Source: Prolixibacteraceae bacterium
GTDB lineage: Bacteria > Bacteroidota > Bacteroidia > Bacteroidales > Prolixibacteraceae
Length of the DNA stretch: 64,000 bases
Assembly (NCBI GenBank): GCA_025355875.1
Contig: JANXYV010000115.1
Coordinates: forward strand, 1-64,000
Direction of reading: 5' to 3'
Part shown: positions 1 to 64,000 of the stretch, one piece after another
How the letters are laid out: each line of letters begins with the position of its first letter
Numbering within the stretch: position 1 is the stretch's first letter
Program-made: the position numbers and the translations under genes
The notes under the pieces: generated by a model
What the model was told of the DNA's origin: nothing
The model's database searches: none
What the model saw: only the letters and a program-made list of their open reading frames with translations

Positions 1-215
1 ATAATTGCCAAAATAGCAACGAAACTGTCAACTGTCAGGCAGTAGCCTGATAGCGTGTCGATTAGTCAACTACTGAACAGATAATTATGAAACTTAACAT
101 GCCCTATTATCGGGCTTCAGATATGTGGGAAACTTCAATTATTTTAAAACTTGTCCCGTAACCGGGTATTCTTTGCCTTAGATTTTCCCTGATTTTTTAT
201 CCAAATCGGCAGAGT

Positions 216-1595
216 TCATTTTTTTACACAATACAGCCTTTTAACTCCCCTGAAAATATAGGCATCATCGGTAATGGCAACTGAAGCCCAGAATTTGTCA
301 TCAATCCGGTTGGTTTGTGAAACCAGCTTAAATTCTTTTCCGGCCTGAAATACATTGGTATTGCCTTTTTCGTCGAAGAAATAAATCTGATTATTGAAGA
401 TCCATGGGGATGCCCAGCAAGCTCCAACTTTCTCCATCTTTTCTTTATAGACCTGAGCTCCTGTTGCAGCATCCAAACAATAGATTTCGCCTCCCCTTCC
501 GCTCACCAAATAAAGCAAACCATTGAGGAGTAAAAGCGAAGGATTAGAAACGCCCGTTTCTCTCAATACCCACTCTATTCCGTTGCTGACCAACCCACTG
601 TCGGCTGGTGTAATGTCTCCCTTTGAACCTGCCTTCACCGAAAACAAAATTCCCGGTTTGTTTGGTCCTCCGGATTTTCCAAGATAAATGTGATCGTTAT
701 CGAATACCGGAGAAGGAATTGCCATGCCTTCACCCATCTTAAACTCCCAAATTAAATTACCCGTTGCAGGATCGTATGAACGGGCTGAACTCCCGATCGT
801 AACCAATTCGGCACCAAATTTATTATTCCAGATTACCGGACTGCTGTAATTCGTTTTCTCTTTGCGTGCGATTTTCCACTTTTCGTTACCTGTGGCGGCA
901 TCCAGGGCAATCATGAACGAATTTTCTTCATTATCCACCTGGATATAAATCACATCATTATAAACCACGGGCGAGGAGCCTGTACCCCAATCGTTCAGCG
1001 TTTTATACGATTCGAGATCTTTTTTCCAAATCAGTTTACCTTCTAAATCGTAACAATAAACACCGGTCATACCAAAATAGGCATAAACCCTTTTGCCATC
1101 GGTAACGGGAGTTTCGCAGGCATAGGTACTGGCTGAATGTTTCTTTATGGTCGGATTTCCTGAACGGGCAACCTGTTTCCACAATTCTTTGCCTGATTTC
1201 AGATCGAAGCAGGTCAGTTCCCAACGGTAAACCTCCTGCAAATAGCTGTTATCTTCAGATTTGGGAGGTGGTGGACCCTGCTGGATTCCCGGAGCTGCGG
1301 GAGGCGGTGTGGTTTGCGCCGCAGCAGGAGCAGCTTTCTCCAGCACTGCCGATGTCAGGAAGATCCGATCGCCGTAAACGATAGGTGATGACCAGCCGGA
1401 ACCTGATAATTCAGTAGCCCATTTTAAATTCAAACTGTCGTTCCACTCTGTTGGATAATTCGATCCGGCAGCAATCATATTGCTTCCAGCTCCCCTGAAC
1501 TGCGGCCAATTGGAGCTTATCCGTGAAAACGAAAAAATTAAAAGGGCAGCAATCCCAAACAGCAACACCCTGAAAAACCTCGATTTAATTTTCAT
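216..1595 (-). CDS. PQQ-like beta-propeller repeat protein (secreted)
   Basis: 459-aa ORF with N-terminal hydrophobic signal; repeated GxxxWxxxxxS/DGxVY blades such as 'GKELWKQVARSG', 'GKLIWKKDLES', 'GNEKWKIARKE'. Confidence 0.8.
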   Translation of the reverse strand: MKIKSRFFRVLLFGIAALLIFSFSRISSNWPQFRGAGSNMIAAGSNYPTEWNDSLNLKWATELSGSGWSSPIVYGDRIFLTSAVLEKAAPAAAQTTPPPAAPGIQQGPPPPKSEDNSYLQEVYRWELTCFDLKSGKELWKQVARSGNPTIKKHSASTYACETPVTDGKRVYAYFGMTGVYCYDLEGKLIWKKDLESYKTLNDWGTGSSPVVYNDVIYIQVDNEENSFMIALDAATGNEKWKIARKEKTNYSSPVIWNNKFGAELVTIGSSARSYDPATGNLIWEFKMGEGMAIPSPVFDNDHIYLGKSGGPNKPGILFSVKAGSKGDITPADSGLVSNGIEWVLRETGVSNPSLLLLNGLLYLVSGRGGEIYCLDAATGAQVYKEKMEKVGACWASPWIFNNQIYFFDEKGNTNVFQAGKEFKLVSQTNRIDDKFWASVAITDDAYIFRGVKRLYCVKK

Positions 1596-1640
1596 TTTTT
1601 GTGAGTTAAAAGGTTGGTTAAATATATTAAATTTATCGAA

Positions 1641-3002
1641 CTATTTTACCACCACCGTCTTCACATTCATAAATTCGCGGATGCCGATTGCCGACAGTTC
1701 GCGTCCAAAACCACTTTCTTTTATCCCACCAAAAGGCAAACGCGGATCAGATTTTACAAAGTCGTTCACAAATACACAACCGGCTTCCAGTCCCTTTTCA
1801 GCTAAACGTTTTCCTCTTTCAATGTCCGAAGTAAAAACACCGGCACCCAATCCAAACACCGTATCATTGGCAATCCGAATGGCTTCTTCTTCCGATTTTA
1901 CACGGAACAAAACAGCTACCGGTCCAAACAATTCTTCGTGATAAGCCGGCATTCCTTGAACCACATTTTCCAAAACCGTAGGCGGATAAAACGGGGCTTC
2001 TCCTTCGGGAATGAATCCACCCAGCAAAATTCGTGCTCCCAGTTCAACGCTTTTCAACACCTGCTGATGAAGTTCATCACGCAAATCAGTTCTGGCCAAC
2101 GGACCGATATGGGTTTGTCCGTCAAGCGGATCACCAAATTTGGCTTCGCTCATCAACCGAACAAATTCGGCTTTAAACTGATCATAAACCTTATTGACAG
2201 CAATAAAGCGTTTAGCACCAATGCAACTTTGTCCGGCATTCAGAAGGCGGCTGGTTACACAAAGTCGGGCTGCTGTTGCAATGTTAGCATCATCCAGAAT
2301 CAGGTACGGGTCGCTCCCACCCAATTCAAGCACCGATTTTTTTAACGCAAACCCTGCGGCAGAAGCCACCGATCTTCCGGCCGGAGTGCTTCCGGTGAGT
2401 GTCACCGCTTTGATTAGAGGATTTTCAATGACAGTTTTTACCTGTGAAGAATTGATCAGTAAAGTCCGGAAAACATTCTCCGGAAAACCTGCTTCTCTAA
2501 CCAGTTGTTCAATAGCCAAGGCACAGCCAGGAACGTTCGAAGCATGTTTCAAAACGCCGGTATTACCGGCCATCAGCGCCGGAGCCAGAAAGCGAAAAAC
2601 CTGCCAGAAGGGGAAATTCCAGGGCATCACAGCCAGGACAGTCCCAATCGGTTGCCAGGAAATGTAGGATTCGGTAGCCTCGGTTTTAATTGGTTCATTC
2701 TTCAGGAAAGATTCGGCATTTTCGGCATAAAACGCGCAAACCAAAGCGCACTTTTCAATTTCGCCAATGGCTTCGCGTTTCACTTTACCCATTTCCGAAA
2801 CGATGATTCCGGCCAGTTCTTCCTTTCTTTCGATCAGTTTTGCCTGAAGGTTTTTCATGCAAACCGCCCGTTGCCGAAAGCTCCTTTGTTTCCAGGAATG
2901 AAACGCACGATCCACTTTCAGGATGATTTGCTCCACTTCGGCGGACGAGTATTCGCGGTATTCGCCAATGATTTGGCCGGTAAACGGATTGATGGATTGC
3001 AT
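1641..3002 (-). CDS. NAD(P)-dependent aldehyde dehydrogenase (succinate-semialdehyde dehydrogenase-like)
   Basis: ALDH motifs 'VLELGGSDPYLILDDA', 'NAGQSCIGAKRF', 'PFGGIKESGFGRE'. Confidence 0.9.
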   Translation of the reverse strand: MQSINPFTGQIIGEYREYSSAEVEQIILKVDRAFHSWKQRSFRQRAVCMKNLQAKLIERKEELAGIIVSEMGKVKREAIGEIEKCALVCAFYAENAESFLKNEPIKTEATESYISWQPIGTVLAVMPWNFPFWQVFRFLAPALMAGNTGVLKHASNVPGCALAIEQLVREAGFPENVFRTLLINSSQVKTVIENPLIKAVTLTGSTPAGRSVASAAGFALKKSVLELGGSDPYLILDDANIATAARLCVTSRLLNAGQSCIGAKRFIAVNKVYDQFKAEFVRLMSEAKFGDPLDGQTHIGPLARTDLRDELHQQVLKSVELGARILLGGFIPEGEAPFYPPTVLENVVQGMPAYHEELFGPVAVLFRVKSEEEAIRIANDTVFGLGAGVFTSDIERGKRLAEKGLEAGCVFVNDFVKSDPRLPFGGIKESGFGRELSAIGIREFMNVKTVVVK

Positions 3003-3078
3003 TGTATTTCAGTTAAAAGAGATAATTTTGCATAGTAAACAACGTATTGACAACAGTTTTCAGGCAAAACGGTGACCC

Positions 3079-3390
3079 TCACTTAGTTCTTTCTTCCCAA
3101 ACTTTCGGGTTACGGCTAATACTAAACACAGCTAAAACTTCAATTGTGGAGTTATCGCGATTAGCATAATAATGAATCAGATATGGAAATTTATTTACTT
3201 TAACACAGCGAATCTCCTTGTAACGTATGGCAAATATCAGAGGATTAAAGGAAAGATCGTGAATCTGATTAATGACATTACATCGAAACCTCTTTCTAAG
3301 GCCATTACTTTTTCCTTCATACCAGGATGTGATTTCCTGAATGTCGCTCAAAGCATCCTGATCTATTTTTACCCGAAACTTTCTCATCAT
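3079..3390 (-). CDS. type II toxin-antitoxin RelE/ParE-family toxin
   Basis: 103 aa, 'ALSDIQEITSWYEGKSNGLRKRF...NPLIFAIRYKEIRCVKVNKFPYLIHYYAN' ParE/RelE fold pattern; overlaps upstream small ORF. Confidence 0.8.
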   Translation of the reverse strand: MMRKFRVKIDQDALSDIQEITSWYEGKSNGLRKRFRCNVINQIHDLSFNPLIFAIRYKEIRCVKVNKFPYLIHYYANRDNSTIEVLAVFSISRNPKVWEERTK

Positions 3391-3620
3391 TCGTTTAAAG
3401 CATTCTTAGCTTCATCCCAATCAAGAAGTCGTTCAGGGTTTTTCCTGCTTTTTTCAAATCGCTCCATAACCAGATTTTGATGAGCCTCAGGAATGTCATA
3501 CGCTTTCGACTCATTTTTTTTGGCATAATCGAGTATGCTTTTAATTGCAGCAATCAGATCTGAATCATTTGCCTGTTTTACCTGCTCAATAATAATGGCT
3601 TTTTGCGTTTCTATGTTCAT
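3387..3620 (-). CDS. putative antitoxin of RelE/ParE module
   Basis: Small acidic ORF overlapping the toxin start by 4 bp; ORF extends to 3683 but internal ATG (MNIETQKAIII) at 3620 is a likely start. Confidence 0.65.
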   Translation of the reverse strand: MNIETQKAIIIEQVKQANDSDLIAAIKSILDYAKKNESKAYDIPEAHQNLVMERFEKSRKNPERLLDWDEAKNALNE

Positions 3621-3692
3621 AACAAATACTTTATCAAAGTTAGGCAGATCAAATATAATGGTTCCCAACTTCATTTCAATCACAAATATATT

Positions 3693-4343
3693 TCACATCC
3701 AAATCCACCAGGTGTCAACCAGACCATCACCATAGGCAATCAGGTCGAAGGTGGCATGACCGGCAACAGAGACCAGGGTATTTCCTGAAATTTCTTTCAA
3801 AGTTCCCGAAATGCAACCCACGCCAAAAGTCCAGATAAACAGGTAAAAATAGTCGGTCGGATGCTTCGCAGGCAGAATCAGAAAGATGGAACATTTGTAC
3901 AGGGAATGCAGGGCCGAAGCGCCCAGAATGGAAACAAGGATTCCCATATTTCTTAGCAATCGCTGTAGATAACCCCTGAAAATCAATTCCTCAACGGCAC
4001 CAATAGTCACCGCGATGAAAACAAATCGGGTCAGTCTTTCAGGAAAAAGCGGAATATTCAGATAATGCCTGAAAACGATACTCCAGAATGATCCAATCAG
4101 AATACTAATCACCAGAAAATAGCCGATGTGCCGGGAAATTGATTTCACCCCAAAAAGGTTGATCAGGTCATTTACAGAGCTGATTCCCTGAACCAGGATT
4201 GCCCCGGAAATGCAAATGCCCGCGACGGAAAAACAATTCCACGGAGATTTCAACTGAAGGAAACCCATAAAAATGAGGATACCGCTAAAAAAAATCAGGG
4301 CCCGAAATCCCGCACCCGATTTTGCTGGCTGGATGTTTCCCAT
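3693..4343 (-). CDS. CPBP-family intramembrane metalloprotease
   Basis: Multi-TM protein with 'GAVEELIFRGYLQRLL' (EExxxR motif) and 'GNTLVSVAGHATFD'. Confidence 0.8.
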   Translation of the reverse strand: MGNIQPAKSGAGFRALIFFSGILIFMGFLQLKSPWNCFSVAGICISGAILVQGISSVNDLINLFGVKSISRHIGYFLVISILIGSFWSIVFRHYLNIPLFPERLTRFVFIAVTIGAVEELIFRGYLQRLLRNMGILVSILGASALHSLYKCSIFLILPAKHPTDYFYLFIWTFGVGCISGTLKEISGNTLVSVAGHATFDLIAYGDGLVDTWWIWM

Positions 4344-4346
4344 GAA

Positions 4347-5696
4347 CTATGAGTTAAAACTTTTCTTCCTGAAGTGAAAATAGACTGCTGCTCCCAGGAA
4401 AAGAACCAGGAAAAACACGATTAACCAGCCGCTTCCCATGCAAAAAGGTTCAGCTGGAACAACGAGTGTGTGGGGCATTTTGGCTTGCAGTTGCACCACA
4501 TTCAGCGAATCTGTTTTCTTATCCGAATTGAATGAGAGGAATTTCAGCTTTTGAAATTGAACCACCGAATCGGGCGGAAGACTGGTTTTGAGAAGAGAAA
4601 GATTTGCAAGCCGCGGCAATTTCCGCAACGGATGCAGGCTTTTCAGGTGTTTGCAATCGTACAAAACCAGGGTTTCGATTTCCGGAGAATTGTTCACAAT
4701 CGTTTCCAGGTCACGATCGCTGATATTCCATGGAGGCGCGAGCCATTTCAGATGTTGCAGTCCTGATAAGGGGCTCAGATCGGGGATTGAATCGGTTGCA
4801 ATTAACGAAAGAACCTCCAGTTTCGCGCAATTCCTGAGTGACTCGATGTTTTGCAGTTCACCGGCAATTAAATTCAGCTCTTTCAGTGTTGAACCGGCTT
4901 TCAAAAAATGAAGATCTCTAACTTTCGAATCAGAGATTTCAAGAGAAGAAATTCTGCCTGGCAAACGATCCAGATATGAAACAGTTACCGAATCGATTCC
5001 GGATAGAATGAGCGATTTCAGTTTAGGCAAACCGGAAAGCCTGCCGAGATCAAGGTTATTCCCTTCGAAGGCCAGCAATTCCAGGTTTTTTGATTCGTAG
5101 ATAGCGTTCATAGCATTGGAATCCGTTCCAGGACCTCCGGATAAGATCCAAACCGGTTTGATTTGTCTGATAATTTTCGGAATTATTTTTTGATCCTTCC
5201 CTAATATGAGTCCCAGGTGAGCCCCCGATTCTGCAATTCGTTTTATTCCGGGAAGGCAATTTTCGGTGAGGCTATCTTCAATCATGATTGACCGAAGATG
5301 GTTGATCAATTCACTCGGGCAATTTCTCAACCATTCCAGAGACCCGTTTTCTGCCGATATATCTAATGAAATCCGTTTATTCCCTAAAAATACGCCAAAC
5401 GAATCCGTCCTGAATTCAAGAACATCGCCATCTTCTTTCAAAGGCTTATAAAAGAACTGAAAATCATCGTCACCATTTGCAACATAAACAAGGTCTTTTC
5501 CGCTGGCTGGAATCGCAGAAAGGCTGTCTTTATTCATACCTGAAATGATGTAGATACATCCTTTCGAAAAGTTTGCAGCCGAAACTCCTTTCATTTTTAT
5601 AAGGCGTACGTCAGATTTGGATTCATTCAAACTCACATAAATGGCAAGCGAGGCAACCAAAAGAACAATGACTGAGATCAAAATAAATTTCTTCAT
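4347..5696 (-). CDS. leucine-rich-repeat domain protein with C-terminal TM segment
   Basis: LRR-like series 'LSGLPKLKSLILSGID', 'LRNCAKLEVLSLIATD', 'LRKLPRLANLSLLKTS'; N- and C-terminal hydrophobic segments. Confidence 0.7.
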   Translation of the reverse strand: MKKFILISVIVLLVASLAIYVSLNESKSDVRLIKMKGVSAANFSKGCIYIISGMNKDSLSAIPASGKDLVYVANGDDDFQFFYKPLKEDGDVLEFRTDSFGVFLGNKRISLDISAENGSLEWLRNCPSELINHLRSIMIEDSLTENCLPGIKRIAESGAHLGLILGKDQKIIPKIIRQIKPVWILSGGPGTDSNAMNAIYESKNLELLAFEGNNLDLGRLSGLPKLKSLILSGIDSVTVSYLDRLPGRISSLEISDSKVRDLHFLKAGSTLKELNLIAGELQNIESLRNCAKLEVLSLIATDSIPDLSPLSGLQHLKWLAPPWNISDRDLETIVNNSPEIETLVLYDCKHLKSLHPLRKLPRLANLSLLKTSLPPDSVVQFQKLKFLSFNSDKKTDSLNVVQLQAKMPHTLVVPAEPFCMGSGWLIVFFLVLFLGAAVYFHFRKKSFNS

Positions 5697-5881
5697 GACA
5701 GAAATGATTAGTTTATTCGAGAGAAAAGTTAAGCATATTTTCCCATTAAATCATTCTGAATCACAGAGATTTCTCATATTTATCTTCGACCTGCAAGCTA
5801 TCAAACAGAAAATCCTCCCTGGCACTGCCCTGGAGGATTATTTAAATTCTATTCCCACTATTTGTTTTCCCGAATTTCGTC

Positions 5882-6592
5882 TTAAGCGGGGACTTCCATG
5901 ACCAAAATTTTCGATTGCTGATTTATTTTCAAGTCAATGGTCGAATAAATTTGTTCGATACCCAAGGCATCGCGCTGATTCAGCTTTTCAGCTCCAACCT
6001 CGACTTCTCCTGAAATCACGAACAAATAAATAAGGTTATCTGCTTTTTTGAGCTGATAGCCGACGGTGCTTCCCGGCCTGAAATCGCCCAGCGAAAACCA
6101 GGCTTGCTGATGAATCCACAGCGACTCATCCTGACCATCCGGAGAAACCACCGTACGCCACTTTCCATTCATTTCATCTTCCTCAAATTTTGCCTGACCA
6201 TACCGTGGTTCCACATTTTTTTTATCCGGAAAAACCCAGATTTGAAGAAGCTTTGCTTCATTCGCCTCAGAATGGTTAAACTCTGAATGCTTAATTCCTG
6301 TTCCGGCTGACATAACCTGAACTTCGCCGGGACGGATCACCGAGCCATTTCCCATGCTGTCACGATGTTCAAGTTCACCGTCAAGAACGATGGTAATGAT
6401 TTCCATATTGTCGTGCGGATGAGTACCAAACCCCATTCCGGCCTCAATTATGTCATCATTCAAAACCCGGAGTGCCCCGAAATGCATCCGGTCGGGATTG
6501 TAATAACTGGCAAAGCTGAACGAATGCCAGGTTTTCAGCCAACCGTGATCGGCATGGCCACGGCAACCTGAGCGGTGAACTGTAAGTTTCAT
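5882..6592 (-). CDS. pirin family protein
   Basis: 'RGHADHGWLKTWHSFSFASYYNPDRMHFGALRVLNDD...GTHPHDNMEIITIVLDGELEHRDSMGNGSVIRPGEVQVMSAGTGIKHSEFN' pirin signature; start set at internal Met (ORF to 6637). Confidence 0.93.
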   Translation of the reverse strand: MKLTVHRSGCRGHADHGWLKTWHSFSFASYYNPDRMHFGALRVLNDDIIEAGMGFGTHPHDNMEIITIVLDGELEHRDSMGNGSVIRPGEVQVMSAGTGIKHSEFNHSEANEAKLLQIWVFPDKKNVEPRYGQAKFEEDEMNGKWRTVVSPDGQDESLWIHQQAWFSLGDFRPGSTVGYQLKKADNLIYLFVISGEVEVGAEKLNQRDALGIEQIYSTIDLKINQQSKILVMEVPA

Positions 6593-6683
6593 AGTGAATC
6601 TTTTGAAAATTGTGAATTCATGGTCATTGATGGTCATTTTATAGTCATTAATGACTTATAAATGAATCGCTTAAATCCCCTGG

Positions 6684-7268
6684 TTATTCCACTGCAACCA
6701 ATGAAAATTCAAGGGTGAATATGTCCTCAATAGCTTTGTCGCCCAAGTCGTTGAAGAAGGATTTGGAACCGTAACGGACATTGAATTTGGTTCGGTCAAC
6801 CGACAAGGTTCCGGTATAAGTCGTATTCTTTCCTTCTTTAGCCGAAGTGGCGGTAAAGGTTGCCGGATTGGTCACTCCTTTGATAGTCAGGTTTCCGGAG
6901 AGAGTGAGTTTGTTTCCGTTCGCTTCAACCTTGGTAATGGTCAGTTCCGATGTCGGGAAAGTGGCTACTCCGAAGAAATCATCCGTTTTCAGGTGACCGA
7001 TCAGTTTTGCATTCCAGGCCTGGTCGGTCAGGTCGGTATCGACGATTGTATTCATGTCGATGACTACTTTTCCTCCCGTGATTTTACCATTGTCCACTAT
7101 GAGGTTTCCCTCTTTGATATTGATGGTGCCAGTATGCTGACCCGTCACTTTTTTTGCCAGCCATTTTACTGAACTTTTTGCTGGATCAACGTTTTGGGTA
7201 CCTGCGAAGACTGAGGTGGTCAGGATAAGGGCAACCACCAGCATGCCCAATGTTTTTAAAGATTTCAT
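6684..7268 (-). CDS. YceI family protein
   Basis: Signal peptide then 'VDPAKSSVKWLAKKVTGQHTGTINIKEG...LTIKGVTNPATFTATS' YceI lipocalin-like pattern. Confidence 0.9.
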   Translation of the reverse strand: MKSLKTLGMLVVALILTTSVFAGTQNVDPAKSSVKWLAKKVTGQHTGTINIKEGNLIVDNGKITGGKVVIDMNTIVDTDLTDQAWNAKLIGHLKTDDFFGVATFPTSELTITKVEANGNKLTLSGNLTIKGVTNPATFTATSAKEGKNTTYTGTLSVDRTKFNVRYGSKSFFNDLGDKAIEDIFTLEFSLVAVE

Positions 7269-7347
7269 AACTGTTTAATTTTTAATTGTTTTTACAGTTA
7301 CAAAGATATGGCCGCGGATAGGGCAAGACAATGGACTAAAAACGGAT

Positions 7348-8229
7348 TTAATGGTACTTTTTTCTGCTATGATCGCGAAACTCATTCAAAGTGGAACCGG
7401 TATATTTCCTGAAAAAGCGGCTGAAATAGGCAGGATCTTCAAATCCAAGCTCAAAGGCAATCTCTTTTCCAGACTTCCCGCTGGAATACAACAGCTTCTT
7501 GGTTTCCTCAATGACCCTGTTCCGGATGAGTTCACCTGCGGTTATCCCTGTCGTTCGCTTGGAAAGCTCATTCAGACAGGACGGGTTAATATGGAGCATT
7601 TCGGCGTACGATGAAACATTTTTCTGAGTGGCATAGTTCTCTTCAATCAGTTCTTTGAACTTTATGATTGTTGTATCAGGAGTTGTATCCGTATCCTCCT
7701 GTTTTGCCGTCTGATACTGCTGGTCGAAAATCCGCCGTGATTCAAGTAAAAACAGATGCAGTAAATTCAACACGATGTCCTGACTGTAATCATCCGAATT
7801 CCTGATTTCGTCAAAAATAAGTGTGGTAATGTTTCTTAGTTTTTCGCGCTTTTCCGGAAACACCGTTATCAGGCTTTTAAAGTCAGGATTGTTGAATAAG
7901 CGGTATTCCTTTAATGGCGTATAGTTTTTGCGGTTATATTCAATGAAATCCTCGTTAAAAAGGATGTAGGTTCCTCCCACTGATTCGTCAATATACATCC
8001 TGTGTTTCAGTCCGGGCGGAACGAATAGAATGGTGTCTGCTTTCAGGCTGTATTCGACATAATCTGTGGCATGAATCGCTTCGCCTGATTCGATCCAGAA
8101 AATGGAGTAAAAATCATGAAGATGAGGCATGAGATTGTGCTCGATCTCCTCATGATCCAGATCACATATCTTCCGGATGGTAAAAATCTTCTCATTCCCA
8201 CCGTCAAAAAAGCCGTTATTCACAATCAT
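7348..8229 (-). CDS. AraC family transcriptional regulator
   Basis: C-terminal double HTH '...GKEIAFELGFEDPAYFSRFFRKYTGSTLNEFR'. Confidence 0.92.
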   Translation of the reverse strand: MIVNNGFFDGGNEKIFTIRKICDLDHEEIEHNLMPHLHDFYSIFWIESGEAIHATDYVEYSLKADTILFVPPGLKHRMYIDESVGGTYILFNEDFIEYNRKNYTPLKEYRLFNNPDFKSLITVFPEKREKLRNITTLIFDEIRNSDDYSQDIVLNLLHLFLLESRRIFDQQYQTAKQEDTDTTPDTTIIKFKELIEENYATQKNVSSYAEMLHINPSCLNELSKRTTGITAGELIRNRVIEETKKLLYSSGKSGKEIAFELGFEDPAYFSRFFRKYTGSTLNEFRDHSRKKYH

Positions 8230-8233
8230 AATG

Positions 8234-8650
8234 TCATTCTACTATCCTGATTTCCATAGATAAATCCATGGCTAAACGATAGGCAGCGGAGACCCCGCAA
8301 TATTTTTCCTGCGAAAGATTTACAGCCTTTTCAAGTTTATCCAGAGGCAAATCTTTCCCTTTAAACTGATAAACGATCCTCATCTGATGATAGCGCATCG
8401 GGTGTTCTTCGGTCAAATCGCCTTCAACAATTACATTGAATGCTTCGGGAACTACCTGCATTTTTTTCAGAATCATAATCACATCAATACCCGTACAGCC
8501 GGCAAGTGCTGTGAGCATCAGCTTTTTGGGTCGTGGGCCAAGGTCGTCTCCCCCACCCTCTTTGGATGCATCGATGACCAAATGATGCCCATCCATTTCA
8601 CATTCAAAAGCCAGATTTTGTTTCCACGCCAGATCGAGCACATGTTTCAT
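8234..8650 (-). CDS. OsmC family protein
   Basis: 'GPRPKKLMLTALAGCTGIDVIMILKKM' OsmC/Ohr motif. Confidence 0.88.
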   Translation of the reverse strand: MKHVLDLAWKQNLAFECEMDGHHLVIDASKEGGGDDLGPRPKKLMLTALAGCTGIDVIMILKKMQVVPEAFNVIVEGDLTEEHPMRYHQMRIVYQFKGKDLPLDKLEKAVNLSQEKYCGVSAAYRLAMDLSMEIRIVE

Positions 8651-8720
8651 ATCAAGTTATTTAGTTTGTTGCAAATTGAATAATTAAGCTATTTTTACAA
8701 TCCTAAAACATATCAACCCG

Positions 8721-9425
8721 ATGAGAAGTTCAATTAAACGACCGGCAGACGACGAATGCGATTTAAGTGGGTTTCAATTATTCAAGAAACTAAGCGAGCA
8801 GGAAATCGCCCAACTCAATTACGACAAAACATGTTCGTTATATAAAAAAGGAAGTATCATTTACCGTGAAGGAAGCCGTTTAACGGGTTTCTATTGCGTT
8901 ACGCGAGGCATTTTAAAGATATTCAAGACTGGTATCGACGGAAAAGAACAAATCATCCGTTTTGCCAAAAAGGGAGACATTATTGCTTATCGCTCGCTCC
9001 TGAGCCAGGAATTGGCATGCACCACAGCCAAGGTCATTGAAGAATCGGTGCTGAGCCACATTCCTTACCAAACGCTTCTCTATCTGATCCAGAATAACTG
9101 GCAGTTTTCTCACCACATGCTCCAGATTGTTTGCAAGGAATTGCGCGAAGCCAACGACTACATTACCGACATCGCCCAAAAAACAGTTCGTGAACGGCTT
9201 GCAGAGGTTTTGTTGCTCCTGAAGGAAAACTTTGAACTCGACAATGCCAACACCCTCCAGATTTCGCTCACCCGCGAAGAACTGGCCAACATGGTAGGAA
9301 CTGCCACCGAAAGCGTAATTCGCCTTCTTTCCGAATTTAAACAGGATAAACTGATCGATCTTCAGGGAAGAAGGATCATTTTCATCAATGTTCCTGGACT
9401 GACTAAAGTAGCGAATTTGTTGTAG
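8721..9425 (+). CDS. Crp/Fnr family transcriptional regulator
   Basis: cNMP-binding-like N-terminus and HTH 'TREELANMVGTATESVIRLLSEFKQDKLIDLQGRRI'. Confidence 0.9.
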   Translation: MRSSIKRPADDECDLSGFQLFKKLSEQEIAQLNYDKTCSLYKKGSIIYREGSRLTGFYCVTRGILKIFKTGIDGKEQIIRFAKKGDIIAYRSLLSQELACTTAKVIEESVLSHIPYQTLLYLIQNNWQFSHHMLQIVCKELREANDYITDIAQKTVRERLAEVLLLLKENFELDNANTLQISLTREELANMVGTATESVIRLLSEFKQDKLIDLQGRRIIFINVPGLTKVANLL

Positions 9426-9447
9426 CTGCAATCAAACTTTAGATATC

Positions 9448-9669
9448 ATGGAATTACAATACGTTTCTAACAAAAAAGGTCAAAAAAGTGCAGTTCAATT
9501 GCGCCTTAGAGATTGGAAAAAAAAAGAAAAAGACCTTGAGGAACTTGAACGTCTGAGAAACAAAAAATTGTTTTTGGCCGAACTGGCTGAAGTCATTGAA
9601 GAAATGAAGCAAATCAAGGAAGGTAAAATACAGGCTCGCAATGCCGAAGATTTTCTTAATGAACTTTAA
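9448..9669 (+). CDS. small charged protein, putative antitoxin
   Basis: 73-aa acidic/coiled-coil ORF; its stop codon overlaps the start of a RelE-like reading frame. Confidence 0.6.
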   Translation: MELQYVSNKKGQKSAVQLRLRDWKKKEKDLEELERLRNKKLFLAELAEVIEEMKQIKEGKIQARNAEDFLNEL

Positions 9670-9986
9670 GGTAAAAACGATAAAGGTATTTGAACGACAG
9701 GCAAAACGCCTGATGAAAAAATTTCCTTCGTTAAAAAACAGAACTTGCCGTTATTATTCATGAGCTAAAGCAAAACCCGACCAAGGGTACAGAAATTGGA
9801 AAAAACAGTTTCAAAATCCGGCTTTCGAAAGCAAGTAAGGGAAAAGGAAAGTCAGGAGGAGCAAGGATAATAACACATCTTGTCTATATCGATGAGACAG
9901 TTTTTCTGCTTTCCATTTATAACAAAAGTGAAATTGAAAACCTTACTGACAAAGAAATTATCGAACTCATAAAACAGATACCATAG
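9659..9986 (+). pseudogene. RelE-like toxin gene interrupted by a frameshift
   Basis: ATG at 9659 reads MNFKVKTIKVFERQAKRLMKKFPSLK then runs out of frame after an A6 run (9733-9738); removing one A gives a continuous frame ...SLKTELAVIIHELKQNPTKGTEIGKNSFKIRLSKASKGKGKSGGARIITHLVYIDETVFLLSIYNKSEIENLTDKEIIELIKQIP* ending at 9986. Confidence 0.75.
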
Positions 9987-10021
9987 AAAGCGGTCGTTTC
10001 AATAGATGAAGCGACCGCTTT
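9987..10021. terminator. bidirectional rho-independent terminator between convergent genes
   Basis: Inverted repeat AAAGCGGTCG...CGACCGCTTT. Confidence 0.8.
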
Positions 10022-10047
10022 AAATTTTCTTTCCCTTTTTCCTGAAT

Positions 10048-11721
10048 TTATTCCACAAACTGTTTCGCATAGTATTTGGCGGTCAGTTTTTCGCCGGTGG
10101 CTTTTTCGATCATCCCATTCCATGAATAGCGGGCACCTGGAATAAATATTTGTTCTTTCAGGTAGTTACCCACTGCCTTTTCACCAACCAGCGACCGGTT
10201 TTTAGTAACCTTGGTCGTGATGTAATTGTAGATTTGTGAGGCAAGAAGGTCTCCCAGAAGGTAATTGTGATAGTAGCACGGATAGAGCGCTATATGGATT
10301 TTAGTCGCCCAGTCAGGCATGTTACGGCCTTCAGGCTTCTTTATCATCTGGTATTTCTCCACCATGTTCCACCACAACTGATTCAGATCCTGATCCGGAT
10401 TTTCATACATCGATTTTTCGAATCGGTACATCACCTGAGCCCAGCGGCTGAATACCATCATCTGAAGACGGAGTGACTTTCGGCAATCTTCAGCAATTTT
10501 TCCACTTTCTTTGGCATCAATGATTGCCATATTCTGCATCCATAGGGGATTGATAGCCATCCGGCCAAACATGTTCGCAATGGCTTCGGTGGTAAAAGTA
10601 TGGGCTGCATCACGAAGTGTGAACGGCAGGTTCATGTCGTTGTAATACGAATAAACGCCATGTCCCAATTCGTGAAGGATGGTGTTCATCCAGTAGGAGT
10701 CGGGCCGGATATTATCCAGCGTACGAACATCACCAGAACGATCGATATCGGTGCAGAAAGCGTGCTGGTTTTTACCGGGTTTTTCGTATAGGTCGCTTTT
10801 TGCCAGAATCGCGTCAACGGGCAGACCAATGCCACTATAGAAGGCTGAAACAAGTTTAACCGGATCCTGATTTTTGTAATACTGGTCAACATTCGAAGGA
10901 TAAATTTCAGGAGCTTCCTGAAAAAACCGGCCCTGGTAGTGCCAGGGCTGAAGTTCGCTGGTTTTAATTCTAAACCGTTTGGCAAAATATTCATCAATTT
11001 GACCTTTCAATTGGGCAAAATTTGCTCTTGTCAGGTTATCAAGTTCATCGAAAGTAGCAGTGACTTCGGCAGGATCCTGTCCTGACAGTTTCAGGCTCAT
11101 TTCATGATAATTACTGAATCCCAGATTCTTTGCAATGAGGTTCCGGTGTTTGACCAGTTGAATAATTTCATCGGCAACTGTCGGGCCGAGCTGTTTATGA
11201 GCCTCCCACGCGGCCTGAAGCTCTGCACTTGATTTTGAATTCTTAAGAATATCTTCAACCTGATTGTCGGAGAGAACCTTTTCATTCACTTTTACCCTGA
11301 AGTTGAGGTATTTTTTGTTGATTTCAGTTTCCATCCTGAGTTTTTGGGAAATCAGGATGGTATCAACCTGTTTTCCCAGGTATGAATCGTATATCAGATC
11401 CAATTGCCGAAGAAGAATCGGATCTTTTACAGCATTCGATTCCTTGATTTCTTTCAGTTCGGCAAAAGCTTTTTTGTCGGTGTAGTATTTATCGAATTTG
11501 AAGGCAGCTTGTTCGCTCTTCGCCAGATCGGCGTCCGTACCGGTGATATTGGCATTCCACGAAGTAATCGCTGATTCCTTATAAAGCGGAATGACTTTAG
11601 CATCATATTCAGTAAGAAACTCTTTCAGGCGGCTTTCCATTTTTTCCTGTTTGGTTGCACACGACATCAGTAAAGTGAGGGTCAATCCCGATACGACAAT
11701 TGGGTTTAATTTTTTTTTCAT
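10048..11721 (-). CDS. M2/M3-type zinc metallopeptidase (lipoprotein)
   Basis: HELGH motif in 'TILHELGHGVYSYYNDMNLPFTLRDAAHTFTTEAIANMFGR'; lipobox-like 'LLMSCATKQ'; start set at internal Met (ORF to 11763). Confidence 0.82.
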   Translation of the reverse strand: MKKKLNPIVVSGLTLTLLMSCATKQEKMESRLKEFLTEYDAKVIPLYKESAITSWNANITGTDADLAKSEQAAFKFDKYYTDKKAFAELKEIKESNAVKDPILLRQLDLIYDSYLGKQVDTILISQKLRMETEINKKYLNFRVKVNEKVLSDNQVEDILKNSKSSAELQAAWEAHKQLGPTVADEIIQLVKHRNLIAKNLGFSNYHEMSLKLSGQDPAEVTATFDELDNLTRANFAQLKGQIDEYFAKRFRIKTSELQPWHYQGRFFQEAPEIYPSNVDQYYKNQDPVKLVSAFYSGIGLPVDAILAKSDLYEKPGKNQHAFCTDIDRSGDVRTLDNIRPDSYWMNTILHELGHGVYSYYNDMNLPFTLRDAAHTFTTEAIANMFGRMAINPLWMQNMAIIDAKESGKIAEDCRKSLRLQMMVFSRWAQVMYRFEKSMYENPDQDLNQLWWNMVEKYQMIKKPEGRNMPDWATKIHIALYPCYYHNYLLGDLLASQIYNYITTKVTKNRSLVGEKAVGNYLKEQIFIPGARYSWNGMIEKATGEKLTAKYYAKQFVE

Positions 11722-11788
11722 GGTTTTTAAATTTTGACAGTCACGAAGATAATAAAATACCATTCATTTTAAGGCAACCCACGCGGCA

Positions 11789-13015
11789 TTATCGGGCAAT
11801 CCAGTCTTCCGGATCCTGCTTCATGTTTTCCTTCCAAATCTGGAATTTCAGCACAGTTTTATCGTCTTCGCCCACATCAGTCCCGATAGTCCCGATGGTC
11901 TGCTTGATCGAAACTTTATCCCCTGATTTGACTTGTACATTCACCAGGTTGGAATATACGGTCAGGTATTTACCATGCCGGATGATTACCGCATAATTTC
12001 CTCCGGAAACCATGAAAACCCGGCTCACTTCGCCGGCGAAAACCGAGCGGGCACTGGCTCCCTGTGCAGTTGAGATATCAACCCCATTGTTTTTTACCTG
12101 GATGTTTTTCAGGACCGGATGTTCGTGCACCCCAAAATGATCGGTGATCACTCCCCTTTCGACCGGCCAGGGCAGGTGGTGTTTGTTTTGCTCAAACTGC
12201 CCTGAAGCGATCTTTTCTTCCGGAGTCATCTCGTATTTTACGGTACCACTAGGTTTGCCCGTTTGTTTTTCTTTTTCTTTCGCCCTTTCCATCGATTTTC
12301 GAACTTCCTCATCGATGATTTTTTGAATCTCACGACTCAATTGCGCGTCGATTTGCTGCTGCTCACGGAGTTTCTTCTCGAATTCCTTTTGTTTCTGCTG
12401 AAGAGTGGTCAGCACTTTTCCCTGTTGTTTTTTCTCTGTGTTCAGTTTATCCGCTTCCTGTTTTTTAGCCTGAAGCAGGGTTTCCTTCTCGGTTCGTTGC
12501 ACCTGCAATCGTCCAACTTTTGCCTGAATCAGGTCGCGAATCCACTGAATCAGTTCAGCCTGTTTCTTTCGGTATTCGGTATATTGCCTCAAATACATCA
12601 GTCGTTTATAAGCCTGGTTAAAGCTGTTCGACGAGAGCACGAATAACAGCTTGCTGTAATTGGTTGGATTTTTCTGAGCAAACTGGATCATACCTGCATA
12701 TTCCTTTTTCAGCTGTTCCAGATCGGAATTCAACGAACTGACCAACCAGGCATTCTGGTCGATAAAGTCGGCCAAAACGCCCACTTCAGAATTAATTCCG
12801 GTAATCAGGTTGGTGCGGAGCTCAATTTGTTTATTCAGGATTTTGTATTTGCTCAGGGTTTGCTTTTCCGATTTTTTGGCGTCTTCCAGGAGCTTGGTAG
12901 TGTATTTGATCTGCTCGTTGGTTTTCTCCTTCTTTTTGCGCAATTCATCGAGCGACTGAGCTTCCAAGAGCACGGTCAATCCGAAGAAAAAAGCAAGGAG
13001 TAAAACGAATCGCAT
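11789..13015 (-). CDS. murein hydrolase activator EnvC-like, M23 peptidase domain
   Basis: Long coiled coil followed by 'GVDISTAQGASARSVFAGEVSRVFMVSGGNYAVIIRHGKYLTVYSNL'. Confidence 0.88.
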   Translation of the reverse strand: MRFVLLLAFFFGLTVLLEAQSLDELRKKKEKTNEQIKYTTKLLEDAKKSEKQTLSKYKILNKQIELRTNLITGINSEVGVLADFIDQNAWLVSSLNSDLEQLKKEYAGMIQFAQKNPTNYSKLLFVLSSNSFNQAYKRLMYLRQYTEYRKKQAELIQWIRDLIQAKVGRLQVQRTEKETLLQAKKQEADKLNTEKKQQGKVLTTLQQKQKEFEKKLREQQQIDAQLSREIQKIIDEEVRKSMERAKEKEKQTGKPSGTVKYEMTPEEKIASGQFEQNKHHLPWPVERGVITDHFGVHEHPVLKNIQVKNNGVDISTAQGASARSVFAGEVSRVFMVSGGNYAVIIRHGKYLTVYSNLVNVQVKSGDKVSIKQTIGTIGTDVGEDDKTVLKFQIWKENMKQDPEDWIAR

Positions 13016-13016
13016 C

Positions 13017-13898
13017 CTAATTGGTATTTATCCGCGTATATTTTTCGGGAACTTTAAAACGTATTTCATTATCGGTATCCATCGAAAACCCGGAGAGTTT
13101 CACATTCAGTTGAATATAATTTTCTGGATTTGAAAAATAAAGATTGATTTCGCCCGGATACAGTTGTTTGTCAATGGCCTGGTAATCCGAGAAATCTATG
13201 TTCAGTTTTCTGGAGTTTACCGCATCGTCCATCTTAATTTTCCGGATTTTGTAGGTTTCAGGATCCACATAAACCGATTGATTTACAGGCGAACCGGCCA
13301 CAACCTGTTGTGATTTCCGGGAGGATTTTCTCAATCCCTCGCGGTGGTTTGCCCTTTTTGCCTTCAACCTGGTAACCGATTCTAAAACATACATTCCTGA
13401 ATCGATCCGGGTGGTATATTCACTGCCTTCCGGATCCTTTTTTTCATCCCGAAGCGAAAAAATGTTGGTCGAAATAATGGCATTGATGGTTTTGAAATCC
13501 AGATCCATTTCGAGCCAGGAACTCAGATAACTGTAGTCGTCGAGAAAATACGTTTTATCAAGGTAATTGATGAATTTTATGCTGTCCGGGGTGAGCCAGA
13601 CCCGCCCAACCGGAATGTTTAATTTCGTAAGCATCACCGTGATCCGTTTGTCTTTTTCGGCCAGAATGCTTGCTTTGAACGAGGTTTTGGATTTCCCGTT
13701 ATCGAACTGGCAGGAGATTCTTTTGATCGCCAGATGCGTGTAATCAAATTTATTGTTTTCAATATTCCGAATCAGTTTCCCGGAGGTGATTGGTTTCGCT
13801 GTTGAACTTGTTGTAACAACCCGAGTAGTATGGCATGAGGACAAACCAAGCAAAACCAGGCACCCGATTCCCCAAACTAATTTTCTAATTCCAAACAT
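13017..13898 (-). CDS. DUF4292 domain-containing lipoprotein
   Basis: Lipobox 'LLGLSSCHT', outer-membrane lipoprotein-like body; sits between EnvC and TPR genes as is typical for Bacteroidota. Confidence 0.75.
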   Translation of the reverse strand: MFGIRKLVWGIGCLVLLGLSSCHTTRVVTTSSTAKPITSGKLIRNIENNKFDYTHLAIKRISCQFDNGKSKTSFKASILAEKDKRITVMLTKLNIPVGRVWLTPDSIKFINYLDKTYFLDDYSYLSSWLEMDLDFKTINAIISTNIFSLRDEKKDPEGSEYTTRIDSGMYVLESVTRLKAKRANHREGLRKSSRKSQQVVAGSPVNQSVYVDPETYKIRKIKMDDAVNSRKLNIDFSDYQAIDKQLYPGEINLYFSNPENYIQLNVKLSGFSMDTDNEIRFKVPEKYTRINTN

Positions 13899-13913
13899 TC
13901 TTATTCCCTTATG

Positions 13914-15668
13914 TTATTTATCGAGGTAACGCTGCTGCTTGATTTTTTCGCTTATAAATTTGGTGGTATCACCAATTTTTTCGGCCTTTTTCCATTGTTC
14001 CAAGGCTGGTTCCTTGTCGCCAAGCATAAACAAAATGTCGCCATAATGTTCCACAATGGTTCCATTTTTATCGCCTCCGTTTTTGATGGCCGTTTCCATG
14101 TAAAATTTTGCCAGCGTGTAATTTTGTCGCATAAACAAAACCCAGGCATAGGTGTCCAGATAAGTTGGGTTATCAGGATTGGCGCGGACCGCTTTACTTC
14201 CTAATTCCTCCGCCTTGTCGAGTTTTTCATTCCGGAGGGAAAGGTAATAGGCATAATTGTTCATGGCCAGCCAGTTCTCCGGATCAAGGCTGATTACCTT
14301 GTCGAAGGCTTTGAACGCTTCTTCCACCTTGCCCATTTTATAATTGGCTTCGGCACGGTAAAGATCGAATTGTATTTTCAGGGGAATATTATCCAACAAA
14401 TACGGTTCGCCTTCGTCGAGGATTTCGATGGCCTCGGAAAACTTTTCGAGCTGCAAACAGGCAACCGCTTTCAAACCGTATAAAACCGGTTGGTTGGGAA
14501 ACAGCTCTATCGCTTTTTCGGCATCGGTATAGATGCTTTTAAAATCGAGCAAATCGTTGCTGACCAAAAGTAAGCGCTCCCAAATAAGGTAGTTGTCCTT
14601 GTTGGTTTCAAGTACTTTGCGAAGTTGTTCGCGGGCTTCAGCCAACTTACCCTTACTGATCAGATATTCGGCATAAACGGTAAAAACCCGGTAATCGTCG
14701 GAATTCGTCCGGACCAGGATGTTAACCAGTTCATTGATCTGATCTTCGGTAAAGAATGGTTTATCCGGCTCAGAGTTTATCATGACGTAATACTGGATTT
14801 TGGTTTCCACATCGACGGTTCTATTCTGAAAGCCTTTTTTGATGTATTCCCATGCCTTTTCCTTGTCTTCCTTCTGGCGATAATACGAAGTCAGCGAAAA
14901 CAGAACAAACCCATTATCCGGATCGATTTCAAGAATTTTATTGTAGTTTTTCAGAGCATTCACATCATCTTTTTCCGAAAGGTAATAATCGGCCAGAAGC
15001 CCATAGTAGTGTGCTTCTTTTGGATTCGAATCAATCAGTTTCTGAAGTTCGTCCATCGCTTCCTTTTTCTTTCCCTGAACCTGATAAATCTGCTGTTTTT
15101 CGACCGAAATCTGGTCGTTTATGCCAACTCTCTTTTCCAGTTGATTGTAAGCTTCGATAGCTTCGTCATATTTTTTGGCCGACGAAAGCATGGCGGCATT
15201 CATGTACAGGTATTCCAGGTTTTCGGGGTCTTTGCCATGCAGCTGCCCATAGACTTCAGCCGCTTTTTCGTATTGTTTTCCTTGCTGATAAATCTGGACC
15301 AACAGCAATTTATACCATTTGTTATCGGGTTCAAGGCTGATTGCTTTTTCGAGCAATAGTGACGAACTGGTCTGGTCGCCGTTGCCGCTGTGGATTTTGG
15401 CCAGTTCGAACATGGCCGATGACGAATTTGGATTGATTTCAAGGCATTTCGAGAAAAGGGTCAAGGCAGCTTTCTGATTGCCGATCATCTTTTGTTTTAA
15501 TGCTTCAATAAACGTGTATTCAAATTCATTTCTATTGTCATCCGAAAGTGGTGTTTCTTTGGATTCAGTTTTTGCGGAAACAACCGACTTGGTTTGTTTG
15601 CCGGTGGTTCCGCACGAAGCGACCAAAATTAAAATTACAAGCAGATAGATTATTTCTCTTTTCTTCAT
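13914..15668 (-). CDS. tetratricopeptide repeat lipoprotein
   Basis: Multiple TPRs such as 'NQKAALTLFSKCLEINPNSSSAMFELAKIH', 'VEEAFKAFDKVISLDPENWLAMNNYAYYL'. Confidence 0.88.
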   Translation of the reverse strand: MKKREIIYLLVILILVASCGTTGKQTKSVVSAKTESKETPLSDDNRNEFEYTFIEALKQKMIGNQKAALTLFSKCLEINPNSSSAMFELAKIHSGNGDQTSSSLLLEKAISLEPDNKWYKLLLVQIYQQGKQYEKAAEVYGQLHGKDPENLEYLYMNAAMLSSAKKYDEAIEAYNQLEKRVGINDQISVEKQQIYQVQGKKKEAMDELQKLIDSNPKEAHYYGLLADYYLSEKDDVNALKNYNKILEIDPDNGFVLFSLTSYYRQKEDKEKAWEYIKKGFQNRTVDVETKIQYYVMINSEPDKPFFTEDQINELVNILVRTNSDDYRVFTVYAEYLISKGKLAEAREQLRKVLETNKDNYLIWERLLLVSNDLLDFKSIYTDAEKAIELFPNQPVLYGLKAVACLQLEKFSEAIEILDEGEPYLLDNIPLKIQFDLYRAEANYKMGKVEEAFKAFDKVISLDPENWLAMNNYAYYLSLRNEKLDKAEELGSKAVRANPDNPTYLDTYAWVLFMRQNYTLAKFYMETAIKNGGDKNGTIVEHYGDILFMLGDKEPALEQWKKAEKIGDTTKFISEKIKQQRYLDK

Positions 15669-15673
15669 CCTTT

Positions 15674-16108
15674 TTACTTTTTTCCGGTATGCCCAAAACC
15701 GCCGGCACCTCGTTCTGTTTCTTCCAATAATTCAACTTCGTTCCAACCTATGTGTTCATGACTGGCAATTACCATCTGGCAGATACGCTCGCCATGCTGA
15801 ATAACAAATTCTTCGTTTGAAAGGTTAATCAGGATAATTCCAATTTCGCCCCGGTAATCGGCATCAATGGTTCCCGGTGTGTTTAACACCGTGATTCCTT
15901 TTTTCAATGCCAGTCCGCTGCGAGGCCTGATCTGCGCTTCATAACACACAGGCAATTCGATAAACAAACCAGTAGGTACCAAAACCCGTTCCAGTGGTTT
16001 TAAGGTGATCGGATCAGAAATATTGGCCCGCAAATCCATACCTGCAGAGTGGATTGTACTATATTCCGGTAATGGATTGCCGGATTGATTAACTATTTTT
16101 ACGATCAT
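15674..16108 (-). CDS. dut: dUTP diphosphatase
   Basis: Motifs 'HSAGMDLRA', '[35 protein letters not shown]', '[12 protein letters not shown]'. Confidence 0.96.
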
Positions 16109-16275
16109 TTGAAGTTTATTTTTTTACAAGCCGCTAAGATATGGATTTATAGTAGGAAAGAAATACTTAAAGTTTTCACATTAACATTATTTAGCAGCTT
16201 GAACCACAATCAGGCAAAAAGGAAAAAGGAAAAAACAATCTAAAAAGAACCTTGATATTGCGCGATTTAGGAATT

Positions 16276-17406
16276 TTACTTCACCACCATGAAATCCTCC
16301 ATGATATGATCGGATATAAATAATCCACTCTGACTTAAACTAACTGTTCCTGAAAGATAACTGATGTTTCCGGCCTGTAAATATTTATCCTTTGTATTCT
16401 GAAAATGAGCAAAATACGGTTCTGAGAACCGGCTGCGGATGTATTCTTCCCGGATTCCCCAGATAGTTCGCAAACCGGTAATGATAGAATCGTTATACCG
16501 GTCCTGTTCGCTCAGAATTTCGGTTTCGGAGTAGGTTTCACCATTTTCCAAACCATTCAGATAGCTCGGAATGGAGGATACATTCCAGCGTCGGCTATTC
16601 AAATCGAACGAATGTGCCGAAGGTCCAAATCCAAGGTATTTCCGGCCTTTCCAATAGGATGAATTGTGCCTGGAATACATTCCCGCCTTACAAAAATTGG
16701 AAATCTCGTAATGTTCAAACCCGGCCTCCTTCAATATCCTGATCAGGATTTCGAATTGCTGAACACTCAACTCATCGGGCAACTCCTTCAGAATCCCTTT
16801 TTTTAGTTGATCATAAAAGACGGTGCCTTCATGATAAGTCAGATGGTAAGCCGAAATATGCTGTACATCCAATTCAACGGCTATGCGCACATTTCGCTCC
16901 CATTCCTGGATGGTTTGGTTGGGCAAACCATAAATCAGGTCGATACTAAGGTTCGAAAAACCGGCATTCTTCGCCCATTTTATCGATTGTATTGCCTGCA
17001 TCACTCCATGACGACGGTTCATCAGTTTTAAGTCAGTTTCAGAAAATGACTGAATACCGATGCTCAGACGGTTAAATCCAATCTCTTTCCATGCCGAAAG
17101 AATGGACTGGTTTAAATCGTCGGGATTAGCTTCCATGGTTATTTCGGCATCCGGAGAAACCAGATAGTTTTGACGAATGGTTTCAAGAAGTTCTTTCAGT
17201 TCGCCAAGAAGCAGGGTAGAAGGAGTTCCTCCACCCAAATAGATCGTGTTTATTTCTTCGGAAGAAAGTTCGGATGAACGGATTTCAATTTCATGGTTCA
17301 GGCTGGCGAGCAATCTGTTTTTTAGTCCGAAATCAGTTGATTTGAAAAAATCGCAATAATGGCAACGCTTCCGGCAAAAAGGAATGTGAATATATATCCC
17401 GGCCAT
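16276..17406 (-). CDS. hemW: radical SAM heme chaperone HemW
   Basis: 'MAGIYIHIPFCRKRCHYCDFFKS', 'IYLGGGTPSTL', 'RLSIGIQSFSETDLKLMNRRH'. Confidence 0.94.
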   Translation of the reverse strand: MAGIYIHIPFCRKRCHYCDFFKSTDFGLKNRLLASLNHEIEIRSSELSSEEINTIYLGGGTPSTLLLGELKELLETIRQNYLVSPDAEITMEANPDDLNQSILSAWKEIGFNRLSIGIQSFSETDLKLMNRRHGVMQAIQSIKWAKNAGFSNLSIDLIYGLPNQTIQEWERNVRIAVELDVQHISAYHLTYHEGTVFYDQLKKGILKELPDELSVQQFEILIRILKEAGFEHYEISNFCKAGMYSRHNSSYWKGRKYLGFGPSAHSFDLNSRRWNVSSIPSYLNGLENGETYSETEILSEQDRYNDSIITGLRTIWGIREEYIRSRFSEPYFAHFQNTKDKYLQAGNISYLSGTVSLSQSGLFISDHIMEDFMVVK

Positions 17407-17411
17407 GAAAA

Positions 17412-17855
17412 TTAAAGCATTATCAAATCCTCGATACCTTCCATATCGTTGGTGATTCCTGCAATAGTGGTTTTCTGATAGAACTGATGCAGCTGCGCAC
17501 GAATTGGGCCAAATTGTTTATGAATTGGACAAGGTTTTCCGCTAAGCGCATGGGAGGCACATGGTTGTAGGCCTATCAGGCAATTATTGAAGAAATCTTC
17601 TCCATCCACAATTTTCACGATATCGTAGAGTGAAATATCTTCGGCCTTTTTACCCAGTCCAAATCCTCCATTCGGACCTTTGGTTGAAACCAAAATCTTC
17701 TGCTTCACCATATTCTGAAGTATTTTCCCTAAAAATGGAGTGGGAATGGTCAAGTCAGAAGAAATTTTCTTAATACCAATTCTGGTTCCGTCGGAAGAAT
17801 TTTTTCCGAGATAAATGAGCGCCCGGATGGCATATTTACAAGTATTGGATAGCAT
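17412..17855 (-). CDS. Rrf2 family transcriptional regulator
   Basis: 'MLSNTCKYAIRALIYLGKNS...IPTPFLGKILQNMVKQKILVSTKGPNGGFGL'. Confidence 0.93.
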   Translation of the reverse strand: MLSNTCKYAIRALIYLGKNSSDGTRIGIKKISSDLTIPTPFLGKILQNMVKQKILVSTKGPNGGFGLGKKAEDISLYDIVKIVDGEDFFNNCLIGLQPCASHALSGKPCPIHKQFGPIRAQLHQFYQKTTIAGITNDMEGIEDLIML

Positions 17856-17858
17856 AGT

Positions 17859-19229
17859 TTATGATTTATTAGTCCATTGTTTACTAAATGATTGTTTGGC
17901 CAATTTGGGTATTTGCTTTTTCTCTCCCAAAGCGTTTGCACTAAACAAAGAAAAGACATTTTTTGTTTTTCCCCCTAAAAAATCCATACGGCTTCGTTTG
18001 GAGAAGGCAAATTCGTACACTTTCATTCCCTGGTTCCAAATAAATCCGCCCGCTCCTGCCCTGACTGCATCACGGCGGTTGATCAGTAATTGATGATGAA
18101 GAGGAATTTTAACCGGACAAACCTCTGTACACTTTCCACAAACTGAACAGGCCGAACTGAGGTGATTGAATTCTTTTAATCCCTTGAAGAATGGAGAAAT
18201 TACTGAACCAATCGGACCGCTGTATGTGGCATTATAAGTGTATCCTCCTATATTCCTGTAGATCGGGCAGGCATTCAGACATGCGCCGCAACGAATACAT
18301 TTTAAAACCGGATATTGTTCGTCGTTTTGATAGAGTTCGGAGCGTTTATTATCCAGAAGAATCACAAACATTTTTTCAGGGCCATCAATTTCACCATCCT
18401 TTTTCGGACCAGTGATCAAAGAATTATAAACTGAGATTTGCTGCCCGGTACCATGGGCCGCCAGTATTGGCCACATCAAACCCAAATCCTGCATTCTGGG
18501 AATTATTTTTTCGATTCCTGCAATGACGATATGAATTTTTGGGAAAGAAACCGACATCAAGGCATTGCCTTCATTTTCAGTTAAACATATTCCGCCCACA
18601 TCAGCCACCAAAAAATTGGCTCCTGTAATTCCAACATCAGCTGTTGTGAATTTGTTCCGAAGCTTTTTCCTGACCCAGGCCGTCAGGTATTCGGGCGAAC
18701 TTCCTTCCGGAGTATCAAACTTTTCGGTAAAGAGTTCGGCAATATCCTGACGTGATTTGTGCATACAGGGAGTCACAATGTGGTACGGTTTTTCGCCGGC
18801 CAACTGCACGATGTATTCGCCTAAATCGGTTTCGAGCGATTCAACTCCAATTTCTTCGAGATGTTCGTTCAAATCAATTTCCTCGGTGGTCATCGACTTG
18901 CTTTTGACGACCGTTTTCGATTGATTTTCAATCAGAATCTTTTTTACCGCTTCAATTGCTTCAACAGAATTTTCTGCCCAAATTACCGAAGCTCCATGGT
19001 TTGAAATGTTCTTTTCGAACTGAAGCAAATAATCATGCAAATGATCAATTGCCTGAGATTTAACATACGAAGCACGCGATTTTGCTAAATCAAGATTAAA
19101 ATACCGCTTCATTCCACGATCAACCGCAACATCGTATTTCGATATGTTGAACCGAATGACTGCCCGATGTTTCAGATCGAATGCAACCTCTTCCGATTTT
19201 TGAATAAATATATCTTTCTGTTCCGACAT
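17859..19229 (-). CDS. LutB/LldF-type lactate utilization iron-sulfur protein
   Basis: LUD domain ('VGITGANFLVADVGGICLTENEGN') and two 4Fe-4S motifs 'CIRCGACLNACPIY', 'CSVCGKCTEVCPVKIPL'. Confidence 0.92.
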   Translation of the reverse strand: MSEQKDIFIQKSEEVAFDLKHRAVIRFNISKYDVAVDRGMKRYFNLDLAKSRASYVKSQAIDHLHDYLLQFEKNISNHGASVIWAENSVEAIEAVKKILIENQSKTVVKSKSMTTEEIDLNEHLEEIGVESLETDLGEYIVQLAGEKPYHIVTPCMHKSRQDIAELFTEKFDTPEGSSPEYLTAWVRKKLRNKFTTADVGITGANFLVADVGGICLTENEGNALMSVSFPKIHIVIAGIEKIIPRMQDLGLMWPILAAHGTGQQISVYNSLITGPKKDGEIDGPEKMFVILLDNKRSELYQNDEQYPVLKCIRCGACLNACPIYRNIGGYTYNATYSGPIGSVISPFFKGLKEFNHLSSACSVCGKCTEVCPVKIPLHHQLLINRRDAVRAGAGGFIWNQGMKVYEFAFSKRSRMDFLGGKTKNVFSLFSANALGEKKQIPKLAKQSFSKQWTNKS

Positions 19230-19230
19230 T

Positions 19231-19668
19231 TTATACCGGTATCTTGTTTACCCTGTTCTGATGGCGACCACCTTCAAACGGCGTGGACAAAAACACTTTC
19301 ACAATTTCAACCGCTTCTTCGTCAGTGATATAACGTGCAGGAAGAGCACAAACATTGGCATCGTTGTGCAAACGTGCAAGTTGTGCAATTTCTGGAAGCC
19401 AGCAAATGGCTGACCGTATTTCCTGATGTTTGTTTGCGGTCATATTTATTCCATTTCCGCTACCGCACAACGTGATCCCGTAATCAAATTCTTTATTGGC
19501 CACCGCGATCGCCAAAGGATGTGCAAAATCAGTATAATCGCTCATTTCAGAAGAAAATGCGCCAAAATCTTTGAATTCAATTTTCTGTTCCTGAAGATAT
19601 TCCAAAATGGCTTGCTTGCGCCCAAATCCTGCATGATCGCTTGCAACAGCTATTTTCAACTTTTTCAT
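19231..19668 (-). CDS. rpiB: ribose 5-phosphate isomerase B
   Basis: 'KIAVASDHAGFGRKQ', 'LCGSGNGINMTANKHQEIRSAIC', 'ALPARYITDEEAVEIVKVFLSTPFEGGRHQNRV'. Confidence 0.96.
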   Translation of the reverse strand: MKKLKIAVASDHAGFGRKQAILEYLQEQKIEFKDFGAFSSEMSDYTDFAHPLAIAVANKEFDYGITLCGSGNGINMTANKHQEIRSAICWLPEIAQLARLHNDANVCALPARYITDEEAVEIVKVFLSTPFEGGRHQNRVNKIPV

Positions 19669-19874
19669 ATTCTATCTAAAAAATTTCAAAAATAATACTT
19701 TAAAGTATTTTATTGCTTTAATGCTTGATTAATCTTTGAAAGTGGATTTTTTTATTCAAAAAGAGTGTTTGATTATAGTTTTCATCAAAGTCAAATATGA
19801 GCCTGAAAGCCAAATGATTTTCAAATTGTCTTATATTTGAAGCCTGGTAAATACATCAACTAACACACAATCAA

Positions 19875-20945
19875 ATGAATTTCAGACTATCCGCTGGTTT
19901 TATTGTCTTAGCAATCTTTATCAGTTCTTTTTCCTGTTCAAACCAGCCAAATCGTTCCCGAAAACCAGTTGTTCAAATTAAAATTGACTATTTAAACAAA
20001 AAAATCGTCTATGGAGACGACCTCACAATTAACCTGACGATAAAAGTCAAAGATGGTCAACTTCAGGAAACTAAACTATATGTCGATTCTGCCTTACTAA
20101 CTTCAAGCACAGAAACTGAATTTACTTATAGCCTTAAAAAATTCAATAGCTTAGGTAAACATACCATAAAAGCTGTGGCAAGAAAAACCGATGGGGTAGA
20201 GGGCGCCTATTTTAAAACCTTTGAAGTTTTGTCGGATATTGTTCCTGAAATGTATGGTTATGAAGTGGTTCAAACTTATCCTCACAACGAAACATTTTTT
20301 ACGGAAGGACTTGAAATTCACAATGGTTTTGTTTACGAAAGTACCGGTGAAAACGGAAAATCTGCATTGAATAAAACAAATCTAAAAACAGGAAAAACCA
20401 TTCAGTCAATAAAACTTGCCGACAAGTATTTTGGGGAAGGGATCACTATTTTCAATAACCATATTTATCAGCTAACTTACAAAACAAAAATAGGTTTTGT
20501 TTATAATCTGGAAACTATGGCCGTTGTCGACAGCTTTCGTTTTGAATCGGCTGAAGGCTGGGGCATGACACATGATGATGAAAACCTGATCATGAGTGAT
20601 GGAACTAACTTAATAACATACATAAATCCTACTACTTATAAAACAGTAAAAAAAATTGAGGTTTATGATGACAAAGATGCCGTCATCTACGTGAATGAAC
20701 TGGAATATTCTGATGGTTTTATTTATGCCAATGTTTGGACAACCAATTTACTGATCAAAATTGATCCGAAAACCGGTAAAGTACTTCAAAAGATTGATCT
20801 TGACGGAATTTTATCAATGCCTGATTCAAGTAAAAAAGTTGATGTTTTGAATGGAATTGCCATTGATCCTCAAACAAAAAAAATCTACGTGACCGGCAAA
20901 CTTTATCCAAAAATTTTTGAAATAAAACTGGTCAAAAAAGGGTAG
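19875..20945 (+). CDS. glutaminyl-peptide cyclotransferase (glutamine cyclotransferase family)
   Basis: '[33 protein letters not shown]', '[19 protein letters not shown]', '[16 protein letters not shown]'. Confidence 0.9.
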
Positions 20946-21954
20946 GGGATTCTCCGTAATGGATTCGTCCCAAGTGTTTATAAGCCAGATCAGTTACTTC
21001 CCTTCCTCTGGGAGTCCGTTTCAAAAATCCCTCTTTGATCAGGAATGGTTCGTACACTTCTTCAATTGTTCCTGAATCTTCGCCAACTGCAGTAGCAATC
21101 GTCGAAACTCCAACCGGTCCGCCTTTGAATTTATCAATGATGGTGATCAAAATTTTATTGTCCATTTCATCAAGCCCATATTTATCAATATTCAAGGCAT
21201 CCAAAGCAAACAAAGTAATCGCAATATCAATATTTCCACTTCCTTTTACCTGTGCAAAGTCTCTCACACGCCGTAAAAGTGCGTTCACAATTCGTGGTGT
21301 ACCGCGACTTCTGGAAGCAATTTCAACAGCCGCCTGACCTTCAATTTTTACATTTAAAATAAAAGCCGATCGTTTTACAATTTTGGTAAGGATGTCCACA
21401 TCGTAGTATTCCAAATGCGATTTGATGCCAAATCTAGCCCTCAGAGGACTTGTTAATAAACCTGAGCGGGTAGTTGCACCAATTAATGTAAAAGGGTTTA
21501 ATTCGAGCTGAATGGATCGCGCACTGGGGCCTTTATCTATCATGATATCGATTTTGTAATCTTCCATGGCAGAATACAGGTATTCCTCCACGATAGGACT
21601 CAATCGATGAATTTCATCGATAAACAAAACTGCATTGGGTTCGAGGTTAGTCAGTAAACCAGCCAAATCGCCTGGTTTATCCAATACCGGCCCGGAAGTA
21701 ATTTTAAGGGAAACGCCTAATTCGTTGGCAATTATATTTGAAAGTGTAGTTTTTCCAAGTCCTGGGGGTCCATGTAACAATACATGATCCAAAGCTTCTC
21801 CGCGCATTTTGGCAGCTTTGACAAATATTTTGAGATTTTCAACAATTTTATTTTGTCCACTGAAATCATCAAATTCCAATGGCCTCAATTGCTTATCAAT
21901 TTCCTGATCGTTATCCGAACCATACTCTTCTCTGAAATCAAAATGATCGTTCAT
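20932..21954 (-). CDS. ruvB: Holliday junction branch migration DNA helicase RuvB
   Basis: '[22 protein letters not shown]', Walker A '[15 protein letters not shown]', '[10 protein letters not shown]', '[21 protein letters not shown]'. Confidence 0.97.
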
Positions 21955-22025
21955 TATTAGCTTTTAGTATCAGCCAAAAGTAGGAAAAATAAAGCACTGT
22001 GTTTTTTAAAGTTGGGGAAAGAATA

Positions 22026-22415
22026 TCAGACCGCGAGTTCAAGTTCTATAAAAATTATTTTCAGTTTCTCAATATCAAATGGCTTTGCCATAAATTCATC
22101 CATTCCATATGAAATACATTTATCCCGGTCGTTATCCATTGTATTTGCCGTCAGAGCAATGATAGGCGTTCTTTTTTCAATAAATTTTGTAACTTCTTCT
22201 TCTCTGATTTTTATGGTTGCCTCCAGCCCATCCATAACTGGCATCATGATATCCATCAAAATTACATCAAATTTTCTCTCACGAAATCGTTCAATCGCTT
22301 CAACACCATTGTTGGCAATAACCACTTCATGATTGTACTTCTTTAAACTAAACGTTACAATACGTTGATTTAAAAGATTATCCTCAACCAGCAATATATT
22401 TAACCTCTCTCCCAT
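22026..22415 (-). CDS. single-domain response regulator (REC)
   Basis: 'LLVEDNLLNQRIV...DVILMDIMMPVMDGLEATIKIRE...PIIALTANTM..GMDEFMAKPFD'. Confidence 0.93.
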   Translation of the reverse strand: MGERLNILLVEDNLLNQRIVTFSLKKYNHEVVIANNGVEAIERFRERKFDVILMDIMMPVMDGLEATIKIREEEVTKFIEKRTPIIALTANTMDNDRDKCISYGMDEFMAKPFDIEKLKIIFIELELAV

Positions 22416-22924
22416 ATCATTCGAGCTACCTTACTAATAATATATATTCCCTAAAACACTAAAAGGATACCCTCAATTTCAAAAATAAATTAGAATTGTA
22501 TTATTATTATATTTTTTGAATGAATATAAAAGGAATGAATATGAATATGTACTGTTAGTATTCATGATATCTTTTAGGTATTCTTCTTGCATATTTAAAA
22601 TCTCTTATTTTATTTTTTTTTGCTCACAGGTTATTAACAGTATAAACCTCTGAAAACAAAACTACTCTATTTTGCATTAACATCTGTTAGTTTGCTGCAG
22701 TATTTATAAATAAGTGTTACAAAACCATTCTAATTTTGTTTATAATAATTCTCACTACATTTTATTAATTCTTCTTGCTTCATTGGGAAAAGATATCTAT
22801 TACAAATTTCTATGAATATCTTTGCCAAAACTTTGACATTTTTTTTTTGAATTATAAACAAGAATTGAATAAGAATGTTTAAAAATTGAATTTATAATTT
22901 ACTAGTAATGAATTTATTGTAAAG

Positions 22925-25900
22925 ATGGGTAATAACTATAAACAGTTTGTTGATAAACTAAATTCATACATTAAGAAATTTTACTTCTACCAGTTAATAC
23001 GAGGCTTAATTCTCTTTCTGGTAGTTGCTTTAGTATATTTTGTTTTCGTTTCAACTCTCGAATATTTTAATTTTTTTAACCCTAATGTAAAGCTTTTAAT
23101 TGTAGTTTTTACTCTGATTCTTACATTTTTCATTTTCATTTATTTTCTTGTCATTCCTATAGTAAAATTGATAGGTCTGGGTAAAAGATTGAATTATTAT
23201 GATGTTTCTTCACTTGTAAATAAAACATATCCTGAAATTAGAGATCGGTTAATCAATATTGTTGAATTGGCTGAGAAAGGTGATTCATTATATTCAAATG
23301 AATTGAAAAATGCTAGTATAGATCAAAAAATTGATGAATTAGAAATATTCAGTTTTAGCGATGCTATACGTTTTAAAGACTTGAAGTTGATATTTGGTAT
23401 ATTAGTTTTTGGAATGGTTATTTTCTCAGTTATTTTTATAAAGTCACCAGCAATTTTTTCAGAGAGTTCGGCTCGTCTTATTCGTTTTCAACAAAAGTTT
23501 GAAAAACCTTCTCCTTATACTTTTCAGCTTGTAAATGATAATTTGGAAATAGTTACTGGAGGATCAATTGAACTCAGATTAAAATGCGAAGGAAAGGATC
23601 TGCCGGGGATGATGTTTGTAAATATCAGTGGAAATAATTTTATGATGAGTAAACTAGATAACTCTTATAAATATACTATTGAAAATTTGAATAGTTCTGT
23701 ATCAATTTATTTTACTGATAAAAAGTATGTTTCAGATATTTATCATATCACTGTTTTAAGTAAGCCATTTATCTCTTCTTTTATCGTTGAAGTTGAAGCA
23801 CCTTCCTATACCAATATAACCAATGAAGTATTCCAAAACATTGGTGATTTCAAAGTTACTTCGGGTACAAAATTGAAATGGAAGTTTAATACGGTAGATA
23901 CGGACAGTTTAAGTATTTTATTTAGTGATAGCTCAAGGGTAAATGGAATTCATATTGGAGATTCGTTTGAAGTAATAAAAACAGTTTATAACAATCTGGA
24001 ATATAGAATTTCTGTTAGCAATTTGAAATTGAGAGAAAATAATAGCTTGGTATACAAAATTGAAACAGTTGCGGATTTATTTCCAGAAATTAAAGTTGTA
24101 CAAATGCGTGATACGCTCGACTTTAAAAATTTTGTTTTCAAAGGAAATATTGTAGATGATTATGGTTTTAGCAAACTAGATTTTAATGTTAGTTGTAATG
24201 GAAAAGATAGTGTTTTTAAAATTCCATTTTCAACGTATATGATAAATCAGAATTTCTTTTATTCATTCAATTTTGAAATTTTGAAAGATTTTGGAAAATC
24301 ATTTTCTTATTATTTTTCTGTATCTGATAATGATTACATTAATCATTTTAAACGCTCTATGAGCGAAACTTTTACTTTTACTTTTCCGGATTATAATGAA
24401 ATCGTTTTGAAAGAAAATTCAGATTTGAACAGCATCAATCAAATATTGGAAAAAAGTTCAAAACTTTCTAAAGATATTCAACTGGAGTTGGAAAATTTTA
24501 AAAGAAAGCAGATTGATTCACAGCTTTCAGAATGGGATAAATTTCAAACTGTGAAGGATATAATGAATAAAACAAATGAACTTGAAAATGTAATAAATCA
24601 ACTTAACCAACAGAATAAGGATGCTGGCAATTTTCAGAAATCATTTACAGAAGAGAAAACTGATCTATTGAAAAAGCAGCAGCAAATAGAAGAATTATTG
24701 AACGAAGTGTTTAGTGATGAATTAAAAAAGCTTTTTGAGGAGTTTAATGACTTGGCCAAGCAGTTCGATATGAAAAAATTTGACCAATTATCAAAGGAAA
24801 TGGATTCAAATCTTGGAGACCTTTCGAAGCAGCTGGATAAAAATATGCAGTTGTTAAAGAAAATGAAGGTCGAGCAGAAAGTTGACAGGATTCTACAGGA
24901 ATTAAAGAAATTATCTGTCGAAGAGAAAAATATTTTAAATAAACTTAACCGAAATTCGGATTTAAAGGCAGCTAATCAACTGGAAAATGAAAATTCTTTG
25001 TTACTGAATAGTCTGGAAAAGGATTATCAGGATGCCTTGGAATATAATAAGGCACTTGAGAAACCGATGAATTTGTTCAAATTTGACAGTGAATTTAACG
25101 GCATCAAAGGAAACTATTCAAGGGTTTTGAAGGAGTTGGAAAATAAAAATTGGAAAAAGGCCTCTAATGGAATTGGAGATAACATAAAGGATATGGATCA
25201 ACTTGCATTTGCTATGGACCAGATGTTAAACATTGGAAAAAAGAAAGAAAACCAGGCAAATGTTGAGGATTTGGAACAGATTCTGGCAAATATGATTTAT
25301 GTATCGTTTGATCAGGAAAATGCAATGAAAAAGTTGAGTCTTACAGATTTTAATAATCCATTGATTAATGAGTTCAAGGCGAAACAGAAGAATATGATCA
25401 AGCAGGTTGGATTTGTAAAAGATTCGATTTATGCTCTTGCAAAACGAACTCCAGAAATAGGTTCGGTTGTAAACAAAGAAATGATTAATTTGGAAAATAG
25501 TGTCAATTATTCATTCGATTACCTGGAAAGCGGTAATATTGCAGGTTCGCTTATGTATCAGCAATATGGAATGACTGCGGCAAACAATTTGGCGCTTTTC
25601 CTAAGCGAAGCTCTTGAAAATTTAAAAAAACAAGAACAAAATGGACAGCCGGGTGATGGTGATTGTGACAAACCAGGTGGAAAAGGTTCAAAACCTGGAA
25701 TGAAAAAGCTGAAAGACAGTCAGAGTTCCATAAAAGATCAGCTTCAGGAAATGATCAGTCAAATGAAAAAAGGTGATCTTGGAAAAATGAGTAAAAGCAT
25801 TGGTCAAACGCTTGCACAGCAAGAAATGATGCAGCAGTTGATTCGGGAAATGTTAAATGGGAAATCGGTTGGATCAAAGGCTGGGGAACAGTTGAAAGCT

Positions 25901-26209
25901 GCTGATCAATTACTTGAGCAATCGAGGAAGGATTTGATGAGTAAAAATATCAGTTCTGAATTAATCAACCGGCAGAACATGATTATGTCTAAGCTGCTCG
26001 ATGCTGAAAAGTCAGAAATGGAAAGGGATTTTGAAGATAAGCGTGAGTCAAAAACTGCCAAAGATGTAAAAAATATTAACCCTGAAAGTTATTTTGAGTA
26101 TAAGAATAAGATGAAGAATGAAAATGAAATCATAAAAAGGAACAATTATTTATTGAGGATTTTTTACGATCAAAAATATAATAAATTCATAAATCAATTA
26201 AAGAACTAA
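22925..26209 (+). CDS. DUF4175-like large membrane-anchored coiled-coil protein
   Basis: 1094 aa; N-terminal TM hairpin, extended domains, long Gln/Lys/Glu-rich coiled coil with 'MLNIGKKKENQANVEDLEQILANMIYVSFDQENAM'. Confidence 0.75.
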   Translation: MGNNYKQFVDKLNSYIKKFYFYQLIRGLILFLVVALVYFVFVSTLEYFNFFNPNVKLLIVVFTLILTFFIFIYFLVIPIVKLIGLGKRLNYYDVSSLVNKTYPEIRDRLINIVELAEKGDSLYSNELKNASIDQKIDELEIFSFSDAIRFKDLKLIFGILVFGMVIFSVIFIKSPAIFSESSARLIRFQQKFEKPSPYTFQLVNDNLEIVTGGSIELRLKCEGKDLPGMMFVNISGNNFMMSKLDNSYKYTIENLNSSVSIYFTDKKYVSDIYHITVLSKPFISSFIVEVEAPSYTNITNEVFQNIGDFKVTSGTKLKWKFNTVDTDSLSILFSDSSRVNGIHIGDSFEVIKTVYNNLEYRISVSNLKLRENNSLVYKIETVADLFPEIKVVQMRDTLDFKNFVFKGNIVDDYGFSKLDFNVSCNGKDSVFKIPFSTYMINQNFFYSFNFEILKDFGKSFSYYFSVSDNDYINHFKRSMSETFTFTFPDYNEIVLKENSDLNSINQILEKSSKLSKDIQLELENFKRKQIDSQLSEWDKFQTVKDIMNKTNELENVINQLNQQNKDAGNFQKSFTEEKTDLLKKQQQIEELLNEVFSDELKKLFEEFNDLAKQFDMKKFDQLSKEMDSNLGDLSKQLDKNMQLLKKMKVEQKVDRILQELKKLSVEEKNILNKLNRNSDLKAANQLENENSLLLNSLEKDYQDALEYNKALEKPMNLFKFDSEFNGIKGNYSRVLKELENKNWKKASNGIGDNIKDMDQLAFAMDQMLNIGKKKENQANVEDLEQILANMIYVSFDQENAMKKLSLTDFNNPLINEFKAKQKNMIKQVGFVKDSIYALAKRTPEIGSVVNKEMINLENSVNYSFDYLESGNIAGSLMYQQYGMTAANNLALFLSEALENLKKQEQNGQPGDGDCDKPGGKGSKPGMKKLKDSQSSIKDQLQEMISQMKKGDLGKMSKSIGQTLAQQEMMQQLIREMLNGKSVGSKAGEQLKAADQLLEQSRKDLMSKNISSELINRQNMIMSKLLDAEKSEMERDFEDKRESKTAKDVKNINPESYFEYKNKMKNENEIIKRNNYLLRIFYDQKYNKFINQLKN

Positions 26210-26211
26210 TT

Positions 26212-26610
26212 TTGAAACGCGATCTGGTCATACCTTCAAATCTTGCTTGTATCGGTGATGTGAGGAGCTTTTTGGATAGGATTTTTAATGAATCCAAACT
26301 TGACAGGTCGCAGTTCAACCGTGTTTTTTTGGGAATAAGCGAGGCAGTGAATAATTCTATTGTGCATGGAAACAAGTTCGATACGACCAAAAGTGTTTTC
26401 ATAAGTACAATACTTATAGACAGAAAGTTTTTAGTTCATGTAAAAGATGAGGGAAAAGGTTTTTCTTTGGATTACCTTGACGATCCGACTAGCACAGAAA
26501 ATCGCAGACGGGAGTGTGGAAGAGGAATCTATTTAATCATGCAATTCGCAGATGATGTTTTGTATTTAGATGGTGGAAGTAAAGTAGTCATTCAATATAA
26601 TTTTGATTAA
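26212..26610 (+). CDS. ATP-binding protein (anti-sigma regulatory factor / HATPase)
   Basis: 'LGISEAVNNSIVHGNKFD', 'VHVKDEGKGFSLDYLDDP', 'RRECGRGIYLIMQFADDV'; TTG start. Confidence 0.9.
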   Translation: MKRDLVIPSNLACIGDVRSFLDRIFNESKLDRSQFNRVFLGISEAVNNSIVHGNKFDTTKSVFISTILIDRKFLVHVKDEGKGFSLDYLDDPTSTENRRRECGRGIYLIMQFADDVLYLDGGSKVVIQYNFD

Positions 26611-27029
26611 TGGGTATTCATTATTTTAAAGAAGATGTTGCCTTTCCTGATTTAAAGAGAAGGATTATAAATGCATGGATTAAGAAAGTGATTGATTCTG
26701 AAGGAAAGATTTGCGGTAATCTTTCGTTTATTTTTTGTTCTGACGATTACTTGCTTGAGATTAATAGGAAATATTTAAACCATGATTATTTGACTGATGT
26801 AATAACTTTCGATTATGTCAATGGTAATGTTATTGAAGGAGATATTTTTTTAAGCATAGACCGTATCAAGGAAAATTCAAAAGAATACAATACAACGTTT
26901 AAAAGTGAACTGGAAAGGATACTTATTCATGGAGTTTTACATTTACTTGGATATAAGGATAAAAGTAAAGCAGATAAGGATTTGATGACTTTTAAGGAAG
27001 ATATTTATCTTAATGTTTTAAATATTTGA
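26610..27029 (+). CDS. ybeY: rRNA maturation RNase YbeY
   Basis: 'LLEINRKYLNHDYLTDVITFDY', 'GDIFLSIDRIKENSKEYN', 'RILIHGVLHLLGYKDKSKADKDLM' (HGxLHLxGY). Confidence 0.95.
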   Translation: MGIHYFKEDVAFPDLKRRIINAWIKKVIDSEGKICGNLSFIFCSDDYLLEINRKYLNHDYLTDVITFDYVNGNVIEGDIFLSIDRIKENSKEYNTTFKSELERILIHGVLHLLGYKDKSKADKDLMTFKEDIYLNVLNI

Positions 27030-27049
27030 GAATTACATAAATTTTAGAG

Positions 27050-28927
27050 ATGTTACCGTTTTACGATGTAATAATAGTAGGAGGAGGCCATGCGGGATGT
27101 GAGGCGGCTGTTGCTTCAGCAAATTTGGGTTCAAAAACATTGTTGATTACGATGGATATGACTAAATATGCTCAAATGTCCTGTAATCCTGCCATGGGAG
27201 GAATTGCGAAGGGTCAGATTGTTCGCGAAATTGATGCGTTAGGGGGTTTCTCTGGAATTGTTACTGATCAATCGAGTATTCAGTTTAGAATGCTGAATCA
27301 ATCCAAAGGACCGGCAATGTGGAGTCCGCGTGCTCAATGTGACCGGTTTCGTTTTACTGAAAATTGGCGCAATATTCTTGAAAGTACTAACAATCTTGAT
27401 CTATGGCAAGATGCGGTAGTTTCGCTGATTATCAATGAAAATGTTGTAAAGGGGGTAAGAACGAAAATTGGTGTTGACATTTATTCAGGTTCTGTGGTTC
27501 TAACGAATGGTACTTTCTTAAATGGATTGATGCATATTGGGCGGACTAAAATGGAAGGTGGTAGAATCGGCGAGAATGCCTCTTATGGTCTTTCAGATCA
27601 GCTTTCTGGTCTTGGTTTCAGGACGGGAAGGTTGAAAACCGGAACTCCGGTACGGATTGATGGAAGAAGTGTTGATTTTTCAAAACTTAAGGAACAGCAA
27701 GGTGATGAACATTTTCAAAAGTTTTCATTTCTTCCTGAAGTTAAAACTTCTCTAAAACAAAGAAGTTGTTGGATTACGTATACCAATGAGAGAGTTCATG
27801 CAATCTTGGAGGAAGGTTTTGCCGATTCTCCGATGTACAATGGAACAATTGTCGGAACTGGTCCCAGATATTGTCCAAGTATTGAATCAAAAATTGTAAC
27901 TTTTGCTGAACGAAGTTCTCATCAGCTATTTTTGGAGCCTGAAGGTGAGAATACCATTGAATACTATTTGAACGGTTTTTCTTCTTCTTTACCGTGCGAT
28001 GTTCAGTTGCGTGCATTGAAGGAAGTTCCCGGTTTAGAAAATGTCCGCATTTTTAGACCAGGATATGCTATTGAATATGACTATTTTGATCCAACTCAAT
28101 TAAGTCTGACTTTGGAAACAAAGTTGATCAAAAACCTCTTTTTTGCCGGGCAAATTAATGGAACTACTGGTTATGAGGAAGCTGCTGCTCAAGGTTTGGT
28201 TGCTGGAATTAATGCTCATCAAAATGTTCGCAAACTTGAACCTTTCATTTTGAAACGCGACGAAGCATATATCGGTGTATTGGTTGATGATCTAGTTTCA
28301 AAAGGTGTTGATGAGCCATACCGGATGTTTACATCGCGTGCAGAGTACCGTATCTTATTGCGCCAGGATAATGCAGATTTCAGATTAACACAGCGCTCTT
28401 TTCAGTTGGGTTTGGCTAATCAAATGAGGCTAGATCTGGTTGAGGAAAAATGGAAAGCAGTTGAATGCGTTGTTGAATTTGTTACAAATTTTTCAATTAA
28501 ACCGAAGTATATAGATTATATCCTTGAAAAGAAAGGTTCATCTGTTTTGAAGCAGGGAGTTAAATTGATTGATGTAATATCAAGACCACAAATTTCTATA
28601 TTTGATTTGATAGATGAGATTGATCCTTTTAAAGTATTTTTAAGGAGTATTCCTCAATATAGATTTTCAGAAATTTTGGAGTCTGCTGAAATAGCCATTA
28701 AATATTCAGGATATATCGATCGGGAAAAACTGGTTGCAGATAAGTTCAGACGGCTGGATAATATTTTGATCAAAGGAAAGTTTAAATATAAGTCAATACA
28801 TACAATAAGTACGGAAGCAAGACAGAAACTTGCAGATATTCAGCCGGAAACAATTGGACAAGCAAGTCGAATTCCTGGAGTCAATCCTTCTGATATCAAT
28901 GTTTTGCTTGTATTGTTGGGTCGTTGA
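27050..28927 (+). CDS. mnmG: tRNA uridine-5-carboxymethylaminomethyl(34) synthesis enzyme MnmG
   Basis: '[23 protein letters not shown]', '[24 protein letters not shown]', '[11 protein letters not shown]', '[26 protein letters not shown]'. Confidence 0.98.
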
Positions 28928-28934
28928 TGTTCAT

Positions 28935-28950
28935 TGTTCCACGTGGAACA
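28935..28950. promoter_or_regulatory. parS-like centromere site
   Basis: TGTTCCACGTGGAACA, perfect 16-bp palindrome matching the general chromosomal parS consensus TGTTNCACGTGNAACA; intergenic between mnmG and apt. Confidence 0.8.
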
Positions 28951-28964
28951 CATAAAAACTAGAA

Positions 28965-29483
28965 ATGGATCTTAAGAAATTTGTTCGCACTATCGAAAAC
29001 TATCCTATCGAAGGGATCAGTTTTAAGGATATTACCACTTTGTTGAAAGAGCCGACTGCCTACAAGGAAGTTGTGGATCAAATTTCATCGCATTATAGAG
29101 ATAGAGGAATCACAAAAGTGGTTTCACTTGAATCCAGGGGGTTTATTGTTGGTGGGGCAGTTGCCTATTGTATCAACGCAGGATTTGTACCTATCAGAAA
29201 AAAGGGCAAGTTGCCATCGGTAGTGTTGAATGAAACGTATGAGTTGGAATATGGTGTGGATTCAATAGAAATCCATGTTGATGCGTTGAACGAAAATGAT
29301 GTGGTGCTGATTCACGATGATTTGTTGGCAACAGGAGGCACGGCTTTGGCAGCACTTTACTTAGTAAGACAATTAAATGTGAAGAAGATATATTTTTCCT
29401 TTATTTGTGATTTAAAGTTTATCGATACTGAAAAGAAAAAGGAATTGGCCACCTACGAAACACATTCTGTGATTCAGTATTAG
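28965..29483 (+). CDS. apt: adenine phosphoribosyltransferase
   Basis: 'YPIEGISFKDITTLLKEP', 'SLESRGFIVGGAVAY', 'VVLIHDDLLATGGTALAA'. Confidence 0.97.
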   Translation: MDLKKFVRTIENYPIEGISFKDITTLLKEPTAYKEVVDQISSHYRDRGITKVVSLESRGFIVGGAVAYCINAGFVPIRKKGKLPSVVLNETYELEYGVDSIEIHVDALNENDVVLIHDDLLATGGTALAALYLVRQLNVKKIYFSFICDLKFIDTEKKKELATYETHSVIQY

Positions 29484-29506
29484 AATTGAATTTTAATTAG
29501 TTTCTG

Positions 29507-31315
29507 ATGATTCTTAAAAATGCTGAGCATCTCCGGTCTATTGCCTCTATTCTTCCTGATCAACCTGGAATATATCAGTATTTTGATTCGACCGGCAAGA
29601 TTATTTATGTCGGGAAAGCAAAGAATCTGAAGAAACGGGTTTCTTCCTATTTTAATAAGACACAGCAAAATCGTAAAACAGAATTATTAGTCAGGAATAT
29701 TGCTGAAATCCGGCATATGGTTGTTGAAACCGAGCAGGATGCGTTATTGCTTGAAAACAATCTGATCAAAAAATACCAGCCTCGCTACAATATCAGGTTA
29801 AAGGACGATAAAACTTATCCTTGGCTCGTAATCCGGAATGAACCTTTTCCGCGGGTTTTTCAAACTCGAACCGTCGTTAGGGATGGCTCCACCTATTTTG
29901 GACCATATACCTCTATTCTGACCGTACGAATGTTGCTTGATCTTTTTCGTAAGCTTTTTAAGTTGCGGAATTGTAAGTTAAATTTGTCCGATGAGAATAT
30001 CCGTCAGAAAAAATTCAAGGTCTGTCTCGAATATCATATCGGAAACTGTTTGGCCCCTTGTGTAGGAAAAATTGAAAGTGATTCATATTTGAAAAATATT
30101 GATCAAATAAAGGAGATATTAAAGGGCAACATCGCCGGTGTGATCAAATACCTGAAGGATATAATGAGACAGTTTTCAATCGAAATGAAATTTGAGGAAG
30201 CTGCATTAATCAAAGAAAAGCTCGATCTTCTCGAAATGTTCCAATCCAGGTCAACCGTCGTGAGTAATTCGATCAGCGATGTTGACGTTTTCACAATTGA
30301 CCAGGATGAATCCTTTGCTTACATTAATTACCTGAAAATAATTCGGGGCGCAATCATGCAGACCTACACGATCGAAATCAGGAAGGTTCTGGATGAATCA
30401 TCTGCAGAATTGCTTGAATTTGCCATCGTCGACATTCGCCAAAAGATATTTAGTAATGCAAAGGAAATACTGGTACCTACCAAACTTGATATGGTGTTGG
30501 AAGGTATAAAATTTCGAATTCCTAAACAAGGAGATAAGAAGAAGCTACTTGAACTTTCGGAACGAAACGCAAAGTATTTCAGAATGGAAAAAATGAAGCA
30601 TCAAATGGTTTCAAATTCTGAACAGACAGAAATTCGGGTTTTGGAAACCGTGCAAAAAGATTTGCGGTTAAAAGTTAGGCCCGTCCATATTGAATGCTTC
30701 GATAATAGTAACCTTCAAGGAACAACTCCGGTTTCCTCCTGTGTGGTTTTTAGAAATGGCCGTTCGTCAAGAAAGGATTATCGTCACTTCAATGTAAAAA
30801 CAGTTGTTGGACCAGATGATTTTGCTTCGATGGAAGAAGTCGTTTATAGAAGGTATAGAAGATTAATTGAAGAAGAGAAATCATTGCCTCAACTAATTGT
30901 GATTGATGGAGGCAAGGGGCAACTCAGTGCAGCTTTAGACGCGCTGGATAAATTGAATCTTCGTGGCAAAATCTCAATCATCGGTATTGCTAAAAAATTG
31001 GAAGAAATCTATTTTCCAGATGATTCTGTGCCTCTTTACCTTGATAAAAATTCTGAAACCATAAAAGTCATTCAGCAATTGCGCGACGAGGCACATCGGT
31101 TTGGGATAACCTTTCATCGGAACAAAAGGTCAGGTGAATTTTTGAAATCTGAGCTTGAAAATATTTCGGGAATAGGAGGGAAGACCATAACGTTAGTTTT
31201 AAAGCGATTTAAGAGCGTTGAAAATTTGAAAAATCAAAGCTTTAGTATGGTCGCTAATGAAATAGGCGATTCTAAAGCAAGGTTAATCTTTGATTTTTAT
31301 AAACTAAGCAGTTGA
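29507..31315 (+). CDS. uvrC: excinuclease ABC subunit UvrC
   Basis: GIY-YIG 'LPDQPGIYQYFDSTGKIIYVGKAKNLKKRVSSYF', 'ECFDNSNLQGT', 'LIVIDGGKGQLSAA', C-terminal HhH 'LENISGIGGKT'. Confidence 0.97.
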   Translation: MILKNAEHLRSIASILPDQPGIYQYFDSTGKIIYVGKAKNLKKRVSSYFNKTQQNRKTELLVRNIAEIRHMVVETEQDALLLENNLIKKYQPRYNIRLKDDKTYPWLVIRNEPFPRVFQTRTVVRDGSTYFGPYTSILTVRMLLDLFRKLFKLRNCKLNLSDENIRQKKFKVCLEYHIGNCLAPCVGKIESDSYLKNIDQIKEILKGNIAGVIKYLKDIMRQFSIEMKFEEAALIKEKLDLLEMFQSRSTVVSNSISDVDVFTIDQDESFAYINYLKIIRGAIMQTYTIEIRKVLDESSAELLEFAIVDIRQKIFSNAKEILVPTKLDMVLEGIKFRIPKQGDKKKLLELSERNAKYFRMEKMKHQMVSNSEQTEIRVLETVQKDLRLKVRPVHIECFDNSNLQGTTPVSSCVVFRNGRSSRKDYRHFNVKTVVGPDDFASMEEVVYRRYRRLIEEEKSLPQLIVIDGGKGQLSAALDALDKLNLRGKISIIGIAKKLEEIYFPDDSVPLYLDKNSETIKVIQQLRDEAHRFGITFHRNKRSGEFLKSELENISGIGGKTITLVLKRFKSVENLKNQSFSMVANEIGDSKARLIFDFYKLSS

Positions 31316-31378
31316 AATATAAGAGATTAATCGAACAAAACTGAACAAAAATTGGCTTGGTTTCTGGCTTAAACTAAA

Positions 31379-32323
31379 TCAATTCCGGTACTTTTCTTCC
31401 CCCTCGAGCAAGCTGAGGTACGAATCATATCTGCTTTGCGCAATAAGACCATCTTCAACCGATTTTTTTACGGCACACATAGGTTCATGCGTATGGGTGC
31501 AATTGTAAAACTGACATCGTTCCAAGGTTTTGAATATTTCGGGAAAATAATGGGAGATTTCTTCCTTATCCATTTCAAGGACTCCAAAACCTTTGATACC
31601 CGGAGTGTCAATAATATATCCTCCAAATTCCAGTGCGTACATTTCAGAATTGGTTGTTGTATGTTTTCCGGAAGAATGAGTCTCCGATATTATTCCGGTT
31701 TTTAAAAACATGTTCGGTTGAACCGAATTGATGATCGTAGATTTTCCAACTCCTGAATGACCTGAGAATACATTGGTTTTATTGGTCATCATATTTTTCA
31801 ATTCATCGATGCCAATATTTGTCTTTGCCGAAAGTTTCAGACAGTCGTACCCAATTTTCTCATAGATTTCAATCAATGAATTCATCAAGGCAGTTTGCTC
31901 TTCATTGTATATATCAGTTTTGTTGAAAATGAGATGGCAAGGAATCCGGTATGCTTCAGCCGAAACTAAAAAGCGGTCGATAAAAGTAGTGGTGGTTACC
32001 GGATATTTAATGGTGACTATCAGAAAAGCCTGATCAATATTGGCAGCAATAATATGCGATTCTTTGGAAAGATTTGGTGATTTGCGAATGATATAGTTGG
32101 ATCGGGGAATGATCCTGGAAATGAATCCGACTAATTGGCCATTTACCGAATTATCTTCTCTGGATTCGGTCAATTCAACATGATCGCCTACTGCGACAGG
32201 ATTTGTGCTGCGGATTCCCTTTAACCGTAAATTTCCTTTAATTCTGCTTTCAATGAGATTTCCTTCTTCCGTTTTTACCGTATACCAGCTCCCGGTTGAT
32301 TTAATGACAATACCTTTTTTCAA
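31379..32323 (-). CDS. rsgA: ribosome small subunit-dependent GTPase A
   Basis: Permuted GTPase 'LIFNKTD', '[16 protein letters not shown]', '[11 protein letters not shown]', zinc motif '[16 protein letters not shown]'. Confidence 0.96.
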
Positions 32324-32396
32324 TGGATGTTTCAGATTTAATGATTTTCCGCTACTTTAGTAACCTGTTAAACATGAACCAAAAGTAACAAAAATT

Positions 32397-33164
32397 GTGA
32401 AAAGGATTTTAAGCTATAATGTAAACGGAATCAGGTCAGCGATCGGTAAAGGTCTGCTGGACTTTTTGAAAGAGGAAAATCCTGATATTGTTTGTTTTCA
32501 GGAAACAAAAGCTCAGCCGGGACAAATGCGTGAGGAAGAATTTGAAGCAGCCGGATATCATTGCAATTCATTTTCTGCCGTCAAAAAGGGTTACAGTGGT
32601 GTGGCTATTTTTACTAAGGTGAAACCGGACCAAGTCATATTTGGTATGCAAAATGAGAAATATGATATAGAAGGAAGGGTGATAAGGGTCGATTTTGGCG
32701 ATGTTTCAATTATCAACGCTTATTTTCCTTCAGGAACGACAGGAGATATCAGGCAAGCCGTTAAAATGGGTTTCCTTTCCGATTTTCACGAATACCTGAA
32801 TGACCTGCGCACCACCCGAGAAAAACTGATCATTTCCGGAGATTACAACATTTGCCGACTTTGGATTGACATTCATAATCCTGCGCAACAGCAAAATACC
32901 TCCGGATTTCTACCTGAAGAGAGGGAATGGTTTGCTAAATTTGTGGAGGATGGCTACGTTGATACGTTGAGGGAAATTCATCAGGAAAAGCACCAGTATT
33001 CGTGGTGGAGTTACCGCGCAAACTCACGGGAGAATAACAAGGGATGGCGGATTGATTACCATATTGTCACTGATAATTTGAAAGATAAAATTCTGGATGC
33101 CAGAATTTTATCTTATGCAGTTCATTCTGATCATTGTCCGGTTTTACTCGACATCGACATCTAA
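32397..33164 (+). CDS. xth: exodeoxyribonuclease III
   Basis: 'ILSYNVNGIRSAIGKGLLDFL', 'PDIVCFQETKAQ', 'WRIDYHIVTDNLKDKI', 'HSDHCPVLLDI'; starts at GTG. Confidence 0.95.
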   Translation: MKRILSYNVNGIRSAIGKGLLDFLKEENPDIVCFQETKAQPGQMREEEFEAAGYHCNSFSAVKKGYSGVAIFTKVKPDQVIFGMQNEKYDIEGRVIRVDFGDVSIINAYFPSGTTGDIRQAVKMGFLSDFHEYLNDLRTTREKLIISGDYNICRLWIDIHNPAQQQNTSGFLPEEREWFAKFVEDGYVDTLREIHQEKHQYSWWSYRANSRENNKGWRIDYHIVTDNLKDKILDARILSYAVHSDHCPVLLDIDI

Positions 33165-33168
33165 AAAT

Positions 33169-34197
33169 CTATTCCCAGTTTAGGATGATTTTTCCGCAAC
33201 TCCCTTCTTCCATGATCTGAAAGGCTTCCAGATAATTGTCAGCAGGGAACCGGTGGGTAATTACGGGTAGAATATTCAGACCGGTCGAAAGCATCATTTC
33301 CATCTGATACCATGTTTCGTACATTTCGCGTCCATATATTCCCTTGAGCGTAAGTCCTTTAAATATCAGTTTGCTCCAGTTCAGCTGAGTTGTTGAAGGA
33401 AGCAAACCAAGCAAGGAAACCTTCCCTCCGTTATACATATTTTCGACCATATCATTGAAAGCGGCTGCCGAACCACTGCATTCAAGGCCGATGTCGAAAC
33501 CACCCACCATTCCGAGCGATTTTAGGACATCTTTGATACTTTCCTTGCGTGGATCAATCACTTTGGTGGCGCCCATTTTTAGGGCCAGATTACGGCGGTA
33601 TTCACTCAAATCAGTGCCAACGATATTTCTGGCTCCTGAAAATTTGCAGACTGCAGTTGCCATTGCTCCAATTGGCCCACCGATTCCGGTAATCAGGACA
33701 TCTTCGCCAAGCAAAGGAAAGGAAAGAGCGGTGTGAGTTGCGTTTCCAAGCGGATCCATGACTGACATCAACTCATCTGAAATACGGTCATCGATTTTTA
33801 AAACATTCGATGCGGGAACGGAAATATATTCGGCAAAACCTCCGTCGCGATTAACTCCGATTCCAACGGTATGATCGCAGATATGCTGGCGGCCCCGGCG
33901 GCAATTCCGGCAAAATCCGCATGAAATATGGCCTTCAACTGTGACCCGTTCGCCCAGATGAACTCGCGATACTTCAGAACCTCTGTCAACCACGTAGCCC
34001 ATGTATTCATGACCGATAACCAATGGAGTTTTGATTGTATTTTGAGCCCATTCGTCCCATTTGTAGATATGAAGATCGGTGCCGCAAATGGCAGATTTTT
34101 TGATGTTGATCAATACATCGTTCGGTCCGACTACAGGCATTGGAACATCTGCCATCCAAATCCCTTTCTCCGGTTTGAGTTTTATAATTGCTTTCAT
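33169..34197 (-). CDS. tdh: zinc-binding L-threonine 3-dehydrogenase-like alcohol dehydrogenase
   Basis: 'KSAICGTDLHIYKWDEWAQNTIKTPLVIGHEYMGYVVDRG', 'CGFCRNCRRGRQHIC', 'GGPIGAMA'; start at internal Met (ORF to 34218). Confidence 0.88.
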   Translation of the reverse strand: MKAIIKLKPEKGIWMADVPMPVVGPNDVLINIKKSAICGTDLHIYKWDEWAQNTIKTPLVIGHEYMGYVVDRGSEVSRVHLGERVTVEGHISCGFCRNCRRGRQHICDHTVGIGVNRDGGFAEYISVPASNVLKIDDRISDELMSVMDPLGNATHTALSFPLLGEDVLITGIGGPIGAMATAVCKFSGARNIVGTDLSEYRRNLALKMGATKVIDPRKESIKDVLKSLGMVGGFDIGLECSGSAAAFNDMVENMYNGGKVSLLGLLPSTTQLNWSKLIFKGLTLKGIYGREMYETWYQMEMMLSTGLNILPVITHRFPADNYLEAFQIMEEGSCGKIILNWE

Positions 34198-35663
34198 TTT
34201 TCTTTTTCTTTTGTCCAAATTGCTTTCATCGGGTAAACTTCCAGTTTTTCAACCATCAGCTCTCCTCCTATGTTAAACAAATACAAACCATCTCCGTTTT
34301 CATTCGGAACAAAACACGAACTCATGACCACTTTCCCGTCGTTTGCAAAGATCTCGACCGAGCTTCGGTCAAGCAGGATTTCAAGCTTAATTTTACCATC
34401 GACAGGCTCAACGATTGCCGAACTTCCTAAACAGCTGAGAACTTTAGTTTTAACATCATACATGAGTTCAGTTCCGTTATTCTTTTTATCCAGGCGCAGA
34501 ACAAAACCAAATTTATCGACTGTTTTCAACTTGAAATTGCCGATAATGTGCATGCAATCATTCTTTACGCCGTGAGTCGGATTTTTCTTGATTCCCGGTA
34601 TCAGATTTCGGTTCTCGTATACTTCGCCTTTTTCATGAAGAAGTGAAATTTCCTTTATCGGCTGGCGCACAAGCCGGATGCCTTCTGTGAATTTTTTAAG
34701 CGAAATTTCACAAGGGAAAGTCATTTGACCTTTGAAGGGCATTTTCGGATATTCGCCACCTTTCATCCAGGCAATCTGAATGGTCCTTCCGTCAGTTTCA
34801 GGAATATTGCTCCAGGTTTGGGCAGCGTAATAATTTGCTCCGTAATCGCTTAGCATTTTAACTGATTCAGCGGTAAACTTTTCGCCATTGAAAGTTCCGA
34901 TCAGGTAACTGCCATCACCGTTGAAGAGTACCCATTTCTTATCGTCCGACCGGTGGTTAACAGGTAGTTCAACCAAATCAGGACATTCGAAAAAACCAAC
35001 CAGATGGCTTTTAAATTGCCAGTCGATCAGGTTTTTTGAAGTGTAAAACGATATTCCTTTTTGTTTATCATCGTTATTTGGTTTTCGGTAGAGAACCATC
35101 ACAAACTGTTTGCTTGCTTCGTGCCAAATCACCTTTGGGTCGCGGGCATCATCAGTTTCATCAAAATGAATAATAGGATTCTTTTCGTATTTGATCCAGG
35201 TTCGTCCTTTATCGTTGCTGTAGGCCAGGCGTTGTCCGCATTTCTGGCTGGTATAGAAAAGCAGAATCGTTTTTTCTTTTCCTTTTTGCAGTCCGGTTAC
35301 ATTATTCTCATCGACCATCCCACTTCCTGAAAAAGCGGTACCGATTTCCTTGTCTTTCGAATCATTGTCAGGAAACAGGGCGATAGGCAGTTGTTCCCAG
35401 TGAACCAGGTCGGTGCTCACAGCATGCCCCCAGTGCATATAACCCCATTCGTTTCCAAAGGGATTATACTGATAAAAAAGGTGATATTCGCCCTTGTAAA
35501 AAACCAGGCCGTTCGGATCGTTCATCCAATTGATTTCAGGAGTGAAATGATATTGGGGCCGAAGCGATTCATTGTATGTTTTTACCGGCTTGGCTGAAAA
35601 GGCCGAAACCGGGCCAAGAAAGGAAGCAATAAAAAAAGTGAGGAGAAAAATAGTATTTTTCAT
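34194..35663 (-). CDS. glycoside hydrolase family 32 (levanase/invertase-like), secreted
   Basis: 'YHFTPEINWMNDPNGLVFYKGEYHLFYQYNPFGNEWGYMHWGHAVSTDLVHW', 'DARDPKV', 'FFECPDL'. Confidence 0.96.
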   Translation of the reverse strand: MKNTIFLLTFFIASFLGPVSAFSAKPVKTYNESLRPQYHFTPEINWMNDPNGLVFYKGEYHLFYQYNPFGNEWGYMHWGHAVSTDLVHWEQLPIALFPDNDSKDKEIGTAFSGSGMVDENNVTGLQKGKEKTILLFYTSQKCGQRLAYSNDKGRTWIKYEKNPIIHFDETDDARDPKVIWHEASKQFVMVLYRKPNNDDKQKGISFYTSKNLIDWQFKSHLVGFFECPDLVELPVNHRSDDKKWVLFNGDGSYLIGTFNGEKFTAESVKMLSDYGANYYAAQTWSNIPETDGRTIQIAWMKGGEYPKMPFKGQMTFPCEISLKKFTEGIRLVRQPIKEISLLHEKGEVYENRNLIPGIKKNPTHGVKNDCMHIIGNFKLKTVDKFGFVLRLDKKNNGTELMYDVKTKVLSCLGSSAIVEPVDGKIKLEILLDRSSVEIFANDGKVVMSSCFVPNENGDGLYLFNIGGELMVEKLEVYPMKAIWTKEKEK

Positions 35664-35711
35664 ATCTAAATTGTTACTGTCTTTGTAGTTTTGACAAATA
35701 TAAATGAAATA

Positions 35712-38177
35712 ATGAGAGAACGACTAGTATTGATTTTGTTTCTCTTGTCCGTGACCATGAGCTACGGACAGAAAAACTGGAAGGCTGAAGGGATTAAATT
35801 GCCTCCGGCGGTCTGCTATGCATCACCCGAATCGTTTCAGACCTTCGTACATCCACCTGCTGATTACAGCGAAAGACTAAAATCCGGTATTCTCAAGAAA
35901 GCTGTAATTGTCGTCAAGTATGTAGATTTTCCTCCCGACGCACAGGCTGCATTTCAGTATGCAGTTGATATTTGGCAGACCCTGATTTATTCTCCGATTC
36001 CGATTCATATCACGGCAACCTGGACAAGTCTGGCCGCCACTATTTTGGGAAGTTGTGGTCCTTCCGATTATTACAAAAATTTCAATGCCACCGAAATTTG
36101 GAATACCTATTATCCGGTGGTGATTGCCGAGAAAATGCTTGGCGAGGAAATAAACGGGCCTGATCAATCGGATATGGATGCTTCGTTTAATAAGGATTTT
36201 CCAAATTGGTATTTCGGTATTGACGGGAAAACGCCGTCTGACAAATATGATTTTTCATCAGTGGTTCTGCACGAGCTGACCCATGGTTTGGGTTTTGTGG
36301 GTAAATTTTATGTGAGTCGTGGCCGGGGTGGCTACGGTGATGACGGGTTACCTGCCGTTTTTGATGTTTCGGTTCAAAACCAGGCAGCAGAAAAACTGGT
36401 CAATACCAAATTATTTGCCAACCCATCGGTAAAGTTAAACCTGGCTTTGACCTCCAACTGGCTTGCCTTCAACAACGGCGCAACCCAGGGAAGTTTTCCC
36501 AGGTTATATGCCCCAACCATCTGGGATACAGGCTCAAGTATTTATCATCTGGACGAAAATACCTATCCGGCCGGTGATCCGAATTCACTGATGACCCCGT
36601 TCACCGGAATGGGCGAAGCGATCCACAATCCAGGCGAATCTACCCTTTCCGTTATGTACCATATGGGATGGAAATCAGTTTCAATCTGGCATATGCCGTT
36701 GAAAGACATTGAATATGTGACTAAGCCACTCAGTTTCATGGCGAAGATCACCAGCGATTACGATCTCGATTCCACCAAATTGTTTCTGGTGTACTCGACC
36801 AATAAATTTGTGAAAAAGGATTCGGTCCTGTTGAAAGCGACTGCTGTTCCAACTGAATTTGCCACCACATTGAACCTGAAACAGAACGGTGAAGTTGACT
36901 ATTACTTTTCAGCGAGCGATGTCAAAAAGCAGCGATTTGTATTTCCGTCAGGTGCATCAACCCAATATTTGAGTTTCAATATTGGGATTGATAAAATAGC
37001 TCCGGTCGTCGTTCACACTTCTGTGAAATACCTCATGAACACTGACCTAAGCACAAAAATATCGGCCCAGGTGACCGATAACATTGCAGTAAAATCGGTA
37101 AAGCTGGAGTATTTTGTGAATGGTGGAATGATTCAGGAATTGGCCATGAAAAACGATTCTGCGGACACGTATTCAGGAAACCTGTCATTTCCTAAATGGT
37201 CTATAAAAGATGGAGATTTAGTGAGTTACCATATCGTGGCAGTTGATGCTTCCTCCCAGAGCAACATTGGTTATCTGCCACTTTCCGGATATTTTACTAT
37301 CCGGATCTATGGCTTTCAGAAACCGGTTCTGGTTTACACTAATAATTTCGACAAGGATTCGCTTGATTTCATCAGTTCCAGTTTCAGGAATTATAAGGTG
37401 GCAGGTTTCGACAGTCCAGCCTTGAATTCTCAACATCCTTATTCCAGCCCTGATGCCGACAATCAGGAACTCAATTTCACCACGGTTTTGAAATATCCGA
37501 TTATCCTGAAACCGGGAGGATTGATGCATTATGATGAAATCGTACTGGTTGAACCGGGAGATCCGGGAACCAAATTTGGAGATGCAAACTTCTTCGATTA
37601 TGTGATTGCAGAAGGCTCATTAGATAAGGGAACTACTTGGAAACCCTTGGCCGACGGGTATGACAGCAATTTGCACGCAGCATGGGCAACGCTCTGGAAC
37701 AGTGCAATTACAGGAAATAACAGTACCGCCGTGCCAACGAAGGATCAATTTGTCAATCACGAAATCAACTTGCTGGCCAACGGAAATTTCAAGGAGGGAG
37801 ATACAATCCAGGTCCGTTTCCGGTTGTTTTCCGATCCTTATGCGCATGGCTGGGGCTGGATGATTGATAACCTGAAGATCCAGGATATTGAAACCGGTCT
37901 CAAGCCGGGCCTTTTAGCTTCCGGAGAGGTGAATTTCTTTCCAAATCCGGCAACTGATCGCCTGAATGTACAGGTCAGGATGCAGAAAAATGTGCATCAG
38001 CTGATTCTGAAAGCATTCAATTCCTCCGGAAGTTTGGTTTATATTCAGACCTTTCCGGATGCATCCGGCGATTTCCGGACTGAGATTGATGTGAGCAATT
38101 TCACAAAAGGCTTGTATTTGTTTTCGGTTGAATCTGAGAATGGACCGATGGTTACCTGCAAAATTCTGATTCAATAA
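35712..38177 (+). CDS. secreted zinc-metallopeptidase-like protein with T9SS C-terminal sorting domain
   Basis: 'SSVVLHELTHGLGFVGKF' (HExxHxxGF); C-terminal 'FFPNPATDRLNVQVRMQ...FTKGLYLFSVESENGPMVTCKILIQ' T9SS type-A-like domain; start at internal ATG (ORF to 35691). Confidence 0.82.
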   Translation: MRERLVLILFLLSVTMSYGQKNWKAEGIKLPPAVCYASPESFQTFVHPPADYSERLKSGILKKAVIVVKYVDFPPDAQAAFQYAVDIWQTLIYSPIPIHITATWTSLAATILGSCGPSDYYKNFNATEIWNTYYPVVIAEKMLGEEINGPDQSDMDASFNKDFPNWYFGIDGKTPSDKYDFSSVVLHELTHGLGFVGKFYVSRGRGGYGDDGLPAVFDVSVQNQAAEKLVNTKLFANPSVKLNLALTSNWLAFNNGATQGSFPRLYAPTIWDTGSSIYHLDENTYPAGDPNSLMTPFTGMGEAIHNPGESTLSVMYHMGWKSVSIWHMPLKDIEYVTKPLSFMAKITSDYDLDSTKLFLVYSTNKFVKKDSVLLKATAVPTEFATTLNLKQNGEVDYYFSASDVKKQRFVFPSGASTQYLSFNIGIDKIAPVVVHTSVKYLMNTDLSTKISAQVTDNIAVKSVKLEYFVNGGMIQELAMKNDSADTYSGNLSFPKWSIKDGDLVSYHIVAVDASSQSNIGYLPLSGYFTIRIYGFQKPVLVYTNNFDKDSLDFISSSFRNYKVAGFDSPALNSQHPYSSPDADNQELNFTTVLKYPIILKPGGLMHYDEIVLVEPGDPGTKFGDANFFDYVIAEGSLDKGTTWKPLADGYDSNLHAAWATLWNSAITGNNSTAVPTKDQFVNHEINLLANGNFKEGDTIQVRFRLFSDPYAHGWGWMIDNLKIQDIETGLKPGLLASGEVNFFPNPATDRLNVQVRMQKNVHQLILKAFNSSGSLVYIQTFPDASGDFRTEIDVSNFTKGLYLFSVESENGPMVTCKILIQ

Positions 38178-38199
38178 TCACAGATAAAATAAAAACTCT

Positions 38200-38207
38200 A
38201 TATTTGC
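38200..38207 (+). promoter_or_regulatory. putative -7 promoter box for aromatic-leader transcript
   Basis: TATATTTG matches the Bacteroidota -7 consensus TAnnTTTG, 18 nt before the leader-peptide ATG; no clear -33 TTTG. Confidence 0.5.
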
Positions 38208-38225
38208 CCTCAAATTGAACGTAAA

Positions 38226-38300
38226 ATGAAACGCACCAGTAACAATAGTTTTTTTTATTGGTTTTATTACTTCTGTTCTCAAATCGGGATCGGCGGGTAA
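38226..38300 (+). CDS. aromatic amino acid attenuator leader peptide (24 aa)
   Basis: Hand translation: MKRTSNNSFFYWFYYFCSQIGIGG*; run of eight consecutive Phe/Tyr/Trp residues; followed by terminator and tyrA. Confidence 0.82.
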   Translation: MKRTSNNSFFYWFYYFCSQIGIGG

Positions 38301-38330
38301 TGTCTTGTTGTTACAAAAAGATAATTTACA

Positions 38331-38363
38331 AAAGGGTCCCCGTGCTGAACGAGGCCCTTTTTT
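38331..38363 (+). terminator. rho-independent attenuator terminator upstream of tyrA
   Basis: AAAGGGTCCCCGTGCTGAACGAGGCCCTTTTTT: AAAGGG/CCCTTT, CC/GG, CGT/ACG arms, loop GCTGA, T6 tail, 12 bp before tyrA ATG. Confidence 0.85.
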
Positions 38364-38375
38364 AATTTTAGAAAT

Positions 38376-39269
38376 ATGAAACTTACAGTAATTGGTTTGG
38401 GATTGATCGGCGGATCGATGGCAAAAGACCTTCGGAAAGCTGGTTTTGCTACTGAAATAACCGGGGTTGATGTCAATCCTGAGAATGCTCAGGAAGCGCA
38501 ACGTCTTGGAATTGTCGACCGTGTTGAAACGCTGGAAAATGCTGTTTTAAAAGCTGATCTGGTACTCATTGCAATTCCGGTCGACAAGGTGTTGGCGACC
38601 TTGACTACCGTCCTTGACCTTGTTTCGTCGCAAACCACGGTGGTGGATGTGGGATCGACCAAAAAATCAATTTCAGAAGCGGTCGAAAAGCATCCCCGGC
38701 GCCGAAATTACGTTCCTGCCCATCCGATGGCAGGTACCGAAAACTCCGGACCCGGAGCAGCGTTGGAAGGATTGTTCGAAGGAAAAATCAATATCATTTG
38801 CGATCAGGAGAAAAGCGGACCGCAGCACCTCGCCCTGGCCGAAAAAATGTTTCAGGTATTGGGAATGGACATTGCTTACATGACCGCCGACGATCAGGAC
38901 CATAGTACTGGCTTCATTTCTCACCTGCCACATGCGGCGGCTTTTGCTCTTGCCAACGCCGTGCTCGACAAGGAAGATCGCGAAATTATTTTCGATCTGG
39001 CCAGTGGTGGATTCAACTCAACAGTACGTTTGGCAAAGAGTTCTCCGGAAATGTGGGGACCCATTTTTCAACAAAACAAGGAGTATATTGTTGAATCACT
39101 GGAAGTTTATATCAAACACCTGAAGGCATTCAAAAAAAGCATCGAATCCGATCCGGAACAAATGATGGCACTGATGAAAAACGCCAACCGGATTCGGGGA
39201 ATATTAGCCGGCGAAGGCGATTCGCTGGTAAAAAATGAAAAGACAATCGTTAAACTTTATACAAAATAG
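38376..39269 (+). CDS. tyrA: prephenate dehydrogenase
   Basis: 'MKLTVIGLGLIGGSMAKDLRKAGF', 'DVGSTKKSISEAVEK', 'YVPAHPMAGTENSGPGAA', 'HLPHAAAFALANAV'. Confidence 0.93.
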   Translation: MKLTVIGLGLIGGSMAKDLRKAGFATEITGVDVNPENAQEAQRLGIVDRVETLENAVLKADLVLIAIPVDKVLATLTTVLDLVSSQTTVVDVGSTKKSISEAVEKHPRRRNYVPAHPMAGTENSGPGAALEGLFEGKINIICDQEKSGPQHLALAEKMFQVLGMDIAYMTADDQDHSTGFISHLPHAAAFALANAVLDKEDREIIFDLASGGFNSTVRLAKSSPEMWGPIFQQNKEYIVESLEVYIKHLKAFKKSIESDPEQMMALMKNANRIRGILAGEGDSLVKNEKTIVKLYTK

Positions 39270-39271
39270 TC

Positions 39272-40363
39272 ATGGGAATTCACTTGGAAATTAACCCGAT
39301 CAGGCACTGGCTGCCACAAATTAACAATCCGCTGATCATTGCCGGACCTTGCAGTCTCGAAACCGAAGAGCAGGCAATGGACACCGCCCTTCAACTCGCC
39401 AAAGATCACCGGGTTTTCGTTTACCGTGGCGGAATCTGGAAACCCCGGACCCGCCCCGGAAGCTTTGAAGGCATTGGTAGCATTGGCCTGAAATGGCTGC
39501 AAATGGTTCGCGAGGAAACGGGTTTGCCGGTAGGTACTGAGGTGGCAAACGCTCAACACGCTGAAGAAGCGTTGGATGCCGGTCTGGATGTACTTTGGAT
39601 AGGAGCGCGCTCGACCGCCAGTCCGTTTGTTGTCCAGGAAATTGCCGATGTGGTAAAAGGAACCGATGCGGTGGTAATGGTGAAAAACCCGGTCAATCCC
39701 GATGTTCAGTTGTGGGTTGGAGCGTTTGAACGGCTGAGCCAGGCCGGAATTAAAAACCTCGTGGCTATTCACCGTGGTTTTACGCCTTTTCGCGAAACCG
39801 AGTACCGGAACTATCCCAACTGGAAAACAGTGATCGAATTGCGCCGTTTGATGCCTAATTTGCCTATTATCTGCGATCCTAGCCATATTGGCGGCAAACG
39901 TGAATATCTTTTCGATATTAGCCAGAAAGCCTTCGATATGGGAATGGAAGGGCTGATGATCGAATCTCACCGCGACCCGTCGTGTGCACTGAGCGACAAG
40001 GAACAACAACTTACACCGGTTGATCTGGCCAAATTACTTGACAGGTTGGTGATCCGTACTGTCACTTCTGACAACAAATTGTTTGAAAATCAACTCGAAA
40101 TGCTGCGCAGCCGGATCGACGCCATCGATACCGAATTGCTCGAAACTTTATCGTCTCGTATGGAGGTTGTCAGGCAAATTGGTCAGTATAAAAAAGACAA
40201 CAATGTGACTGCGTTTCAGGTTGGACGTTTTTCTGAACTGATGGAGAAACGCATGAAACTGGGTGAAAGCCTGAACCTTGACCCGAATTTTGTGCTGCAA
40301 ATGTTCCAGCACATTCACGAAGATTCGGTGCGGATGCAGACAGAGATTATGGATAAGGAATAG
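39272..40363 (+). CDS. bifunctional 3-deoxy-7-phosphoheptulonate synthase / chorismate mutase type II
   Basis: DAHP synthase 'IIAGPCSLETEEQ', 'YRGGIWKPRTRPGSFEG', 'IICDPSHIGGKREYL' plus C-terminal AroQ-like domain 'LEMLRSRIDAIDTELLETLSSRMEVVRQIGQYKKD'. Confidence 0.94.
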   Translation: MGIHLEINPIRHWLPQINNPLIIAGPCSLETEEQAMDTALQLAKDHRVFVYRGGIWKPRTRPGSFEGIGSIGLKWLQMVREETGLPVGTEVANAQHAEEALDAGLDVLWIGARSTASPFVVQEIADVVKGTDAVVMVKNPVNPDVQLWVGAFERLSQAGIKNLVAIHRGFTPFRETEYRNYPNWKTVIELRRLMPNLPIICDPSHIGGKREYLFDISQKAFDMGMEGLMIESHRDPSCALSDKEQQLTPVDLAKLLDRLVIRTVTSDNKLFENQLEMLRSRIDAIDTELLETLSSRMEVVRQIGQYKKDNNVTAFQVGRFSELMEKRMKLGESLNLDPNFVLQMFQHIHEDSVRMQTEIMDKE

Positions 40364-40413
40364 GAGTATATGGGAGAAAATTTTTAATCTCTACTTTAAA
40401 GGAAGCAGTTTGA

Positions 40414-40662
40414 AATCGAGTCACCGAATTAGATCCGAAAAGCAGAAAGGACCTCTATGTCAGAAATGAAGCTTTCAATGAGCTTGGGTTCTGTGCTTCA
40501 TTGGCCGAAATTTGGATTTACGCAAATATGGATAGTTAGAAAGGCAGTTATTTTTAGGCAGTTCATCTGGAAACTCCGATCTTTCCTGAAGGAAGGACTT
40601 TGCTGGCAACAGTAAAAATCTCAGGCATGCATGTATCGACATATTGGTTTCATAAAGATTAA
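40414..40662 (+). pseudogene. possible decayed coding remnant
   Basis: One frame reads NRVTELDPKSRKDLYVRNEAFNELGFCASLAEIWIYANMDS*KGSYF*AVHLETPIFPEGRTLLATVKISGMHVSTYWFHKD*; protein-like composition with two internal stops. Confidence 0.3.
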
Positions 40663-40678
40663 CATAATACAGTGAAAA

Positions 40679-41176
40679 ATGGCAACAGTTCTAAAATGTG
40701 ACAAAAGGGAATTTAGCGAAGACCCTAACAAGATTGATAATTTTCGTTTATTTTCGGATGTTTCGAGAGTAAAAAATGGAATAAAACCCGAAAATTTAAA
40801 CTTTGATTTGAGATTACTAAATCCGGGGCAATTTTCAGCGCCATACCATTTTCACAGATATGCTGAAGAATTGTTTATGGTGCTATCTGGCTCTATGACA
40901 ATGAGAACACCCAACGGACTTGAAATAATAACAACCGGAGATCTGGTATTCTGTGAAAAAGGAGATACTGGCGCTCATCAGTTTTTTAATCACAGCACAG
41001 AATCCTGCACCTATCTTGACATAAGAACATTTGCTGGCATGGATATATGCGAATACCCCGATTCAGGAAAGATACTTATAGCTCCGTCACTTGAGATATT
41101 TGCAAAGGATTCAAAAGTAGGATATTTCAAAGGCGAAGAAAATATTTTAGATAAGTGGAATGAAATTCAAAAATAG
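40679..41176 (+). CDS. cupin domain-containing protein
   Basis: 'PYHFHRYAEELFMVLSGSMTMRTPNGLEIITTGDLVFCEKGDTGAHQFFNHS'. Confidence 0.88.
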   Translation: MATVLKCDKREFSEDPNKIDNFRLFSDVSRVKNGIKPENLNFDLRLLNPGQFSAPYHFHRYAEELFMVLSGSMTMRTPNGLEIITTGDLVFCEKGDTGAHQFFNHSTESCTYLDIRTFAGMDICEYPDSGKILIAPSLEIFAKDSKVGYFKGEENILDKWNEIQK

Positions 41177-41301
41177 CCCTACCCATACCTGTAAGTTTTC
41201 AGCAAGTCATAGTTGAACGAAAGGTTTCGAAACTTCTTTGACAGGAATATTTTCAATAAAATGGATTGAATATCTGGCAGAGGTTAGATTTCCAATGGAA
41301 T

Positions 41302-42537
41302 TTATTCCCTGGTATTTTTCCATTCGGCCCAATTGATTGAGGAGAAGTAGCTGCGGAGCATTCCGTCGAACAAACGAACGGCTTGCAGGCGCGATTGGGT
41401 GGAACTTATTTTTTGGCTTTCGACCGTTGCCTGTTCGATTCGCCGATCGACAAAAGCAGCATAATCCTTCAGACTTTGGCTATAATCACCGATCGATTTT
41501 TGACGGAGGCTTTCCGGGATTTGCACCGTTTCTAAAGTAATTTCAGGCATGTACCTGGGCAGGATTTTAAATGTGTTTTCCGGCAATTTTTGCTGCCAGT
41601 CGGCATATTTGCCAATCAGCCGAAGCAGTTCATTTTGGTTTTCCTTCGATGATTGAGCCGGAAGTTTTCCAAGCTGAAGTTTTATATCTTGCAACAATGG
41701 GTCCAACTCACCCCAGTCGGTTTTTATCGATGCAAGAAAGCTGATATGCTGGTAGGGTTTATCGCTTGGAAGACCAATAAAAACAAAATTGGCCTTATAC
41801 GAAGTATTGTTCTTTTTCACTTCATCGATGGTTGTTTTAACCTCGTTTACTGAAGTTTGAAGAGTTTTGACCGATTGCTGGATAGCCGAAAAGTTCATCT
41901 TGTAAAAATGGTTTTCAATGCTGTCGAACTGGGCCTGAACTGCAACAAGGTTTTCCTCGACCCCCTCATTTCTCATTCCGCCCGCCTGTACATTTGGGCT
42001 TGAAAACCAAACATCGGATGAACCGGCAATTTTAAAATAAACAGTGCCTTCGGCCAGATTTTCTTCTTCAATGGTCTTTCCTTCACGAATAAACTGCCAG
42101 GTTGCTTTTGCCGTTACTTTAACGAAGGATTGCGAAAATTTGGCACTCGAAATTGTAATTTCTGCGTTGGATTGATCGGCCTGAGATTTTACTGTAACAA
42201 ACTCATCCCCCGCGAAAAGGAACTTTTGGCTCAGGAGTTTCCATTCGGCCTTAATGCCGTCAAGTTCGTAGCTCAGTCCATCATTTCCCCTCGAGAGGAT
42301 TTGTGCCGTTCCGGTAATGTCGGCATAGGTATCCGGAAATTTACAAAAATCTCTTCGGCCTCCCTCTAATTCAACATTCACAGTCAGTTTTTGGCCTGAT
42401 GTAACAGTCAGGATTCCACCACTTTTATAAGCCACTCCATCAACTTTAATTTGTAAAAATGGTTTTCGTGCCGGTTGTACAGCAATCAAAGTGTTAACCA
42501 GGATAACCATAATCAGGAAAGAGAGTAATCTTTTCAT
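41302..42537 (-). CDS. secreted hypothetical protein with central coiled coil
   Basis: 411-aa ORF with signal peptide 'LLSFLIMVILVNTLIAVQPA'; no recognised domain. Confidence 0.6.
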   Translation of the reverse strand: MKRLLSFLIMVILVNTLIAVQPARKPFLQIKVDGVAYKSGGILTVTSGQKLTVNVELEGGRRDFCKFPDTYADITGTAQILSRGNDGLSYELDGIKAEWKLLSQKFLFAGDEFVTVKSQADQSNAEITISSAKFSQSFVKVTAKATWQFIREGKTIEEENLAEGTVYFKIAGSSDVWFSSPNVQAGGMRNEGVEENLVAVQAQFDSIENHFYKMNFSAIQQSVKTLQTSVNEVKTTIDEVKKNNTSYKANFVFIGLPSDKPYQHISFLASIKTDWGELDPLLQDIKLQLGKLPAQSSKENQNELLRLIGKYADWQQKLPENTFKILPRYMPEITLETVQIPESLRQKSIGDYSQSLKDYAAFVDRRIEQATVESQKISSTQSRLQAVRLFDGMLRSYFSSINWAEWKNTRE

Positions 42538-42601
42538 ATCCCATGCTTTTACAGTCCATGAATTGGTTTAAAGATAATCAAAAATCTTTACGCTGATTCA
42601 G

Positions 42602-45331
42602 CTATTGGTCCTTTACGATTTTTTCGGTGAAAAGTTGACTGTGGGTTAAAATCCTGATCAGGTATATTCCTGTTTTAAAATCTGTTATATCTATATCTGT
42701 CCGATTTGTTTTTGGTGAAGATTGGTAAATCGTTTTACCATCGATGGTAAATATTTCAATATTTTCAATCGGATCTGTTGTTTCAATATGTAGGTTTCCG
42801 GAAGCCGGATTTGGGAAAATATGAATTGCATTTTGGTTGTTATTAACTGAAAGATCGGTTGCTAAATCCTTGAATGCCGGCAGGGCTTTATCGCTGTACA
42901 AACGATACTCGCCGGGTTTCAGGTTAAACGTTGTGTTGGCATTGGTCACGTCAAGAATTGACCCGCTGAAAAACTCCTGCCAGGTTCCGGTATGATGAAA
43001 ATTTACAGAAACTGTTTGGTTTGTCACATCGAAATTTCCAATCAGGGTAATGTTATGGTCATTTAAATTCAGCTGAATAGTTTTGGTAAGCCCGCCAACC
43101 GAAAGGGTTTCTTTTCCTGAAGTAAAAACATCGAATTGTGCCCGCAATCGGAGCATGGCCGAATATACATCCAGCAATTTCTGCCGGTTTGGCTCGTCAA
43201 GATAATTCCAGAGAACCGGTTTTTCACTCGTTCGGCCACCTTCATCGATTGAAATATCATAACCCAATTCCCCAAATTGCCAGATCATTTTTGGACCTGC
43301 CAGGCACATGAAAAAAGTAGTGGCTAATTGGCTTCGCTGCAAGGCAATTTCCAATTCTTTGGTATCGTAGGTTCCCAAAGAATTTCCGTTGGTAGTGGTC
43401 TTGAACATTTGTCGTTCTTCATCATGACTTTCCATGTAGGCAACCAGACCGGGTTTCGAATAACCTCTTTTTTGGTAGGATGCCCAACTGAAATCAGATT
43501 TTCCGGCATCGTTGAATCCCATCGCAGCCTGACAAAAATTGAAATTGGCATTGCCCCAGATCAGCATTCCGTTTCGGTATGCAGCCAGTTCCTGTTCTTC
43601 CGAATTGGCAGTGAAATGTTCGAGAATAACCTTGGCCTTTGGATTGACCTCCCAGATTTTATCGGCTATCCGCTTCAGGATAGCTATTCGTGAGGCATCA
43701 TAGGCGCTGCCATCGCCCGGTGTATTTGTAAAACCTTTGGAAAAGTCGAAACGAAAACCATCCACTTTGTATTCGGTTATCCAATATCGGATAACCCGGT
43801 CAACAAAGTCTTTGGTGGCCTGACTTTCGTGATTAAAATCGTTTCCCCAGAAATACACAGGGTTTGGCGATATCTGGTTGTACCACGGATTATCCGCTGA
43901 AGGCTGTTTAAGAGTGCTGTTCCAGTACATTTTCACCATCGGGCTTGAATTGAACGAATGGTTCAAAACGATGTCCTGAATGACAATGAAACCCTGTTTA
44001 TGGCACTCGTCGACCAGCGATTTCAGATCGTTTTTGGTTCCGTAGGCTTTATCCGGGGCAAAATAGAAATTCGGGTTGTATCCCCAACTGCTGTTTCCCT
44101 CAAATTCGCTGAAAGGCATCAGTTCTATCGTGTTAATTCCCACGCGTTTGAGGTAATCGAGTTTTGCCTGTACGGCCTTGTAGGTTTTTTCTTCGGTAAA
44201 ATCGCGGATCAGTAATTCGTATATCGAAAGCTTGCTTGTCTCCGGAACGGTGTATGAGGTGGTTTTCCAGGTAAAGGGAGTTTGTCCGGTTTGCAATATT
44301 GATGCCCGGTCGACTGCTTTCCCATTTGGGTAGGGAATCAGATCAGGATAAACAGCAGGTGAAATGTATTGGTCTTCCGGATCCGAAACCTTATCGGTGT
44401 AGGTATCGGCTATCTGCAGATTACCGTCGATCAGGTACTGGAAAATGTATTCTTTTTGAGGAGTCAGATTCCCGATTTTTAACCAGAAAAAGTCTCCATC
44501 CTTTTTCATCTGGAAGTTGTTATCGGGAAGCCACTGGTTAAAATCGCCGGTCACAAACAGGTAATTTTTCTTTGGCGCATAAACTATCAGGGTGGCCGAT
44601 TGATTGTCGGTGTAATTGATTCCGGTTTGCAATCCTGCAGGTTTGCTTTCGGTTGGAGTGGTTTCGCGGATGCACACATAAACTGAGTCGCGTGCAATGG
44701 TTGAATTTTGGGTGGCAGTCGATTTCAGCCAGTAGTTTCCGGCATCAGGAATTGTTAGATTTTGTGTAATTGTGGAGGCGGTTTGGGCCGAAACCTGCTG
44801 ATTGTTCATGAAAAGTTTCAGATCAGCAGTCGTGGTGCACGAGGCAGTAAACTGTATGTTCTGGTTTTTTTCGAAAACATTGACTCTGGAAGGTGAGCTG
44901 ACGGAGACGCGTAATTCTCCGGCATTCACGTCAATGAAAAGATCGTTGGTTTGTTGGGTCCCATCGGCCGAGCGAAATACAAAATCCAATTTTGTGACCA
45001 GTTCGTACGACAAAACCGAGTAAAAACTGATGATATCAGGACTGATCTCTAATTCATAAATTCCGTTTCCCTTGTTGGTAAGCTTGGGTTGTTTGGTGTT
45101 ATCGCCCCAGCTTCCAATCACATGTTTCCAGTTACCGCTGCCCAGTAGGGAAACTCCCGTGTGTGCATACAAGTCTCCTGAAAATTTTCCGAGCCGGGAT
45201 TCTTTTGAGGAATCAAAGAAAACGGTAACCGCCTTTTTATCAACCGGATGGGCTGGATTGGTGGTAAGCTGTGCAAAACAAACCTGCGAGAAAGCTATCA
45301 GCCAGAAAATGAATTGGATACGTCGGATCAT
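42602..45331 (-). CDS. alpha-amylase family (GH13) glycoside hydrolase with T9SS C-terminal sorting domain
   Basis: 'GINTIELMPFSEFEGNSSWGYNPNFYFAPDKAYGT', 'VIQDIVLNHSF', 'VDGFRFDFSKGF'; C-terminus 'IFPNPASGNLHIETTD...GIYLIRILTHSQLFTEKIVKDQ'. Confidence 0.93.
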   Translation of the reverse strand: MIRRIQFIFWLIAFSQVCFAQLTTNPAHPVDKKAVTVFFDSSKESRLGKFSGDLYAHTGVSLLGSGNWKHVIGSWGDNTKQPKLTNKGNGIYELEISPDIISFYSVLSYELVTKLDFVFRSADGTQQTNDLFIDVNAGELRVSVSSPSRVNVFEKNQNIQFTASCTTTADLKLFMNNQQVSAQTASTITQNLTIPDAGNYWLKSTATQNSTIARDSVYVCIRETTPTESKPAGLQTGINYTDNQSATLIVYAPKKNYLFVTGDFNQWLPDNNFQMKKDGDFFWLKIGNLTPQKEYIFQYLIDGNLQIADTYTDKVSDPEDQYISPAVYPDLIPYPNGKAVDRASILQTGQTPFTWKTTSYTVPETSKLSIYELLIRDFTEEKTYKAVQAKLDYLKRVGINTIELMPFSEFEGNSSWGYNPNFYFAPDKAYGTKNDLKSLVDECHKQGFIVIQDIVLNHSFNSSPMVKMYWNSTLKQPSADNPWYNQISPNPVYFWGNDFNHESQATKDFVDRVIRYWITEYKVDGFRFDFSKGFTNTPGDGSAYDASRIAILKRIADKIWEVNPKAKVILEHFTANSEEQELAAYRNGMLIWGNANFNFCQAAMGFNDAGKSDFSWASYQKRGYSKPGLVAYMESHDEERQMFKTTTNGNSLGTYDTKELEIALQRSQLATTFFMCLAGPKMIWQFGELGYDISIDEGGRTSEKPVLWNYLDEPNRQKLLDVYSAMLRLRAQFDVFTSGKETLSVGGLTKTIQLNLNDHNITLIGNFDVTNQTVSVNFHHTGTWQEFFSGSILDVTNANTTFNLKPGEYRLYSDKALPAFKDLATDLSVNNNQNAIHIFPNPASGNLHIETTDPIENIEIFTIDGKTIYQSSPKTNRTDIDITDFKTGIYLIRILTHSQLFTEKIVKDQ

Positions 45332-45591
45332 GATGAATGAAATAATTTTAAATCCTGAAAAAGTGCATCATAAAAAGGACTGATTTTCGGTCCTGATTTA
45401 ATCGAGCAAATGTACTTTTTTCTTTCCAACCGATTCATGACATACCCAGATCATGGGATGCTGTTTTTACGAGACTTTCATGAAATAGAAAGGGCAGAAT
45501 TTTCATTCCACCCTTTCAGAATTTTTCCTCTTCGACTCGCTTCCTTCGATACGCTTCGATACTCAGGAACCATCGCGGCCTTCGGCGTGAA

Positions 45592-45628
45592 CGTTCGACT
45601 GAGCTCACGTCGAAGTCTCAGTCGAACG
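45592..45628. repeat. REP-like inverted repeat
   Basis: CGTTCGACTGAG ... CTCAGTCGAACG, perfect 12-bp arms separated by 13 nt. Confidence 0.75.
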
Positions 45629-45642
45629 CTCAGGGAGCGTCT

Positions 45643-45684
45643 CTTCGAACTTCTGACTTCGGTCTTCCGACTCCTGACTTCGGT

Positions 45685-45687
<3 letters not shown>
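45643..45687. repeat. degenerate CTTC/GGTC-type tandem repeat downstream of glnS
   Basis: AACTTCTGACTTCGGTCTTCCGACTCCTGACTTCGGTC. Confidence 0.6.
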
Positions 45688-47385
<1,698 letters not shown>

Positions 47386-47505
47386 CGTTTTCAGTTTAAA
47401 ATCAAATTTGGAAATGGTATTTCAGCAAAAGTATAAAATGATTTCAGCTATCAGAATTCGGGGGTTTGAAAATTGATTTCCACGGCAATAAAATTAATTT
47501 TGATG

Positions 47506-47577
47506 CGGAAGACGGAAGTCCGGAGACGGAAGTCCGAAGTCCAAAGTCCGGAGACTGAAAACGGAAGACCGGAGGGA
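47506..47577. repeat. degenerate GGAAGTCCG-type tandem repeat
   Basis: CGGAAGACGGAAGTCCGGAGACGGAAGTCCGAAGTCCAAAGTCCGGAGACTGAAAACGGAAGACCGG. Confidence 0.7.
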
Positions 47578-47636
47578 CGCAAAGCTGAAAGTTGACACAA
47601 AATAGTAAATGGTAAATAGTTTAATAGTATATATTT

Positions 47637-47987
47637 ATGGCGCTGATCGAATTGGAAGGAATGGAATTTTATGCGTTTCACGGGCATTTTGAAGTCGAGA
47701 AAATTGCCGGAAACCGGTTTTTAGTGAACCTGAAAATAGAAGCCGACCTTAGCAAAGCCGGGCAAACCGATAAGCTGGAAGACACCCTCGATTACCAGAA
47801 AGCCTATCTGGCGGTAAAAGTGGAAATGGCTATTCCATCAGATTTACTTGAACATGTTTGCCAGCGGATCATTACGCGGATTAAAACTGAATATACAGAG
47901 ATCGAAAAAGTGACGATCAGAGTCTCAAAAATGAATCCGCCGATGGGCGGACAAATTGAAAAGGTGAGTGTGACGATGGAAGGATAG
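47637..47987 (+). CDS. folB: dihydroneopterin aldolase
   Basis: 'MALIELEGMEFYAFHGHFEVEKIAGNRFLVNLKIEAD...LEDTLDYQKAYLAVKVEM'. Confidence 0.93.
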   Translation: MALIELEGMEFYAFHGHFEVEKIAGNRFLVNLKIEADLSKAGQTDKLEDTLDYQKAYLAVKVEMAIPSDLLEHVCQRIITRIKTEYTEIEKVTIRVSKMNPPMGGQIEKVSVTMEG

Positions 47988-48042
47988 AAAAAGAAAAAAG
48001 TAAAAAGTGAAATGCATGGTTTTTCTTTTTTCTTTTTCCTAC

Positions 48043-49413
48043 TTATTTTCTTTTCGTAAACCTGACCATTACCGATGAATGTGGTTCAACCGGAACGGTG
48101 AATATTCCGGTAACAGCGCCTTTGTTTTCCTTGGTCCACAGGTCTTTCGCCGTATAGTTACCTGAAATTCCAAGTTCGGGAGTAGTTACCGAAATGTCAG
48201 AAGTTCCCAGATCATTCGTGTTAAAGAAGGCGACGTATTTGTCTTTGGTGCCAGGCACGTCGGCAGTCCATACAATCAGGCCGTCTTTTTCTTTGAGTTG
48301 CTTGTTGTTTGTACTATTCTGATTGACCGCCAACACTTCGTCGTTGGTCAGAAGTGACAAAGTGAATTCGTCGTTCGTTGGTAAATCGCCGCCAAACATC
48401 AGGGGTGAACGGAAAATGGCCCAAAGATTCATCAGGGTGTATTGTTCAGGTTTTGTAAAACCCGTCATCCGGTCGTTTCCGCGTTCGGCGCGCAAAGCGA
48501 TATGGCCCAATGGAAGCATGTCAGCATCGGGCCAGTGACCTTCACCAATGTAGGGCGCCCAATTGGCACAACGTTTAAATTGCGGCCTCAGCATTTCCCA
48601 ATTGTCCCAAAAGTCGTCGCAGATTCGCCAGAGGTTGGCATGGTTCATCACATGACCTGCCTTTGGAAGCGGCGTAGCGCCTGGTGAGGTTGAGAAAACC
48701 ATCGGGCGTCCGGTTTGATAAATTGCTTTTCGGATCATTGCGATTTCGCCATGATGATAGGGTTTCGACAAATCGTCGACTTTCACATAATCGACTCCCC
48801 AGTTGGCATATAAATTGAAGATTGAATTATAATATTCCTGGGCACCTGTTTTCAGTGTATCAATGGTGAACATATCGTGTAGCCAACCGCACTGGAATTT
48901 ATCGGAATAAACATTAGCTGCCTTTACTGAACTTCCCATAACCGGACAATTTTTCTTCACCGCTTCTACCGGAATGCCGCGCATCAGATGAATTCCAAAT
49001 TTCAAACCTTTGGAATGGACATAATCGGCCAGTGGTTTGAAACCTTTGCCATCGGCTGCTGAAGGAAATTTCTTTACGGCAGGCATCATCCGGCCATATT
49101 CATCCATAGTATAAATCGGATCTTTTTCGTTGTAGCCACCCGCTTTGTCGTTTTCAACAAACCATCGAATATCAACAACGATGTATTCCCAACCATGTTT
49201 TTTCAGCTTCTCAGCCATATAGTCGGCATTGCCTTTCACTTCAGCTTCAGTAACTGTCGGTCCGTAGCAATCCCAGCTATTCCAGCCCATTGGAGGCGTT
49301 TTAGCATATTGCCAGAAATGTGTTGCCTGGTCTTTTTCAGTTGTTTTTTGTTTCTTTCCTGTACATGAGGATACTATAAACAGAGGCAGAAGCAGAAAGA
49401 ATAAGGTTTTCAT
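48043..49413 (-). CDS. glycoside hydrolase family 27 alpha-galactosidase, lipoprotein
   Basis: 'TPPMGWNSWDCYGPTVTEAEVKGNADYMAEKLKKHGWEYIVVDIRW', 'GVDYVKVDDLSKPYH'; signal 'LLPLFIVSSCTGKK'; start at internal Met (ORF to 49515). Confidence 0.93.
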   Translation of the reverse strand: MKTLFFLLLPLFIVSSCTGKKQKTTEKDQATHFWQYAKTPPMGWNSWDCYGPTVTEAEVKGNADYMAEKLKKHGWEYIVVDIRWFVENDKAGGYNEKDPIYTMDEYGRMMPAVKKFPSAADGKGFKPLADYVHSKGLKFGIHLMRGIPVEAVKKNCPVMGSSVKAANVYSDKFQCGWLHDMFTIDTLKTGAQEYYNSIFNLYANWGVDYVKVDDLSKPYHHGEIAMIRKAIYQTGRPMVFSTSPGATPLPKAGHVMNHANLWRICDDFWDNWEMLRPQFKRCANWAPYIGEGHWPDADMLPLGHIALRAERGNDRMTGFTKPEQYTLMNLWAIFRSPLMFGGDLPTNDEFTLSLLTNDEVLAVNQNSTNNKQLKEKDGLIVWTADVPGTKDKYVAFFNTNDLGTSDISVTTPELGISGNYTAKDLWTKENKGAVTGIFTVPVEPHSSVMVRFTKRK

Positions 49414-49593
49414 CTTTAATTGTTTTCCGTATTTTAAGAGTGTAAATATAACATTTACCACACTTCCAGATTCCTGCATTCCATAAACCATCACCAAATG
49501 ATCCATCGAAGCCATCCTATTTTCAAAAAAAAATCAGGAATCTCGCGGCTGGAAAGCCTGTGATTCCTGATCAGATCGTTATTTCAATTACTA

Positions 49594-50223
49594 TCAAATC
49601 CTGACAAACAATTCTTCTTTTTCTCTCCTGACTTTTGCTGCGCCATTCAGATAATCTTTTTCGGCGTCGCGGTATCCCAAAGTAAGAATTACGGTGCTGT
49701 GCAAACCTTTTTCGGTCAATCCCAGAGCGACATCGAGCGCATCGGGGTCAAATCCCTCCATGGGAGTGGCATCAACCTGTTCCTGGGCGGCTGCAACCAG
49801 GCCGAAACCCAGCGCAATATAGGCCTGACGCGAATTCCAGTTTAGCAATTGTTCCGGAGTTTTTCCTGAAACAGATCCGGTAATCATGTTTTTCATTCCA
49901 TCGAGCGATTCGACCGGAATGCCGCGTAGTGCAGCGATATGATTAATATACTTTTCAATGTTCTCATTGCTGTATTCCTTCCAGGCAACAAATACCAGGA
50001 CATGTGATCCTTCTGTAATCTGAGGCTGATTATAAATGGCCGGAGCTATTTTTGCTTTCACTGCCGGGTCTTCAACCACAAAAACCGTAAAAGGCTGAAG
50101 CCCGATTGACGTTGGTGCCAGCCTGATGGCATCCAAAATACGTTCAAGTTTTTCCGCAGGAACTTTTTCACCGTTCATCCGCTTGGTGGCATAACGCCAA
50201 TTCAAATTTGTTAATGTGCTCAT
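49594..50223 (-). CDS. NAD(P)H-dependent oxidoreductase, nitroreductase family
   Basis: 'RYATKRMNGEKVPAEKLERILDAIRLAPTSIGLQPFTVFVVED'. Confidence 0.92.
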   Translation of the reverse strand: MSTLTNLNWRYATKRMNGEKVPAEKLERILDAIRLAPTSIGLQPFTVFVVEDPAVKAKIAPAIYNQPQITEGSHVLVFVAWKEYSNENIEKYINHIAALRGIPVESLDGMKNMITGSVSGKTPEQLLNWNSRQAYIALGFGLVAAAQEQVDATPMEGFDPDALDVALGLTEKGLHSTVILTLGYRDAEKDYLNGAAKVRREKEELFVRI

Positions 50224-50326
50224 CTTTAATTTCTTTTTAATTGTTCAATTGTTTTAACGCCTTAATAGTTACTAAAAGTATCTTACAGATATAAAGTAAC
50301 TATCAATTAAACAAATCCGATTACAA

Positions 50327-50767
50327 ATGGTTTATAAGAATATGGAAATTGAACAAACAAATAATCAAAGTCCTGAACTTCAGCAAAAATTGAATGCGTT
50401 TTTTCAGGAAGGTTCCGAACATCATGAGTTTTGTCCGATCCGCGATGTCGTGGACCGGTTTGGCGACAAATGGTCGTTGCTGGCCATCCTGAATTTAGGC
50501 AATTCAGGCAAAACCCGGTTCAATGAATTGAAAAACAGAATTGAAGGAGTTTCTCAGCGGATGCTGACCGTAACGCTTCGTTCGCTTGAGCGTGACGGAT
50601 TAATTAGCCGGAAGATATTTGCCGAAGTTCCGCCGCGTGTGGAATATGAATTAACCGCGCTTGGGGAAAGTCTTCTCAGTCAGATCTGGGAGCTGGCGCA
50701 ATGGGCTTCAGGAAGTAAGGAAGAAATTGTTCGGGCAAGGACCGAATACGACAACCAACATCCTTAG
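50327..50767 (+). CDS. HxlR family transcriptional regulator
   Basis: 'CPIRDVVDRFGDKWSLLAILNLGNSGKTRFNELKNRIEGVSQRMLTVTLRSLERDGLISRKIFAEVPPRVEYELT'. Confidence 0.95.
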   Translation: MVYKNMEIEQTNNQSPELQQKLNAFFQEGSEHHEFCPIRDVVDRFGDKWSLLAILNLGNSGKTRFNELKNRIEGVSQRMLTVTLRSLERDGLISRKIFAEVPPRVEYELTALGESLLSQIWELAQWASGSKEEIVRARTEYDNQHP

Positions 50768-50859
50768 CTGTGTTTTTTACTTCATCATCATTTTTCCCTT
50801 GCAGCTTGGACTTATTTTTTGTTATCTTTGCCCACCCAAAACGGGAAAAACCATATAAT

Positions 50860-50930
50860 GGTCGGTTGGCCGAGTGGTTAGGCAGCGGTCTGCAAAACCG
50901 TGTACGGCGGTTCGAATCCGCCACTGACCT
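50860..50930 (+). tRNA. tRNA-Cys (anticodon GCA)
   Basis: GGTCGGT/ACTGACC acceptor stem, D arm GCCGAGTGGTTAGGC, anticodon loop CTGCAAA, T arm GCGG-TTCGAATC-CCGC, discriminator T; TATCTTTG promoter box at 50823-50830. Confidence 0.95.
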
Positions 50931-50936
50931 CATATT
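50919..50936 (+). repeat. att direct repeat, tRNA-proximal copy
   Basis: CGCCACTGACCTCATATT. Confidence 0.88.
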
Positions 50937-50957
50937 CTTACTTTTTTAGAATTTGGT

Positions 50958-50996
50958 AAAACAAAAAACCCTTGATTTTCAAGGGTTTTTTGTTTT
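50958..50996 (+). terminator. rho-independent terminator after tRNA-Cys, within element
   Basis: Perfect 18-bp inverted repeat AAAACAAAAAACCCTTGA-TTT-TCAAGGGTTTTTTGTTTT. Confidence 0.88.
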
Positions 50997-51103
50997 TATA
51001 GTTTCAGGAAATAAAAATAAATTGCAAAAAGAAAAGAAAATACCGCCCCCCAGACCGCCCCTGTAAATATTTATTGTAAATTGCTGTATCTTAATCTAAA
51101 GTT

Positions 51104-52513
51104 ATGGCACAGGTTACACCACAATTCAAACTTAAAGACCAAAAGTCTATAAATGAAACACTTATATACTTAATTGTCTATTATAATAAAGAAAGATTCA
51201 AGTATTCAACCGGGTTACTTATTCGCCCCGACCTTTGGAATAGTGACGAAAACCGCCCCCAGACGAAAAATGATCAGGGGCGGTCAGTTACAATGACCAA
51301 AGAGGAAATTAAACAGGCTGCAATAATTGACAACGAACTAGACCGATTTAAGACCGAAACCGCCCGTATTTTCAACTATTTCAGTTATCAGCTTATACAA
51401 CCCGCAAACGAACTGTTAAAGATTGAATACGACAAAGTATTTAGACCGACTGACCCCGAAAAGAAAACGACCGCCCCCGAAAAAATTAACCTGAATCAAT
51501 ACATTGAACAATTCATTCAGGAAATTAAGACCGGGAAACGAACAACGGAAAACGGAACACGATACACCGCCGGAACCATTAAAAACTATTTGGGGTTTCA
51601 GGCTATGTTTAATCAATTTCAGTTAGACCCCAGAGATAGACAAAATTCAGAGGAACGGAAAAAACGGAAGGACAACAAACCCAAAGAACCAAAATTCAGA
51701 AAGAGAAATTTTGATTTTGAAGATATTACCATTGACTTTTACGATAAATATGTATCGTTTTTCAATGCAATGAACTATTCACCCAACACAGTAGGCCGCC
51801 ACATCAAGAACCTGAAAGTAATAATGAAAGCCGCCGGAGAAGATAAACTACACGAGAATAAAGACATTGACCGTAAAAAATTTAAAGTTATCACTACTGA
51901 AGTACACCCGATATACTTAACACAATCGGAAGTTGAAACCCTGTTTAATCTGGATTTGTCGGACAATAAACCCCTTGATATTGCCCGTGATATTTTCCTG
52001 ATTGGTTGCTATACCGCCCAACGTTTCAGCGATTACAGCCGAATAAACGCCAAACACATTAAAGAAGTAAAAGGCGGAAAATTTATAGAACTCATTCAAA
52101 AAAAGACCGGGGAACGTGTCACAATACCAATCAGGCCGGAACTGGAAACGATTTTAAAGAAATACGATTACAACCCACCACACACCCACGAACAAAAGGC
52201 CAATGAACGGATAAAATTAGTTTGTGAAAAGGCTGATATAAAAGAACTGATTGAGATTGAGGAAATAAAAGGCAGTTTAAAAGTCGCACAGAGCAAACCG
52301 AAACACGAACTGATAAAAACCCACACCGCCCGGCGAACGGGTGCAACCCTAATGTTTTTGGCCGGAATACCTGCTATTTCAATAATGAAAATCACAGGCC
52401 ACCGCACGGAAAGAGAATTTCTAAAGTATATCCGTGTAACCAAAGAAGAAAACGCCACATTGCTAATGAATCACCCCTATTTCAAAGGAACACCTTTAAA
52501 AATTGTAAAATAA
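51104..52513 (+). CDS. tyrosine-type site-specific recombinase/integrase
   Basis: Catalytic motifs: R in 'IGCYTAQRFSDYSRI', 'HTARRTGATLMFLAGIPAISIMKITGHRTEREFLKYIRV' (H-x-x-R ... H ... Y). Confidence 0.93.
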   Translation: MAQVTPQFKLKDQKSINETLIYLIVYYNKERFKYSTGLLIRPDLWNSDENRPQTKNDQGRSVTMTKEEIKQAAIIDNELDRFKTETARIFNYFSYQLIQPANELLKIEYDKVFRPTDPEKKTTAPEKINLNQYIEQFIQEIKTGKRTTENGTRYTAGTIKNYLGFQAMFNQFQLDPRDRQNSEERKKRKDNKPKEPKFRKRNFDFEDITIDFYDKYVSFFNAMNYSPNTVGRHIKNLKVIMKAAGEDKLHENKDIDRKKFKVITTEVHPIYLTQSEVETLFNLDLSDNKPLDIARDIFLIGCYTAQRFSDYSRINAKHIKEVKGGKFIELIQKKTGERVTIPIRPELETILKKYDYNPPHTHEQKANERIKLVCEKADIKELIEIEEIKGSLKVAQSKPKHELIKTHTARRTGATLMFLAGIPAISIMKITGHRTEREFLKYIRVTKEENATLLMNHPYFKGTPLKIVK

Positions 52514-52541
52514 TATTAACCCCCCCCTAAAAACAAACGAC

Positions 52542-52718
52542 ATGAAAAACTTAAAATCTCTAATTATCAGCAACATTGACGAAGTGATTAACCTTTATGA
52601 ACCGTATTTAAACGAACTTTCAGAAGTTGAAAAAGAAGATATTGAACAATTAAAAATCTGTTCTATGATACTTTGTAGTAAAAATAAGTCTTTCAATTCT
52701 GATTTTAAAATTTCATAA
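52542..52718 (+). CDS. small hypothetical protein (58 aa)
   Basis: Hand-translated ORF MKNLKSLIISNIDEVINLYEPYLNELSEVEKEDIEQLKICSMILCSKNKSFNSDFKIS*; not in supplied ORF track. Confidence 0.5.
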   Translation: MKNLKSLIISNIDEVINLYEPYLNELSEVEKEDIEQLKICSMILCSKNKSFNSDFKIS

Positions 52719-52763
52719 TCAGAACAATAAACTAAGGATTTTTTAATAGAATAGAACCTAGCG

Positions 52764-53150
52764 GAAACAACTCAGGCCGGGAACCATTGATCAGGAACAA
52801 CAGATCAGGCCACCGGGAACAATCAATCAACCTGAATTGAATCACTCATTCGATTGCATACTGGTATCCATCGAAAGGAACAGGCCGTCGTCGCACGGAG
52901 CTTTCGCCTGATGGATGGATGCCACCGGAAACAACTCAGGCCGGGAACCATTGATCAGGAACAACAGATCAGGCCAAAGGGAACAACCAATCAACCTGAA
53001 TTGAATCACTCATTCGATTGCATACTGGTATCCATCGAAAGGAACAGGCCGTTGTCGCACGAAGCTTTCACCTGATGGATGGATGCCACCGGAAACAACT
53101 CAGGCCGGGAACCAATGGAAGGAACAACAGATCAGGCCAAAGGGCCTGAA
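52764..53150. repeat. ~163-bp tandem repeat, about 2.4 copies
   Basis: CGGAAACAACTCAGGCCGGGAACCA recurs at about 52764, 52926 and 53090; CACTCATTCGATTGCATACTGGTATCCATCGAAAGGAACAGGCCGT occurs in both full copies. Confidence 0.9.
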
Positions 53151-53298
53151 TTGTATTAATGGAAGGAAACCCACCAACAGGCTGAAACACCTTAACAGCA
53201 CGAACCTAGTTTCCCATCCTGTAAATAATAAAACGGATAAGCTGCGAATTGAAAAGAAAGTTGTAAATTGTTTAATCTTTTCACTTAAAACAATTTGA

Positions 53299-53751
53299 AT
53301 GAAACTGTTAATCATTGCCTTTCTTTCGACCCTTTTTAATGTTTCAGCAGTAGGACAAAACGAGATCAAGGAAATTCCAAAAGGGACTACTAAAATAATA
53401 GTTGAAACGAATCAAAATCAAGCTGAAAACTTTAAACAAGTATTGAACTTACTTTTAGATAATGATTTTGAAATTGAAAAAAAGGATTTAGAATTACTCA
53501 CAATAAAATCAGGTATAAAACCACTTCCAAAATCAGGTAACTTTTATCTAAATTTTAGATTTAAGGATGATAAAATAGAGATAACCGGAAAATTTCATTC
53601 AGGAATTAGTATTGAATTATCCAATGTAAAGTCTGAAGATAATATTGAAACAATTATCAATAAAGGGATGAAAGGTTCTATTTATTATACGAGTTTTTTA
53701 GAGATGTATAAATTTTCTAAACTGTTAGGGAACAATCAAACATTTCAATAA
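53299..53751 (+). CDS. secreted hypothetical protein
   Basis: 150 aa with signal peptide 'MKLLIIAFLSTLFNVSAVGQ'. Confidence 0.55.
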   Translation: MKLLIIAFLSTLFNVSAVGQNEIKEIPKGTTKIIVETNQNQAENFKQVLNLLLDNDFEIEKKDLELLTIKSGIKPLPKSGNFYLNFRFKDDKIEITGKFHSGISIELSNVKSEDNIETIINKGMKGSIYYTSFLEMYKFSKLLGNNQTFQ

Positions 53752-53793
53752 ATAGAAAACTGACAAATCATTGACGTGTTTTTAAATACTACG

Positions 53794-53824
53794 TTTGTAA
53801 ATGGTATATAATTATATACCTTTG
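53794..53824 (+). promoter_or_regulatory. hicAB promoter with overlapping palindromic operator
   Basis: TTTG (53794-53797), 19 bp, TACCTTTG (53817-53824) fits Bacteroidota -33/-7 consensus; perfect palindrome GGTATATAATTATATACC at 53803-53820. Confidence 0.7.
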
Positions 53825-53849
53825 TGATGTAATAAAAACAGTTGAAAAA

Positions 53850-54032
53850 TTGAAATATTCAGAGTTTCACCGAAAGATTATAAAAAATGGATGGAAATTT
53901 AGCCATGCCGAGGGCAGCCATTATTTTTATATGAAAGATGGAATTCTTTCAGAGCCAGTCCCTTTTCATGGAAGTAAAGAGTTTTATGAACCGCTTAGAA
54001 TTAAAATTGCAAAGAATATGGGGCTGAAATAA
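53850..54032 (+). CDS. hicA: HicA-family toxin (mRNA interferase)
   Basis: 60 aa 'MKYSEFHRKIIKNGWKFSHAEGSHYFYMKDG..PVPFHGSKEFYEPLRIKIAKNMGL' HicA pattern (GSHYFY), TTG start. Confidence 0.85.
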   Translation: MKYSEFHRKIIKNGWKFSHAEGSHYFYMKDGILSEPVPFHGSKEFYEPLRIKIAKNMGLK

Positions 54033-54054
54033 TTCCAATAAAAAAAATACAAGC

Positions 54055-54462
54055 ATGGAAAAATTAATTATTCAAATTGGAGCAAGTTCAAATCATTTTG
54101 GCGGTTTCGCAGTTAATTGTGATGGAATCAATGGAGCTGGAAATACCATTGAGGAATGCAAGGCGAATATATTGGAAGGGTTAAAATTAATGGTAAAGAA
54201 TAGTGAAAAAAGTTACTGCAAAGCCCCCCAATGGTTAATCGACGGTGATTACGAAATTGAATACAGGTACGATACCCAAAGTATATTGAACCATTATTCA
54301 AACGTATTTACAAAACCTGCATTAGAAAAATTAACCGGAATCAACCAGAAACAATTACATCATTACGCCACCGGGTTGAAAAAACCACGTTTGGAACAAC
54401 GGAAAAAGATTGAGAACGCCCTTCATAATTTAGGGAATGAACTGTTGACCGTCCAACTGTAA
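54055..54462 (+). CDS. hicB: HicB-family antitoxin with HTH
   Basis: HicB-like N-terminus 'GINGAGNTIEECKANILEGLKLMVKN' plus C-terminal XRE-like HTH 'LEKLTGINQKQLHHYATGLKKPRLEQRKKIENAL'. Confidence 0.83.
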   Translation: MEKLIIQIGASSNHFGGFAVNCDGINGAGNTIEECKANILEGLKLMVKNSEKSYCKAPQWLIDGDYEIEYRYDTQSILNHYSNVFTKPALEKLTGINQKQLHHYATGLKKPRLEQRKKIENALHNLGNELLTVQL

Positions 54463-54541
54463 AATATTAAACCGCCCCTGTGACCGCCCCTATGTTTTAA
54501 TATATTTATAAAACACTGATAATCATTGGTCAGTTGAGATA

Positions 54542-54559
54542 CGCCACTGACCTCATATT
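54542..54559 (+). repeat. att direct repeat, distal copy
   Basis: CGCCACTGACCTCATATT, identical to 50919-50936. Confidence 0.88.
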
Positions 54560-54567
54560 ATGCGAGA

Positions 54568-54596
54568 GACTCCTTGATTATCAAGGGGTCTTTTTT
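54568..54596 (+). terminator. rho-independent terminator, likely the displaced original tRNA-Cys terminator
   Basis: GACTCCTTGA-TTA-TCAAGGGGTC followed by T6. Confidence 0.75.
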
Positions 54597-54600
54597 GCGT

Positions 54601-55473
54601 TTAGGACAAAGTTGTTTTCAGATATTGCTTTTGATAATCCGATGGGCTCACTTTCAGGTTCTGCTTGAACTGTTTGTTGAAATTGGACAGGTTATTAAAA
54701 CCGCATTCGTAGCAGATCTCAACAACACTCATCTTTTCATCGATCAGCAACTTGCAGGCGTGGCTTAGACGAACTTCGTTCAGGTATTTCACAAATGGTT
54801 TCCGGGCCCGCTGACTAAAATACCGTGAGAATGAGTTTTCGGCCATGTTGGCAACATCGGCGGCATCAGCCAGTGAAATGTCTTTGTTGAAATTTTTCAT
54901 CACAAAATTGACCACTTTCCCCATCCGTTCCGATTCCTTTTCGCTCGTCCATTTTACTCCGCTTCCCGAAATATATTCGTATTCGTCCGACGAAAGCAAG
55001 ATATTAAGTATTTCGAGCAATTTAAACCATCGTGGAAAATCTTTTAACGTCAGGATTTCGTGCATCTTCAGGCTTACCATGCGGTTTGTTTCTCCTTTGA
55101 CGTCGATGCCCCGGCTCGACTTTGAAAACAAGGTCTGCAAGGCCGCTGTTTCCGGAAGTGAAAAGAAATTATCACCAAACGAAGATTCCTGAAAATGAAC
55201 CACAATCGAACTGGCTTTTAATTCCTTGTTGTGATAATATTCATCATGGTTACGGTACAAATGTGGGAGGTTTGGGCCAATCAGAGCCAGATCGCCAGGC
55301 ATAAAATCCGAAATCCGGTCGCCAATAAACCGTTTTCCAACACTCTCAGTCACCAGAACCAACTCATATTCAGGATGAAAATGCCAGGGGTTGGGGTAAT
55401 AATTGAACTCAAAATACTCAACAACAAACGATTCGGCTGACTTTTTTGGCAAATGTTCCAGGACTGGTTTCAT
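54601..55473 (-). CDS. AraC family transcriptional regulator with cupin sensor
   Basis: 'HFHPEYELVLVTESVGKRFIGD' and C-terminal 'VVEICYECGFNNLSNFNKQFKQNLKVSPSDYQKQ'. Confidence 0.93.
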   Translation of the reverse strand: MKPVLEHLPKKSAESFVVEYFEFNYYPNPWHFHPEYELVLVTESVGKRFIGDRISDFMPGDLALIGPNLPHLYRNHDEYYHNKELKASSIVVHFQESSFGDNFFSLPETAALQTLFSKSSRGIDVKGETNRMVSLKMHEILTLKDFPRWFKLLEILNILLSSDEYEYISGSGVKWTSEKESERMGKVVNFVMKNFNKDISLADAADVANMAENSFSRYFSQRARKPFVKYLNEVRLSHACKLLIDEKMSVVEICYECGFNNLSNFNKQFKQNLKVSPSDYQKQYLKTTLS

Positions 55474-55751
55474 TGACTAGGGTTTAGGATTTATTTAGGA
55501 CGACCGAAAATTAGCTAATTTGAAGATAAAATCAGGGGTACTAATTCTTATTCGCAAATATTTGACTTAAATTTGTTCGAATCACGTTAGAAAAGTATCA
55601 GTTTCGATCATTTTTTGTGTAGATCGCTTAGAGCGGATCACCTACATTCGATAACGAATTGAACTCAGAAATTTCATACTTTCTGGATTTATGAATCTCC
55701 TTAAATCCGGGCATGAATCAAACTAACTGTAAAACCAATAATTTAATCGCC

Positions 55752-56513
55752 ATGAAAAATTCAGTATCTCAAATCAGGCTAATTGTTCTGATTGCAGCAT
55801 TCTTCTCCGGAATCGTCTGCTCGACTACAAATGCTCAAACTGCCAAGGCCGGCGAAGCGTCGCCCAATACCTTAACTCCAAAGGAAAAGGACTCCGGGTG
55901 GAAACTCCTGTTCGACGGAAAAACCTTCAATGGCTGGCACGGATACAACATGAAAGGCATTCCTGATTGCTGGGTGGTTCAGGATGGTATCATGAAAATG
56001 ACTTCTGTTGGCAGCAAAGAAGATCAGGATGTGATTACCGATAAAATCTATAAAAGTTTTGAGCTGACGCTCGAATTCCGCCTCACCAAAGGAGCAAACA
56101 GCGGCATTATCTATCATGTTGCCGAAGATCCCAAATACAAATATCCGTATGAAACCGGCGCCGAATATCAGGTAATTGATCAGGACAACTGGCCCGACAA
56201 ACTCGAAGACTGGCAGATTTGCGGGGCCGATTATGCCATGTACCCGCCCAAAGTAAGACCTTATAAACCCCTTGGCGAATGGAACCAGGTTCACCTGATT
56301 GTGAATGGAAATAAAGTCACACACATCCTGAACGGAAAAGTCGTGGTTGAGTTCGAGAAATACTCTCCGGATTGGAAAAAACTTCGTGCCAGCGGCAAAT
56401 GGAAGGATTTTCCGGATTACGGCAAATTCGACGAAGGCCACATTTCATTGCAAAATCACGGAACTCATGTGGATTACCGGAGTGTTAAGATCAAAGAACT
56501 AACGACTAAATAA
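55752..56513 (+). CDS. DUF1080 (3-keto-disaccharide hydrolase family) secreted protein
   Basis: 'GWKLLFDGKTFNGWHGYNMKGIPDCWVVQDGIMKM', 'FELTLEFRLTKGANSGIIYHV', 'GHISLQNHGTHVDYRSVKIKEL'. Confidence 0.93.
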   Translation: MKNSVSQIRLIVLIAAFFSGIVCSTTNAQTAKAGEASPNTLTPKEKDSGWKLLFDGKTFNGWHGYNMKGIPDCWVVQDGIMKMTSVGSKEDQDVITDKIYKSFELTLEFRLTKGANSGIIYHVAEDPKYKYPYETGAEYQVIDQDNWPDKLEDWQICGADYAMYPPKVRPYKPLGEWNQVHLIVNGNKVTHILNGKVVVEFEKYSPDWKKLRASGKWKDFPDYGKFDEGHISLQNHGTHVDYRSVKIKELTTK

Positions 56514-56523
56514 CCAAACGATC

Positions 56524-58008
56524 ATGAAAATCAATACATCAAGACGCGACTTTCTGAAAAATACAGCCCTTGCCACCGCAGGAATTACCATCCTTCCAAG
56601 TATGACCGTCAGCGGCCTGGGATACAAAGCTCCAAGCGATAAACTGAATATTGTGGGTGTTGGCGTTGGCGGAAAGGGCCATCCAAACCTGGTCGGAATG
56701 AATACCGAAAACATTATCGGACTTTGCGATGTCGACTGGAAATATGCCCAAAAATGTTTCGACGAATTTCCGAAGGCAAAAAGATACTACGACTGGCGGA
56801 AAATGTTTGACGAAATGGGCAAATCTATCGATGGGGTGATGGTGGCCACTGCCGACCATTCTCATGCCATTGTTGCAGCCACTGCACTGACCATGGGCAA
56901 ACATGTTTATTGCCAGAAACCATTAACACATTCTGTTTACGAATCAAGATTACTTACCAAACTGGCGGCAAAGCAAAAGGTTGCCACTCAGATGGGAAAC
57001 CAGGGCAATTCGGGCGATGGGGTTCGTCAGGTTTGCGAATGGATATGGAACGGCGAAATTGGTGAAGTGAAAGAAGTCCATTCCTGGACAAACCGTCCGA
57101 TCTGGCCACAGGGTTTGCAACGTCCCAAAATAATAAATACCCCGGCTGATACCTTGAACTGGGACTTGTTTATTGGTTCAGCACCGATGCGGCCCTATAA
57201 CGAAATATACACTCCATGGAACTGGCGCGGATGGTGGGACTTTGGAACCGGCGCTTTTGGCGATATGGCCTGTCATATCCTCGACCCGGTTTACCAGTCG
57301 CTCAAACTAGGTTACCCCAGTGCGGTGAGCGGCAGTTCAACCCTGCTGAATACAGAAAGTGCACCGCAGGCCGAGAAAGTAAAGTTTAGCTTTCCGGCAC
57401 GTGCGAAAGTAAAAAATGTAACTATGCCTGAAGTGGATGTTCATTGGTATGATGGTGGCTTGCTGCCCGACCGAAAAGATCTGCTCGATGGCGTCAACCT
57501 GATGGCTGATGATATGGGCGGATTGCTATTCGTTGGATCAAAAGATACTTTGATTTGCGGCACCGGCGGATTCAATCCCCGTTTGCTTTCGGGTCGCGTA
57601 CCGGCTGTTTCACCTTATCTCCGCCGGATACCCGGCGCCAAAGGTTATGTCGATGGTCCGCACGAACAGGATTGGATCAGGGCATGCAAAGAATCGCCAG
57701 AAAACAGGGTTGAGGGAACATCCAATTTTGCTTATTCCGGACCTTTCAATGAAATGGTTTTACTGGGTGTTTTGGCAATCAGGTTACAAGGTTTAGGAAA
57801 AATCCTGAAGTGGGATGCCGAAAACATGAAATTTTCCAATATTTCAGGCAGTGACAAACTCAAAATCTTAACGGTGGACGAGTTTAGTGTGATTGATGGA
57901 CATCCGCATTTTAACACGCAATATGCCGAATTCAATGCACTGGAAGCAGCTTCAGGTTACATCAAACATACCTATCGTGAAGGCTGGAATTTACCGGCCA
58001 TGCCATAA
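56524..58008 (+). CDS. Gfo/Idh/MocA family oxidoreductase, Tat signal
   Basis: Tat motif 'SRRDFLKNTALATAGITILP', 'KLNIVGVGVGGKGHPNL', 'HVYCQKPLTHSVYESRLLTKLA'. Confidence 0.93.
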   Translation: MKINTSRRDFLKNTALATAGITILPSMTVSGLGYKAPSDKLNIVGVGVGGKGHPNLVGMNTENIIGLCDVDWKYAQKCFDEFPKAKRYYDWRKMFDEMGKSIDGVMVATADHSHAIVAATALTMGKHVYCQKPLTHSVYESRLLTKLAAKQKVATQMGNQGNSGDGVRQVCEWIWNGEIGEVKEVHSWTNRPIWPQGLQRPKIINTPADTLNWDLFIGSAPMRPYNEIYTPWNWRGWWDFGTGAFGDMACHILDPVYQSLKLGYPSAVSGSSTLLNTESAPQAEKVKFSFPARAKVKNVTMPEVDVHWYDGGLLPDRKDLLDGVNLMADDMGGLLFVGSKDTLICGTGGFNPRLLSGRVPAVSPYLRRIPGAKGYVDGPHEQDWIRACKESPENRVEGTSNFAYSGPFNEMVLLGVLAIRLQGLGKILKWDAENMKFSNISGSDKLKILTVDEFSVIDGHPHFNTQYAEFNALEAASGYIKHTYREGWNLPAMP

Positions 58009-58020
58009 TCCTGAATTTTT

Positions 58021-59283
58021 ATGACATCAAAAGAAAGATTTGATTTGACGGTCAACCATCGTCAACCTGACCGGATTGTCGTCGATTTTGGAGCCACTTC
58101 AGTGACCGGAATACATTGCCTGGCCATTGAAAACCTCCGGAAATATTACGGACTTGAGCCAAAACCGGTCAGAATTGTCGATCCGTATCAGATGCTGGGC
58201 GAGGTCGATGCTGAACTCATCGAGATCATGGGCGTCGATACGATTGCCGCCCGCGGAAAAAACAGTTCCTTTGGATTTTACAACCACGAACCTTTGAAGG
58301 AATTCCACACGCCATGGGGGCAAAACGTTTTGGTTCCAGAAGGATTTCGTTTCATCAACGATGAAAAAGGCGATGTTCTGATTTATCCCGGAGGCGACAC
58401 GTCGGCCGATCCATCAGCCCGGATGCCTGAGGCAAGTTACTTTTTTGATGCTATTATTCGTCAGCTGCCTTTTGAAGAAGAAGATCTTGATCCGCAAGAT
58501 AATCTGGAAGAGTATGGCTTGGTTACCGAAAGCGATCTGGAATATTGGAAAATAACCACCCAAAAAGCCCGGGACTCTGGAAAAGCGATGGTTGCAGGTC
58601 TGGGCGGAACTGCATTGGGTGATATTGCCCATATCCCCGGCATGAAACTTAAAAAACCCAAAGGAATCCGCGATGTCACCGAATGGTACATGAGTATTTT
58701 GATGCGGCCCGATTATGTCAAGGCCATTTTTGAACGGCAAACTGAACTGGCATTGGAAAATTTCACCCGTCTGCATCAGGTAATTGGTGATAAGGTGGAT
58801 GCGGTTTTCATTTGCGGTACCGATTTCGGAACCCAGGATTCGACCTTCTGCGCGCCCGAACAATTCGACGATTTGTGGCTGCCGTATTACCGCAAAATCA
58901 ACGATTGGGTGCATTCGCACACCAACTGGAAAACCTTCAAACACTCGTGCGGTGCCGTTGAATCGTTCATGCCCAAATTCATTGAGGCAGGTTTTGATAT
59001 CATCAATCCGGTACAAATTAATGCCAAAGGAATGGATCCGGAGCATCTGAAAAAGATCTATGGGAAAGACCTGGTATTTTGGGGCGGAGGAATCGATACC
59101 CAAATCACACTACCTTATGCCACTCCTGAAAAAGTCCGGGAAGAAGTGCTCCGCCTGTGCGGTATTTTTGCCCCCAACGGTGGATTTGTTTTCAACACGG
59201 TTCATAACATTCAGGCCAATGTCCCTGTTCAGAATATTGTGGCCATGATCAATGCAATTCAGGAATTTAATGGAAAGACTTAA
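58021..59283 (+). CDS. uroporphyrinogen decarboxylase / MtaA-like family protein
   Basis: 'MTSKERFDLTVNHRQPDRIVVDFGATSVTGIH', 'KTFKHSCGAVESFMPKFIEAGFDIINPVQINAKGMDPEHLKKIYG', 'GGFVFNTVHNIQANVPVQNI'. Confidence 0.88.
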   Translation: MTSKERFDLTVNHRQPDRIVVDFGATSVTGIHCLAIENLRKYYGLEPKPVRIVDPYQMLGEVDAELIEIMGVDTIAARGKNSSFGFYNHEPLKEFHTPWGQNVLVPEGFRFINDEKGDVLIYPGGDTSADPSARMPEASYFFDAIIRQLPFEEEDLDPQDNLEEYGLVTESDLEYWKITTQKARDSGKAMVAGLGGTALGDIAHIPGMKLKKPKGIRDVTEWYMSILMRPDYVKAIFERQTELALENFTRLHQVIGDKVDAVFICGTDFGTQDSTFCAPEQFDDLWLPYYRKINDWVHSHTNWKTFKHSCGAVESFMPKFIEAGFDIINPVQINAKGMDPEHLKKIYGKDLVFWGGGIDTQITLPYATPEKVREEVLRLCGIFAPNGGFVFNTVHNIQANVPVQNIVAMINAIQEFNGKT

Positions 59284-59286
59284 ACT

Positions 59287-60183
59287 ATGTCAACAATAAC
59301 TATTGGAATTGATCTTGGTGGGTCAAGAATTAAAGCTGTGGCCATCGATAAAGTTGGAAATATTGTCTACCAGCAATATTTACCGACCAACGACGGCGAC
59401 GATACCGTCTGGAAGAGTGCCGTTTATTCGGCGGTTCAGGATATCAAAAACAAGCTCCATTGCAGCTGGCACACCATTGGTATTTCGGCTCCTGGTTTGC
59501 CCAATGCCGAAAATTCAGCCATCGCTTTTATGCCTGGCCGCCTTCAGGGACTCGAAAACTTTATCTGGTCAGACTATTTAAAAGCAAAAACGTTTGTTTT
59601 GAACGATGCCATTTCGGCCATGATGGGCGAAGCCAGGTTTGGCGCGGCACGGGATAAAAAAAATGTCGTCATGCTTACCCTGGGAACCGGTGTTGGCGGC
59701 GCCATCCTCATCGACGGGAAACCGTATCAGGGTTCTTTCAACAAAGCGGGCCATATCGGGCACATGGTGGTCGATAGTGACGGAGAGCCGGACATCATTG
59801 GAATTCCGGGAAGCTTGGAAGACGTCATTGGGAACTGCACCATTGAAAAACGAACGGCAGGAAAATACAACTCGACTCACCAACTGCTGGAAGCATACCG
59901 GGCAGGCGACAGCTTTGCCTCTGAAGTATGGCTGACTTCGGTAAAAAAATTAGCGATTGCACTGGCATCCCTCACAAATATCCTTTCACCTGAAATGATT
60001 ATCTTGGGTGGCGGAATCACCGAAGCCGGGAATCATCTTTTTGAGCCACTGAGAAATTTCATGAGCCGTTACGAATGGCGGACCAGTGGAAACCAGACCG
60101 AGATTGTGAAAGCACAATACGGCGATTTCTCAGGAGCGGTTGGCGCAGCCTGTTATGCCCGGGAATCAAAGGTTTTAAAGTAA
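59287..60183 (+). CDS. ROK family sugar kinase/regulator
   Basis: 'IGIDLGGSRIKAVAIDKVGNI', 'MLTLGTGVGGAILIDGKPYQGSFNKAGHIGHMVV', 'IILGGGITEAG'. Confidence 0.93.
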   Translation: MSTITIGIDLGGSRIKAVAIDKVGNIVYQQYLPTNDGDDTVWKSAVYSAVQDIKNKLHCSWHTIGISAPGLPNAENSAIAFMPGRLQGLENFIWSDYLKAKTFVLNDAISAMMGEARFGAARDKKNVVMLTLGTGVGGAILIDGKPYQGSFNKAGHIGHMVVDSDGEPDIIGIPGSLEDVIGNCTIEKRTAGKYNSTHQLLEAYRAGDSFASEVWLTSVKKLAIALASLTNILSPEMIILGGGITEAGNHLFEPLRNFMSRYEWRTSGNQTEIVKAQYGDFSGAVGAACYARESKVLK

Positions 60184-60250
60184 ATGCAGGGTCAGGAAAG
60201 GGTTTGAATATTAATACTCTCGACCGGAGTTAAAACTTTTTGGCTTTACT

Positions 60251-61168
60251 TTGAATCAAAGAAAGGTGGTCACATTTCAGAAATCCGAAACCATGGATGA
60301 TGTTCATAGTACATATGATTTTTTTGTTCAGGTCGTCAAAACAAGTCTGTATCAGTTCTTTTGTCTTTTTGGATTGATTCTGTTATTTGGACTTTTGCTG
60401 TACCTTATTTCACGTTCAACCCGAAAAGCATTCAGTAATTCCGGCCACGATCGATTAGATGTTTTTTTAACCGGCTGGATAGGCACTCCGGTTCACGAAA
60501 TTGGGCATGCGGTTTTTTGTATTTTATTTGGACACCGGATTACCGATATCAAACTATACAGCCCGAATAGTGAGGACGGTACTCTTGGATTTGTGAAACA
60601 TTCCTTCAATTCAAAAAGTTTTTACCAGAGAATCGGAGGCTTTTTCATTGGCACCGGACCCATTTTATTTGGGTCTTTTATCCTATTTCTTCTGATCTGG
60701 TTTTGTTTGCCAAATTACCGGCAGATCTCCGAAATCATTTCAAATAATGAACTAAGTGGTACAGGCATTTTTGATCTGGTGAAAAATACAGGCAGGATGT
60801 TTACCGTTGCAGTTGGCTTATTTATGAAGGTTTTTTCTCCGGAGAATTTTGGGAAGCCTTCATTCTGGCTATTCATCTATCTGGCATTTTGTATCTCCTC
60901 ACATATGCAGTTAAGTCCATCCGATTTAAAAACCATGGGATCGGGAATATTAACCATTCTGCTTATTTTTCTACTGGTCAATCTCGCAACTTTGATCCTG
61001 GAATTTGATATTACCGCCTATATCCTGAAATTCAACCGGTTAACCGGCAGTATTATAAACGTATTTATACTTGCAACAATCATTTCTTTTGTCAATTTCC
61101 TGGTAACCTACCTGATCCTTTCTGTCTTTCATTATAAAAAGCATAAAAGTTTATTATCTGTCTGGTAA
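60251..61168 (+). CDS. multi-pass membrane protein with HExxH motif (M50-like putative metalloprotease)
   Basis: 'WIGTPVHEIGHAVFCILFGHRITDIKLYSPN' plus several TM helices; ATG at 60293 is an alternative start. Confidence 0.65.
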   Translation: MNQRKVVTFQKSETMDDVHSTYDFFVQVVKTSLYQFFCLFGLILLFGLLLYLISRSTRKAFSNSGHDRLDVFLTGWIGTPVHEIGHAVFCILFGHRITDIKLYSPNSEDGTLGFVKHSFNSKSFYQRIGGFFIGTGPILFGSFILFLLIWFCLPNYRQISEIISNNELSGTGIFDLVKNTGRMFTVAVGLFMKVFSPENFGKPSFWLFIYLAFCISSHMQLSPSDLKTMGSGILTILLIFLLVNLATLILEFDITAYILKFNRLTGSIINVFILATIISFVNFLVTYLILSVFHYKKHKSLLSVW

Positions 61169-61208
61169 GACTTGAAATGCCGTGTAATCAATTCTTTTCC
61201 GATAAAAA

Positions 61209-61514
61209 TCAGGCTTTGCCGCCTTGCTTTTTAATGATGATCTGGGGCTTCACTTTTTGATCTTGCTTTTTCTCCGGATTCTGTTTTACTCCCTCCGCCA
61301 TCGGTCCCCGATTGTATATGATCAATCCGTTCAGGAAATTCCGGAGCAGTTGGTCACCGCATTCCTTGTAATTTGGATGATCTTCGGTCCGGAACAAGGC
61401 ATTTATTTCGGCCTTTGATACCGGAAAATCAACCAGTTTCAGTATTTCCAGAATATCGTCATTACGCAGTTTCAGGGCTACGCGGAGTTTTTTGAGGATG
61501 TCGTTGTTGGTCAT
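61209..61514 (-). CDS. DUF1456 family protein (YehS-like), partial domain
   Basis: 'MTNNDILKKLRVALKLRNDDILEILKLVDFPVSKAEINALFRTEDHPNYKECGDQLLRNFLNGLIIYNRG'. Confidence 0.88.
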   Translation of the reverse strand: MTNNDILKKLRVALKLRNDDILEILKLVDFPVSKAEINALFRTEDHPNYKECGDQLLRNFLNGLIIYNRGPMAEGVKQNPEKKQDQKVKPQIIIKKQGGKA

Positions 61515-61610
61515 CTGGTTAGATTTTGAAATTATTTGGTCAAAGAAACAAAAAACTTTAGAAAAAGTCAGGGTTCCACTCGCGGCGAAACCCTGACAAA
61601 AACTTCATGC

Positions 61611-62807
61611 TTATTTTTTGTCTGAAGGTCGTTTTTCGTCGCCCCACAACTGGCTTTTCTTGCCGTTTTCAATCCTCCAGGCATCGCGCCATTTATGGAT
61701 TTCGGAAGGTCCGATGATGGGTTTGAACTGACGTTCCGCTTTTGTAAATGATCTTGGAAGGGCGGTGGCTTTATCCTGGTACCAGTAGGCAACCGAAGCC
61801 AGATCAAGCGTCAGGTTGTTGTTGTGTCCGTGTTCGATGGTGAATTTGCACGACTGGTCGAAGTACACCGGATCGGCAATGAAAAACCGGTAAATATGCG
61901 TGTGACCGAGCCATCCGGTTTCGTTGTTGACGCGTGGGAACCCGAAATACGGATGCGAGAATAATTCCTTCGGGCACCAGGAAGTATTGAAAAAGTCTTC
62001 GGTACCGGTTCCGTTTAAGGTGGGAGTGGTATCGCCGTCGATGAATACCATTTCATCGCCTTCACCATACCACATCGGAGTAGGGCAATTGACGTAATAA
62101 TTGACGCCCACAAACTGTCCTTTCCCATGAATATCGGCAAACAAATAGTTGCCAATCCCTTTTGGATTTTTACCGGTTTCGCCCAGCGTGCCCCATTCGT
62201 TTTCCCCATCTGGAAGCGCTTCGGTCAGTTCGTGGTTGTACCAGGCATGAAATCGTCCGGAATTCTCCGGAAGTTCAGGCACTTCGGTGTAGTCGATGTT
62301 GAAATAGAACGAGTTGATTTTTTCGCCGGTCTGGTTTTCGATCTCAATTCTTGCGCCTTTGGCAAAAGGCATCGCGAAATAACTGACGTACGATTTTCCC
62401 CAACCAGGCGTGACCGACAATGGCACGCTCACAAAATTGTATGCTTCGTCCCATCCGTTTCCGAAAAATGGTCCGATGGGCGATTCGACCGACGGGAACG
62501 CGTTTCCATCCCAGTACATGCGGAGGATAATGTCGTTGCGGCTTAGTTTGGTTGCTTCAGGAGCGATGGTAATCCAGATGTGATCAATAATCCCGGCTCC
62601 TTTCACATCCATGATGGTGATTTTTTCGCCGGTCGAAATCCCCGACAGACAATCTCCATTGCCGCCTGTTCGGTCGTAGCTGCTGACCCGTTTGGTTTTC
62701 ACATTCTTTTTGATCTGGGAAAGAGATAGCATTTCGGTGGATGAATTCTGTGAAAACAGAACTCCAAAACTAAAAACAAGGATTAAAAAGAGGTTGATAC
62801 GTTTCAT
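61611..62807 (-). CDS. DUF2961 (GH172-like) secreted protein
   Basis: 'VKGAGIIDHIWITIAPEATKLSRNDIILRMYWDGNAFPSVESPIGPFFGNGW', 'FIDGDTTPTLNGTGTEDFFNTSW'; start at internal Met (ORF to 62840). Confidence 0.9.
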   Translation of the reverse strand: MKRINLFLILVFSFGVLFSQNSSTEMLSLSQIKKNVKTKRVSSYDRTGGNGDCLSGISTGEKITIMDVKGAGIIDHIWITIAPEATKLSRNDIILRMYWDGNAFPSVESPIGPFFGNGWDEAYNFVSVPLSVTPGWGKSYVSYFAMPFAKGARIEIENQTGEKINSFYFNIDYTEVPELPENSGRFHAWYNHELTEALPDGENEWGTLGETGKNPKGIGNYLFADIHGKGQFVGVNYYVNCPTPMWYGEGDEMVFIDGDTTPTLNGTGTEDFFNTSWCPKELFSHPYFGFPRVNNETGWLGHTHIYRFFIADPVYFDQSCKFTIEHGHNNNLTLDLASVAYWYQDKATALPRSFTKAERQFKPIIGPSEIHKWRDAWRIENGKKSQLWGDEKRPSDKK

Positions 62808-62928
62808 GATTGTTAGATTTAGGTTCGTTTGACAAAGCATAAATTTACAACATTATCCTGAAGCATTTCTTTTTCTGTTGCTTCATTTTTTTTGTTATTT
62901 TGCATACTTATAAATTGCCAAATCCTCC

Positions 62929-63699
62929 ATGAAAAGAATACTTTCCTATCTCCTGACTCCATTGTATTTGATCGTGTTTGGATTCCTTTTGGTCATTTTT
63001 CACCCGGTGCAAACGTTTACCAATTGGATATGGGGCTATCCGGTCCGGAAGAAAGCAGTGGATGTTTTAAATTTTGGACTTTTATACAGTCTTTGGATTT
63101 TAGGAACCCGGATTACTTTTCGGGGACTGGAAAAGATCCCTCAAAACCGGCCGCTGATTATTGTTTCGAACCATCAAACCACGATTGATATTCCGGCAGT
63201 AATCGTTGGATTCCGGAAAAACCACCCGAAGTTCATTTCAAAAATTGAACTTGGGAAATGGATTCCCAGCATTTCGTACAATCTGCGGCACGGAGGATCG
63301 GTGCTGATCGACCGCAAAAACCCAAGGCAAGCCGTTAAAGATATCCTGACCCTTGGAAAACATATCGAAGCCAATAATTATTCAGCCTGCATTTTTCCGG
63401 AAGGGACCCGAAGCCGCGACGGAAAACTCAAGACATTTCAACCTGCGGGAATTGCTTCGCTTATAAAAACCTCGCCTTCCGCTTTGATTGTTCCTTTTGC
63501 TATCGATGGCAACTACGAACTGATGAAACATGGCTACTTCCCCATGACAGTTGGCGTTCATCTGAAACTGACTGTGTTCGACCCAATCGATCCGAAAGGC
63601 ATGGATACCACCGAACTCGCCCGTCAAATTGAGGATATGATCCGGAAAGAAATAAGTTCAGGAAAAAGTTATGAGGAAAAAGGAAAAGTTGTGTCTTGA
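62929..63699 (+). CDS. 1-acyl-sn-glycerol-3-phosphate acyltransferase family protein
   Basis: 'IIVSNHQTTIDIPAVI' (HQxxxD variant), 'FPEGTRSRDGKLKTFQPAGIASLI'. Confidence 0.9.
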   Translation: MKRILSYLLTPLYLIVFGFLLVIFHPVQTFTNWIWGYPVRKKAVDVLNFGLLYSLWILGTRITFRGLEKIPQNRPLIIVSNHQTTIDIPAVIVGFRKNHPKFISKIELGKWIPSISYNLRHGGSVLIDRKNPRQAVKDILTLGKHIEANNYSACIFPEGTRSRDGKLKTFQPAGIASLIKTSPSALIVPFAIDGNYELMKHGYFPMTVGVHLKLTVFDPIDPKGMDTTELARQIEDMIRKEISSGKSYEEKGKVVS

Positions 63700-63748
63700 C
63701 AACGGAAATATCGATTTTTTTAACTCAAAAAGCCAAACCCATACTGAA

Positions 63749-64000
63749 ATGAAAACTATACTTTGTTTTGCCCTTCTAACTTTTACTTTGACTGGCTTGT
63801 GTTTTGGACAGACAACATCGTCAGCTCTGGATTGTAATCAGGATATCAAAGATCCCCGCAGAAAAATGATTGCCTGGGAAAAAGGGGCGCATGAAACCGG
63901 GAAATACCGGAATGTGTTTCTCGATGCCGGTTACAGTCAGCCTGACATTAATGCCAAACTGGCCAAAGCGTATCAGGATGTGTTTGAAGGACCAAGCCGC
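63749..64000 (+). CDS. N-terminus of glycoside hydrolase family 8-like protein, truncated by window end
   Basis: Hand translation MKTILCFALLTFTLTGLCFGQTTSSALDCNQDIKDPRRKMIAWEKGAHETGKYRNVFLDAGYSQPDINAKLAKAYQDVFEGPSR...; signal peptide and GH8-like start. Confidence 0.6.
   Translation, partial: MKTILCFALLTFTLTGLCFGQTTSSALDCNQDIKDPRRKMIAWEKGAHETGKYRNVFLDAGYSQPDINAKLAKAYQDVFEGPSR

Follow-up and report, generated by a model that had tools for sequence, protein, structure and literature searches.

The window analysed here, a 64,000 nucleotide stretch of DNA from a Prolixibacteraceae bacterium, very probably contains a ribosome-mediated transcription attenuator of the trp/phe/his type which controls tyrA and the adjacent gene for a DAHP synthase/chorismate mutase fusion (DAHPS/CM). 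By direct reading of the sequence we located a 24-codon leader open reading frame (ORF) with eight consecutive aromatic residues, flanked by a TATATTTG box on its 5' side and by a T6-tailed hairpin on its 3' side, with 12 nt separating the end of this hairpin from the start of tyrA and a spacer of ~30 nt between the leader stop codon and the hairpin (Table 1). This arrangement had been described in a first-pass annotation of the DNA, the coordinates of which were all correct to the base. Of the parts expected of an attenuator, those present in the sequence are a leader ORF with cognate codons, an intrinsic terminator, an antiterminator that is exclusive of it, and a spacing that suits a ribosome. 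Leader ORFs of this kind are so short that annotation can miss them, and the same approach should therefore reveal further regulators in Bacteroidia.

Table 1. Positions of the leader, its RNA elements and the regulated genes in the window, with the trp operon leaders of the same genome
Feature	Position	Strand	Remarks
TATATTTG box	38199-38206	+	Match to the Bacteroidota -7 promoter box TAnnTTTG; predicted transcription start ~38213
Leader peptide ORF MKRTSNNSFFYWFYYFCSQIGIGG	38226-38300	+	24 codons and TAA; homologous leader in all orientable family loci
Segment 1 (GUAACAAUAG), codons directly before the run	38239-38248	+	5' arm of helix 1:P; 10 bp with 38305-38314
Control codons FFYWFYYF	38250-38273	+	4 Phe, 3 Tyr, 1 Trp; ~98% aromatic in 59 sequences
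Segment 2 (CGGGATC)	38285-38291	+	5' strand of the outer antiterminator helix, within the last leader codons; pairs with 38335-38340
Likely inner antiterminator helix	38297-38306 with 38318-38323 and 38326-38329	+	5' arm holds the stop codon
Segment P (UUGUUGUUAC), after the stop	38305-38314	+	3' arm of helix 1:P; pairs with segment 1
Intrinsic terminator	Hairpin 38330-38361; T6 38358-38363	+	5' arm 38335-38340 common to the antiterminator
tyrA, prephenate dehydrogenase	38376-39269	+	First regulated gene; NF006307 350 bits (cut-off 295); PF02153 and PF20463
DAHPS/CM fusion	39272-40363	+	Second regulated gene; PF00793 and PF01817
trp operon locus L135 (G000:C53)	Leader starts 594 and 738; trpE 895

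tyrA is single-copy in the genome. The DAHPS/CM fusion begins 3 nt past it, and the same gene order is seen in 50/50 of the family loci that were tested. Over 59 aligned family leaders the TATATTTG box is near-invariant at ~20–30 nt 5' of the leader start and, judged by its sequence, is a candidate promoter; no clear -33 TTTG promoter element was found in the window.

Conservation of the leader and its control codons

Among 200,000 codon shuffles of the leader, none gave eight of eight aromatic codons and at least seven of eight arose at a frequency of 3e-5. A T-rich run is by itself not special, with 118 runs of five Phe/Tyr codons in the genome compared with 187 for the reversed control pattern, and the folding energy of the whole leader alone is unremarkable (z = -1.3). 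Likewise, a genome-wide search for leaders by five-codon Phe/Tyr runs performed at chance level, with no further leader followed by a terminator among the 30 loci read. Our conclusion that the leader is more than a chance occurrence is therefore drawn from its conservation and not from the T-rich run or the leader folding energy.

Among the best family loci (n = 30) the leader was detected in 28, the remaining two being L012, whose contig breaks off within the run, and L026, which is without the region. A second set comprised 40 family loci of other genera, and here an aromatic leader lies upstream of tyrA in 39/39 of those that could be orientated. Within the 59-leader alignment ~98% of cells at the eight run codons are aromatic, with Phe, Tyr and Trp interchanging and third positions varying, and the lengths of indels there are divisible by three. 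Aromatic codons account for 46% in frame 0 versus 15% and 21% in the other two frames. Furthermore, the run, stop codon, antiterminator and terminator stay in register in the 59 family leaders. Whether homologous leaders keep the aromatic run had been set beforehand as a test of the attenuator proposal, and they do.

Antiterminator, terminator and helix 1:P

An antiterminator had been suggested between GGGATC (38286-38291) and GGTCCC (38335-38340), and both motifs are found where they had been placed. Across the family this pairing covaries, and it excludes a terminator which itself covaries: 96.9% of cells are paired in the outer antiterminator helix, with changes on both sides in 4/7 pairs, while for the terminator 93.2% of cells are paired, with changes on both sides in 6/9 pairs. 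For both structures 0/500 shuffles equalled the real alignment in percentage paired or in covariation score, and both also covary in deduplicated alignment blocks. RNAalifold analysis of the whole alignment returned the antiterminator as the sole consensus helix. A compensatory change is illustrated by L049, in which CGGGAUC:GGUCCCG is replaced by GGAGACU:GGUCUCC.

When the stretch that begins with segment 2 and ends with the 5' arm of the terminator was folded sequence by sequence, the lowest-energy structure of nearly all family members was a similar bipartite antiterminator, in which an outer helix of 6–7 bp is joined through an internal loop to an inner helix which the first-pass annotation had missed. 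In the inner helix 81% of cells are paired compared with 31–62% for slid controls, with no excess covariation in the family alignment, and it is likely that this helix extends the antiterminator. The lowest-energy fold of the leader also contains an inverted repeat at ~38266-38301.

Antiterminator and terminator have nearly equal mean energies over the family (-16.6 and -17.4 kcal/mol, respectively), with values of -15.6 and -13.1 kcal/mol in the window. The terminator 5' arm of the window (38334-38341) carries an extra C (GGTCCCC) compared with GGTCCCG in genus relatives, so that U38337 is bulged and the window hairpin weaker than those of the strongest relatives (-13 to -15 versus ~-22 kcal/mol). 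The extra C may reflect faulty sequencing or assembly of this MAG, or could represent real tuning.

The hairpin might simply end transcription of the T9SS metalloprotease gene upstream, a same-strand gene with its end at 38177, 48 nt 5' of the leader, with the leader ORF being incidental, and a same-strand ORF does lie upstream in 59/64 family loci. However, the association of the leader and its structures with tyrA persists whether the upstream gene is RsgA-like, glycoside-hydrolase-like or other, and also where the nearest ORF is on the opposite strand, and a promoter-like box separates the upstream gene from the leader. A plain terminator would also require neither antiterminator covariation nor conservation of an aromatic frame, and we rejected this explanation as highly improbable. 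We also considered translational control, in which the hairpin would hide the tyrA start with no termination of transcription, and which would suit the approximately one half of the family where the T-run ends just 12–22 nt before tyrA. Elsewhere, however, the T-run lies 100–253 nt upstream with the anatomy unchanged, and the aligned leaders show a G+C hairpin with the T-run directly after it, so this was rejected as extremely unlikely. Measured from the leader, the T-run end is 60–66 nt 3' of the stop codon in most family leaders.

The attenuator also appears to include a helix, termed 1:P, which had not been noticed previously. The near-invariant codons AAC AAT before the run are complementary to a conserved TATTGTT after the stop, and the resulting helix, within which the run and segment 2 lie, is not nested with the antiterminator. 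Within the genus 185/190 cells are paired, in a register 3 nt off that of other genera. For these other genera, represented by 39 sequences, the paired fraction is 83.5% of cells compared with 29–54% for slid controls, with changes on both sides in 5/9 pairs and 0/500 shuffles matching the covariation score. Shuffle tests on single leaders were significant in 44/59, with p = 0.08 for the window itself, and outside the family a similar duplex was significant in 15/51 leaders, where 2 or 3 would be expected. By analogy with trp 1:2 hairpins, helix 1:P is probably a pause/protector hairpin.

Predicted response to aromatic amino acid supply

We propose that scarcity of charged Phe- or Tyr-tRNA, or of Trp-tRNA where Trp codons occur, would slow the ribosome on FFYWFYYF, and that on the first codons of this run the ribosome would cover segment 1 and open helix 1:P. 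A ribosome slowed short of segment 2 would then allow CGGGAUC and the inner helix to form the bipartite antiterminator, which would capture GGUCCC and permit RNA polymerase to continue into tyrA. With sufficient aromatics the ribosome would instead reach the stop at 38300 and cover segment 2 together with the beginning of the inner helix, and the terminator would form ~60 nt downstream. In an untranslated leader, helix 1:P would probably act as the pause/protector hairpin, with termination being favoured.

Toeprinting places the leading edge of the ribosome ~12 nt past the first base of the A-site codon. Segment 2 begins 14 nt downstream of the first base of the last run codon, both in the window and in 45/59 leaders, and because of this spacing a ribosome on the run is expected to leave segment 2 free, and to cover it when at the stop, which is 13 nt after the segment 2 start in 55/59 leaders. 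The stalling versus completion scheme put forward in the first-pass annotation thus fits the geometry of the leaders. In L067 and L068 (2/59) the ORF ends before segment 2 and the RNA strand is nonetheless kept, which indicates that the leader tail is conserved as RNA and not as peptide.

If the leader peptide were itself the sensor, as in TnaC, the nascent chain would arrest the ribosome on free aromatic amino acid and codon starvation would play no part. The almost fixed order of YWFYYF in the genus and near genera is in keeping with such an arrest, but across genera F, Y and W replace one another and change order freely (YFYFYFYY, FYFWFGY, TYYFWFYYF) and composition alone is kept. In addition, arrest on excess would open a biosynthetic operon just when it should be closed, and we rejected this mechanism as very unlikely.

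For attenuation by codon starvation, we modelled the ribosome by removing the part of the RNA that it covers and then folding the nascent RNA with 9–10 bases hidden by RNA polymerase. The antiterminator was dominant in 37–47 of 59 leaders with the ribosome at the last aromatic codon and in 0/59 with the ribosome at the stop, an outcome that depends on the number of bases RNA polymerase hides; with 9 nt hidden, its probability in the window was 0.99 and 0, respectively. For the untranslated leader of the window, however, the model favoured the antiterminator (0.87–0.89), which counts against the scheme proposed above. Equilibrium folding at full length with masked ribosomes revealed no switch, as the terminator won at every ribosome position, and the decision would therefore have to be kinetic, as it is in known attenuators.

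The suggestion that the leader senses total aromatic supply is only partly supported, with codons for both Phe and Tyr in 59/59 family leaders but Trp codons in 45/59 and none in 14/59 despite the same operon content. A sensor of Phe plus Tyr, with Trp optional, is better supported than one of total aromatics, because Trp is missing from leaders that have the same operon and because the trp operon has its own Trp-rich leaders. An association of Trp codon loss with loss of DAHP synthase from the operon was rejected, as DAHPS/CM is always present, with or without Trp codons (50/50). In a narrower version, which is not exclusive of the attenuator as proposed, attenuation would be real but only Phe and Tyr would be effectively sensed, with the single Trp codon being incidental. 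We regard this as a serious possibility that falls somewhat short of an even chance: the leaders without Trp all retain Phe and Tyr, the operon is identical either way, the trp operon of the genome owns two Trp-rich leaders, and tyrA and the chorismate mutase serve Phe and Tyr, whereas W is retained at the same codon (38259) in 43/59 leaders and Trp too is fed by DAHP synthase.

Relation to known attenuators and distribution in Bacteroidia

Leader-peptide attenuation is a classical mechanism, and the tyrA leader resembles E. coli pheA/pheL and trp/trpL (RF01859 Phe_leader and RF00513 Trp_leader, respectively) in having a cognate-codon ORF, a strand common to antiterminator and terminator, a biosynthetic operon 3' of these and, as a candidate, a pause/protector-type hairpin. 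It differs from pheL and trpL in that the codons are for two or three aromatics including Tyr, segment 1 precedes the control codons and is not within them, and the antiterminator has what is likely an extra inner helix. Codons for several related amino acids in one leader are known from ilvGMEDA- and thr-type leaders, although these are branched-chain or Thr/Ile codons and not the aromatic trio seen here. To our knowledge, leaders with Tyr codons, or with pooling of all three aromatics, are not among the classical attenuator examples. The pooled Phe/Tyr(/Trp) specificity, the detailed anatomy and the tandem form described below appear to be undescribed in the literature searched, which lies outside subscription papers, and comparative attenuator surveys of the 2000s may contain parts of them. 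The anatomy presented here is full and testable, and offers an account of how gut, soil and marine bacteria of a large group may regulate aromatic synthesis.

The Bacteroid-trp motif (RF01692) precedes trp genes. This motif is listed as a likely cis-regulatory RNA of Bacteroidetes (PMC2864571). In contrast, the genes in the window are tyrA and DAHPS/CM, and there was no match at gathering to RF01692, RF01859 or RF00513 in the window and none at E ≤ 1 for L001. Likewise, no T-box or known riboswitch was matched by Rfam in the window, where only a tRNA reaches gathering. In Flavobacterium psychrophilum a transcriptome-supported structured 5' element upstream of pheA, with no Rfam hit, is reported, along with strong clues for leader peptide attenuation at amino acid operons (PMC9723704). 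The likeness to this element lies in the class of bacteria, which is the same, and in the related pathway, the passages that describe it giving no leader sequence, codon content or mechanism (PMC9723704).

In the same genome the trp operon has a tandem pair of Trp-rich leaders of its own, MIKNTNTVWCPWWGLLVNLRG and MNQMNKTNWWWHRNFSQIRGRK, both with a T-tailed hairpin after them, and Rfam Bacteroid-trp gave no match at this locus. No aromatic leader was found within the 1.4 kb read near pheA, which lies elsewhere in this genome.

In other Bacteroidales families, aromatic-rich leaders were observed before the first gene of a longer cluster, typically with two genes of ~280 and ~390 aa, presumably pheA and an aminotransferase, upstream of tyrA. 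Tandem leader/terminator units precede this cluster in L104, L105, L114, L119, L122, L125 and L126, with most of the tandem leaders having their own antiterminator and terminator, which poses the question of serial gating. Outside the family, the antiterminator duplex was better than 95% of shuffles in 39/51 leaders. A leader and terminator were detected upstream of pheA in 9/10 other genomes of class Bacteroidia compared with 2/30 from the other classes of the phylum, these counts being estimates made with simple filters on a pheA-based sample. By these surveys, comparable leaders occur before pheA or tyrA operons across class Bacteroidia and are rare outside it. As a tentative extension, which we consider rather less than evenly balanced, the whole class may gate entry into Phe/Tyr(/Trp) synthesis by pooled-aromatic attenuators, often two in series before pheA, with a Tyr-responsive attenuator and an additive or AND-type sensor as the standard regulator. 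If true, this would be a class-wide standard aromatic regulator in a group with none described.

A palindromic repeat element of ~100–130 nt (CCCCCTTCCC...GGGGGAGGTTTGGAGGGGGCTT) was observed directly 3' of the attenuator T-run, before tyrA, in L003, L009, L012 and L018. The end of this element is present in 14/23 genus genomes, with 1–6 exact copies in each, and it may prefer terminators as targets. Beyond class Bacteroidia, L168 and L176 each have an aromatic leader and hairpin before pheA (MKQNYKQARYYFYFYFYFFSSPGGYCLF and ...NNYYTGFGFYYFYLTRPSCRD, respectively).
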